From the NCBI GenBank assembly GCA_031256445.1, contig JAIRQN010000013.1, forward strand, positions 1 to 44,432: a DNA stretch of 44,432 bases, given 5' to 3'. The notes beneath the pieces were generated by a model. It had not been told where the DNA came from and ran no database searches. It was given only the letters and a program-made list of their open reading frames with translations. This DNA is from Treponema sp. Its GTDB lineage: Bacteria; Spirochaetota; Spirochaetia; Treponematales; Breznakiellaceae. The translations under genes were made by a program, and so were the position numbers. Below, in pieces: positions 1-44,432 of the stretch. Position 1 is the stretch's first letter, and every line of letters starts with the position of its first letter.

Positions 1-66
1 AGCGGGTTATGACTTATCGCTACCCGCTTGAATAATTACGCTGGCCCTGCTTAATATTTTCAGCCC

Positions 67-96
67 TTGCGCTGAATTTTTGTAGTATGTTATAAT
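67..96 (+). promoter_or_regulatory. Sigma70-type promoter of the first sugar ABC operon
   Basis: TTGCGC (67-72) and a perfect TATAAT (91-96) are separated by 18 bp. Transcription would start near 103, giving a short leader. A strong GGAGGA Shine-Dalgarno site lies at 115-120, six bases before the ATG at 126. The boxes are visible; promoter activity is inferred. Confidence 0.6.
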
Positions 97-125
97 AAAT
101 AAATTTTATTTTTTGGAGGATTTTT

Positions 126-1241
126 ATGAAAAGACTTACAGCAGTTCTTTTGGTTCTGTTTGTAGCCCTTTCCCTCTTTGCCGAGGGAGGACAACAAAGA
201 GCCGGCGGCAAGACCGTAATCGGTATCGCGATGCCAGAAACCCACGTAGAGCGCTGGGTAAAAGACGGCAATCAGCTTAAAGCCGAAGCTGAAAAACGCG
301 GTTACACCGGATTGGTTCAGTGGGCAAACGCGGATCAGCCCACACAGAATCAGCAGATTGCCGGATTCCTGACACAGGGAGCGAAAGCCCTGATCGTTGG
401 CAACATCAATGACGGTGTTGTATCGGCAGTTGCTGACGCTAATCGTGAAAAAGCGCTTATCGTCGCTTACGACCGCATTATTCAGGGTACGCATGATTAC
501 GGCTATTTTATTACTTTTAATAACTACAAAGTCGGAACACTTCAGGGTCAGAGCATTGTAGCCGGATTGAATTTGGATGCGGCCACAACAGCGGCTCCGA
601 AGCACATTACACTGTTTGCCGGTTCCCCGACAGACGCGAACGCCAACTTCTTCTTCCAGGGCGCAATGGATGTGCTCCTTCCTTACATCAATAAAGGCGT
701 ATTGTCAGTAGTCGGCCCCTTCCCCAAACATTACTCAGAACCCGCTTTTGCCCAGATTGCCACAGAAAACTGGCAGGCTCCCATCGCCAAAGCGCGCATG
801 GAAGCTCTCCTGGTCGGCGATGCCCGCAATGTAACATTGGACGCAGTACTTGCTCCCAATGACACGCTTGCCCGCGCCATCCTGGAAGCATGCAAAGCCG
901 ATTCAAAATATCAGGCAAAACTTCCCGTAACTTCCGGACAGGACGCTGAATTCGATTCCGCCGTGTCAATCAAGAACGGCGAGCAGTACAGCACAGTATT
1001 CAAAGACACAGCCAAATTGGCCGAAGCCGCAATAATCCTTGCGGATCAGCTTCTTAAAGGACAGGCTGTAAATGTACCCGGCACAGTTATCGCTGACGGC
1101 GATCTTAAACAGATCGGTTTTACCGGCACCGGATATGTAACAACACTTCTTTTGGATCCAATTCTGGTTACAAAAGACAATATTCAGGTTCCTGTAACCG
1201 CCGGTTTCTATACCGACGCGCAGGCCGCCCAGTTGAAGTAG
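126..1241 (+). CDS. chvE: ChvE/XylF-type periplasmic monosaccharide-binding protein of an ABC transporter
   Basis: This is the solute-binding subunit that delivers a monosaccharide to the permease encoded downstream. Residues 1-19 form a signal peptide ending in LFA, with no lipobox cysteine, so a soluble periplasmic protein is expected rather than a lipoprotein. The mature protein starts with a GIAMP strand and the ERWVKDG, AYDR and FNNYKVG motifs that typify the ChvE/XylF branch of the periplasmic binding protein type I superfamily. At 371 aa it is close to the size of ChvE. The start is fixed by GGAGGA six bases upstream. It opens the operon with an ATPase and a permease, with a hairpin before the ATPase gene. 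The exact sugar (xylose, arabinose, glucose or galactose) cannot be read from the sequence. Confidence 0.92.
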   Translation: MKRLTAVLLVLFVALSLFAEGGQQRAGGKTVIGIAMPETHVERWVKDGNQLKAEAEKRGYTGLVQWANADQPTQNQQIAGFLTQGAKALIVGNINDGVVSAVADANREKALIVAYDRIIQGTHDYGYFITFNNYKVGTLQGQSIVAGLNLDAATTAAPKHITLFAGSPTDANANFFFQGAMDVLLPYINKGVLSVVGPFPKHYSEPAFAQIATENWQAPIAKARMEALLVGDARNVTLDAVLAPNDTLARAILEACKADSKYQAKLPVTSGQDAEFDSAVSIKNGEQYSTVFKDTAKLAEAAIILADQLLKGQAVNVPGTVIADGDLKQIGFTGTGYVTTLLLDPILVTKDNIQVPVTAGFYTDAQAAQLK

Positions 1242-1248
1242 TTTTTTT

Positions 1249-1312
1249 GGAACAGAAGGCAGTGTCCGTGAAGTAACCAACTTCCCGGACAGCCCCTTCT
1301 GTCCTTTTTTTT
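1249..1312 (+). terminator. Intercistronic hairpin and T-run carrying a dispersed repeat
   Basis: An outer stem (1249-1259 with 1295-1304) encloses an inner stem (GTCCG 1264-1268 with CGGAC 1286-1290, extended by GAAGT and ACTTC) and is followed by eight T at 1305-1312. It lies between the binding-protein and ATPase genes. Partial termination or 3' end protection here would make more binding protein than transporter. The inner part (1264-1296), read in reverse, matches 30 of 33 bases of the hairpin at 35659-35691. Confidence 0.7.
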
Positions 1313-1321
1313 GAGGGCCCC

Positions 1322-2845
1322 ATGAGCGAATACATTCTTGAAATAGAGAACCTAACAAAAGAGTTTCCAGGAGTCAGGGCCCTTGAAAATGTCAGTTTAA
1401 AAGTAAAAAAAGGTGAGATTCATTCCCTGTGCGGAGAAAACGGCGCGGGCAAGTCCACGCTTATGAGCTGCATCTCCGGCGTTTACCCCAATGGAAGTTA
1501 CGAAGGCAGGGTTTCGTATAACGGACATGAAACAAAATATCACAGCGTAAAAGACAGCGAAAAAGAAGGGCTTGCAATCATTCATCAGGAACTTGCTCTC
1601 AGCCCGTATTTATCAATATATGAAAATATTTTCCTGGGCCATATGGACACCAGGTTTGGAATTATAAACTGGAACAAATATTTAAAAGAATCAAGAGAAT
1701 TTTTAAAAACGGTAGGTTTAAATGAACCGCCCGAAACTGTCGTAAGCAAGCTGGGCGTAGGAAAGCAGCAGCTGGTTGAAATTGCGCGCGCGCTTTCCAA
1801 AAAAACAGAGCTCTTGATACTGGACGAGCCCACTTCTTCATTAAACGACGATGAAAGCGAAAAACTTCTTAATTTAATGCTGGAGTTAAAAAAACAGGGG
1901 ATTACCCTTGTGATGATTTCGCATAAATTAAACGAGGTTTTAAAGGTAGCGGATACTGTGACTATTCTTCGCGACGGCAAATCCATCAGCACTTATGATG
2001 TTAAAGCGGATAACCTGACGGAAGAAATAATCATTAAAGATATGGTAGGCCGCATTTTAACTCATCGTTTCCCGGAGAGAAAGTCAACCCCGGGTGAAGT
2101 TATCATGGAAGTTAAAAACTGGACTGTATATCATCCTGATTATCATAATATAAAAGTAGTGGATAATGCGTCATTTTTCCTGCGAAAAGGCGAAATTCTG
2201 GCATTCTGCGGCCCAATGGGAGCGGGACGAACGGAATTAATGATGAGCCTGTTCGGCAGATCATTCGGGTTTCGCAGCGAAGGCGAATTATTCATTAACG
2301 GGAAGAAGTATATTCTTAACAGCCCCCGCGCCGCGATCAATTCCGGGCTTGGGTATATTTCTGAAGATCGCAAGAGCCTTGGGCTTATTTTAATTCAGGA
2401 TATAAAGACAAACATTAGTCATTCCAGCCTTAATAAAATTTCAAAATTCGGGGTTATTAATAACCAGAAAGAGATTAAGGAAGCCGAGCGTTACCGCAAA
2501 GACCTTAATATCAGAACGCCGTCAATTAATCAGTATGTGCGCAACCTCTCGGGCGGCAATCAGCAGAAAGTTGTTGTCAGCAAGGCTTTAATGGCGGATC
2601 CCAATATTTTTATTGTTGATGAGCCGACAAGGGGTATAGATGTCGGCGCCAAAACGGAAATTTACGGAATTATGAACGACATAATAACATCCGGAAAGAG
2701 CGTTATAATGGTCAGCTCCGAGCTTCCCGAGGCGATTGGAATGGCGGACCGGATTTATGTTATGAACGAAGGATTAATTAAAGGGGTGCTTTCCAAAGAA
2801 GAAGCGACCCAGGAAAAAATTATGCACATGGCGCTTGTGGGATAG
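1322..2845 (+). CDS. gguA: Sugar ABC transporter ATPase with two nucleotide-binding domains (GguA/XylG/MglA family)
   Basis: This cytoplasmic ATPase energises monosaccharide import. At 507 aa it has the usual length for carbohydrate-uptake type 2 ATPases, in which two ABC domains are fused. The N-terminal domain has Walker A GENGAGKST (about residues 38-46) and Walker B LLILDEPTSS, but a divergent signature (KLGVGKQQ). The C-terminal domain has a degenerate Walker A (GPMGAGRTE), a canonical LSGGNQQK signature and Walker B IFIVDEPTRG, the asymmetry normal for this family. The ATG at 1322 has GAGGG at 1313-1317. It lies 80 bp after the binding-protein gene, with a hairpin between, and 39 bp before the permease gene. 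Confidence 0.94.
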   Translation: MSEYILEIENLTKEFPGVRALENVSLKVKKGEIHSLCGENGAGKSTLMSCISGVYPNGSYEGRVSYNGHETKYHSVKDSEKEGLAIIHQELALSPYLSIYENIFLGHMDTRFGIINWNKYLKESREFLKTVGLNEPPETVVSKLGVGKQQLVEIARALSKKTELLILDEPTSSLNDDESEKLLNLMLELKKQGITLVMISHKLNEVLKVADTVTILRDGKSISTYDVKADNLTEEIIIKDMVGRILTHRFPERKSTPGEVIMEVKNWTVYHPDYHNIKVVDNASFFLRKGEILAFCGPMGAGRTELMMSLFGRSFGFRSEGELFINGKKYILNSPRAAINSGLGYISEDRKSLGLILIQDIKTNISHSSLNKISKFGVINNQKEIKEAERYRKDLNIRTPSINQYVRNLSGGNQQKVVVSKALMADPNIFIVDEPTRGIDVGAKTEIYGIMNDIITSGKSVIMVSSELPEAIGMADRIYVMNEGLIKGVLSKEEATQEKIMHMALVG

Positions 2846-2884
2846 CCAAATCAATATAAATACTGACGTAATTTAGGAGTCTAT

Positions 2885-4081
2885 ATGAGCAATAAGGCAA
2901 TTCATACTTCTGATGTTAAAACACTTGTAAAAAACAACATCAGAAATTATTCAATGTTTTTAATGCTGGTTTTGATTATGTTAATCTTTGCTGTGATTAC
3001 AAACGGGATTAACTTTAACCCGCGGAATTTTGTCAATATTTTCTTTCAAAATAGTTATGTGCTAATCCTTGCGGTCGGCATGGTAATGATAATAATTACG
3101 CAGAATATTGATCTTTCAGTCGGCTCTGTCTGCGCTTTTGTCGGCGCGTTAAGCGCAATGCTGTACAATACAGGCATAGGAATGCCGGCTACTGTAATAA
3201 TTTCGATTTTGATCGGCGTGGTAATCGGCGGATATCAGGGGGTGTGGGTCGCTTTCGGAAAAATGCCGTCGTTTATCGTAACGCTTTCCGGAATGCTGCT
3301 TTTCCGGGGCCTTACATACATTGTAACAAAAATAAGTCCTGTCAGTCTTAAGGACATAGGTTATTCGCTTTTCGCGACCGGTATTCTTGACGAGGTATTA
3401 AAAACCAGCAGAATAGGTCCGTATTTCCCAATGTCATTTGTAATCGCCATAATATTATTGGCGGCTTTCTATGTATATGAATTCTTTGGACGCAGAAAAA
3501 TGATCGCCAATGAATTTGAAGTATCGCCTTTACCGTTATTTATTACCAAACTGGTTTTAATCAGCGTCCTGACATTCGGCCTTGCCGATCGTTTTGCCCG
3601 TTCAAGGGGACTTCCCATCGTGGTGCTGGTATTGGGCGTAACAATTTTTCTTTTCCACTTTATTTTAAAGAACACGGTTCTTGGCAGATACATTTACGCG
3701 GTTGGCGGAAATCCCCGTTCCGCGAAACTTTCCGGCATCAACTCGGAAATGGTCACATTCATTGTGTTCCTTTTCATGGGCGGGCTTACGGGTCTTGCCG
3801 CGGTAGTCAGCACCGGTTACATGAACAGCGCCCTGCCGCAGGCGGGAAACCTTTTTGAGCTTGATACAATCGCGGCGTGTTACATCGGGGGCGTTTCAGC
3901 CGGAGGCGGTATCGGCACTGTAATCGGCGTTATAGTCGGCGGTCTTGTAATGGCGGCGATAAATAACGGCATGGTTCTGATGAACCTTGGCACCCATTAT
4001 CAGTACGTTGTAAAAGCTCTGGTTCTTGTATTGGCCGTTTTCTACGATGTGTACACCCGCCGTAAAGCCGGTTTAGGTTGA
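2885..4081 (+). CDS. gguB: Sugar ABC transporter permease (GguB/XylH family)
   Basis: This integral membrane subunit forms the translocation path of the first sugar transporter. Its 398 aa contain about ten hydrophobic segments. It has the family motifs VGMVMIIITQNIDLSVGS near residue 65, GRYIYAVGGNPRSAKLSGI, and the glycine-rich GGVSAGGGIGTVIG stretch near the C-terminus. The length matches the longer XylH/GguB branch rather than the roughly 340-aa MglC branch. AGGAG at 2875-2879 supports the ATG at 2885. It is the last gene of the operon and is followed seven bases later by a terminator hairpin. Confidence 0.93.
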   Translation: MSNKAIHTSDVKTLVKNNIRNYSMFLMLVLIMLIFAVITNGINFNPRNFVNIFFQNSYVLILAVGMVMIIITQNIDLSVGSVCAFVGALSAMLYNTGIGMPATVIISILIGVVIGGYQGVWVAFGKMPSFIVTLSGMLLFRGLTYIVTKISPVSLKDIGYSLFATGILDEVLKTSRIGPYFPMSFVIAIILLAAFYVYEFFGRRKMIANEFEVSPLPLFITKLVLISVLTFGLADRFARSRGLPIVVLVLGVTIFLFHFILKNTVLGRYIYAVGGNPRSAKLSGINSEMVTFIVFLFMGGLTGLAAVVSTGYMNSALPQAGNLFELDTIAACYIGGVSAGGGIGTVIGVIVGGLVMAAINNGMVLMNLGTHYQYVVKALVLVLAVFYDVYTRRKAGLG

Positions 4082-4087
4082 TTGTTC

Positions 4088-4108
4088 AGAAAACAGCGTT
4101 TTCTTTTT
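4088..4108 (+). terminator. Rho-independent terminator of the first sugar operon
   Basis: A seven-base stem, AGAAAAC (4088-4094) with GTTTTCT (4098-4104), has a three-base loop and ends in five T (4104-4108). It lies between the permease stop codon and the promoter of the second sugar operon. Confidence 0.6.
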
Positions 4109-4128
4109 GGGCAAGCATTAAAAATTTC

Positions 4129-4157
4129 TTTACTTCCGCATTTTTCTGTTGTATAAT
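4129..4157 (+). promoter_or_regulatory. Promoter of the mgl operon
   Basis: TTTACT (4129-4134), a 17-bp spacer and a perfect TATAAT (4152-4157) precede an AGGAGG Shine-Dalgarno site at 4175-4180 and the mglB ATG at 4190. This suggests that the second transporter is transcribed independently of the first. Confidence 0.6.
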
Positions 4158-4189
4158 AGCTTATATTATTTACCAGGAGGATTTTTTTT

Positions 4190-5197
4190 ATGAAAAAGAG
4201 CATTATGTTTGTTCTTATCTTTGTGTTGCTTGGCGCTATGGCATTTGCCGGCGGAGGCAGGGACAAAGCCGGCGGATTACCCACCATTGGAGCTGCCATC
4301 TACAAGTTTGATGACACTTTCATGTCTTACATGAGGAACACCATTGAAGAACTCGCAAAGGGCAAGGCCGATTTAACAATGGTCGATTCACAGAATGCCC
4401 AGCCTACGCAGAATGATCAGGTAGATCAGTTCATCACCAAAAAGATGAAATCAATCGCCATTAACCCGGTAGACAGGACCGCGGCGGGAACCATTATTGA
4501 CAAGGCAAAAGCCGGAAATGTGCCTGTTGTATTCTTCAACAGAGAGCCGTTTGCCGAGGACATGGGAAAATGGGACAAGGTTTTTTATGTCGGCGCCAAA
4601 GCGGAAGAATCCGGCACAATGCAGGGTGAAATCGCCGCCGAATGGTGGAAAGCGAACCCGTCTGCCGATAAAAACGGTGATGGCGTTCTTCAGTACATCA
4701 TGCTGAAAGGCGAACCGGGCCATCAGGACGCGGAACTCAGGACTGAATTTTCCATTAAAGCGGTAACCGCCGCAGGAATTAAAGTAGAACTGCTTGCGGA
4801 AGATACCGCGATGTGGGACAGACCCAGAGCTGTAGAAAAAATGGACGCTTTCTGGGCCCGCTTCGGCGATCAGATTGAAATGGTTTTCTGCAACAATGAC
4901 GACATGGCATTAGGCGCAATTGAAGCGCTGAGGAAAGCCGGTTTCTTCTCCGGCGGCAAATATCTGCCGGTAGTCGGCGTTGACGCGACAGCTCCCGCGC
5001 TTCAGGCATTGTCAGAGGGCACGCTGCTTGGCACAGTATTGAATGACGCCAAAAATCAGGGTAAAGCCACATTTGATATTGCGTTTGCTCTTGCAACCGG
5101 CGCAAGTCCGACTACCACAGCGGGCAAGATGGACGGCAAATATGTATGGGTTCCCTACCAGAAAGTAACAAGGGATAATTTCAAAAATTTCCAGTAA
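4190..5197 (+). CDS. mglB: MglB-type galactose/glucose-binding protein
   Basis: This is the periplasmic binding subunit of a methyl-galactoside/glucose ABC importer. Residues 1-20 are a signal peptide ending AFA, with no lipobox. The mature part (about 315 aa) matches the enteric glucose/galactose-binding protein in its ligand contacts: FNREP (N117), GHQDAELR (H178, D180, R184), W209, the NNDD motif (235-238) and GVD (D265). A calcium-binding-type loop, DKNGDG, is at 160-165. Conservation of the whole pocket makes glucose or galactose the likely ligand; Treponema pallidum uses an MglB homologue for glucose. AGGAGG upstream fixes the start. It is followed by two hairpins and then the mglA ATPase gene. 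Confidence 0.95.
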   Translation: MKKSIMFVLIFVLLGAMAFAGGGRDKAGGLPTIGAAIYKFDDTFMSYMRNTIEELAKGKADLTMVDSQNAQPTQNDQVDQFITKKMKSIAINPVDRTAAGTIIDKAKAGNVPVVFFNREPFAEDMGKWDKVFYVGAKAEESGTMQGEIAAEWWKANPSADKNGDGVLQYIMLKGEPGHQDAELRTEFSIKAVTAAGIKVELLAEDTAMWDRPRAVEKMDAFWARFGDQIEMVFCNNDDMALGAIEALRKAGFFSGGKYLPVVGVDATAPALQALSEGTLLGTVLNDAKNQGKATFDIAFALATGASPTTTAGKMDGKYVWVPYQKVTRDNFKNFQ

Positions 5198-5211
5198 CAG
5201 AATTGTTAGAG

Positions 5212-5294
5212 AACGCAAATCCTGGGTTTGACCTTAGGGTTTGCGTTGCTCGCGGACAGGCCATGAAGGCGCAGAGCCGGGTTTTTCTCCCGGC
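5212..5294 (+). terminator. Two consecutive hairpins between mglB and mglA
   Basis: The first hairpin pairs AACGCAAA (5212-5219) with TTTGCGTT (5240-5247). The second pairs GCCGGG (5276-5281) with CCCGGC (5289-5294) across a T-rich loop and is followed by T-rich sequence. As in many binding-protein operons, such structures probably stabilise the mglB message and reduce read-through into the ATPase and permease genes. Confidence 0.5.
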
Positions 5295-5335
5295 GCGCTT
5301 TTATGGTTTTTTATTAAGCAGGTAATGAGATTAAT

Positions 5336-6874
5336 GTGAGCGGCGAATATATTCTTCAGATAAAAGATATTTCAAAATCATTCCCGGGCGTTCACGCTCT
5401 TAAAAATGTATCCATAGATGTGCGCGCCGGTACGGTTCATGCCCTGATGGGAGAAAACGGCGCGGGTAAATCCACCCTGATGAAATGCCTCTTTGGCATT
5501 TACGATCCCGACTCAGGGGAGATTAGCCTGAATGGTAAAAATGTCCGGTTTACGGATTCCAGGCAGGCTCTTAACGCGGGAATTTCAATGATACATCAGG
5601 AACTGTATCCAATTCGTCTGCGTCCTGTAATGGAAAATCTCTGGTTAGGACGTTTCCCTATGCGTTCAATCGGACCTTTAAAATTTATTGATCATAAAAA
5701 AATGTACGAAGACTCCCTTGCCTTGTTTAAAGACCTTAATATGGACATTAATCCGCATACATGGGTCAGGGATCTCTCCGCGTCTAAAATTCAATCCCTG
5801 GAAATAGCCAAAGCGGTATCCAACAGAGCCAAGGTTATTATCATGGATGAACCTACTTCTTCACTTACGGAAAACGAGGTTCATCAGTTGTTTGCAATTA
5901 TCCGGCGGCTTCGCGGCGAAGGCGTCGCCGTAATATATATTTCTCATAAGATTGAGGAAATACTCGCCATCTCTGACGAGGTTTCCATAATGCGCGATGG
6001 CAGGCATATCGGCACTTACGCGGCAAAAGAGTTAAACACAGATCAGATAATCAAATATATGGTTGGGCGCGATCTGTCTCATCGTTTTCCGCCAAAAGAC
6101 AATGTACCCGGCGAAATGGTAATGGAAGTAAAGAATTTTTCTTCCGCTTTGCCCCGCTCTTTTAAAAACATAGGTTTTACTTTGAGGCGCGGAGAAATTC
6201 TGGGTATCGGCGGTCTTGTCGGGGCGCAAAGGACAGAGCTTGTTGAATCGATCTTCGGGCTTCGCCCTGTTGAAAGCGGGCAGATTATTATCAATGGCAA
6301 AGAAGTGCAGGTAAAAAACTCCAGACAGGCGATAACCAGGAAGCTGGCGCTTGTTACGGAAGAAAGGCGCGCTACCGGGATTATTCCCATGCGTTCAATT
6401 AAGGATAATATGCTGCTTGCGAATATCCGCCGTTATGTCAGGTTCTTTGGGCTTATCAGCGAAAAAAAAGGCGAGGCTGATACAACGGAAAAAATTAAAG
6501 CGCTGAACATCAAAACGCCTTCCAGCAAAACTCTTATACGGGATCTTTCCGGCGGCAATCAGCAGAAAGTTCTATTTGCCCGCTGGCTTTTAACAGAGCC
6601 GGACATTTTAATTCTGGACGAACCCACAAGAGGAATTGATGTCGGCGCTAAATATGAAATCTACAGTATTATAATAAACCTTGCCAAAGAGGGGAAAAGT
6701 ATAATTATGATTTCTTCGGAAATGCCCGAACTTCTGGGAATTTCCGACCGTATTATGGTAATGTGCGAAGGAAGAGTAACAGGTTTCCTGGAGGGAAAAA
6801 CCGCGACACAGGAAGATATTATGCGGTTGGCTGCGCAGTTTGAAAAGCAAAGCGCGGAACGAGTTTCGGCATAA
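5336..6874 (+). CDS. mglA: MglA-type sugar ABC transporter ATPase with two nucleotide-binding domains
   Basis: This ATPase powers the Mgl importer. It has 512 aa and two fused ABC domains: Walker A GENGAGKST near residue 40 with Walker B VIIMDEPTSS, and a degenerate second Walker A (GGLVGAQRTE) with a canonical LSGGNQQK signature and ILILDEPTRG Walker B. The N-terminal signature is degenerate (LSASKIQ), as is usual in the MglA family. Translation starts at GTG (5336). An ATG two bases earlier is out of frame and hits a stop at once. No strong Shine-Dalgarno site is visible, so translation may be weak relative to mglB. The permease gene follows after nine bases. Confidence 0.94.
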   Translation: MSGEYILQIKDISKSFPGVHALKNVSIDVRAGTVHALMGENGAGKSTLMKCLFGIYDPDSGEISLNGKNVRFTDSRQALNAGISMIHQELYPIRLRPVMENLWLGRFPMRSIGPLKFIDHKKMYEDSLALFKDLNMDINPHTWVRDLSASKIQSLEIAKAVSNRAKVIIMDEPTSSLTENEVHQLFAIIRRLRGEGVAVIYISHKIEEILAISDEVSIMRDGRHIGTYAAKELNTDQIIKYMVGRDLSHRFPPKDNVPGEMVMEVKNFSSALPRSFKNIGFTLRRGEILGIGGLVGAQRTELVESIFGLRPVESGQIIINGKEVQVKNSRQAITRKLALVTEERRATGIIPMRSIKDNMLLANIRRYVRFFGLISEKKGEADTTEKIKALNIKTPSSKTLIRDLSGGNQQKVLFARWLLTEPDILILDEPTRGIDVGAKYEIYSIIINLAKEGKSIIMISSEMPELLGISDRIMVMCEGRVTGFLEGKTATQEDIMRLAAQFEKQSAERVSA

Positions 6875-6883
6875 GGGGAGTTT

Positions 6884-7909
6884 ATGATCGGCAAAAAAAT
6901 TACTGTTAAATCAATTCAGGATTTCAGCGTCCAGTACGCGATTTATTTTGTGTTTGTCGCGCTGGTTCTTGTTATAACAATAAAGGAACCTTCGTTCCTG
7001 TCTCTGCATAACTTCAGGAACATTCTTTCCATGTCCGCGACCAGAATAATTTTCGCGATGGGCATGGGCGCTGTTCTTATAACAGGCGGCGTGGATTTGT
7101 CCGCCGGACGCATGGTAGGAATGGCGGCGGTTCTTTCCGCCTCTTTTCTGCAATCCGCTGAATATTCGCGGCGAATGTATCCGGATCTGCCTGTTCTTCC
7201 TTTAATTCTCCCCATTATAATCGCGATGGTTGTATGCGGTTTTTTCGGTTTGATAAACGGCATTGTCATTTCAAAGTTAAAAGTTCCGGCTTTTATAGCG
7301 ACACTCGGCTCGATGGTTGCGGTATACGGCGCGACTTCGCTTTATTTTGACCGGCCTCCTTACGGCGCGCAGCCAATCGGCGGTCTCGACCGCCGCTTTA
7401 CAACCCTTGGAACAGGTTATGTAGGATTTGACGGAGTATATTCAATTCCCTATATCGTTATCATTGCCGCGCTTGTTACATTTATCACATGGATTCTGTT
7501 TAACAAAACAACTTACGGTAAAAATATATACGCCATAGGCGGCAATGCCGATGCCGCCCGGGTTTCAGGAGTGAATGTCGGCCGCACGCTTGTTATTGTT
7601 TACACAATAGCGGGCATTTGCTACGGTCTGGGCGGCAGTCTTGAAGCGGCCCGCACAGGCGGCGCGACCAATAACTACGGCAACGGCTACGAGCTGGACG
7701 CAATTGCCGCCTGCGTTGTCGGCGGCGTTTCCAATCTTGGCGGCATCGGGACAGTGCCGGGAATAGTAATCGGCGTTTTGATTTTTTCCGTTATCAATTA
7801 CGGTTTAACATTTATCAACATGTCGCCCTACTGGCAGCAGATTGTCAAAGGCGCGATCATTATAATCGCGGTAGCTCTGGATATAAGGAAATATCTGGCG
7901 AAACGGTAG
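6884..7909 (+). CDS. mglC: MglC-type sugar ABC transporter permease
   Basis: This is the membrane subunit of the Mgl importer: 341 aa, hydrophobic throughout with about eight to ten membrane segments. Family motifs are MGMGAVLITGGVDLSAG near residue 65, YGKNIYAIGGNADAARVSGV, and GGVSNLGGIGTVPG near the C-terminus. The length matches MglC. A GGGGAG Shine-Dalgarno site overlaps the end of mglA, and the two genes are nine bases apart, so they should be co-translated. It is the last gene of the operon. Confidence 0.95.
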   Translation: MIGKKITVKSIQDFSVQYAIYFVFVALVLVITIKEPSFLSLHNFRNILSMSATRIIFAMGMGAVLITGGVDLSAGRMVGMAAVLSASFLQSAEYSRRMYPDLPVLPLILPIIIAMVVCGFFGLINGIVISKLKVPAFIATLGSMVAVYGATSLYFDRPPYGAQPIGGLDRRFTTLGTGYVGFDGVYSIPYIVIIAALVTFITWILFNKTTYGKNIYAIGGNADAARVSGVNVGRTLVIVYTIAGICYGLGGSLEAARTGGATNNYGNGYELDAIAACVVGGVSNLGGIGTVPGIVIGVLIFSVINYGLTFINMSPYWQQIVKGAIIIIAVALDIRKYLAKR

Positions 7910-7935
7910 AAAACGCCCGGCCATAGGCAGTTTTC
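7909..7935 (+). terminator. Probable terminator hairpin after mglC
   Basis: GAAAAC (7909-7914) pairs with GTTTTC (7930-7935), with an extra GCC/GGC pairing inside. The T-run is short, so efficiency is uncertain. It also separates mglC from the convergent sdpI gene. Confidence 0.45.
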
Positions 7936-7971
7936 GTTTGTTAGGTGATGCGCCTGAGTATTTCCAATATT

Positions 7972-8622
7972 TTATTTTTCTTTTTTATGAAGAATAAATG
8001 AATAAATAATTGGCACAGTTATCATTATTAATAATATTATCAGAATAATTATTACCCCGGCAATATTTTCCAAAGGAAGAAATGCTGTAATAAGAAGAAA
8101 CATTCCGCAGACTATCCATAAAATGCCAGCCAATCTATGCGTTTTATTCCAGTTTTCGCTGTTTTTCAGCGTCCACAATATTTTTATGCCAACAGTATTA
8201 TTTTGCCTGCTTTTGGGCATATAGTTACCGGTGAAAATAAGAATTATACCTGCTAAACCCATTACAATCATTTTTATAGGCACATTTACGTCCAAATTTT
8301 TAAACAAGAATAATGGCATAATAATTAAAGAAAGAAATGGCGCAAACCATACCGCAAAAATTTGCATTGTTTTTGAAATATTTTCCCGTTTGGGATCTTT
8401 ATAAAAAATAAATATATTGGTGACTATATTTACTGCCATAAGAAAAAGAGGCAGGCCGAAAGCGCCAACTGCCTTATGAGCATACCAATTCGGGTTTCCT
8501 TCAAAATTCCATTGCATTACAATTTGTTCCGGTAAATCATTATAAACTGCAATCGACAGGCAAACAGGCAATAAACAGCCAATTGATGTCAGAATCAATA
8601 TTAGTTTTTTATTTTTTTCCAC
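7972..8622 (-). CDS. sdpI: SdpI-family membrane protein (DUF1648 and SdpI domains)
   Basis: This is a 216-aa integral membrane protein with about six hydrophobic segments. The N-terminal part carries the DUF1648 pattern (YNDLPEQIVMQWNFEGNPNWYAHK). The C-terminal part has the SdpI signature (GNYMPKSRQNNTVGIK followed by W..T...W..TH). In Bacillus subtilis, SdpI gives immunity to the SdpC toxin and sequesters the repressor SdpR. The GTG at 8622 is chosen because GGAGG lies ten bases upstream; an ATG at 8670 would lie well inside sdpR and has no such site. The gene overlaps the end of sdpR by 14 bp, so the pair is translationally coupled. No SdpC-like toxin gene is in the window, so the inducing signal is unknown. 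Confidence 0.82.
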   Translation of the reverse strand: MEKNKKLILILTSIGCLLPVCLSIAVYNDLPEQIVMQWNFEGNPNWYAHKAVGAFGLPLFLMAVNIVTNIFIFYKDPKRENISKTMQIFAVWFAPFLSLIIMPLFLFKNLDVNVPIKMIVMGLAGIILIFTGNYMPKSRQNNTVGIKILWTLKNSENWNKTHRLAGILWIVCGMFLLITAFLPLENIAGVIIILIILLIMITVPIIYSFILHKKEK

Positions 8623-8890
8623 TTTTCTTACCTCCGTTGAATTGAGCCAACCACAGCATTGTTTCCTCAAAAACTGTTACATTCAGCTCATAAATGATAA
8701 AATTTTTTTGTCTTGTTTCAAAAACAAGCCCTGCTTTTTTTAATTGTGATAGATGATAAGATATAGTCGCGCCTGTCATATTAAAATGCTGTCCGATATC
8801 CCCCGCCGTCATGCTGCCATTTTTAAGCATAATAAGGATTTCCCGTCTTACAGGGTCTGAAAGCGCCTTAAAAGTCTCCGCAAACCCCAA
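8609..8890 (-). CDS. sdpR: ArsR/SdpR-family winged-helix repressor
   Basis: This small DNA-binding protein (93 aa) has the ArsR-type winged-helix fold: FKALSDPVRREIL in helix 1, a recognition helix in TGATISYHLSQLKKAGLV (about 38-55), and a wing in FETRQKNFIIYEL. No metal-binding cysteines are visible, consistent with SdpR-type rather than metal-sensing repressors. The start is TTG at 8890, supported by AAAGGTGG a few bases upstream. It is co-transcribed with, and overlaps, sdpI. A perfect 18-bp palindrome lies just upstream within the promoter region, strongly suggesting autoregulation. Confidence 0.85.
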   Translation of the reverse strand: MGFAETFKALSDPVRREILIMLKNGSMTAGDIGQHFNMTGATISYHLSQLKKAGLVFETRQKNFIIYELNVTVFEETMLWLAQFNGGKKSGKK

Positions 8891-8910
8891 TTTTTACCAC
8901 CTTTAAAGTA

Positions 8911-8960
8911 TTTAGAATATATTCTAAATAGAATATACTACAACCCCAGGCCTTTGTCAA
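8911..8960 (-). promoter_or_regulatory. sdpR-sdpI promoter with palindromic operator
   Basis: On the minus strand, TTGACA (8955-8960), a 17-bp spacer and TATATT (8932-8937) form a near-consensus promoter. A perfect 18-bp palindrome, TTTAGAATATATTCTAAA, occupies 8911-8928 at the expected start of transcription. A related half-site, TAGAATAT, overlaps the -10 box (8930-8937). This is the arrangement expected for repression by the adjacent SdpR. Confidence 0.75.
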
Positions 8961-9342
8961 CAACTATTATAAAATATTTCTTAAACCAAAAAACTTGCAC
9001 TTAATGTTCCGGGTAATTTATCTGTGTTCGTAAATTCTCCATAATCTGTTCCTGCTGTTCCTGCCTAAAAATATAACACTTTTTAATGGCAATTTTCCCT
9101 ATAAAACGCTCTTTTACATCCGCAATAGTAGCAGTCACCTGAATTTCATAGTGTATCTGTGGATAACACTATACCACTATAATATGCGTTAAAATTTCAA
9201 ACAACAGGTTCGTGTCGTTCGTAACTGTTAGTGGTAAGATTCTTCTTCCCTTCGTGCGCCCTCGGGTACCAGAAGCGCAAAACGACATTTATACCTTGAC
9301 ATTTATCTGTATAATAGTTTAAAATATTTTAAAAGAAAAATT
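8961..9342. other. Accessory intergenic stretch with no confident gene
   Basis: About 380 bp separate the sdpR promoter from the next gene. The minus strand contains an open frame at 9001-9138 (GTG start, 45 codons) that reads like the end of a protein (YIFRQEQQEQIMENLRTQ), but it has no clear ribosome-binding site and stops lie just upstream. It may be a decayed gene end. A hairpin (ATAGTGT with ACACTAT) lies at 9148-9173. A TATAAT at 9310-9315 could be the -10 box for the next gene, but a well-spaced -35 is not evident. Confidence 0.35.
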
Positions 9343-9972
9343 ATGATTGATGAAGCACTATCATTGTTAACAGACCTTGGAGAGTTTGCATTGGATAGTT
9401 TTATAGGTAATGGAATTATAAAAGATGTGCCAATAATTGGTCCCACATTTGATATAATAAAGATTTCCAAGAATATAAATGACATGGTATTTATCGGTAA
9501 ATTAAAAGTGTTCATGGAAAATGTAGATAAAAATGAAAAGTGGAAAGATAAATTTTCTGATGAATCTGAATGTGAAAAAATTTCAAAAAAGATATTATAT
9601 ATTATAAATTCTTCTGATGATGAAGATAAATTAAAATTAATAGGATTTTCTTTTAACTTATTTGTAAATGGTGAAATAAATAAGGATGATTATTTCTTTA
9701 TTGTAAATATATTTAATCAATCATTTTTTCCTTATCTGAAATTATTAATGGAAATTGATTTTGAACAATTTACAAACAATGGAGAAATATTTAATATGTA
9801 TGCAATCGCTCATTTATTGACAATAGGAGCATTGGATCAATATAGTCAAACTTTAGGGGGATATGATGAGAGTAAAACATATATACCATCTCATAAAATC
9901 GTATGCATCAATTATTTTGGCAAATATATAAAGAACATTTTGATGCAAATGAATAATAAAAAGCAAAAATAA
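9343..9972 (+). CDS. Unrecognised 209-aa protein, strongly A+T-rich gene
   Basis: I do not recognise a named family with confidence. The N-terminal 55 residues are moderately hydrophobic (FIGNGIIKDVPIIGPTFDIIKISKNI). They are followed by a lysine- and acid-rich helical region and a more hydrophobic segment (FFIVNIFNQSFFPYLKLL). A PIIG-containing start followed by a FIGKLKVFM-like helix recalls small hypothetical proteins found in accessory islands, but this is recollection, not evidence of function. Codon use is far richer in A and T than in the flanking sugar-transport and pheS genes, suggesting horizontal acquisition. Translation signals are weak. A 43-bp repeat hairpin begins two bases after the stop codon. 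Confidence 0.7.
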   Translation: MIDEALSLLTDLGEFALDSFIGNGIIKDVPIIGPTFDIIKISKNINDMVFIGKLKVFMENVDKNEKWKDKFSDESECEKISKKILYIINSSDDEDKLKLIGFSFNLFVNGEINKDDYFFIVNIFNQSFFPYLKLLMEIDFEQFTNNGEIFNMYAIAHLLTIGALDQYSQTLGGYDESKTYIPSHKIVCINYFGKYIKNILMQMNNKKQK

Positions 9973-9973
9973 T

Positions 9974-10016
9974 AATAGAGTTGTTCGATAACTTCAGTTA
10001 TTGAACAACTACCTTA
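9974..10016 (+). repeat. 43-bp hairpin repeat, copy A
   Basis: This segment folds into a stem of about 14-16 bp (GTTGTTCGATAACT against AGTTATTGAACAAC, with one G-T wobble) and a minimal loop. It is identical at all 43 bases to the reverse complement of 29616-29658. It lies two bases downstream of a stop codon, and its own AATAGAG edge contains a TAG, as in copy B. It probably acts as a transcription end or RNA-stabilising hairpin. Its exact duplication suggests recent movement or homogenisation. Confidence 0.85.
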
Positions 10017-10025
10017 GAATTTACG

Positions 10026-10095
10026 GCATTTTCGCAGTCTTTAGGCGAGAAAATGCAAGACTTGTTCGGCAACTAACCGAGTTGTCGAACAAGTC
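10026..10095 (+). repeat. Two further hairpins following copy A
   Basis: GCATTTTC (10026-10033) pairs with GAAAATGC (10049-10056). Then GACTTGTTCGGCAACT (10059-10074) pairs with AGTTGTCGAACAAGTC (10080-10095) over 16 positions, with one G-T wobble and a five-base loop. The last stem shares the TTGTTCG..AACT core with the 43-bp repeat just upstream, so it looks like a diverged member of the same family. An open frame of 64 codons (10001-10195) runs through these hairpins but is not convincing as a gene. Confidence 0.7.
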
Positions 10096-10198
10096 AAATG
10101 AGAAAAAATTTATGAACATCTTTGAATCAATAATGATGGCAGTAGATGAGTTATTATATCCGAGAACCCGTAAGATGGAAGTTAACAAAAAATAAAAT

Positions 10199-10972
10199 AT
10201 GGATAAAGATACTAATGTAAAATATAAAAATGAATTGAAGAAATTAAATTTAAAAACAACTGATGATTTAAAATATTTATTAATACCGCTGTTAAAAGAC
10301 GCATATAAAATAATTCTTAGGAAAAAAAAGAATATTCCAGATGGTTCCAATTTGAAATCCCATATTGGCGGTCAGCCGTATTTTGAAAAGAATGAAATGT
10401 GGCCCAAAGCGAAAAACGGAAAAGAACTGGATTTCGTTTTTCAAATATTTAACAATGATTCACATATATTGCCCAAAAAAATTAAACTTATACAATTTTT
10501 TTATGATTTTGAAAAAAGCACCTACAGTTCAAAATATGACGGACAATTAATAAAAATATATGAAGAATTGGATATTAAAAATATTGCAGCTATAAAGAGA
10601 AAAAGCAAAAAAAACAATGTATTAAATTATTGCGAAATAGAATATAAAAATATAAAGTCACTTCCTGTTCCATATGAAATTGCCAAATATGACAAAAAGA
10701 TTGAAATGCTGTCATGTATGCTTAATAAAGAAGATCCATGGAATGATTATTTGGTAAAATATGAATTAACAGACGGAGAGACCTGTTTATACAGTCAAAT
10801 AGGCGGGTACGCAGATTGGATTAGTTATAACGAAATGCCAAAAGGATACAAATTTATTATGCAGATTAAATCGGAAAAAGCGGCAAATTTGGAATGGAGA
10901 ATCGGAGGAACAATGTATTTTTTCTATAATTCAAAAAGTAAAAAAGCGAAATTTGTATTGCAGCATATTTAA
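10199..10972 (+). CDS. DUF1963 (YwqG-like) family protein
   Basis: This 257-aa soluble protein shows the two hallmarks of DUF1963. The first is an early SHIGGQPYFEKNEMWP motif followed by a strand (LDFVFQIF). The second is a late SQIGGYADWI with LEWRIGGTMYFF near the C-terminus. Function of the family is not established; members often sit in accessory or polymorphic regions. The gene is A+T-rich like 9343-9972 and unlike the next operon. No Shine-Dalgarno site is visible before the ATG, and the upstream sequence is extremely A-rich. It converges on the DUF4954 gene. Confidence 0.8.
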   Translation: MDKDTNVKYKNELKKLNLKTTDDLKYLLIPLLKDAYKIILRKKKNIPDGSNLKSHIGGQPYFEKNEMWPKAKNGKELDFVFQIFNNDSHILPKKIKLIQFFYDFEKSTYSSKYDGQLIKIYEELDIKNIAAIKRKSKKNNVLNYCEIEYKNIKSLPVPYEIAKYDKKIEMLSCMLNKEDPWNDYLVKYELTDGETCLYSQIGGYADWISYNEMPKGYKFIMQIKSEKAANLEWRIGGTMYFFYNSKSKKAKFVLQHI

Positions 10973-11050
10973 AGACGGAAATTTACACAACCGGTTTAAT
11001 CTGGTTTGCATCTAACTTAAAAACATTCGGAAAATCTTTCCGCGCTGATT

Positions 11051-13300
11051 TCAGTTTAACCGCGCTGTCACCCTTTCGATCATCTCATTAAAAGCGGCGC
11101 CCTCTTTGCGGACAATGCGGATAAATGAGTTGTCAGCGGGTTTTCCAAGCACTAGCTCCATCTCTGTCTGATTACGGTATGTGGCTTTTTTAAAAGGATT
11201 GCGGTAATCCTTTGCCCTGCTTTCGTAGATCTGTTTGTCAATCCATTTGCGCGTTTCCATGACGGCATCAAGTTCCCTCTTAAAAGCCGCCGCGTCATGC
11301 GCCCTGTCTGTTTCGCGAAGAAGTGCCAGTGTCGCCCATGCGTGACGGCATTTATCAAGCTGGTATTCTTTTTCCCAAAGAGCGTATACGCCGTGAATCT
11401 CGTCCCAGTTTATATATTTGCCTTCGCCGATTTCCCTGCGCAGTTGATCCATGCGGAATGCCGGAACAATCTGCCCTCCGATGTTTACCCAGTCTTTAAC
11501 GCGCTCCTGCTGTTTTATTTCGCCGAGCGTTTCGCTTAATTTGCCATAGCTTAAATCGGGCCGTGAATCCAGATAAGAGGCGATTGTTTTTACCGCGTAA
11601 TAATGAAGCATCTGGCGGTACGCGGCAATTGCACGTAACGGTTTTATTATCACCTGATCGCGCTTGCCGGCTTCCATGCTGCGGCAGGGAATAAAGCGAA
11701 TGTCCAAAAGCCACTTGCTTCCCGTTAAATCGCCGGATGAATAACCAGCCTGCCCAATCCATTCGTCCAGGTGCGACATGGCGGCAATAATTTCTTCCGC
11801 TGTGTCCGGGGCGAGATAGTCTGATTCTATGTTCTGGATTTTAATTTTTCTTTTATCGCGGTTTTTGGTTTTCCATGAATTGCGTTCCAGCGCGTAGAGG
11901 TTGTGTACCCAGAAATACGCCGGCATTATCTCCAGCCGGTTTTTATGAACATTGTTGTTAACCAGGGAGAATGGCAGGTGGATGTTCAGTTCCGAAGGGT
12001 ACTCGCCCTTTGAAATAATCGTGAAAGACGCAAAGCAGCTTGAGTGTTTAATGCTGACCGCCAATCCGGGCCAGAAACCGCGTTTTGCCCGTATTTCGCC
12101 GTCATTGGCGCGGCTGTTGTGGTTACTGCCGATTGTCGCCGCCGCCGCCATGTTTGACATTCCCTGAATAAGGCTCGCGATTAAAAATGAATTGTTGTGA
12201 TGCTGCTCATGCACAGGAAAGATCAGGTTGTTGAGAATCTCGCAGCATGACACGGTCGAATTGTCACCTAACACAGAGTGAATCAGCCTGGCCCCGTATT
12301 TAAGATTGCTGTTTCTGCCCAGAACAAACCGCACTGCTTTTGAACCGTAAAAAACATTGCAGGCGTAACCGACAATGCCGTTCACCATTTCCACGCCTTC
12401 GCCTATCTGCGTCGGCTCTCCGGCGGACGACAGTATCGTAATATTTTTTAGTTTATTGGCTCCTTTAATGTATGCGTTTTCCCCAACTGTCGTGTCCTTG
12501 ATAATCGCGCAGCTTTTAATCACTGTGTCGGAACCAATTACTCCGTAGCTGCCGCGGAATGAGCCTGTCTGGCCATTTACCCTGCATGTAGTCAGTCCGT
12601 ACTGTTTTTGCGTAATTTCCGCCAATTTTTCCGTTAACGCGGTATCGTCACGGTATGCCGCCCAAAGAAACGCGTCCGCCGCAATCATTTCTTTAAACGG
12701 TAAAATCGAGCGTCCGCCTGCTTCGTTCATTACATCGATCCACACGCGCACATCTTCGTCTTCTCCGTCTTTAATGACGCCGTTGCCGAATTTCGCGTGG
12801 TTGGTGCATTGCATTTCGTCAATTTCGGAGAGGATACAGTTATCCGCGATGATATAGTGGGAAACATACGCGCAATTCTGAATAGCCGCGTTGTCGCCTA
12901 TGTCGCAGGAAATAATTGTGCTTCCGCGGATTCCCACAGGCAGGCAGAAATCGTGGTGTTTCTGAAGCACATTTTGCATAACGCCAATACGCACAAGTCC
13001 GTAAAAATACGAGTCATGTATAAGCTGGGGCATAAATGGATCGCGCACCAGAAAGTTGTTCCAGTTTGTGCAGTAGTTCCTGTTTTTTTCCAGTATTTCA
13101 ATTTCGTTTGGAGTCAAATTGCGCCAGTATTTCTTCAGGTCTATATTTTCAATATTGGCCGCGGTTTCCTGTTTTTTTGACAGAAGTTCCGTCTGCTGCG
13201 CGTTGCGAAGCCAGTATTCATCCGCTCCGTCCGGAAGATATTTTTCCGGTATAAAATCGTAACCGTGTTTTTCCGCAGGCAATAGGCTGTTCTCTTTCAT
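11051..13300 (-). CDS. DUF4954 family protein with hexapeptide (left-handed beta-helix) repeats
   Basis: This 749-aa protein has no signal peptide. Its middle third (about residues 120-390) is built of hexapeptide-like turns such as GSTIISCDIGDNAAIQNCAYV and GSYGVIGSDTVIKSCAIIKDTTVGENAYIKG. This is the left-handed beta-helix pattern of sugar-nucleotide and acyl transferases. The remainder is helical. The order and length match DUF4954, a family I associate mainly with Bacteroidetes and treponemes; the reaction is unknown, and a nucleotide-sugar or acyl-transfer role is inference from the fold. It begins three bases after pheS ends, with AAGGAG overlapping the pheS stop region, so the two are probably one transcript. 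Confidence 0.82.
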   Translation of the reverse strand: MKENSLLPAEKHGYDFIPEKYLPDGADEYWLRNAQQTELLSKKQETAANIENIDLKKYWRNLTPNEIEILEKNRNYCTNWNNFLVRDPFMPQLIHDSYFYGLVRIGVMQNVLQKHHDFCLPVGIRGSTIISCDIGDNAAIQNCAYVSHYIIADNCILSEIDEMQCTNHAKFGNGVIKDGEDEDVRVWIDVMNEAGGRSILPFKEMIAADAFLWAAYRDDTALTEKLAEITQKQYGLTTCRVNGQTGSFRGSYGVIGSDTVIKSCAIIKDTTVGENAYIKGANKLKNITILSSAGEPTQIGEGVEMVNGIVGYACNVFYGSKAVRFVLGRNSNLKYGARLIHSVLGDNSTVSCCEILNNLIFPVHEQHHNNSFLIASLIQGMSNMAAAATIGSNHNSRANDGEIRAKRGFWPGLAVSIKHSSCFASFTIISKGEYPSELNIHLPFSLVNNNVHKNRLEIMPAYFWVHNLYALERNSWKTKNRDKRKIKIQNIESDYLAPDTAEEIIAAMSHLDEWIGQAGYSSGDLTGSKWLLDIRFIPCRSMEAGKRDQVIIKPLRAIAAYRQMLHYYAVKTIASYLDSRPDLSYGKLSETLGEIKQQERVKDWVNIGGQIVPAFRMDQLRREIGEGKYINWDEIHGVYALWEKEYQLDKCRHAWATLALLRETDRAHDAAAFKRELDAVMETRKWIDKQIYESRAKDYRNPFKKATYRNQTEMELVLGKPADNSFIRIVRKEGAAFNEMIERVTARLN

Positions 13301-13303
13301 CGT

Positions 13304-15016
13304 TTACTTTGTTCTCCTTAATCTTACATTTTCAATATCGTAGCTGAAAAGTTCGCGCAGGTCGTTAAGCCCAAGCGCCATCAGAGCCATGCGGTCGATG
13401 CCGATGCCCCAGGCGGCGACAGGCACGTTAACTCCAAGGCTTTCTGTTACTTCCGGGCGGAAGATACCCGAACCGCCAAGTTCAAACCATCCAAGCACCG
13501 GGTGTTTAATATGCACTTCCACGGAAGGTTCGGTAAACGGAAAGTAACCGGGAACGTATTTTACTTCTTTCGCTCCGGCGACTTCGCGCGCGAATATTTC
13601 CAGCATGCCCAGAAGCGTACGCAGGTTTACATTTTCACCTAAAACAATGCCCTCGGTCTGGTAGAAATCGGGCAGGTGGGTGGCGTCTACGCGGTCGTAG
13701 CGGAAACAGCGCGCTATGCCGAAGTATTTGCCGGGTATTTTCGCGGCTGGTAGCTGCTTCGCGGAAAGCACAGTTCCCTGGGAGCGCAGTATCAGCCGCT
13801 TTGTAAAATCGCGGTCAAAAGCGTAATTCCAGCCGCGGCTGCCTGTCTTGCCGCCGTCTTCATGAACAGACGCGACATTGGACAGCCACGGCTCATCAAT
13901 TGATTTTGCGCGCGCTATTCCGTCACGGGGGCGGACTTCAGAATGAGTATCTCCGGGTTTTGGCTCGGCGATGCTGTACGCGTCATGAATGTCCCTGGCC
14001 GAATGAAACTGAGGCATAAAAAGAGCGTCAGAATTCCAGAACTCGGTTTCAACTAACGGGCCGTCAAATTCTTCAAAGCCAAGGGAAGCGAGTTTATCTT
14101 TTACATTCTCCAGAAATTTCGCGTATGGGTTGCTGCGGCCCGGGGTAAGGCGAACAGGAGGCGTTTTAACATTGTAGGAACGGAAAGTTTTTCCTTTCCA
14201 GCTTCCGTCTTCAAGCATCGACTGTGTCAGAGAGCCGGTTTCGGCGCCTGTGATTCCCGCGGCCCTGAGAGCCTGCGCCGCTTCGGCGGCGGGAACAGAG
14301 CCGTCTTTATTAACGGTAAAGCCGAAGAATACTGTTTCCCTGTCTGTCTGACGGAACGGCGCATCCGCGGCGCCGCGTTTTTTCGCGATTCCTGACATGG
14401 CGGTTTTTTCCGCCTCATTTAACGATGATTCTGGAATGGCGGCGCTGTTTCCGGCTGCCGTTGAACCTGCATGGCGGCCGTCTTCTCCGCGATTAACATT
14501 GGAAACGCCCTTTTCCAGCAAGCCGCGGATAACGGCAAAGTGTTCCGCCGCGGGGCCCTGCGCCGGCCTGCCGTTTACCATCTGCTCCTGTGGAAGCGCT
14601 ATCATTACATTTTTATCGCTGTCCATCGCCAGCACGCCCATTTTTGAAAGGCTGCCGTATGCGCTGCCAATGTCCTTGTTTTCCATTTTAAGCGTTTTCG
14701 CTATATCAGGCAGTTTTAAAGAACCGGCAGGCGCGATTCTTGCCAGTTCAACGATCCGCTCTTCTGGGCTTCCCTTTTCTTTCCACTCACGGCCAAGATC
14801 TGTCAGTTCATAAAAAACCGCCGTTTCCCGGCGGATTTCGCTGACCAGCCCTTTGCCGGCAAGCCATGAAAGCGCCTGGTTTCCGTTTCCGGGTTTAAAG
14901 CCCAGATCATGTTCAACTTTTTCAATTGAAAGCTCATCGCTTTCTTTATACTCAAGAAGAATCCTTACTTCCAGAGGATGCAAATTTTTTACAATGTTTT
15001 TAATATCAATTAACAT
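13304..15016 (-). CDS. pheS: Phenylalanyl-tRNA synthetase alpha subunit, archaeal/eukaryotic type
   Basis: This is the class II synthetase catalytic subunit charging tRNA-Phe. The N-terminal region (about 1-150) has winged-helix-like DNA/RNA-binding folds typical of the archaeal/cytosolic form rather than the bacterial coiled coil. The catalytic part has motif 2 (CFRYDRVDATHLPDFYQTEG) and motif 3 (GIGIDRMALMALG). Spirochaetes are known to carry this archaeal-type enzyme. A low-complexity, hydrophilic stretch of about 50 residues near position 180 separates the two parts and looks like a lineage-specific insertion. I prefer the ATG at 15016, with GAGGT just upstream; an ATG at 15037 with AGGT is also possible. 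The beta-subunit gene pheT is not adjacent and not in the window. Confidence 0.92.
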   Translation of the reverse strand: MLIDIKNIVKNLHPLEVRILLEYKESDELSIEKVEHDLGFKPGNGNQALSWLAGKGLVSEIRRETAVFYELTDLGREWKEKGSPEERIVELARIAPAGSLKLPDIAKTLKMENKDIGSAYGSLSKMGVLAMDSDKNVMIALPQEQMVNGRPAQGPAAEHFAVIRGLLEKGVSNVNRGEDGRHAGSTAAGNSAAIPESSLNEAEKTAMSGIAKKRGAADAPFRQTDRETVFFGFTVNKDGSVPAAEAAQALRAAGITGAETGSLTQSMLEDGSWKGKTFRSYNVKTPPVRLTPGRSNPYAKFLENVKDKLASLGFEEFDGPLVETEFWNSDALFMPQFHSARDIHDAYSIAEPKPGDTHSEVRPRDGIARAKSIDEPWLSNVASVHEDGGKTGSRGWNYAFDRDFTKRLILRSQGTVLSAKQLPAAKIPGKYFGIARCFRYDRVDATHLPDFYQTEGIVLGENVNLRTLLGMLEIFAREVAGAKEVKYVPGYFPFTEPSVEVHIKHPVLGWFELGGSGIFRPEVTESLGVNVPVAAWGIGIDRMALMALGLNDLRELFSYDIENVRLRRTK

Positions 15017-15138
15017 TTTAACCTCAGATTTCCGCATTCCATGATAACCTGAATTTATATTTTAGGTCAATTGAGTTAATAAACGCAGGCCGCAGGTTCG
15101 CAAACGCCTGAACAGCTCTATTTATGTATTAAGACATA

Positions 15139-15166
15139 TTGACCGACCATGTGATTGTATTATAGT
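15139..15166 (+). promoter_or_regulatory. Promoter of the HD-GYP/hybrid-kinase operon
   Basis: TTGACC (15139-15144) and TATAGT (15161-15166) are separated by 16 bp. This would give an untranslated leader of about 105 bases before AAGGAG at 15263-15267 and the TTG start at 15279. I see no known riboswitch motif in that leader. Confidence 0.5.
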
Positions 15167-15278
15167 ATACTATGAAATAGGTAGTTACTTAAAAAATACA
15201 AAAATGTAATAACGGGGATGTCAGCATATACGGTTAAAACAGGCATAAATAGCAGTTCGTAAAAGGAGAATTTTTGAG

Positions 15279-16340
15279 TTGAAAACAATTTTTGTAGTAG
15301 ATGACAATACCGTAAATCTTGTGACAGCTGATGAAACATTATCGGATCATTATAATGTGATCACTCTGGCCTCAGCTTCAACAATGTTTGATTTTCTGAA
15401 AAATATCATACCTGATTTGATACTGCTGGATATTATGATGCCGGATGTTGACGGATTTGAGGCTCTGAAACGGTTAAGAGTCGATAAACGTTATTCGGAA
15501 ATTCCCGTTATTTTCCTGACGAGTAAAAACGACGCCGTAACCGAAGCGCTTGGTTTTGAAATAGGCGTTATTGATTTCATTTCCAAACCGTTTTCGGGAC
15601 CGGTTCTCCTTAACCGCATAAAAACGCATTTGCATATCGAAGCAATAATAAGCGAACGAACGGCCATAATCAGCGAACAGGCTGAAACTTTAAAGCAGCG
15701 GACCGAGAAACTCCTCAGGCTGCAAAACAGCATTACATCTGTCCTTGCAAGCATGGTGGAAAATCGTGACAAGCTGACAGGCGAACATATAACACGCACG
15801 ACAGCGTATATAAGAATACTTTTAAACGCGATGGTAGAGCGCGGCGTTTATAAAGAAGAAATGAAAGATTGGGATTTTGAAGTTGTCATATCATCGGCGC
15901 GCATGCATGATTTGGGGAAAATCGCCGTTACGGATCTGATTTTAAACAAAACCGGAAAACTGACAGATGATGAATTCGAAATAATAAAAACCCACGCCAC
16001 AGAAGGCGAAAAAATAATTGACGAAATTATTATTGAATCAGGCGATGAGGCGTTTCTGCAAAACGCCAAGCTTTTTGCAGGTTATCACCATGAACGCTGG
16101 GACGGCCTCGGATATCCCCGCGGGCTAAAAGGAACAGATATCCCTTTGCAGGGGCGTGTCATGGCGATAGCCGACGTATACGACGCTCTTGTGTCAAATC
16201 GTTCATATAAAAAGGCATTCACGCATGAAAAAGCGGTTGAAATTATTATGGAAAACAAAGGAAAACAATTTGATCCTGAATTGGTTGACGTGTTTTCTGA
16301 GGTAAACAGTCTGTTTAGGAAGGTGATGGAATGCCAGTAA
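15279..16340 (+). CDS. Response regulator with HD-GYP domain, predicted c-di-GMP phosphodiesterase
   Basis: This is a two-component output protein predicted to hydrolyse cyclic di-GMP in the cytoplasm. Residues 1-120 are a receiver domain with acidic pocket VVDD (7-9), phosphoacceptor D51 (LLDIMMPD) and lysine K103 (SKPF). After a helical linker (121-160) comes an HD-GYP domain with H170, the HD pair at 210-211 (MHDLGKIA), HATEGEKI, HH at 270-271 and GYP at 278-280. All catalytic residues look intact. The TTG start is supported by AAGGAG 11 bases upstream; a nearby alternative TTG meets a stop at once. The last ten bases overlap the hybrid kinase gene, whose HPt domain is a natural phosphodonor. 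Confidence 0.92.
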   Translation: MKTIFVVDDNTVNLVTADETLSDHYNVITLASASTMFDFLKNIIPDLILLDIMMPDVDGFEALKRLRVDKRYSEIPVIFLTSKNDAVTEALGFEIGVIDFISKPFSGPVLLNRIKTHLHIEAIISERTAIISEQAETLKQRTEKLLRLQNSITSVLASMVENRDKLTGEHITRTTAYIRILLNAMVERGVYKEEMKDWDFEVVISSARMHDLGKIAVTDLILNKTGKLTDDEFEIIKTHATEGEKIIDEIIIESGDEAFLQNAKLFAGYHHERWDGLGYPRGLKGTDIPLQGRVMAIADVYDALVSNRSYKKAFTHEKAVEIIMENKGKQFDPELVDVFSEVNSLFRKVMECQ

Positions 16341-19300
16341 TTCAAAACAATGAAATTCATGAACAAATCAGGAAAAAATTTTCCTTTCCGCTGATTTTGC
16401 TGACAACCGGATGCTGTTTGTTTGTCCTTGTTATTTATTTATTTTTTTTCAACAACGAATTAAAGAAAAATATGTATGAAAATATCAATGTCGCCGCGAT
16501 GGTAACCGAGCATGAAATTGACAATTTAAAAATAAACGGGCGTATTGCGGCAATGGGGATTGCGAATAACCCCGACCTGATAGAAGCTGTTATGAGCAAT
16601 GACCGTGACAGAATAATAGGGGTGGTAAACATTCTGAAGACAATAGCGCAGGTAGATTTCTGCTCCATACTTGATAAAGACGGCATTGTCATTACAAGAA
16701 CAGATCAGCCTGAAATTTACGGCGACAGTCTTACGCATCTTCCCCATATAAGAATGGCGCTGGACAAAAAAAGAGAGGCGTTTGTTTCGCAGGGCGTAAC
16801 CGTTGATTTTGGCGTTCGCGCGGGTTCGCCCATATATGACGATGAAATGAAAATAATCGGCGTCGTTTCGGTGGGATTTAAACTGAGTAACACAAAATAT
16901 GTCAACGAGCTGAAAGCGCTTACAATGTGTGAAATCAGTATCTTCAGCAATGGCGAAAGAGTTGCCACGACTATCTCTGATTCTGTTGACCCGTTCGGAG
17001 TGGCGATGAGGCTTCCCGAATATGTCAGCAATATTGTGCTTGCCGGAGGCTCCTATACCGGAAATATGAATATTGCGGGACAGAACATACTCGCCAAATA
17101 CATACCCATTTTCAGCGCGGACGACGAAGTTGTCGGGATGGTTGGCGTAGGCTATTACACCGCTGATGATATGAACAACATGATGCTGTTCATCCTGAGC
17201 GGGATAATAATAACATTAATCGCGATTGTTGTCTGCATTCTGCTTGCAAGGTTTATTATCAGGATCGTTGAACGCCATCTGAGTGACATGATAAATGAAG
17301 TGCGTAACGCGGATGAAACGGCGCGCCTGGCGGTTGAAGAAAAAAATATGCTTACGAATATCAACGAGATAATGAACGGCCTGGATATTATGATATTCGT
17401 CACCGATCCGAAAACGGATAAAGTTCTGTTTATGAATGAATGCATGAAACGGCATTATAACATTGAAGAAGATCCTGTCGGAAAAGTATGCTATAAAATC
17501 CTTCATAGGGGAGTTAACGCGCGGTGCGATTTCTGTCCCTGTATCAAACTTGACAAAGAACCTGATAAGCCAATCGTCTGGGATCAAAACGATTCTAAAA
17601 CGGATTTTATTTACCGCAGGGTAGACAGATACATTAATTGGCCAAACGGGCAAAGGGTTCATATACAGCACTCTATTGACATGACGGAATTAATTGCCGC
17701 GAAAGAAGCGGCGGAGTCGAGCAACCGCTCCAAGGGATATTTTCTCGCGCAGATGAGTCATGAAATACGCACTCCGATGAACGCGATATTGGGCATTTCG
17801 GAAATTCAGTTTCTGAACAGGAAACTTTCGCCGGACGCGGAAGAAGGATTCAGAAAGATATACGAGTCCGGCAGTTTATTGTTGAATATAATAAACGACA
17901 TTCTGGATTTTTCAAAAATTGACGCGGGTAAACTTGAAATAGTTCCTGAAAAATACGATGTGCCGAGTCTGGTAAACGATGTTGTTCAGCTTAAGCGGCT
18001 GCGTTTTGAGAATAAACCCATCTTTCTTAATATTAATCTGGACGTGAATACCCCCAGTGAGCTGATAGGCGATGAACTTCGCATAAAACAAATACTCTAT
18101 AACCTGCTTTCCAACGCTTTCAAGTATACGGAATCCGGCGAAGTGGATCTTTCAGTTTGCGCCGAATCCGAAAACAATAGTGACACCGTAACGCTCGTTT
18201 TCCGCGTGGAAGACACGGGACAGGGAATGACAGAAAGCCAGATCTCAAGGATATTCGATGAGTACTCGCGTTTCAATATGGAGACAAACCGCGGCATTTC
18301 CGGCACGGGCCTGGGCATGAGTATCACAAAACGCCTTATAGAAATGATGGGCGGAAAAATTCATGTGGAAAGCGAACCGAACAAAGGGTCAATATTTACC
18401 GTGCGCCTGCCGCAGACGCAGTGCGGCGCGGTTGTATGCGGCGCGGAAATAGCCAAAAATCTGCGGGAATTCAGTTTTCGCGACACATCGTTTCAAAAGA
18501 AATCGCAGATCGTACACGAATATATGCCTTACGGCAAAGTGCTGGTTGTGGATGATGTCGAATCAAATTTAATTGTCGCAAAAGGGCATTTGACCCCGTA
18601 CGGGCTTGATATAGAAACCGTAAACAACGGATTCGACGCGATAGAAAAAATAAAAAACGGAAAGAATTACGATATTGTGTTTATGGATCACATGATGCCC
18701 AAAATGGACGGTTTAAAAACGGTAAAAATCATGCGTGAAATGGGCTATACGCAGCCTATCGTCGCATTGACAGCTAACGCCGTTATAGGACAGGAAGAAA
18801 TGTTTATGTCCAATGGTTTTAACGGTTTTGTTTCCAAGCCGATAGATTCGCGCGATTTGAATCAGATATTGATGAAATTAATACGGGATAAAAATACGCA
18901 GCGCGAAATAAATATGAATAAAGACGCTCCCGGTTCCGCGAAAGAGACGGTAAAAAGCGATGAATTGATAGCGGCTGCCGTTAAGGATATTAAAAACGCC
19001 GTTATCGTGCTGGAGAATTTATTGCCGCTGATTAATACCGGAGTCATTATCAGCGGCGGCGCGGATATGGTATTATTCAGCACAACCGTTCACGGAATGA
19101 AAAGCGCGCTCGCCAATATAGGTGAAAATAAACTTTCGGATATTGCGTTCAGGCTGGAACAGGAAGGTAATAACAAAGATATCGCTTTGTTATCATCAGA
19201 AATTCCGGAATTTATAACCGGACTCCGGTCATTAATGGACAGAATAAAAACAGCCGATAAAGACGAAAACACTGAAGTTACACATAACGATATGATTTTT

Positions 19301-19507
19301 CTGCGGAATACCCTGAATGAAATTATAACAGCGTGCGGAAAACTCAATATTAAAGACGCGAAAACCGCCCTTGCCGGCCTAAAGGAAAGAAAATGGCCCG
19401 GTGAAATAAACGAAATGTTGAGTGAAATTTCCATGCATATAGTGCGGGGCGAATATAATAAAGCTGAAGCCGTTGTAAACAAAATGAATGAAAAGAATGA
19501 AGATTAA
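16331..19507 (+). CDS. Hybrid sensor histidine kinase: Cache sensor, cysteine-rich PAS, HisKA, ATPase, receiver, HPt
   Basis: This membrane sensor has 1058 aa. A first membrane helix (about 17-40) and a second (about 285-310) flank a periplasmic Cache-like domain. A PAS-like region (345-455) contains a cysteine cluster, C387, C399, C402 and C404 (RCDFCPC), which could bind a metal or respond to redox state. HisKA (H477 in [10 protein letters not shown]), an HATPase domain (NLLSNAFKYT, DTGQGM, GTGLGMSI), a receiver (D786 in FMDHMMP) and a C-terminal HPt (H921 in VHGMKSALANIG) follow. It therefore holds three of the four steps of a phosphorelay. It overlaps the HD-GYP regulator by ten bases. 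GGTGATGGA precedes the ATG. Confidence 0.93.
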   Translation: MPVIQNNEIHEQIRKKFSFPLILLTTGCCLFVLVIYLFFFNNELKKNMYENINVAAMVTEHEIDNLKINGRIAAMGIANNPDLIEAVMSNDRDRIIGVVNILKTIAQVDFCSILDKDGIVITRTDQPEIYGDSLTHLPHIRMALDKKREAFVSQGVTVDFGVRAGSPIYDDEMKIIGVVSVGFKLSNTKYVNELKALTMCEISIFSNGERVATTISDSVDPFGVAMRLPEYVSNIVLAGGSYTGNMNIAGQNILAKYIPIFSADDEVVGMVGVGYYTADDMNNMMLFILSGIIITLIAIVVCILLARFIIRIVERHLSDMINEVRNADETARLAVEEKNMLTNINEIMNGLDIMIFVTDPKTDKVLFMNECMKRHYNIEEDPVGKVCYKILHRGVNARCDFCPCIKLDKEPDKPIVWDQNDSKTDFIYRRVDRYINWPNGQRVHIQHSIDMTELIAAKEAAESSNRSKGYFLAQMSHEIRTPMNAILGISEIQFLNRKLSPDAEEGFRKIYESGSLLLNIINDILDFSKIDAGKLEIVPEKYDVPSLVNDVVQLKRLRFENKPIFLNINLDVNTPSELIGDELRIKQILYNLLSNAFKYTESGEVDLSVCAESENNSDTVTLVFRVEDTGQGMTESQISRIFDEYSRFNMETNRGISGTGLGMSITKRLIEMMGGKIHVESEPNKGSIFTVRLPQTQCGAVVCGAEIAKNLREFSFRDTSFQKKSQIVHEYMPYGKVLVVDDVESNLIVAKGHLTPYGLDIETVNNGFDAIEKIKNGKNYDIVFMDHMMPKMDGLKTVKIMREMGYTQPIVALTANAVIGQEEMFMSNGFNGFVSKPIDSRDLNQILMKLIRDKNTQREINMNKDAPGSAKETVKSDELIAAAVKDIKNAVIVLENLLPLINTGVIISGGADMVLFSTTVHGMKSALANIGENKLSDIAFRLEQEGNNKDIALLSSEIPEFITGLRSLMDRIKTADKDENTEVTHNDMIFLRNTLNEIITACGKLNIKDAKTALAGLKERKWPGEINEMLSEISMHIVRGEYNKAEAVVNKMNEKNED

Positions 19508-19563
19508 ACCGGTATCATCTTTCGGAGTAATATTTGCAATAATGTTTATTTTTCCTGTGTTCT

Positions 19564-19631
19564 TCATGGCATGAAAAGCGCGCTTGCCAATTAAGTTAAA
19601 GCAAAAAACATGGCCGGGGAAATTATATAAT
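19564..19631 (+). pseudogene. Relic of the neighbouring kinase's HPt and C-terminal coding sequence
   Basis: Positions 19564-19592 match the HPt-histidine region of the upstream kinase gene (19089-19117) at 26 of 29 bases and still read HGMKSALAN. A few bases later, in another frame, 19596 onward reads LKQKTWPGK, resembling LKERKWPGE from the kinase C-terminus (about 19380-19405). In the intact gene these two pieces are about 300 bp apart; here they are adjacent. This looks like the remnant of a duplicated gene end with an internal deletion. The first match is strong; the second is moderate. Confidence 0.55.
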
Positions 19632-19650
19632 TTGTGTTTAAAGCTTTTAA

Positions 19651-20793
19651 CTACCGGGGCGTCTTCGCTACATCGCAAATGCGGCGCGCCATGTTGTCCA
19701 GAGAGACCTGTTCCATTACATGGCCCATCTCGTAAGCTACGCGGGGCATTCCGTAAACGACCGCGCTTGCTTCGTCCTGGCCGATTGTTATTCCGCCTTC
19801 CCTGAAAATGGTTCCCAGATGCTGCGCTCCGTCCCGTCCCATGCCGGTCATAATCACGCCAAGAGCGTGATTCGAGTAGTTCATCGCGACCGAAGCAAAA
19901 AGAACATCCGCCGAGGGCCTGTGGCCGGAAACAAGAGGAGCGTCGGAAAGACGCACAACAGGGTTGCTTAACGCCTTTTTCTCTACTTCCAGGTGCTTGC
20001 TTCCCTGTGCAATCAGGATTCTGCCGGGTTTTATTTCATCGCCGTCTTCGGCTTCCTTAACATCCAGAGGACAAATTCGATCCAGGCTTTTCGCGAATTC
20101 ATTTGTAAAGCCTACGGGCATGTGCTGTACCACAACAATTGGAACGCGCAAATCCTCGTCCAGTTTTGCGAATACGACCCTCAATGCGTCAGGACCGCCT
20201 GTACTGATACCTATTGCGATTATTTCTGTTTTTCCCGGTTTTCTTAAAGGAGTCGGCGGCTGAGCCGGAGCGGCGGGAGCGGCGGAGGCTAACTTGAAAT
20301 GTACCGCAATATCCGAATTTTTCATCGAAGGCGTTTTTGGCGCATATTCCGAAGGCGTAAGAAGTACTTTACCCTGTGACTTTCTGTATGAGCCTCCGTA
20401 GCCAAGAAGCATTCCCATAAGGGTATCTTTTACTACATGAATATCCTCGGAAACCGAGCCTGAGGGCTTTTGTACGAAATCACTTGCGCCTAGCGCAAGG
20501 GCTTCCATTGTAATTTCCGCGCCTTTTGCCGCGATAGACGAAAGGATAACGACAGGAATTGTAATTCCTCTTTTCTTTCTTTCTTTAAGAAATTCGATGC
20601 CGTTCATCTCCGGCATTTCCAGGTCCAAAACGATAATATCAGGGTTTACCCTGGATATTTTCTGTAAAGCGAAAATACCATTCATGGCTTTTTCCGCTAC
20701 TGTCAGGCCAGGAGTATCCTCGACCATGTGACCAATCAAATTGCGCATAAGCGCTGAGTCATCAACAATTAATACACTAATCTCGTTTGCCAA
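19651..20793 (-). CDS. cheB: Chemotaxis protein-glutamate methylesterase CheB
   Basis: CheB removes methyl groups from chemoreceptor glutamates and so resets adaptation. The 380-aa protein has an N-terminal receiver (D57 in VLDLEMPEMNG), a proline/alanine-rich linker (about 165-188), and a C-terminal methylesterase domain. The catalytic triad is visible: S197 (GISTGGP), H224 (VQHMP) and D321 (MTGMGRDG). Translation starts at TTG (20793), with AGGAG eight bases before it inside the end of cheR. The two genes are only nine bases apart and are translationally linked. Confidence 0.96.
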   Translation of the reverse strand: MANEISVLIVDDSALMRNLIGHMVEDTPGLTVAEKAMNGIFALQKISRVNPDIIVLDLEMPEMNGIEFLKERKKRGITIPVVILSSIAAKGAEITMEALALGASDFVQKPSGSVSEDIHVVKDTLMGMLLGYGGSYRKSQGKVLLTPSEYAPKTPSMKNSDIAVHFKLASAAPAAPAQPPTPLRKPGKTEIIAIGISTGGPDALRVVFAKLDEDLRVPIVVVQHMPVGFTNEFAKSLDRICPLDVKEAEDGDEIKPGRILIAQGSKHLEVEKKALSNPVVRLSDAPLVSGHRPSADVLFASVAMNYSNHALGVIMTGMGRDGAQHLGTIFREGGITIGQDEASAVVYGMPRVAYEMGHVMEQVSLDNMARRICDVAKTPR

Positions 20794-20802
20794 GATAATC
20801 TC

Positions 20803-21624
20803 CTAAACATTTTTTTGGTATAGCGTCGCCCATTCGGTCTTTAAGAACTCAAATTTTGTAGCCATTCCGAACAATGATTCCGAATGACCTATAAACAGGA
20901 AAGATTTAGACGCCATTGAATCATAAAAACGGTTTATAACAGCGGTTTGAGCGACTTCGTCAAAATAAATTATTACATTCCGGCAGAAAACAATGTCAAG
21001 GTTTCTTTGCTGCGAATCGTTTTTAAGGTTATGATAGTCAAATTTTATTTTGGACTGGATATCGGCGTGGACTTTATAACCGCCGTTCACTTTGTCAAAG
21101 TATTTGGCCAGGTAGTTATCCGGTATACCGACTATGCGGCTTTCGGCGTAAAAACCCTCTTTCGCAGTCATTAAACACTTAAGGGATATATCGCTTGCCA
21201 GAATTTCGAATCTCCATGTCGGCGGTAAAATTTCGTTCAGCAGCATGGCGATTGTGTAAGGCTCTTCGCCTGTTGAACATCCGGCGCTCCAGAGCCTTAT
21301 AACGCCTGAAGGACCCTTTCTGATTTTATTGATTATTTCCGGAACAACATACTTTTCCAATGCGTCAAAATGCGCCTGATTTCTGAAAAACCGGGTCAAG
21401 TTGGTTGTAATTGAGTCCAAAAAACCTTTGAGTTCTTCTTTGTCTGCTTTGATACTGTCATAATACACCTTAACGGAACTGACACCCTTTTCACGAAGCC
21501 GTTCTTTTAGTCTGCTTTCCAGTATGGAACGGTTTGTTGGCGTGAATGTAATACCGCTTTCAGCGTAAATAAGCTGACGGTACAATTCAAACTCTGCATC
21601 TTTGAGAAACTCAAGATCTGACAT
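20803..21624 (-). CDS. cheR: Chemotaxis protein methyltransferase CheR
   Basis: CheR methylates chemoreceptor glutamates using S-adenosylmethionine. The protein has the N-terminal helical domain (LIYAESGITFTPTNR) and the methyltransferase domain with SAGCSTGEEPY (SAM-binding) and CRNVIIYFD. A longer frame opens at 21798, but I choose the ATG at 21624. The family normally begins close to this point, a near-perfect promoter (TTGACA, 17 bp, TATTAT) ends six bases before this ATG, and the extra N-terminal part overlaps a probable divergent gene. No Shine-Dalgarno site precedes the ATG, so the mRNA may be leaderless. cheB follows directly. Confidence 0.93.
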   Translation of the reverse strand: MSDLEFLKDAEFELYRQLIYAESGITFTPTNRSILESRLKERLREKGVSSVKVYYDSIKADKEELKGFLDSITTNLTRFFRNQAHFDALEKYVVPEIINKIRKGPSGVIRLWSAGCSTGEEPYTIAMLLNEILPPTWRFEILASDISLKCLMTAKEGFYAESRIVGIPDNYLAKYFDKVNGGYKVHADIQSKIKFDYHNLKNDSQQRNLDIVFCRNVIIYFDEVAQTAVINRFYDSMASKSFLFIGHSESLFGMATKFEFLKTEWATLYQKNV

Positions 21625-21630
21625 ATATAT

Positions 21631-21659
21631 ATAATATTTTACAATTTCGATTCTGTCAA
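21631..21659 (-). promoter_or_regulatory. cheR promoter, probably leaderless
   Basis: On the minus strand TTGACA (21654-21659) and TATTAT (21631-21636) are exactly 17 bp apart. Only six bases separate the -10 box from the cheR ATG (21624), so the normal start site would be the A of the ATG itself. There is no Shine-Dalgarno site. Confidence 0.65.
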
Positions 21660-21704
21660 TAGGGTAGAATGAATCTGGAGTTTTTAATTGATATATGTTA
21701 ACAT

Positions 21705-22247
21705 TTGCCGGTGAATTACCCTCCTTTAAGGAACCTTGATCTTCGCGCACCGCTTGTTTATCAAAGAATCCAAAATCCTGTTTTAAGGGGGTTTCCATTC
21801 AATTTTCAGGTAAAACCAGCAAAAAACGAGGAAATTTTACTTTGTTTTAATCTTGATCCTGCCAATAGCCGCAGTATAGAGCCGGAAAAAGCGCGGTTTA
21901 TTGATATTCTTTCGTTTACGGGGCAAAAAAACACCTCTGATGAAGGAAAACCCGGTGTTTCAGACAGTAAAATTGATTGTTCAGGCGATGAAAAAGGTCA
22001 GACAGTATCACTTCCGGCTGGAAATTACCTTTTTATGCAAAGCCGCAGCGATATTCAGGAGCCTTGTACAGCCCAAAATACGGCGAATCCGGTAAATACC
22101 ACGGACGAATGGCTTGATTTGGCAATTGAACAACAAAAAGACGGTCTTTGGGAGCGAAATGTATTACAGGACATTCTTTTTGTCCGGTTTTTTTATGAAG
22201 ACAACGCCCTGGTTACCCAGGTGTTCAGACCGGTAGTAAAAAAATAA
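21705..22247 (+). CDS. Unrecognised 180-aa protein, divergent from cheR
   Basis: I do not recognise the family. The frame opens right after a TAA at 21699 and starts with TTG at 21705 (or GTG at 21711); neither has a clear Shine-Dalgarno site. The protein is soluble, with a patterned N-terminal part (LDLRAPLVYQRIQNPVLRGFPFNF), a polar and probably disordered centre (about 75-105), SLPAGNYLFMQSR, and a compact C-terminus (WLDLAIEQQKDGLWERN...LFVRFFYEDNALVTQVFRPV). The C-terminal part reads like a real folded domain. It overlaps only the dispensable 5' extension of cheR. A link to the kinase 48 bp downstream is possible but not shown. Confidence 0.65.
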   Translation: MPVNYPPLRNLDLRAPLVYQRIQNPVLRGFPFNFQVKPAKNEEILLCFNLDPANSRSIEPEKARFIDILSFTGQKNTSDEGKPGVSDSKIDCSGDEKGQTVSLPAGNYLFMQSRSDIQEPCTAQNTANPVNTTDEWLDLAIEQQKDGLWERNVLQDILFVRFFYEDNALVTQVFRPVVKK

Positions 22248-22295
22248 AAAATTTGCTATAACTTATATATTAGTATCCGTCATTGTTAAGAAAAT

Positions 22296-25253
22296 ATGCC
22301 GTTTAAGGCAAGAGAGAAGCAGTCATTGAATAATCAAGTGAAACTGTTCTGTAAAAGAGTCCTGATAGCGCTGGGTATATTGTCTGTACAATTGCCTGTT
22401 TTTGCGCAGCAAGAGGCTCAGCCTGTAGTAAAAGTCGCCATGAGCGAAGACACGCCGATTGCTGTAGGGCGCTTGCTGCAAATGGCGTTACAGCGTTCAG
22501 GCTGTCAAATGGTTACCAATGTTATGGGAATGCGCACATCCATAGCCGATGTAGACTACGGTAATGCCGCGATTTTGCCGAGCCAGACCGATGGCTTGCA
22601 TCGGACATTTACTAACCTGATTAAAGTGCCTGTGCCTATTGATTATGTGGAATTTACCGCCTTTACCCGCAGCGATGATACATACAATTTTTCTTCGTGG
22701 AAAGATCTGGCAGGGTTAAGGTTCTGTTATCGCTGGCAGAATTTATATGTGGCAAACAATGCCCCGCAGACAGGAGCCTCTGGTTTTATTATCGTGAATG
22801 ATCTTAAGGATGTTTGGGATTCTCTCCTTAATAACAAAGCCGATGTAACGGTTCTTCCGCGTGTCATCAATTTTGATTTTCGAATTCCGCCGGGGATTAA
22901 AAAAGCGGACATCGTTGACAGTATTCCGTGTTACACTTATGTAAACAAGGATTATGCCTATTTGGTTCCTCTGCTTGAAAAAGCGTATGGAGAGCTGCTT
23001 GATAACGGCAATCTGGAATCGATTAGGGAATTTTATCTGACCGACAGGATTCCCGGCGACAAAAAGATTGTACTGCATATAAGTTCCTATAATATGAGAG
23101 TTGAACGGGAACGCCGTCAAAAAGAAGCCATTCAGAAAGTCCTGGAAGCGAATGACAATATTGAGTACCGGAATTTCAGTTTGAACGCATACGAATATTT
23201 CAATAACCCCAGCTTTAACAATATTTACTCAGACATGATCCGTGCGGAATATATCACTAAAAATATTGACCTGGTTATCGCTTCCGATGACGAAGCGCTT
23301 CAATTTGCGCTGGATAATTATTATACGCTGTTTACCAGAGTGCCGGTGGTATTCTGCGGAGTCAGTAACCTTACCGCCTCCGCGCTGTATAGCCTTGAAA
23401 AATATATCACCGGAATTTCCGGAACGCTTTCTTTCAGTGAGACAACCATGGAAATGCTGCGGTTATATCCCAAAACGAAACAGATTTTTATTTTAAACGA
23501 TCACTACCTGTCCCGAAGCGCCAGTCTGCGCAATAATTTTGAAAAAATTATAGAGGCCAGCGAATTGCCGGTGGAATTTATTTTCAGCGAGAATAAGCCG
23601 TTTGCTGACATTCTGGATGATATCCGCAATTTTGGATCCGATACGCTGGTTTTGATTGGAAATTATCTTTTGGACAGCGGCAATATGTTTTATTCTGAAA
23701 TTGATGTGCAGATGCAGGTTTCTTCAGCGTCCCGGAATCCTGTATTTTGCCTGACTTCATCATATATAGGACATGGAACATTGGGCGGGCTTGTTTCCGA
23801 TCCTGACATAAAGGGCCGTATCGCCGCTTTAATGGCAGTTGACATACTTAAGGGGAAGCCTGTTGCTGATATTCCGGTTATTATTAATTCCGCGTCATAT
23901 AACATCTGGGAGTTTGATCATGAAATAGCCAGAATGTACGGTTTTAACATAAATAAGCTGCCTGCGGGACATGTCATTATTAACCGCATATTGCCGGTAT
24001 GGGAATCAAACCCGCAGATGTTCATGTTTGCGATAGTGATTGGGGTGTTTATGCTGCTGATCATCTGCGGGCTGATAATATTTCTAAGGATATTGGCAAA
24101 GAAGCAGGCGGAGGCGTCCAGCGCGTCAATCGCAAAATCGTCATTCCTGGCGAATATGAGCCATGAGATACGGACGCCGATGAACGCAATCATTGGCATG
24201 TCATCCATAGGCATATCCGCAAATGATTCTGACCGGAAGGATTACTGCTTTAAACGGATAAACGAAGCGTCAACGCATCTGCTTGGAATCATAAACGACG
24301 TTCTGGATATGTCCAAGATAGAAGCCGGAAAGTTTGAATTGTCATATTTGGATTTCAGCCTTGAAGAAATGATACAAAAGATAGTTAACATTAACAGTAT
24401 ACGCCTGAGTGAAAAGAGCCTGAATTTTACTGTAAAGATTGATCCCGGCATTCCAAAAATTCTGTTTGGCGATGAACAGCGGCTGACGCAGGTCATTACC
24501 AACCTGATAGGGAACGCGGTAAAGTTTACGCCTGAAAACGGCTCCATTCAGTTTTTCACAAAGTATTTGGGAGAGGAAGACGGCGTATGTTCGATACAGT
24601 TTTCCATAAATGATACCGGTATAGGAATTAGCCGTGAACAGCAAAAAAATCTGTTTCAGTCTTTTCATCAGGCGGAAAGCAGCACGTCAAGGAAATACGG
24701 CGGCACTGGTCTTGGTCTGTCCATTTCGAAAAATATCGTGGAAATGATGGAAGGCAGGATATGGCTCGAGTCGGAATTGGGAGAAGGCGCTACCTTCACT
24801 TTTATTATAAAAGTAAAACGCGCCAAAGAAAAAGAACACACGGAATTTGAAAACAGCCGGACGATTATGCAGTTCAGCGGGCAGTGCATTTTACTGGCTG
24901 AGGACATGGAAATTAACACTGAGATTATTCAGGCGCTGCTTGAACCTACGAAGCTCGCCATAGATGTCGCGGTGAACGGCGAAGAAGCGGTAAAAATGTT
25001 TAAGGCGGCGCCTGACAAATACAGCATGATATTTATGGATGTTCAGATGCCCCAGATGGACGGTTATGAGGCAACGCAGATAATCCGCGCACTTGATATG
25101 CCTAAGGCAAAAAGCATCCCGATAATCGCCATGACAGCGAATGTATTCCGCGAGGACATTGAAAAATGTCTTGCCGCAGGCATGAACAGCCATATAGGCA
25201 AGCCGCTCAACTTCGATGACGTTCTTGAAAAATTGCGCGTATATTTGACCTAA
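22296..25253 (+). CDS. Hybrid histidine kinase with two periplasmic-binding-protein-like sensor regions
   Basis: This is a membrane sensor kinase of 985 aa. A signal-anchor or signal peptide (about 15-38, ending VFAQQ) is followed by a solute-binding-3/PAAT-like region (about 44-245, [10 protein letters not shown] to YLTDRIPG). A second region resembles the ABC_sub_bind family (about 257-560, [35 protein letters not shown]). A membrane helix (576-598) leads to HisKA (H623 in [10 protein letters not shown]), an HATPase domain ([25 protein letters not shown]) and a receiver (D915 in [11 protein letters not shown]). There is no HPt, so another protein must complete any relay. Putative ligands are amino acids, sugars or other small solutes. 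The ATG lacks a good ribosome site; a TTG at 22326 or GTG at 22338 would give a more typical signal peptide. Confidence 0.88.
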
Positions 25254-25276
25254 GCAGGCATTGCGCATACCGTCGG

Positions 25277-25305
25277 TTTATTTTTAAATATTTATAATAT
25301 ATAAT
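25277..25305 (+). promoter_or_regulatory. Putative fliG promoter, probably leaderless
   Basis: TATAAT at 25300-25305 lies six bases before the ATG at 25312. A weak -35 (TTTATT, 25277-25282) is 17 bp upstream. A second TATAAT overlaps at 25293-25298. No Shine-Dalgarno site precedes the gene. Confidence 0.4.
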
Positions 25306-25311
25306 TCCTTC

Positions 25312-26478
25312 ATGGAAACGCTCCGCTACGGTCTTGATATGTATAAGCAGACCATGAACATTAAAAATGACGCAAAACCCGGCGCTGGTATGCCTATGAG
25401 TGAACCGGGTAAAACCCTGATAAAAACCGTAAAAAAACACGATGAAGATCAGGTTAAACCGGATATTTCAGCCGCCGGGGAATCCAAATACCGGCGCGTG
25501 GCGAAATTCCTGATACTTATCGGCAGCGAGCAGGCGTCAGAAATCCTCGCGGAGCTTGATCCTGAGCAGGTTGAAAAAATATCAAGAGAAATCGCGTTGA
25601 TTAAAGTAATAACTCCCGAAGAAGGAACGGAAATATTAAACGAATTTCATTCTCTTTTTTCCAGACCTTACAGCTATTCAGGACTGTCGCACGGCGGAAT
25701 TGAAACCGCGCGGCGGATACTTTACGCCTCAAAGGGAATTGAAAAGGGAGAGGCAATTCTTAACAGGGCCGTTCCCGCTTCAAGAGAGAATCTTTTCAGT
25801 TTCCTGGAGGATTTTTCCGCGGGACAGCTTGTTATGCTTCTTAAAAATGAGTCGGCTCAAACCGCGGCGTTAATTCTTTCCAGGCTGCCCGCGAAAATTT
25901 CCGCGGAAACATTGAGCAATATTCCGCATGAGCTTAAAGCGGAGGTTCTGCGCCGAATCGCGCATCAGAGCGAAGTATCCCCCGAGGTGCTTGAACAGGT
26001 GGCGTCCGCGCTAAAGGAAAAAGTCAGGCACATTTCCGGCAGGGCGAATGATATCGAAATAAACGGAATGGAAACATTGGCCGCCATTTTAAAACAGGGC
26101 GACTATTCTTTCGGCGACAAAATTATCAATGAACTTGAAGAAAGCAGTCCCGATATCGGCAAAGATTTAAAAGAAAAACTTTATACGCTCGATGATGTTA
26201 TAAATACTGTTGACAGGCCCATACAGATTAAGCTCGCGGCCATGTCGGAAAAGGATATTGCTGTTTTAATAAAGGGCAGAAGGCCGGAATTCTGCGAAAA
26301 AATAATGTCCTGCGTTTCGGCGGGACGGCGGAAATTAATCCGCGAAGAATCAGAAATTCTGGGCGCGATTCCAAAAAGGGATTGCGACGCAATGGCGAAT
26401 GAGTTCCTGGCATGGTTCAGGCTTGCCCGCGAAAACGGGGATATTATACTCTACAATGACAAGGATGTGTTTTTATGA
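25312..26478 (+). CDS. fliG: FliG paralogue (flagellar rotor/switch-type protein)
   Basis: FliG proteins join the flagellar MS ring to the C ring and interact with the stator. This 388-aa protein has the three-domain layout: LILIGSEQASEILAELDPEQVEKISREIA (about 64-95), the middle domain with ESAQTAALILSRLP in place of the usual EHPQ motif, and a C-terminal domain (AVLIKGRRPEFCEKI). In that domain the conserved lysine is kept, the usual DD pair is replaced by REESE, and the later arginine region is altered (GAIPKRD). Spirochaetes encode two FliG proteins, and this divergence suggests the FliG1-type paralogue. Its stop codon overlaps the start of the M16 peptidase gene in ATGA. About 60 polar residues precede the conserved start. 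Confidence 0.87.
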   Translation: METLRYGLDMYKQTMNIKNDAKPGAGMPMSEPGKTLIKTVKKHDEDQVKPDISAAGESKYRRVAKFLILIGSEQASEILAELDPEQVEKISREIALIKVITPEEGTEILNEFHSLFSRPYSYSGLSHGGIETARRILYASKGIEKGEAILNRAVPASRENLFSFLEDFSAGQLVMLLKNESAQTAALILSRLPAKISAETLSNIPHELKAEVLRRIAHQSEVSPEVLEQVASALKEKVRHISGRANDIEINGMETLAAILKQGDYSFGDKIINELEESSPDIGKDLKEKLYTLDDVINTVDRPIQIKLAAMSEKDIAVLIKGRRPEFCEKIMSCVSAGRRKLIREESEILGAIPKRDCDAMANEFLAWFRLARENGDIILYNDKDVFL

Positions 26479-29400
26479 ATGACATTTCACATAACGAAAC
26501 AGGTTCTTCTGCGCCAAAGACCGGCCTGAAAAAAGGGCAGGTTCTGGACAGCGGATTCGCGATTCTTGACGTGGTCGATCTGGAGGAGCTGAACGCCGCC
26601 GGAATTTGGGCGAAGCATGAAAAAACCGGCGCCGAAGTTTTTCATGTTCTAAATGATGACATCGAAAATCTTTTTACATTCGCTTTTGCGACATTTCCCC
26701 AGGATAATACCGGAGCGCCACATATCCTTGAACATTCCGTTCTTTGCGGCTCGCAGCGTTATCCGCTAAAAGACGCTTTTATTACTCTTGCCCAGGGGAG
26801 CCTTCAGACATTTTTAAACGCGATCACCTTTCCGGATAAAACCGTGTATCCCGCAAGTTCCATAAACGAACATGATTATTTTAACCTTATGTCAGTATAC
26901 GGCGATGCCGTTTTCAGGCCTCTGCTTCCGGAGTGGACTTTTATGCAGGAGGGGCACAGATACGAATTTACAGGCGGCGATAAGCGTCTTTCCATAACAG
27001 GCGTTGTCTACAATGAAATGAAAGGCGCATATTCTTCCCTTGATACATTCGCCGGTCTCTGGTCGGTAAAGGCGGTTATGCCGGGAACGCCCTATGCTTT
27101 TGAATCGGGCGGCGATCCGGAATTCATTCCCGGTCTGACATGGGAAGGTTTAAAAGAATTTCATTTAAGCCGTTATTCGCCCGCCAACTGCCGCGTCTTT
27201 TTGGCGGGTAACATTCCCACGGAAAAGCAGTTGTCTTTTCTGAACGATCAATTTTTTTCCGGCATTGAAGGAGGAAAAGCCTGCGCGCCCGTGAATAAAA
27301 CGCAAAGGTGGCAAGAGCCCAAAAAATTCATTATTCCATGCCCTGCGGGGAATGAAAGCAAATCGACAATTTTTCTTTCATGGCTCTGCGGCGATGTGAC
27401 CGATACAGATGAAAATATCGCGCTTGCGGCGCTTACCGAAATTCTATTGGGTCATGACGGCTCTCCGCTTACAAGGGCGCTCATTGAATCAGGTCTTGGA
27501 GAGGATATCACGCCTGTGTCCGGGCTTGAAGCGGAAATCAGGGAGACATTGTTTGTCGCCGGTCTTAAAGGCGTTGCCGGCGATACAGGGCAAATGTCGC
27601 GCGCAGTGGAAGATTTAATAATGAACGAGCTGCGCAGGCTCGCGGAAGAGGGAATCGCGGCGGAGGAAATACAAGCCGCACTTTTGGCGATGGAGTTTTC
27701 ACAGCGGGAGATTAAACGCTCAGTCGGCCCGTTCTCGCTTGTCTGGATGCGCCGCTCTCTGCGGTCGTGGCTGCACGGATGCAAACCCTGGGAAAGCCTT
27801 CTTTATAACCCGGCAATAGCGAAAATAAAGGAAAATCACGCGGCGGACAGCGGATATTTTGAAAAAATTATTAAAAAATATTTTATTGATAACCCGCACC
27901 GCGCGCTGGTTGTCCTTGAGCCGAAGGATGATTACCTCCCGCTGCAGGAGGAGAGGCTTTCCCGGACGCTCGCTCTCAGGGAAAAAGAATTGACAGATAA
28001 CGAACGCCGGCTGATAGTTGAAAAATCAGAAGCGCTGGAAAAAATTCAAAGCGAAGCTGACAGTGAGCAGGCCCTCGCGGCTATTCCTCATCTTTCACGT
28101 AACGACCTTAAGCCCGAAGATGATCATATTCACCGCAGGTATGAGGTTCTGCGCAGCGAAGGCGTCGTACGTTGCAGCGAAGGCGTCGTACTCGGCAGCG
28201 CGTGCGGGATACCGGCTCTTTATCACGATCTTTTTACGAACGGCATCACATATACCGACATAGCCTTTCCCGTTGATACTTTATCCGGCGATGATTATAT
28301 CTGGCTTCCGTTTTTTTCAAGAGCGTCTGTTTCTGTCGGCCTCCCCGGAATGGATTACGGCGAGGTTTCCAGCCTGTTGGCGAGAACGGTGGGCGGTTTC
28401 ATCGCGTCTCTGCACACGGGATCGGCAGTAAAAAACGCGGCGTATCCGGCAGGAGCGGCGCATCCAGCAGGTGCGGCGCAGAATCTTCACAGCGCATTCG
28501 GCTCTTTGGATTTAACAGGCCGTGACTGGCTTGTCTACAGAATGAAATGCCTTGATGAAAAAATCGCGCCTTCGCTTGATCTGGCGCTGCGTTTATTAAG
28601 CGAAGCGGATTTTTCAGATAAAAGACGCATTAACGATCTTGTGCTGGAGATGAAAAATGAATTAGATTCCAGCCTTGCGCCGGCAGGGCATATATACGCG
28701 TCAGGAAGAGCCGGGCGGTTTAATTCACGATCCAAAAAAATCGAAGAGCAATGGTCCGGCCTTTCGCAGATTAATTTTGTTCACCGGCTTGCGGAACTGG
28801 AAACGGATGAGGTTATAAAAAAACTTGTTTACCTGCGGGAGAAAATCGCCGGATCGGGGCTAATCGCCAACATTACAGGCCGCGCTCCTGAAACCGCCGG
28901 CGCGGAATTTGCGCAAAGGTTCGGCGGATTCGGCTCACCGGCGCCGCGCGTTTCTTCCGGTGAATCCTCATTATGCGCCGGTTCCGGCGCGTGCTCAGAC
29001 CGCCGCGCCGAAGTGTACGCGTCCGCTTCGCTGCAGATCGGCTTTGCGGCGCTTGCTTTAAACGCCGCGCCGTTTGACACGATGGAACAAACCGCGGAAC
29101 AGGTTTTATCGCATCAGCTTTCCACAGGGGCGTTATGGGAAGATATTCGCATGAAAGGCGGCGCTTACGGCGCTTATGTAAACGCCGATCATCTTGAGGA
29201 TTGCGTTTGTTTTGCGACATACCGCGATCCGAATCCCCTGCGTTCTCTGGATGTCATTTCCGCTATACTGAAGAACGGCTCCGGCAAAGATCAATATTCC
29301 CTCGGTGACGAGGATAATCTGGTAAAATCCATCATCGGCTGTTATGCGAAAGAGACAAGGCCGCGGACAAGCGCCGAGAACGGGCTTATTGATTTTTTCA

Positions 29401-29600
29401 GATTCCTTTACGGCATGGAAGACAGTTACCGGAAAAGAAAAATGGAACGGCTTGTTTCGGTTTCAACATCGGATTTATCTTCGGCGTTTAAAGCCCTTGG
29501 TTCAAGACAGGTTCACGGAACGGTTGTTATTGCCGGAATGAAGAACGCCGAAGAAGCGGCAAAGTCGCTGGGCGCTGAAGTGCAGATATTGCCAGTGTAA
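26475..29600 (+). CDS. M16C-type zinc metallopeptidase (presequence-protease/insulinase family)
   Basis: This 1041-aa peptidase belongs to the pitrilysin superfamily, subfamily of PreP/Cym1, which degrades short peptides inside a closed chamber. The inverted zinc motif HxxEH is intact (H83, E86, H87 in HILEHSVLCGS) and the distal glutamate is E181 (NEMKGAYSS). The C-terminal half supplies the second, inactive half of the chamber (GGAYGAYVNADH). No signal peptide is seen, so it is probably cytoplasmic. Two low-complexity insertions lie between the halves: a 21-bp tandem repeat (28153-28200) and an 18-bp tandem repeat (28439-28479). It starts within the fliG stop codon (ATGA, four-base overlap), with AGGA upstream, implying translational coupling. 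Confidence 0.92.
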   Translation: MNDISHNETGSSAPKTGLKKGQVLDSGFAILDVVDLEELNAAGIWAKHEKTGAEVFHVLNDDIENLFTFAFATFPQDNTGAPHILEHSVLCGSQRYPLKDAFITLAQGSLQTFLNAITFPDKTVYPASSINEHDYFNLMSVYGDAVFRPLLPEWTFMQEGHRYEFTGGDKRLSITGVVYNEMKGAYSSLDTFAGLWSVKAVMPGTPYAFESGGDPEFIPGLTWEGLKEFHLSRYSPANCRVFLAGNIPTEKQLSFLNDQFFSGIEGGKACAPVNKTQRWQEPKKFIIPCPAGNESKSTIFLSWLCGDVTDTDENIALAALTEILLGHDGSPLTRALIESGLGEDITPVSGLEAEIRETLFVAGLKGVAGDTGQMSRAVEDLIMNELRRLAEEGIAAEEIQAALLAMEFSQREIKRSVGPFSLVWMRRSLRSWLHGCKPWESLLYNPAIAKIKENHAADSGYFEKIIKKYFIDNPHRALVVLEPKDDYLPLQEERLSRTLALREKELTDNERRLIVEKSEALEKIQSEADSEQALAAIPHLSRNDLKPEDDHIHRRYEVLRSEGVVRCSEGVVLGSACGIPALYHDLFTNGITYTDIAFPVDTLSGDDYIWLPFFSRASVSVGLPGMDYGEVSSLLARTVGGFIASLHTGSAVKNAAYPAGAAHPAGAAQNLHSAFGSLDLTGRDWLVYRMKCLDEKIAPSLDLALRLLSEADFSDKRRINDLVLEMKNELDSSLAPAGHIYASGRAGRFNSRSKKIEEQWSGLSQINFVHRLAELETDEVIKKLVYLREKIAGSGLIANITGRAPETAGAEFAQRFGGFGSPAPRVSSGESSLCAGSGACSDRRAEVYASASLQIGFAALALNAAPFDTMEQTAEQVLSHQLSTGALWEDIRMKGGAYGAYVNADHLEDCVCFATYRDPNPLRSLDVISAILKNGSGKDQYSLGDEDNLVKSIIGCYAKETRPRTSAENGLIDFFRFLYGMEDSYRKRKMERLVSVSTSDLSSAFKALGSRQVHGTVVIAGMKNAEEAAKSLGAEVQILPV
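28153..28200 (+). repeat. 21-bp tandem repeat inside the M16 peptidase gene
   Basis: Two copies (28153-28173 and 28174-28194) are identical for the first 18 bases and are followed by a six-base partial copy. They are in frame and encode SEGVV repeated. The segment is an inserted loop in the linker between the two peptidase halves. Confidence 0.8.
28439..28479 (+). repeat. 18-bp tandem repeat inside the M16 peptidase gene, shared with the thioesterase gene
   Basis: Two 18-bp units (28439-28456 and 28457-28474) plus a partial third encode A-Y/H-P-A-G-A repeats in frame. Positions 28457-28479 are identical over 23 bp to 32892-32914, inside the thioesterase gene, which is transcribed from the other strand. 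Confidence 0.85.
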
Positions 29601-29615
29601 TGCTATTGGAAATTT

Positions 29616-29658
29616 TAAGGTAGTTGTTCAATAACTGAAGTTATCGAACAACTCTATT
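29616..29658 (-). repeat. 43-bp hairpin repeat, copy B, between convergent genes
   Basis: This is identical at all 43 bases to the reverse complement of 9974-10016. It sits between two converging genes: 15 bases after the M16 peptidase stop, and overlapping the end of the minus-strand gene, whose TAG stop (29654-29656) lies inside the repeat. Its strong stem suggests a two-way transcription end. Confidence 0.85.
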
Positions 29659-31729
29659 GTTTCTTTCTCAGCGCTTCCTTGAATATCTGATCGGCATCCA
29701 CTTTTTCATCTACGCCGAATAACGGAACAATGCCCTCGTTTTTAATGCTTCGGAACAAAGGGCCGGGACGGTTTCCGTAAGACCAGCTGTTTTCGTCGTT
29801 AACGATATGATCCAGCACAGCGACCGCGGATAACGTAAAAAATACCAGCGTAGCGTTCATTCTTTTTTCCGGAGGAAGCATTATATTCAGCCGTTTTGAG
29901 ATTGGATTTGGCACCTGAAAATTATAACTTTCCCACGGATTATGAATTCCGTTGCACTGGATTCTTGCCTGCGCTCCGCCTGCGCGTACGCCCTGTTCAA
30001 TGCCCATTGCCACAGATGTAATATATTTCCGTAATTTTCTTACCTGACTGTAAATTGGAATAACGTCTTTTTTCTGAAATGTCGGAGGCCCCATTGATTC
30101 AAATTTGTAATAGGGAAGAAAATAAAGCCTTTTTATCCAGTGGAGTTCATTCAATGTTTTCTTCGCGTAAATGGACGATCTTGCATCCTGGGAATTTTCC
30201 AGCATGCGGCAATAATCCGATAAACGGGGAAGATATTCCTTATCGAAACTTTCACTGATATATGAACGCCAGTTGTTTATTATCTCGCCCAGTTCGTCGA
30301 TTATTCTGACAAGGTTTCCGTCCGGGCCGGCGATAGACCCGAAGTTCACATAACGCACGGCTATAAAAAGATCTTCCAGTATGTGCATAAGGACTGCGAC
30401 CTGCATCAGCGGGTCTCCCGGAGCGATTAATTCGTAACCGTGTCTGAGATTGTAAATGCCTGAAAAATACGGATACATATCCGGATATTCATCAAGTTTG
30501 TCCCATCCGGCTTTTGGATAAATAGTCTCAAGAGATGATCTTCCCTGTTCAAGCGCCTTTTGTTCCGCCTTTTCAGCTTCTTCTTTGGCTTTGCGCTCAG
30601 CTGTTTTTGGATCGTTGGGATCTTCTTCTTCTTCGGACAGTATCTCCTCTTCCTGCGTTTCCGGGGAATTTTCCTCTTCTTCTTCAGTATTCTGCACAAG
30701 AGCTTCCACATCCATATTTTCAATCAACTGGGGATTCATGTCCGAGGCATTCAACTGTTCCGATTCTGTAATATTAAGAAAGGCCATGTAGCGGTTGCGT
30801 CTTTCAATAAAAAAGCGTTCGTAGGAAATAAAGCGATCCGAAATCAGTTTCATTAAAAGGGGATACATTCCAAATTGAATTTCACGTCTGACAGAGCTTA
30901 TTGACGCGGTGATGCTGCGGATTGCATCCTGATATTTTTCTTTCGCTTCCATCGGGCTTTCTATGTAAAGGATTTTATAAATTAACTTAAAAACCGATTT
31001 TAAATCATCCGCGCTTAATCCTTCGATAATAAAAAGCGGCCTGTATACCTCCTTCAGTATCTGTGTAAAATCATCCGATTTAACATTGCGCGGACGCGCC
31101 TGCAATATTGAAAGACTGCTCGCTATTCCTTCTATGTTCCAGCTGCGTATTGCATCAAACGCTTTATAAACAAAAGGAGACGCTCTTTTTAATTGATTGT
31201 CGCGTTTTTTGTTTGTCTTGGGAAACAGATGCCTTGCCGCAAATACAAGCTGTTCAATTTTATTAAAGTAGTCGTTCATTCTTTTTACGACAAAAACAGA
31301 GCTGATATAGTCCACAGGCGTTCTGAAAAATGAAAACAACGATGTGAGCACCTGAATGGAATTTTTAATATCAAAAATCGCCTGGCCTGCGTATTGATCC
31401 ATTTTTATCCGTTCAAAATATCCCAGCCTTAATGGTTTTGCGGGATCATCGCCGGGATACGGGCCTTTGTTCTTTACTATTCCCAGTAGATCATTCCCGT
31501 CGTCATCCATTCCGGACATGTCTATTCTGCGGCGTTTGCCGCCCTTACCCACGCTGAGCTCCACTGTTTCCTTTCTGGGATTTTTGGGTTCCGTGTTTCG
31601 TTCTGTACCGACTTCGCCGCCAAGCAGCTGAGCCATTCTTTTGGCTTCGGCGTCATTTGTTACGCCTAGTTTATCCCGGACGCGGCTTAATTCGCCGGGC
31701 GCATAAATCGCGTTTGAATTTTTAGCCAT
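29654..31729 (-). CDS. Unrecognised 691-aa protein with an acidic central segment
   Basis: I cannot name the family. The protein has no signal peptide or clear membrane segment. Residues 1-90 are polar and basic (ELSVGKGGKRRR). Residues 95-330 are helical and rich in aromatic and basic residues. A strongly acidic, probably disordered stretch (about 345-385, NTEEEEENSPETQEEEILSE) runs into an alanine/lysine coiled segment. Residues 400-691 are again folded-looking (GIYNLRHGYELIAPGDPLMQVAVLMHILEDLFIAV). It resembles large conserved treponemal hypotheticals in style. It starts two bases after the DUF2804 gene ends, so the two are co-transcribed. Its stop codon is supplied by repeat copy B. Confidence 0.8.
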   Translation of the reverse strand: MAKNSNAIYAPGELSRVRDKLGVTNDAEAKRMAQLLGGEVGTERNTEPKNPRKETVELSVGKGGKRRRIDMSGMDDDGNDLLGIVKNKGPYPGDDPAKPLRLGYFERIKMDQYAGQAIFDIKNSIQVLTSLFSFFRTPVDYISSVFVVKRMNDYFNKIEQLVFAARHLFPKTNKKRDNQLKRASPFVYKAFDAIRSWNIEGIASSLSILQARPRNVKSDDFTQILKEVYRPLFIIEGLSADDLKSVFKLIYKILYIESPMEAKEKYQDAIRSITASISSVRREIQFGMYPLLMKLISDRFISYERFFIERRNRYMAFLNITESEQLNASDMNPQLIENMDVEALVQNTEEEEENSPETQEEEILSEEEEDPNDPKTAERKAKEEAEKAEQKALEQGRSSLETIYPKAGWDKLDEYPDMYPYFSGIYNLRHGYELIAPGDPLMQVAVLMHILEDLFIAVRYVNFGSIAGPDGNLVRIIDELGEIINNWRSYISESFDKEYLPRLSDYCRMLENSQDARSSIYAKKTLNELHWIKRLYFLPYYKFESMGPPTFQKKDVIPIYSQVRKLRKYITSVAMGIEQGVRAGGAQARIQCNGIHNPWESYNFQVPNPISKRLNIMLPPEKRMNATLVFFTLSAVAVLDHIVNDENSWSYGNRPGPLFRSIKNEGIVPLFGVDEKVDADQIFKEALRKKQ

Positions 31730-31731
31730 AC

Positions 31732-32781
31732 CTATACCCGTAAATAAAGTTTTTCTCCCATTCCAAAAAGATTTTTAATATTTATCTGCTCTCCGTCCGC
31801 TGTTAACAGCACCCCATTGTATAATCCGACAGGAGTGTCATACGCGGCATTTGTAAAGATCAATTCCGCCGCGCCGTGATTTTGCTCTTTTGGGGTAAAT
31901 GTTAAATCAACCATGCCTTCTACGTCCTGAATAACCCATTTGGAATCTGTAGCGTTCTGCATTGTTATAAGCACAGGCGGCAGCGGTGTCATGCGGCCGT
32001 TTACCCACAATGCGTTTTCATTATTCTTGTAAGTCTCTCTTGTTAGATTCTCGGCAATATGAAAACCAATCCTTCTGTTTTCGTCATCAAAACCTGAGGC
32101 GCTGCATATGGTTGTCTGCATTCGGTAGGGGAAAAAACCCTTTCCGTCAACGAAAAACCCTGAACAATCCTCCTGTTTCAGGACTATATGCCGCCCCGAA
32201 AAAACCATATCTCCGCTTACCGGCGCAAGCGCCTTGTAGGCATACATATTCCGGCGTTCAGCCAGCCCCAGGGAAACGACAAGAGGGGTTACATCCTGGC
32301 TGCTCAGATTATAGGCCAAATGAACTGTCAATGATGGTTTACCGCGGCTGGCTTCTATATTAACGTCCAGCTTTACTGTGTCAGCGTCAAGCCAACTGTG
32401 AATTCGGAAGTAAATGTTGGTTGAATGGTTATCCACAAATGAATTGGAAAGATTATTTGGAAGCTGTTTGCCTTTGCCCGGAAAAATTTTTCTGAAAGAG
32501 AATTTTTCATCGTTTTCCCTGTCATAAAGAAAAACCTGAACCATTCTGTATAGTTTGACATTACAGAAGAGCGTTTCCAGAAAAAACGAGTCGTTTTGAA
32601 CGCTGAAGCACTCCCATTCTTTAATACGGTTGTCTTTTATCCAGCGCGGCAGAGGGTACTTGAATGGCTTGCGTATTTCCAGCAAATCGACCTTTTCAAA
32701 AGCCCGGTTCCATGTTCCATACAGAGGCATTCCGTCTTCTATGGGCGAGGCTCTTGGAGGCAGAATTTCTCTGGTGTACAT
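31732..32781 (-). CDS. DUF2804 family protein
   Basis: This 349-aa, beta-rich protein without a signal peptide matches the DUF2804 pattern as I recall it. It has an early PLYGTWNRAFEKVDLLEIRKP, aromatic-rich strands in the middle, TTICSASGFDDENRRIGFHIAENL, an ALWVNGRMTPLPPV strand and a C-terminal YDTPVGLYNGVLLTADGEQINIKNLFGMGEK. The family has no established function; a lipocalin-like or lipid/ligand-binding fold is inference. AGGA lies about ten bases before the ATG. It lies 80 bp downstream of the thioesterase gene in the same direction and two bases from the 691-aa protein gene. Confidence 0.72.
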   Translation of the reverse strand: MYTREILPPRASPIEDGMPLYGTWNRAFEKVDLLEIRKPFKYPLPRWIKDNRIKEWECFSVQNDSFFLETLFCNVKLYRMVQVFLYDRENDEKFSFRKIFPGKGKQLPNNLSNSFVDNHSTNIYFRIHSWLDADTVKLDVNIEASRGKPSLTVHLAYNLSSQDVTPLVVSLGLAERRNMYAYKALAPVSGDMVFSGRHIVLKQEDCSGFFVDGKGFFPYRMQTTICSASGFDDENRRIGFHIAENLTRETYKNNENALWVNGRMTPLPPVLITMQNATDSKWVIQDVEGMVDLTFTPKEQNHGAAELIFTNAAYDTPVGLYNGVLLTADGEQINIKNLFGMGEKLYLRV

Positions 32782-32861
32782 CTACTGAAATCCTAGCATA
32801 TTTATAAAAGTTTTGCGAATCGCGGAGAACCGGGAATATGTGTTTAATTAATAATTTTACT

Positions 32862-33719
32862 CTAAACCCACAGGCGAAGCTCTGCGCGGAAGGCGCATCC
32901 AGCAGGTGCGGCGCTTCCAGTAGGTGCGGCGCTTTGGCTGTTTTCTGTTTTGCGGCCTTCAAAAGCGAAGGCGGTGATGTTTTTGTCTTCGGTTTCCAGC
33001 GGAGCATACGCCAGATTGATGGTTTCGCCGGCGAGGATTTCGTTCATATAATTGATGTCCAGTCGCATTTTTTCAGCCTGTTCCAGACAGCGCGGGTCGA
33101 TAACGTCTTCTATCCACTTAATATAGCTGACATTGTTAACATGCCCGTTGTAATCAACATCATTGTAAAGCGCGCGCCTTTCGGTTTTTACGCACAGCGG
33201 GTTTGCGCCCGATGATACGTCCGTTTGCAGAATGCCGCGTTCTTCAAGGCCGGCAGGTCCGGATGTAAGGGCGTTCAGCCCTTCGTTACCGGGCAGGCTG
33301 CCCATAACCGATTGCGGCCTCAGCGGCCGCCGTTTTTCAATGTCAACAATCAGCCATCCGCTGCGGGCCGAAACTACGGGAATATCGTCTTTGTCGCGTA
33401 TGTCGTAATCGCGGATAGCGAAAAGTTTCTCTCCTCCCCGGGGCCAGCTTCGGACAGTGATGGTTTCGCCGTACTTAGGCCGCCTGTCTGCCATTACCGA
33501 CATCCGGGAAAGTATCCAGACCTGGCCCGTCCTGGCCATGTCTTCCCTGCCAACCAAAAGGTTTTCAGCATGGCAGATTGCCGCTTCCTGAAAAAATTGA
33601 AGCGCCGCGTTTAATGTCAATCTGTCCGATCTGTCGATTGCGCCGAACCTTACGGGAAATGTTTCCTGCCAGATATTTACCGGTCCTGATGCTTTTGGAT
33701 TTGCCGCGTCACATTTCAT
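32862..33719 (-). CDS. Acyl-ACP thioesterase (FatA/FatB-like, double hotdog)
   Basis: This enzyme would hydrolyse acyl-ACP to free fatty acid, setting acyl chain release. The 285-aa protein has two hotdog halves. The first contains FQEAAICHAENLLVG and QVWILSRMSV. The second contains the catalytic-type motif DYNGHVNNVSYIKWIED, with the Asn-His pair of this family. The C-terminal tail carries an 18-bp tandem repeat (SAAPTG, SAAPAG) just before the last strand. The ATG at 33719 lies inside the end of pssA (11-bp overlap), so translation is coupled to phospholipid synthesis genes. A cysteine in the tail (GCAF) is part of the repeat insertion. Confidence 0.88.
   Translation of the reverse strand: MKCDAANPKASGPVNIWQETFPVRFGAIDRSDRLTLNAALQFFQEAAICHAENLLVGREDMARTGQVWILSRMSVMADRRPKYGETITVRSWPRGGEKLFAIRDYDIRDKDDIPVVSARSGWLIVDIEKRRPLRPQSVMGSLPGNEGLNALTSGPAGLEERGILQTDVSSGANPLCVKTERRALYNDVDYNGHVNNVSYIKWIEDVIDPRCLEQAEKMRLDINYMNEILAGETINLAYAPLETEDKNITAFAFEGRKTENSQSAAPTGSAAPAGCAFRAELRLWV
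32892..32933 (-). repeat. 18-bp tandem repeat inside the thioesterase gene
   Basis: Units at 32892-32909 and 32910-32927, plus a partial third, encode S-A-A-P-T/A-G in the thioesterase frame. The first unit and its flank (32892-32914) are identical to 28457-28479 in the M16 peptidase gene, but there the opposite strand is the coding one, giving a different peptide. Confidence 0.85.
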
Positions 33720-34566
33720 TTTCTTCCGTTGTCTCCGTTTTTTGCTGTTTGTTTTTTCTTTTCAATAACATCCTTGGAATATAAAACAATAATCCTGATG
33801 CCGCGTAAATTGTAAAAATGATGAAGATTGTATTCTGGGGAAAAATCACGATAAGTATTATTAATACAATCATTAAAGCAAATACTTCTATTGTTCTTAT
33901 TCTTGTCAGCTTGATTTTTTTAAAAGACGTATAGGGGACATTGGAAACCATCAGGAATGAAAGCACGACAATGGCAACCGGCATTATCTTGAAGAACGCG
34001 GGCATAAATTCCATTAAAGCTGGAATTGTTTTAAAGTTAAGTGAATATTCCGCCGGCGCCAAAAGCTGATAGCTTAAAACAAAAGATATAATAACGCCTG
34101 CTGACGCCGGAGTGGGAAGCCCTACAAAATGTTTTTGAACTTCGCCGCTCTGGGCAAGCACATTAAAACGCGCGAGGCGCAGGGCGCTGCAAAGCACATA
34201 CAGTACCGCTATGGCGATTCCGATTTTCTCCATCTGATTTAATACAAGCGTGTACATCATTATTGCCGGCGCTACTCCGAACGAAACAAGATCGCTCAGT
34301 GAATCCAGCTGAAGTCCGAATTCGCTTGTTGTTTTTGTCATTCTCGCGACTCTTCCGTCTATAATGTCACATGCCAGCGCGCCGATCAGAAACCACGCCG
34401 CCTGAATAAAGTCGCCGGATATTGAAGAAAAAATTGACAGGATTCCAAAGCTCATGTTTCCGCATGTGAACAGCGAAGGCAGAATATAAATGCCCTTTCT
34501 TAATTCCTCTTTCCTTATTACAACTTTTTTTATGGATTGATTCCGTTTAAAAGATATTTTTTTCAT
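33709..34566 (-). CDS. pssA: CDP-diacylglycerol-serine O-phosphatidyltransferase PssA
   Basis: PssA joins CDP-diacylglycerol and serine to phosphatidylserine, the step before Psd. The 285-aa membrane protein has about eight hydrophobic segments. It contains the complete CDP-alcohol phosphotransferase motif DGxxAR(8x)GxxxDxxxD, read here as DGRVARMTKTTSEFGLQLDS followed by LSD (about residues 69-91). The N-terminal 20 residues and the C-terminal tail (KRKNKQQKTETTEENEM) are charged and cytoplasmic. It lies 12 bases after psd and overlaps the thioesterase start, so the three form a tight lipid operon. Confidence 0.94.
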   Translation of the reverse strand: MKKISFKRNQSIKKVVIRKEELRKGIYILPSLFTCGNMSFGILSIFSSISGDFIQAAWFLIGALACDIIDGRVARMTKTTSEFGLQLDSLSDLVSFGVAPAIMMYTLVLNQMEKIGIAIAVLYVLCSALRLARFNVLAQSGEVQKHFVGLPTPASAGVIISFVLSYQLLAPAEYSLNFKTIPALMEFMPAFFKIMPVAIVVLSFLMVSNVPYTSFKKIKLTRIRTIEVFALMIVLIILIVIFPQNTIFIIFTIYAASGLLFYIPRMLLKRKNKQQKTETTEENEM

Positions 34567-34578
34567 TAGGCTTACACC

Positions 34579-35220
34579 TCAATCCTGTTCTGCCATCACA
34601 GTGATGCCTGCATATGTTTTATCGCCCGGTTTTACGCTGATAACCGCTGTATTCGGCATGTGCAGATCCACCTGAGAGCTGAATTTGATCATTCCGATTT
34701 TGTCTCCCGCATTTAAAACATCTCCCGCTTTAACCCAGGAAACGCAGCGCCGCGCCAGAAATCCCGCGATTTGCCGCACTGTATATGCGCTTCCGTCCGC
34801 TCCCCGTATTGTTATAACGTTCTGCTCGTTTTCCGCCTGCGCGCGCGGATTCCATGCCGCGTAAAATTTTCCGTCTTTATGGGAAACATCAGCAACAGTC
34901 CCGCTTACAGGCGAGCGCTGCAAATGAACGCTGAATATTGAAAGAAATACCCGGATAACTTTTTCATTTCCCTCTTCAATAATTTCCATTACTGTCCCGT
35001 TGCACGGAGATAATATTTTTCCTTCATCTTGCGTAACATTGATCTTTGGGTCTCTGAAAAAGAAAACGCAGAAAATCCCGAAGATTATAAATATAGATCC
35101 GCCTCCCATAAGGGCAATATTCGCGGGCGGCGTTCCTGTGAATCCTGAAATTATTAACAGCGCCAGACCAACAGCGAGAGACGGGAATATAAAAGGAAAA
35201 CCTTCTTTTAAAATTGACAT
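34579..35220 (-). CDS. psd: Phosphatidylserine decarboxylase proenzyme, short type
   Basis: Psd converts phosphatidylserine to phosphatidylethanolamine and is a self-cleaving pyruvoyl enzyme. The 213-aa protein has two N-terminal membrane segments ending in FFRDP, the ILSPCNGTVMEI and SVHLQRSPVSGTV motifs, and the C-terminal GMIKFSSQVDLHMP. In this family that last motif normally contains Gly-Ser at the cleavage site; here the DNA reads AGC TCT, so the residue before the reactive serine is Ser, not Gly. A near-consensus promoter ends six bases before the ATG and there is no Shine-Dalgarno site, so the message may be leaderless. It is the first gene of the lipid operon. Confidence 0.9.
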   Translation of the reverse strand: MSILKEGFPFIFPSLAVGLALLIISGFTGTPPANIALMGGGSIFIIFGIFCVFFFRDPKINVTQDEGKILSPCNGTVMEIIEEGNEKVIRVFLSIFSVHLQRSPVSGTVADVSHKDGKFYAAWNPRAQAENEQNVITIRGADGSAYTVRQIAGFLARRCVSWVKAGDVLNAGDKIGMIKFSSQVDLHMPNTAVISVKPGDKTYAGITVMAEQD

Positions 35221-35226
35221 GATTTG

Positions 35227-35255
35227 ATTTTACGTCACCTGTTTTACACCGTCAA
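35227..35255 (-). promoter_or_regulatory. psd operon promoter, probably leaderless
   Basis: On the minus strand TTGACG (35250-35255), a 17-bp spacer and TAAAAT (35227-35232) lie six bases before the psd ATG (35220). The expected start of transcription is the A of the ATG. There is no Shine-Dalgarno site in between. Confidence 0.6.
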
Positions 35256-35295
35256 GGTATCGTATTAATTTTTTAAAAAGTGTACGATATTTACC

Positions 35296-35604
35296 ATGGA
35301 AATTGTCATTAACAGGTCTATACAGGATGGAAAATTAAAACCGACCACAGGCCGCATTGTGATTTATAAAGAATTTATCGAGCTCTCAACAGGGCCTGTC
35401 AGGGATCATAATGATCTGTCGCGCGCCCTCGCAAGCAAATACAAGCAGTCCAGAGATCAGGTTATGTCAAACTCAATCAGGTTTTATTATGAACGCGATG
35501 GAGATAAAACAATTGTATGTCCTGTGCGAAAACTTGACGAAGATGAACTGTTAAGCCGCCAGGATTATTATATTGATCTGATAAAAAGCGCGATAAAAAT
35601 GTGA
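35296..35604 (+). CDS. Unrecognised 102-aa protein
   Basis: I do not recognise a family. The protein is small and soluble: an N-terminal strand region (MEIVINRSIQ...GRIVIYKEFIELSTG), a helix (LSRALASKYKQSRDQVMS), a strand pair (IRFYYERDGDKTIVCPVRKL) and a C-terminal helix (YYIDLIKSAIKM). Regular codon use and a clean terminator after it support a real gene. It is divergent from psd; the region between is only 75 bp. No Shine-Dalgarno site is visible before the ATG. Confidence 0.7.
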   Translation: MEIVINRSIQDGKLKPTTGRIVIYKEFIELSTGPVRDHNDLSRALASKYKQSRDQVMSNSIRFYYERDGDKTIVCPVRKLDEDELLSRQDYYIDLIKSAIKM

Positions 35605-35623
35605 AAGCAAAAGCGGGCTGCAA

Positions 35624-35743
35624 TACAAATGAACAGTGAACAGTTATTGGTGAACAATGGGGCTGTCCGAGAAGTCGGTTACTTCACGAACAGCCATTGT
35701 TCATTTTTCACTGTTCACCGTTCCATTTGTTCACCTTTTTTTT
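35624..35743 (+). terminator. Large nested palindrome with T-run between convergent genes
   Basis: An outer imperfect inverted repeat (ACAAATGAACAGTGAAC near 35625 against GTTC...CATTTGTTC near 35720) surrounds GAACAATGG/CCATTGTTC and a central hairpin, 35659-35695. Eight T follow at 35736-35743. It should stop transcription of the 102-aa protein gene and separates it from the converging lipoprotein gene. The central hairpin (35659-35691) matches 1264-1296 in reverse at 30 of 33 positions. Confidence 0.75.
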
Positions 35744-35749
35744 AAACCA

Positions 35750-38623
35750 CTAATTGGCTGGTACCAATGCAATGTCGTCTATTGCGATAGGCGGTTGAGC
35801 GCCGACTGAGCCGTCATTGCGCCAGGTGAATATTAACCGCCATTCACCGCCGTTGTTGTACCCTGCGGGAATTGGAATTTCAGCCAAATTCCAGGTATCA
35901 ACAGGGCTCAGATTGAATGTTCCCAAAACTTCTGATGCCGTCGGTGCAAAAGTACCTGCTGCCGGTGTTGTTGACGTTGCCGCAATATATACTCTTAAAG
36001 TGTCAGCTGGATTAGTGCCAGTGCCTTCACCCCGCGCTTTCCAATTGAATTGTAAAGTATTGCTTCCTTCCGGAATTGTCACATCTACATACGCATGTGC
36101 CGCCGCATTGGTGGAGGTGATTGTATAGGAATTTCCGGCTCCGTTGTTGGTAATATAGAGAGACTTGGCGCCGCTATTGGCAGTAGATGAACCCCACATC
36201 CAATAATTGGGTTGTGTTCCGTTTACAAAAGTAAATGGATTTTCCGATTCAAAATTTGCGCTCCATGTACTGCCTGCCGGAGGAGTCTGTACCGCGGGGG
36301 GTGTGGGTGCGGTTGACGTTACCAACATGATGTCGTCTATTGCGGCAGGCGGTTGAACGCAGACTGTCTTGTCATTGCGCCAGGTGAATATTAACCGCCA
36401 TTCACCGCCGTTGTTGTACCCTGCGGGAATTGGAATTTCAGCCAAATTCCAGGTATCAACATTACTCATGTTGAATGTTCCCAAAGGTTCTGCTCCTGCC
36501 GGTATAAGAGTGCCTGCTGCCGGTACTGTTGCCGCTGCTGACGCAAGATATACTATGAAAGCGTCTCTTAAATCAGCTAATTCACCCCGAGCTTTCCAAT
36601 TAAACCGTAATGTAGTAGCTCCGGTTGCCGGTATTGTTACATTTGTGTACGCATGTGCTGCCGCATTGGTGGTGGTGATTGTATAGGCATTTCCGCCTCC
36701 GTTATTGGTGACATAGAGAGACTTGGCGCCGCTATTGGCAGTGGACGCGCCAACCATCCAATAATTGGCCTGCGTTCCGCTTACAAAAGTAAACGGATTT
36801 TCCGATTCAAAATTTGCGACCCATGTAGCTCCTGCCGGAAGAGTCTGTATTGCGGGGGGTGTGGGTGCGGTTGACGTTACCAACATGATGTCGTCTATTG
36901 CGGCAGGCGGTTGCTCGCCGACTGAGCTGTCATTGCGCCAGGTAAATATTAACCGCCATGCACCACCGTTGTACCCTGCGGGAATTGGAATTTCAGCCTC
37001 ATTCCAGGTATCAACAAGACTCATGTTGAATGTTCCCAAAGGTTCTGCTCCTGCCGGTATAAGAGTGCCTGCTACCGGTACTGTTGCCGCTGCTGACGCA
37101 AGATATACTATGAAAGCGTCTCTTAATTCAGTCGCTTCACCCCGAGCTTTCCAATTAAACCTTAATGTAGTAGCTCCGGTTGCCGGTATTGTTACATTTG
37201 TGTACGCATGTGACACGCTGGTTGTGTTGATAGTATAGTTATTTCCGCCTCCGTTGTTGGTGACATAGAGAGACTTGGCGCCGCTATTGGCGGTGGACGC
37301 GCCAACCATCCAATAATTGAGTTGCGTTCCGCTTACAAAAGTAAACGGATGATTTTCCGCTTCAAAATTTGCGATCCATGTAGCGCCTGACGGAAGAGTT
37401 TGTATTGCGGGGGGTGTGGGTGCGGTTGTCTCATACAATAAAATATTGTCTATTGCAACAGGCGGTTGAGTGCCGCCTGTGGCGTCATTGCGCCAGGTAA
37501 ATATTAACCGCCATTCACCGTCGTTGTACCCTGCGGGAATCGGGATTTCAGCCTCATTCCAGGTATCAACAGGACTCATGTTGAATGTTCCCAAAGCTTG
37601 CGATGCCGCCGGTGGTGTAAAAGTTGTACTTGTACTTGCTGCCGGTGTTGTTGAAGTTGGCGCAATAAATACTGTCAAATAGTCATACGGAGTGGTGGTG
37701 CCTTCACCCCGCGCTTTCCAATCAAATTCTAAAACAGCCCCGTTTGCCGGTATTTCTACGTCTATGTACGCATGTACAATGCTGGCGGAGTTGAGGGTAT
37801 AGGCATTTCCGGCTCCGTTGTTACTAATATAGAGAGACTTGGTGCCGCCATTGGCAGTGGCTGTACCTACCACCCACTGATTGGCTGCTGACCCGTTTTC
37901 TAAAGTAAACTGATGGGCAGTATTTTCAAAATTTTCGCTCAATATTGGGGGGCCCGCAGGAGCAGTAATAGTTATGGAAAGCGCTTTTGTATCTTCTCCT
38001 TCGTCGTTCTCCGCTTTTACGGTAAAGTTAGATGTTCCGGCAGTAGTTGGCGTTCCCGATATTATGCCTGTTGTCTCCGCGAGTTCTAAGCCTGCCGGTA
38101 ATGTCCCGCTGTCGATACTCCATGTAATGGGCGCAGTGCCAGTTGCCTCAAGGGTTTGGCTGTACGCAACCCCTACATCGCCGTCCGGCAGAGTAGTGGT
38201 AGTTATTGTTGGGGATGCCGTCGGCTCCGGCGCAATCACTATAGAAAGCGCCTTTGTGTTTTCTCCACCGGCGTTTTCCGCTTTTACGGTAAAGTTCGAC
38301 GTTCCGGCGGCGTTTGGCGTTCCCGATATTACGCCTGTTGCCGGCACAAGGGTCAAACCGCCGGGCAAGGTTCCGCTTCCGCTGACAATACTCCATGTGA
38401 TGGGCGTGTCGCCAGTTGCCTCAAGGGTTTGGCTGTACGCAGTCCCTACTTCGCCGTCAGGCAAGGAAACCGTGGTTATGGCGGGGGGAACTGCGGGTGT
38501 TGTTGTACTGCCGTCATCGCAAGATACTGCAACAAATCCTATTAATGTGATTATGGCAACAAACCATAATGTGCGGACGCAGATACGGACTTTAGCCCGA
38601 TTAGTCCGTTGTGTGTTTTTCAT
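35750..38623 (-). CDS. Large surface lipoprotein: two Ig-like (He_PIG) domains and four near-identical beta-rich repeats
   Basis: This 957-aa protein is predicted to be lipidated at C35 (signal sequence ending FVAVSC). Residues about 45-225 form two putative-Ig repeats of the He_PIG type (LPDGEVGTAYSQTLEATG, ISGTP...TSNFTVKAEN). Residues about 228-957 form four copies of a 185-residue unit (ENFEN...NYWMVGASTANSGAKSLYVTNN...LRFNWKARGE...LGTFNMS.VDTWNEAEIPIPAGY...WRLIFTWRND...AIDDI). The unit resembles cleaved-adhesin or MAM-like jelly-roll domains, which would suit carbohydrate or surface binding; this is inference. AGGAGG about eight bases before the ATG gives a strong start. Confidence 0.85.
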   Translation of the reverse strand: MKNTQRTNRAKVRICVRTLWFVAIITLIGFVAVSCDDGSTTTPAVPPAITTVSLPDGEVGTAYSQTLEATGDTPITWSIVSGSGTLPGGLTLVPATGVISGTPNAAGTSNFTVKAENAGGENTKALSIVIAPEPTASPTITTTTLPDGDVGVAYSQTLEATGTAPITWSIDSGTLPAGLELAETTGIISGTPTTAGTSNFTVKAENDEGEDTKALSITITAPAGPPILSENFENTAHQFTLENGSAANQWVVGTATANGGTKSLYISNNGAGNAYTLNSASIVHAYIDVEIPANGAVLEFDWKARGEGTTTPYDYLTVFIAPTSTTPAASTSTTFTPPAASQALGTFNMSPVDTWNEAEIPIPAGYNDGEWRLIFTWRNDATGGTQPPVAIDNILLYETTAPTPPAIQTLPSGATWIANFEAENHPFTFVSGTQLNYWMVGASTANSGAKSLYVTNNGGGNNYTINTTSVSHAYTNVTIPATGATTLRFNWKARGEATELRDAFIVYLASAAATVPVAGTLIPAGAEPLGTFNMSLVDTWNEAEIPIPAGYNGGAWRLIFTWRNDSSVGEQPPAAIDDIMLVTSTAPTPPAIQTLPAGATWVANFESENPFTFVSGTQANYWMVGASTANSGAKSLYVTNNGGGNAYTITTTNAAAHAYTNVTIPATGATTLRFNWKARGELADLRDAFIVYLASAAATVPAAGTLIPAGAEPLGTFNMSNVDTWNLAEIPIPAGYNNGGEWRLIFTWRNDKTVCVQPPAAIDDIMLVTSTAPTPPAVQTPPAGSTWSANFESENPFTFVNGTQPNYWMWGSSTANSGAKSLYITNNGAGNSYTITSTNAAAHAYVDVTIPEGSNTLQFNWKARGEGTGTNPADTLRVYIAATSTTPAAGTFAPTASEVLGTFNLSPVDTWNLAEIPIPAGYNNGGEWRLIFTWRNDGSVGAQPPIAIDDIALVPAN
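35752..37960 (-). repeat. Four tandem ~557-bp repeats within the lipoprotein gene
   Basis: Matching landmarks (ATGTCGTCTATTGCG or close variants) recur near 35768, 36328, 36885 and, more diverged, 37441, giving a period of about 557 bp. The two middle copies are the most alike, with long blocks of identical DNA. Such repeats can gain or lose units by recombination. Confidence 0.8.
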
Positions 38624-38747
38624 TGAAAAACCTCCTAATGTTGTTATTGTTAGAAATATACCAACTTCAAGTGAAAATTTCTATGTTTTTTTCAAAAACA
38701 TATAGTTTTTTTTAGTAAGTATGTTTAATATTTCATCCCTTTAGAAG

Positions 38748-38766
38748 GGCGGCAGTGATCGCCGCC
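38748..38766 (+). terminator. GC-rich hairpin upstream of leuS
   Basis: GGCGGC (38748-38753) pairs with GCCGCC (38761-38766), followed by a T-rich stretch. It sits between two divergent genes, just upstream of the leuS -35 box, so there is no annotated gene for it to terminate in the plus direction. It could insulate the leuS promoter or end a small RNA. I also see a small CCCTT/AAGGG hairpin directly before it. Confidence 0.4.
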
Positions 38767-38769
38767 TTA

Positions 38770-38798
38770 TTTTCATTTTCCCGGGAATTCCCTATAAT
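38770..38798 (+). promoter_or_regulatory. leuS promoter, probably leaderless
   Basis: TTTTCA (38770-38775), a 17-bp spacer and a perfect TATAAT (38793-38798) precede the leuS ATG (38807) by eight bases. No Shine-Dalgarno site fits in the gap. Confidence 0.55.
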
Positions 38799-38806
38799 TC
38801 GTTATT

Positions 38807-41398
<2,592 letters not shown>

Positions 41399-41438
41399 AT
41401 AATATTTTTCATATAATAATTTTAAGAATTATTACCTA

Positions 41439-41467
41439 TTGATTATATTACGCTTTTTAATTAAAAT
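41439..41467 (+). promoter_or_regulatory. Putative promoter of the GH10 gene
   Basis: TTGATT (41439-41444), a 17-bp spacer and TAAAAT (41462-41467) lie 13 bases before the ATG at 41481. The leader would be only about seven bases, and no Shine-Dalgarno site is visible. Confidence 0.4.
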
Positions 41468-41480
41468 ATAAGATATTATT

Positions 41481-43634
41481 ATGCTCTCAGAAAACGAAAT
41501 CAACGATCCATATTTCCGTGAAGATCCGGGTCCTGGTCTTAAACGGATGATAGCGTACAATTTTAACATAGATAATGACTTTCACTTATGGAAACCATGG
41601 CGCACAAACGACGGAAGGGTTCTCCCGAACAGTGACAGTAATTTATCCAAAATTAATAATCCATTCGATGAGCATAACAATCTGCTTTTAATAACAACGT
41701 ATTTTGATCCCGCTCTTGCGGGAAGGGCCTTTGGCGGATTGGGTTTCAGGGCGCCGATCAATCCGCCCATAAAAATTGATCAGCAAATGTATATCGAGTT
41801 CGAGCTTTACTACCCCCAAAGCGCCGTAGATAAGTATATGAGGTTTGAAATCTGGTCTACATCGTCAGGCGGCGAAGGATATCAGGGCCTTGTCGGTTAC
41901 GCGGGAATAAACAAAACTCAAATATACATCAGAACGGCAAATCTGGACGGTATCGGAAAAAGCATTAATCTTGATAAAAGATGCGGTTTTTATAACGGAG
42001 AGACATGGTTTAATTACACAATCTGCGCGGCGGCTCCTGTGACATCCGGAACATGGGAATATATGAATATAGATCTGCATACCGAAACAGGCACAAAGGT
42101 AAAAGGCGATATGCTGATGCTTGGAAATATTAAGATAACCAGGCTTGATCCTGCGGGTGTGCCTGTTCTGGCTGTCTCCAATTCCAAACATTTTAATGAG
42201 GTTGAGCCTGCAAGAAACAAATACAACGCGATGGATAATTTTATGATAGGCGTCGCCGGGCTGAATATCAACTCTTCAGATTCAATAAGAAGTTATCATT
42301 TTGAATTATTGGCGGATGAAAACAGGCTTAAACCAGAATGTCATATATGCCCCCCGCAATGGCTTAAGAATTTATTTCCGAAATTTGCCTTTAGAATCAA
42401 CAGCGAAGGTCCTGAATGGGATCTGCCTACGGAAAACTGCTTAAACGTCATGAAAAGCGGTAAATATAAATTACACGGCCATTGTCTCGCGTGGATAAAT
42501 CAATCTCCTCCCTGGCTAAGGCAGATAATACCGGAAAATATTACATCCATGCAGTGGAATTCAAACGGACGCTTCTATGCGGGAGGCAATAACGCTGTCG
42601 GCCCCTATCAGAAGGTGAATAAGGAAACAGCCAGAAGAATTTATTTTAATCATATTTTATATCAAATGCGTCATTTTATGAGCGTGGATTCAAGATATGG
42701 TTCAGACAAAGAACGCGGCATAATACCATTCCATTCCTTTGATGTAATTAACGAAGAGATTCACGAAAGCAGGCACAGTATCATTATTCATAACAATCTG
42801 AGTGAATGGAAAACAGTCTTAAAAAATGTTTCGTGGCTTATGGCTATGACTGACGATGATTATGATGATTCAAGGCAGCACTATATTTATCTGCTGTTTA
42901 AATTTGCGCATATAGCGGTTCCTAATTTAAAAATGGCGGAAAAATTCAGGGAAGGTTATAATGATTCCGGTATTATACCTGAGTATATGAAACATGACAG
43001 CAATGACAATAACGGCAGCATAGACGCCTATATCAGCGAAAAGCCTCCTGTCCTGATTTTTAACGATTATGAAATGGGTTTTTATTCCAAGGCGAAAGTT
43101 GCGTATAATATGATTAAGGAACTGAATACCCTGTGGAAGACCGATCCTCTCTATGACGGCAGAAATCTGATTGAATGTATGGGAATTCAGGGACATGAAA
43201 CAGTTTCTCCTGTCTGCGCAAGTCAGAATCAGACCGCTGTCGCGATGTACGCCAGCCTGATTGATGAAGGGCTGCTTGACAGCGTCTGCTATTCAGAACT
43301 GGACATCAGGCAGCCGGATACGGCTCCCGGCGGACTCGCTCTCGCGCCTTCTGTCCTGACGCGGACGCAGGCGGACGCCATAGGTTACCAGTACGCGCTG
43401 TTTTTTAAAATGCTGGAAAAATATAAAAATTATATCAGTCATGTAATTTTTTGGAGCCAGAATGATCCAAGCTGGATGAACAGTTATGTGCTATTTGACC
43501 ATCATCTGAACGCGAGCCAGGCATATTACGGCATAATGGACCCGGACAGATTTATAAAAGGACATTCGTATCTGGACAAATTTTTTGACGGCGAATATGA
43601 AAAATTAAGTCCCGATTACAAACCGAAGTTTTAA
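41481..43634 (+). CDS. Glycoside hydrolase family 10 (endo-xylanase-like) protein with an N-terminal accessory domain
   Basis: The C-terminal part (about 295-690) is a GH10 catalytic barrel: LHGHCLAWINQSPPWL, FDVINEEIHE with acid/base E425, the FNDYE motif near 527, GIQGHE, SELDIRQP with nucleophile E606, and IFWSQNDPSWMN. Such enzymes cleave internal bonds in xylan. The N-terminal part (about 1-280) is beta-rich (YIEFELYYPQ, MRFEIWSTSS, GTWEYMNIDLH) and may be a carbohydrate-binding-like module I cannot name. No signal peptide is visible at the annotated start, which is unusual for a xylanase. In the first GH10 motif the usual WHSQ is WINQ. The gene lies between leuS and a toxin-antitoxin pair. 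Confidence 0.85.
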   Translation: MLSENEINDPYFREDPGPGLKRMIAYNFNIDNDFHLWKPWRTNDGRVLPNSDSNLSKINNPFDEHNNLLLITTYFDPALAGRAFGGLGFRAPINPPIKIDQQMYIEFELYYPQSAVDKYMRFEIWSTSSGGEGYQGLVGYAGINKTQIYIRTANLDGIGKSINLDKRCGFYNGETWFNYTICAAAPVTSGTWEYMNIDLHTETGTKVKGDMLMLGNIKITRLDPAGVPVLAVSNSKHFNEVEPARNKYNAMDNFMIGVAGLNINSSDSIRSYHFELLADENRLKPECHICPPQWLKNLFPKFAFRINSEGPEWDLPTENCLNVMKSGKYKLHGHCLAWINQSPPWLRQIIPENITSMQWNSNGRFYAGGNNAVGPYQKVNKETARRIYFNHILYQMRHFMSVDSRYGSDKERGIIPFHSFDVINEEIHESRHSIIIHNNLSEWKTVLKNVSWLMAMTDDDYDDSRQHYIYLLFKFAHIAVPNLKMAEKFREGYNDSGIIPEYMKHDSNDNNGSIDAYISEKPPVLIFNDYEMGFYSKAKVAYNMIKELNTLWKTDPLYDGRNLIECMGIQGHETVSPVCASQNQTAVAMYASLIDEGLLDSVCYSELDIRQPDTAPGGLALAPSVLTRTQADAIGYQYALFFKMLEKYKNYISHVIFWSQNDPSWMNSYVLFDHHLNASQAYYGIMDPDRFIKGHSYLDKFFDGEYEKLSPDYKPKF

Positions 43635-43653
43635 TCGCCTTCTCCTGAAGCTT

Positions 43654-43926
43654 TTAACTTAATGAAATTGTAAGTTTTTTACCCAGAACATAAGCGAACC
43701 GTTCCAGAGAATCAATAGAGGTATTAAACGCAGGATCCAAAATATTATCAATAGCGACTCTTGATGTTTTCATTTTTTTCGCTATTGCGCTTTTTGTCAG
43801 GTTTTGTTCCTGCATTGCCTGCTTTAATTGATAAGTGATAATTTTCTTTGCTGCCAATTCATTGACTTCATCGAATATGTCCTGTTCTTTCAGGAATTCA
43901 TCAAAATTTTGACCTATACCTTTCAT
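43654..43926 (-). CDS. higA: HigA-type helix-turn-helix antitoxin
   Basis: This 90-aa protein has an Xre/Cro-type helix-turn-helix (LKQAMQEQNLTKSAIAKKMKTSRVAIDNILD, about 34-64) followed by SIDSLERFAYVLGKKLTISL, as in HigA antitoxins. It would bind and neutralise the toxin and repress the operon. Its ATG overlaps the toxin stop codon in ATGA, the usual toxin-first order of HigBA loci. An N-terminal segment of about 30 residues may be the toxin-binding arm. Confidence 0.85.
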   Translation of the reverse strand: MKGIGQNFDEFLKEQDIFDEVNELAAKKIITYQLKQAMQEQNLTKSAIAKKMKTSRVAIDNILDPAFNTSIDSLERFAYVLGKKLTISLS

Positions 43927-44297
43927 ATTTTTCCTGCCTGTTTCTGCATTCTTTTAAATTCTTTCAACCGCTCAATTGCAATATCAATCTCCCTGGGAGG
44001 CGTTTTCTGTGTTTTTTTAACAATAGCATGCAGTAAGATTATCTTTTCATTAATGAAAGTAAAAAATACCCTACTGATACCATTATTAATATCGCTCCGA
44101 ATTTCCCATAATTCTGGTTTCAATTTTCTTACCAATGGCAGACCTATAGGAAAATTTTCTTGTACTACCCTAATATCTGCTCCTAATTCTTTTTGATCTT
44201 CTCTTGTCAGCTTAATAATAAAATCCCGGACAGGCTGATTACCATTTACTGTTTCAAAGAAAACGACATCATATATTTTTTGCACTCTTTTTTGCAT
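43923..44297 (-). CDS. higB: HigB/RelE-family (phage-derived Gp49-like) toxin
   Basis: This 124-aa protein fits the RelE/HigB-type mRNA endonuclease family: VRDFIIKLTREDQKELG, GLPLVRKLKPELWEIRSDI...SRVFFTF, IILLHAIVKKTQKTPPREIDIAIERLKEF. The basic and aromatic residues typical of the active face (RKL, EIR, KKTQKTP) are present. I choose the ATG at 44297 because AAGGAG lies just upstream; an ATG at 44315 would place that site inside the gene. It is the first gene of a two-gene operon with the HTH antitoxin. Confidence 0.87.
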   Translation of the reverse strand: MQKRVQKIYDVVFFETVNGNQPVRDFIIKLTREDQKELGADIRVVQENFPIGLPLVRKLKPELWEIRSDINNGISRVFFTFINEKIILLHAIVKKTQKTPPREIDIAIERLKEFKRMQKQAGKI

Positions 44298-44342
44298 AAT
44301 GCTCCTTGATGTCAAGAATTGTACCTCCGTAAAGGATGTTTT

Positions 44343-44372
44343 TAATGTACATTATATTGTGCATTAAGTCAA
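44343..44372 (-). promoter_or_regulatory. higBA promoter with inverted-repeat operator
   Basis: On the minus strand TTGACT (44367-44372), a 17-bp spacer and TACATT (44344-44349) form a promoter. An inverted repeat, TAATGCAC with GTACATTA (7 of 8 positions pair, 44343-44366), fills the spacer and -10 region. This is where an HTH antitoxin would bind to autoregulate the operon. Confidence 0.6.
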
Positions 44373-44432
44373 GTGATTTTTCATCAGTTATATTATTTCC
44401 TGGGGATTTTCCCGTTCGAACCTCTTAAAATG

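What the first reader, a model, noticed from the sequence alone, without database searches (positions are those of the whole stretch)
28439..28479. An 18-bp tandem repeat shared by two unrelated genes and read from opposite strands
The M16 peptidase gene and the acyl-ACP thioesterase gene each contain two and a bit copies of the same 18-bp unit, with 23 identical bases (28457-28479 and 32892-32914). In the first gene it encodes A-H-P-A-G-A, in the second, from the other strand, S-A-A-P-A-G. The unit length is a multiple of three and both strands are open, so it can enter genes without breaking them. This resembles a coding-tolerant micro-element, comparable in idea to Rickettsia palindromic elements.
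Basis: partly seen in the sequence, partly recalled or inferred. Interest (0 to 1): 0.7.

Follow-up and report, generated by a model that had tools for sequence, protein, structure and literature searches.

The report
Tiny 18-bp element inserted in genes
A termite-gut spirochaete carries dozens of copies of an 18-letter DNA unit that has been inserted into unrelated, mostly housekeeping genes in whole codons, in both directions and in several reading frames, which makes it one of the smallest spreading DNA elements I know of, moved by an unknown process.

Summary
The genome (2.79 Mb MAG; relatives are termite-gut Treponema) has 67 matches to a degenerate 21-mer of the unit, against 2 for the reversed control. 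They fall into about 49 arrays, about 20 of them near-exact, nearly all inside genes: RsmG, PurF, DNA polymerase III delta', FliG, beta-ketoacyl synthase, MGMT, RNase II, several glycosidases. About 70 M16 orthologues and all 10 thioesterase orthologues lack the 12-residue insert. Inserts of 6, 9, 12 or 24 residues show in six other genes. In a related genus, the glycine-dehydrogenase genes of two close species differ by exactly one 18-bp unit at a GCGC site. Array ends fall at GGCGC. Three reading frames giving small, soft residues hold 18 of 19 near-exact copies. Matches number 35 here and at most 3 in 39 congeners. It is not an RPE or REP/RAYT element: too small, tandem, no Y1 transposase found. 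The nearest kind is the cyanobacterial small dispersed repeats. My best mechanism, inferred only, is microhomology-templated copying at GCGC.

The parts
28437..28480 (+). 18-bp array in the M16 gene: unit 1 28440-28457 GCGTATCCGGCAGGAGCG, unit 2 28458-28475 GCGCATCCAGCAGGTGCG, then GCGCA; a net 36-bp (12-codon) insert
   Evidence: insert absent from orthologues
32892..32934 (+). 18-bp array in the acyl-ACP thioesterase gene (gene on - strand): unit 1 32893-32910 GCGCATCCAGCAGGTGCG, unit 2 32911-32928 GCGCTTCCAGTAGGTGCG, then GCGC; a net 36-bp insert encoding 12 residues
   Evidence: insert absent from all 10 orthologues; lies in a low-confidence loop between two predicted strands
26475..29600 (+). 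host gene: M16C (PreP-type) metallopeptidase, 1041 aa
   Evidence: Pfam PF08367, PF05193, PF22516
32862..33719 (-). host gene: acyl-ACP thioesterase, 285 aa
   Evidence: Pfam PF01643, PF20791

Best explanation
A family of very small dispersed insertion elements. The unit is GCGCATCCRGCRGGWGCG (18 bp), present as 1 to 4 head-to-tail copies. Shown: it occurs at dozens of unrelated places, on both strands and in several reading frames, so the conserved thing is the DNA and not a peptide. It has entered genes as net in-frame inserts, mostly 18n bp, next to GCGC. Its copies lie in frames giving small, flexible residues. It has multiplied in one termite-gut Treponema lineage. Inferred: spread by microhomology-templated copying. 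A broken or stalled 3' end at GCGC pairs with the GCGC that opens every unit in a donor array, copies one or more 18-bp periods, and returns to its own site at GCGC. This gives inserts of 18n bp with GCGC at both ends, in either orientation because GCGC is palindromic. Because 18 is a multiple of three, essential genes survive. Unequal slippage then changes copy number, and purifying selection removes copies in bad frames or places. The weak hairpin in the unit may help stalling or switching.
For: Genome-wide copies against control. The same DNA is read as AHPAGA, APAGCA or GASSRS in unrelated genes: 18 of 19 near-exact copies, and 30 of 33 with <=2 mismatches, lie in those three of six frames. 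Orthologue comparisons: +12 residues in M16, +12 in the thioesterase, +12 in a ketoacyl synthase, +24 in MGMT, +9 in PurF and GH1, +6 in a GH5-like enzyme and +12 in a DUF4340 protein. Nucleotide-level empty site: GcvPB of G101 against G100, an exact 18-bp difference at TGCGCG. Orthologues carry GCGC at the homologous point in the synthase (GGCGCT), PurF (TGCGCG) and MGMT (GGCGCC). For arrays of 36 bp or more, starts fall at GGCGC in 13 of 14 (p 6e-7) and ends in 13 of 14 (p 4e-5). Lineage expansion: 35 matches in this genome against at most 3 in any of 39 congeners. No Y1 transposase, reverse transcriptase or C5 methylase family found in this genome.
Against: The mechanism was not observed; it is chosen because it explains target, phase, orientation and insert length without an enzyme. 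It does not explain why this sequence and no other has spread. Two inserts are 27 bp (PurF, GH1), that is 1.5 units or 18 bp plus a 9-bp change, so the 18n rule is not absolute. Only one empty site is resolved at nucleotide level; the others rest on orthologues of roughly 45-85% protein identity. Within-array units are only slightly more alike than between arrays (p 0.02). Covariation supporting the hairpin rests on few changes. A transposase could sit in the missing 2% of the MAG, or belong to a family I did not search.
Confidence: 0.6

Rival explanations
1. A transposase moves the unit in trans, as RAYT enzymes are thought to move REP/REPIN hairpins; GCGC would be the cleavage tetranucleotide at the foot of an imperfect hairpin (CGC-CC loop GG-GCG).
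For: The unit folds as a small hairpin (DNA energies, z -1.6 to -2.1). The only strongly covarying column pair is a predicted stem pair (p 4e-5 for all units, 8e-4 with one per array). Array boundaries are site-like. Y1 transposases occur in G101 and G027, two other genomes with some copies.
Against: No Y1 transposase in this genome, which has by far the most copies. The unit lacks GTAG or CGTC tags, lies in tandem and in genes rather than as extragenic inverted pairs. Among one-per-array copies with <=2 mismatches only two double changes remain.
Confidence: 0.2
2. Restriction-ligation: an enzyme cutting GCGC releases 18-bp array fragments with self-compatible ends, which are ligated into other cut GCGC sites.
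For: Explains GCGC targets, both orientations and 18n lengths.
Against: No C5 DNA methylase of the HhaI kind in the genome. GCGC is hardly avoided (observed/expected 0.84, one per 142 bp). Ligation should give head-to-head joins, and the arrays listed are head-to-tail.
Confidence: 0.05
3. RNA-templated addition: a reverse transcriptase or telomerase-like activity adds 18-nt periods at breaks.
For: Tandem periods with terminal GCGC look like primed, templated addition.
Against: No RVT_1 domain found in this genome; no template RNA known.
Confidence: 0.05
4. Ordinary minisatellites: chance GC-rich seeds expanded by slippage in each gene, with no dispersal.
For: The genome and its relatives contain other coding tandem repeats of 12, 15, 18 and 21 bp with unrelated units. 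Some arrays show local duplication (C28, C53).
Against: Slippage cannot make the same 18-mer in dozens of unrelated genes; reversed-pattern control 0-2. The G101 insert is a single unit with no seed beyond GCGC in its sister.
Confidence: 0.06
5. Selection on a peptide (low-complexity Ala/Pro/Gly linkers) that converged in DNA.
For: The peptides are Ala/Pro/Gly/Ser-rich and several sit where orthologues vary in length.
Against: Three different peptides from the same DNA on both strands; absent at the same positions in about 70 M16 orthologues.
Confidence: 0.03

Closest known systems
Small dispersed repeats of cyanobacteria (SDR, Elhai et al. 2008; described in PMC2884548 and PMC4390886)
   Same: [quoted passage not shown] SDR5 inserts precisely within a short palindromic target (HIP1, GCGATCGC).
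   Different: Different phylum; here the target is GCGC and the unit is 18 bp and found nearly always inside genes in frame. The original SDR paper is not in the held library and was not read, so sequences were not compared.
Rickettsia palindromic elements (RPE), and REP-like RPE-4/RPE-6
   Same: Insert in frame in many unrelated protein genes; lineage-specific spread (PMC10969869, PMC3733652).
   Different: RPEs are described as about 150 bp with a conserved peptide; this unit is 18 bp, tandem, and read as three different peptides on both strands.
REP/REPIN with RAYT transposases
   Same: Small imperfect hairpin, dozens of copies, genome-specific expansion.
   Different: REPs are mainly extragenic, often inverted pairs, GTAG/CGTC-tagged and often linked to RAYT (PMC3116915, PMC3733652). 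Here they are intragenic, direct and untagged, and no Y1 transposase was found.
PARCEL (palindromic amphipathic repeat coding elements)
   Same: Coding, tandem, dyad-symmetric repeats that spread within genomes (PMC2996958).
   Different: 75-nt units coding a conserved amphipathic domain, moved with whole ORFs; here 18 bp with no conserved protein.
Coding minisatellites (VNTR)
   Same: Period a multiple of three, variable copy number.
   Different: A VNTR is local; here one unit is scattered over dozens of loci.

Membership tests
Rickettsia palindromic elements | in-frame insertion into unrelated protein genes, absent from orthologues | tested here: met
Rickettsia palindromic elements | element of about 100-150 bp with long palindrome | tested here: not met
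   unit 18 bp, hairpin of about 6 pairs with a bulge
Rickettsia palindromic elements | conserved encoded peptide/frame | tested here: not met
   three frames on two strands in similar numbers (6, 7, 5)
REP/REPIN-RAYT | RAYT (Y1) transposase in the genome | tested here: not met
   PF01797 absent in G000, control genomes positive; genome 97.7% complete
REP/REPIN-RAYT | GTAG or CGTC tag at hairpin foot, mainly extragenic | tested here: not met
   arrays end in GGCGC and nearly all lie in ORFs
REP/REPIN-RAYT | conserved hairpin with compensatory changes | tested here: inconclusive
   one covarying stem pair, few changes
Small dispersed repeats (SDR) | about 20-bp dispersed unit in variable tandem number | tested here: met
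Small dispersed repeats (SDR) | insertion at a fixed short target (as SDR5 in HIP1) | tested here: met
   GCGC at array ends and in empty sites; one nucleotide-level empty site only
Small dispersed repeats (SDR) | sequence relation to a described SDR family | not tested
   no SDR sequences at hand; original paper not held
Coding minisatellite/VNTR | locus-specific unit expanded by slippage | tested here: not met
   same unit at dozens of unrelated loci
DNA uptake sequences | very dense (about one per 1-2 kb, own knowledge), short, single motif | tested here: not met
   67 matches in 2.79 Mb; inserted, not accumulated by substitution

The most novel reading that the evidence does not exclude
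An 18-bp DNA sequence behaves as an enzyme-free selfish replicator: its own periodic GCGC ends let the cell's repair or replication machinery copy it in frame into new genes on either strand, so that it both spreads and supplies genomes with ready-made 6-residue protein inserts.
Probability: 0.3. Interest if true: 0.85.

Novelty: new variant of a known kind. Interest (0 to 1): 0.62.

Why it matters
How very small dispersed repeats (SDR, REP without RAYT, RPE) move is an old open question. Here the unit is short, the empty site is resolved to the base in one pair of sister species, the target is plain (GCGC), and no usual transposase, RT or methylase was found in the genome, so the question becomes testable. 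It also shows a bacterial route by which essential proteins gain whole-codon inserts: RsmG, delta' of DNA polymerase III, PurF, a ketoacyl synthase and MGMT all remain open genes with extra segments, 9 to 24 residues long where the insert could be measured.

Tried and rejected
Peptide convergence: rejected, same DNA in three frames and both strands. Pure slippage: rejected as a full account by the shared unit and the single-unit empty site. RAYT: PF01797 absent in this genome, present in some relatives. RT: PF00078 absent. HhaI-like restriction-ligation: PF00145 absent, GCGC not strongly avoided. Phage vehicle: no exact match in the IMG/VR contigs. DNA uptake signal: far too sparse. Six-frame openness as a special trait: half of the unit's own shuffles share it. 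Some one-mismatch hits in other genomes are chance: the motif DASCASSGSGA in a radical-SAM gene of G138 and G019 resembles the unit, so sparse hits elsewhere were not counted as copies. Hairpin selection: suggestive only. AlphaFold of the thioesterase gave a weak model overall (mean pLDDT 57), used only for the C-terminal hairpin.

Full report
WHAT WAS CLAIMED AND WHETHER IT IS THERE. The finding says that an M16 peptidase gene and an acyl-ACP thioesterase gene share an 18-bp tandem repeat read from opposite strands. Both arrays are present at the stated places, each 2.4 copies of period 18, with the same 23 bases at 28457-28479 and 32892-32914. Pfam confirms both genes. In the window the 18-mer occurs four times with up to three mismatches, against 0.03 expected.

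IT IS A GENOME-WIDE FAMILY. The window is a contig of a 2.79-Mb, 97.7% complete MAG; its M16 relatives are termite-gut Treponema MAGs. In that genome the 23-mer with up to 3 mismatches matches 30 times and its reversed control 0 times. A degenerate 21-mer, GCGYATCCRGCRGGWGCGGCG, matches 67 times against 2. The matches fall into about 49 arrays; about 20 contain a unit within one mismatch of the degenerate consensus. Some of the three-mismatch matches will be chance. The near-exact arrays all lie in open frames, on either strand. Genes hit, with Pfam support, include RsmG/GidB, amidophosphoribosyltransferase, DNA polymerase III delta', FliG, a beta-ketoacyl synthase, MGMT, RNase II/RNB, GH1, GH20, GH115, a GH5-like enzyme, an AraC regulator and the protein subunit of RNase P. 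These are not surface antigens or contingency loci.

THE DNA, NOT THE PEPTIDE, IS CONSERVED. The same unit is translated as AHPAGA, as APAGCA (other strand) or as GASSRS. All six frames of the unit are open, but so are half of its own shuffles. Near-exact copies use the three frames made of small, flexible residues 6, 7 and 5 times and the other three frames once; 18 or more of 19 by chance is 4e-5 (binomial, by hand). The one exception is in the basic tail of the RNase P protein, where the frame gives RIHQVR. I read this as selection after insertion.

THE COPIES ARE INSERTIONS. Aligning M16 with about 70 orthologues, nearly all from spirochaetes, none has the AAYPAGAAHPAG segment, and most close ones are 12 residues shorter at that place. 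All ten thioesterase orthologues read ...NGQAAFRAEL... or close to it, where the window reads NSQSAAPTGSAAPAGCAFRAEL, exactly 12 residues more. In the AlphaFold model the insert is a low-confidence loop (residues 261-271 below pLDDT 50) between two strands of pLDDT about 70-80; the model as a whole is weak (mean 57), so this is support only for that hairpin. Other genes show +12 (ketoacyl synthase), +24 (MGMT), +9 (PurF), +9 (GH1), +6 (GH5-like) and +12 (DUF4340). In RsmG and delta' the array sits in a stretch too variable to size the insert.

ONE EMPTY SITE AT NUCLEOTIDE LEVEL. In another genus of the family, G101 has one unit in the glycine dehydrogenase gene (GcvPB); its congener G100 is 95% identical in protein over that stretch. 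The two differ by exactly 18 bp: AGTGATACT-GCGCATCCAGCAGGTGCG-GCGCGGAC against AGTGATACT-GCGCGGAC. The empty site already holds GCGC.

TARGET AND BOUNDARIES. For arrays of at least 36 bp, where the search pattern does not dictate the phase, starts fall at or just before GGCGC in 13 of 14 and ends at or just after GGCGC in 13 of 14 (p 6e-7 and 4e-5). Orthologues carry GCGC at the homologous point in the ketoacyl synthase, PurF and MGMT. So the net event is GCGC to GCGC(ATCCRGCRGGWGCGGCGC)n. Two inserts are 27 bp rather than 18n; either 9 bp belonged to the host lineage already or half a unit was copied.

SPREAD AMONG GENOMES. With one stricter pattern this genome has 35 matches, and the 39 congeners have at most 3. 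In 200 genomes of the family only 12 match, the next richest being G101 with 5. In 395 genomes of the class only this one has more than one match. G027 (14 against 0 control) and G101 (15 against 4) show moderate numbers at 3 mismatches. Some single hits elsewhere come from unrelated conserved motifs such as DASCASSGS in a radical-SAM gene. No exact match in viral contigs.

HOW IT MAY WORK. Shown: insertion, GCGC, mostly 18n, both strands, three frames, lineage expansion. Inferred: the mover. No Y1 transposase, no reverse transcriptase and no C5 methylase of the HhaI type was found in this genome. GCGC is not strongly avoided. The simplest remaining model is templated copying through GCGC microhomology: every unit begins with GCGC, so a 3' end at any GCGC can enter an array on either strand, copy n periods and return to its own GCGC. 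Within-array units are only a little more alike than units of different arrays (p 0.02), so both copying of mixed dimers and local duplication probably occur. The unit folds as a small bulged hairpin and one stem pair covaries (p 8e-4 with one unit per array), but few changes carry this; it is compatible with hairpin-driven template switching as well as with selection.

WHAT IT IS LIKE AND WHAT IT IS NOT. It works like RPEs in landing in frame in unrelated genes (PMC10969869), but it is not an RPE by size, palindrome or fixed peptide. It is not a REP/REPIN by tag, place, arrangement or transposase (PMC3116915, PMC3733652). It is closest in kind to the small dispersed repeats described for cyanobacteria: about 20 bp, tandem in various numbers, possibly mobile, with SDR5 inserting precisely into a palindromic site (PMC2884548, PMC4390886). 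The original SDR paper is not in the library. I found no paper on such an element in spirochaetes, within a library that lacks most subscription journals.

VERDICT. New family, new variant of a known kind, mechanism unknown.

Noticed in passing
window 28153-28200: The same M16 gene has a second lineage-specific insert of about 17 residues (SEGVVRCSEGVV..., a 21-bp tandem repeat GCAGCGAAGGCGTCGTACG..), absent from the ten closest orthologues shown and of unrelated sequence.
   Followed up: partly
window 32862-33719 (thioesterase, after about residue 165): The thioesterase also has an 11-residue insert (about DVSSGANPLCV) missing in all ten orthologues; the lineage may gain small inserts unusually often.
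   Followed up: no
window 9966-10022 and 29610-29666; L182, L186, L190, L193, L197, L199: Palindromic repeat GTAGTTGTTCAATAACTGAAGTTATCGAACAACTCTATT, about 8 copies in 444 kb, apparently between genes.
   Followed up: no
window and L182-L201: Strongly over-represented 10-mers of the form GTTANNYGMA (CAGCTAACGC 13 against 0.2 expected, GTTACGCGAA 15 against 1.7), scattered over the sampled 444 kb.
   Followed up: no
window 35762-37915: Four repeats of about 555 bp inside one large gene on the - strand.
   Followed up: no
window 1263-1296 and 35659-35692: A 34-bp inverted pair, 91% complementary, TGTCCGTGAAGTAACCAACTTCCCGGACAGCCCC.
   Followed up: no
G053 C276:6271-6327 (L062, L100): An ORF in another genus has three units followed by a different 18-bp unit (GCGTCCGGYTGGCGCAGT), possibly a sister family.
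   Followed up: no
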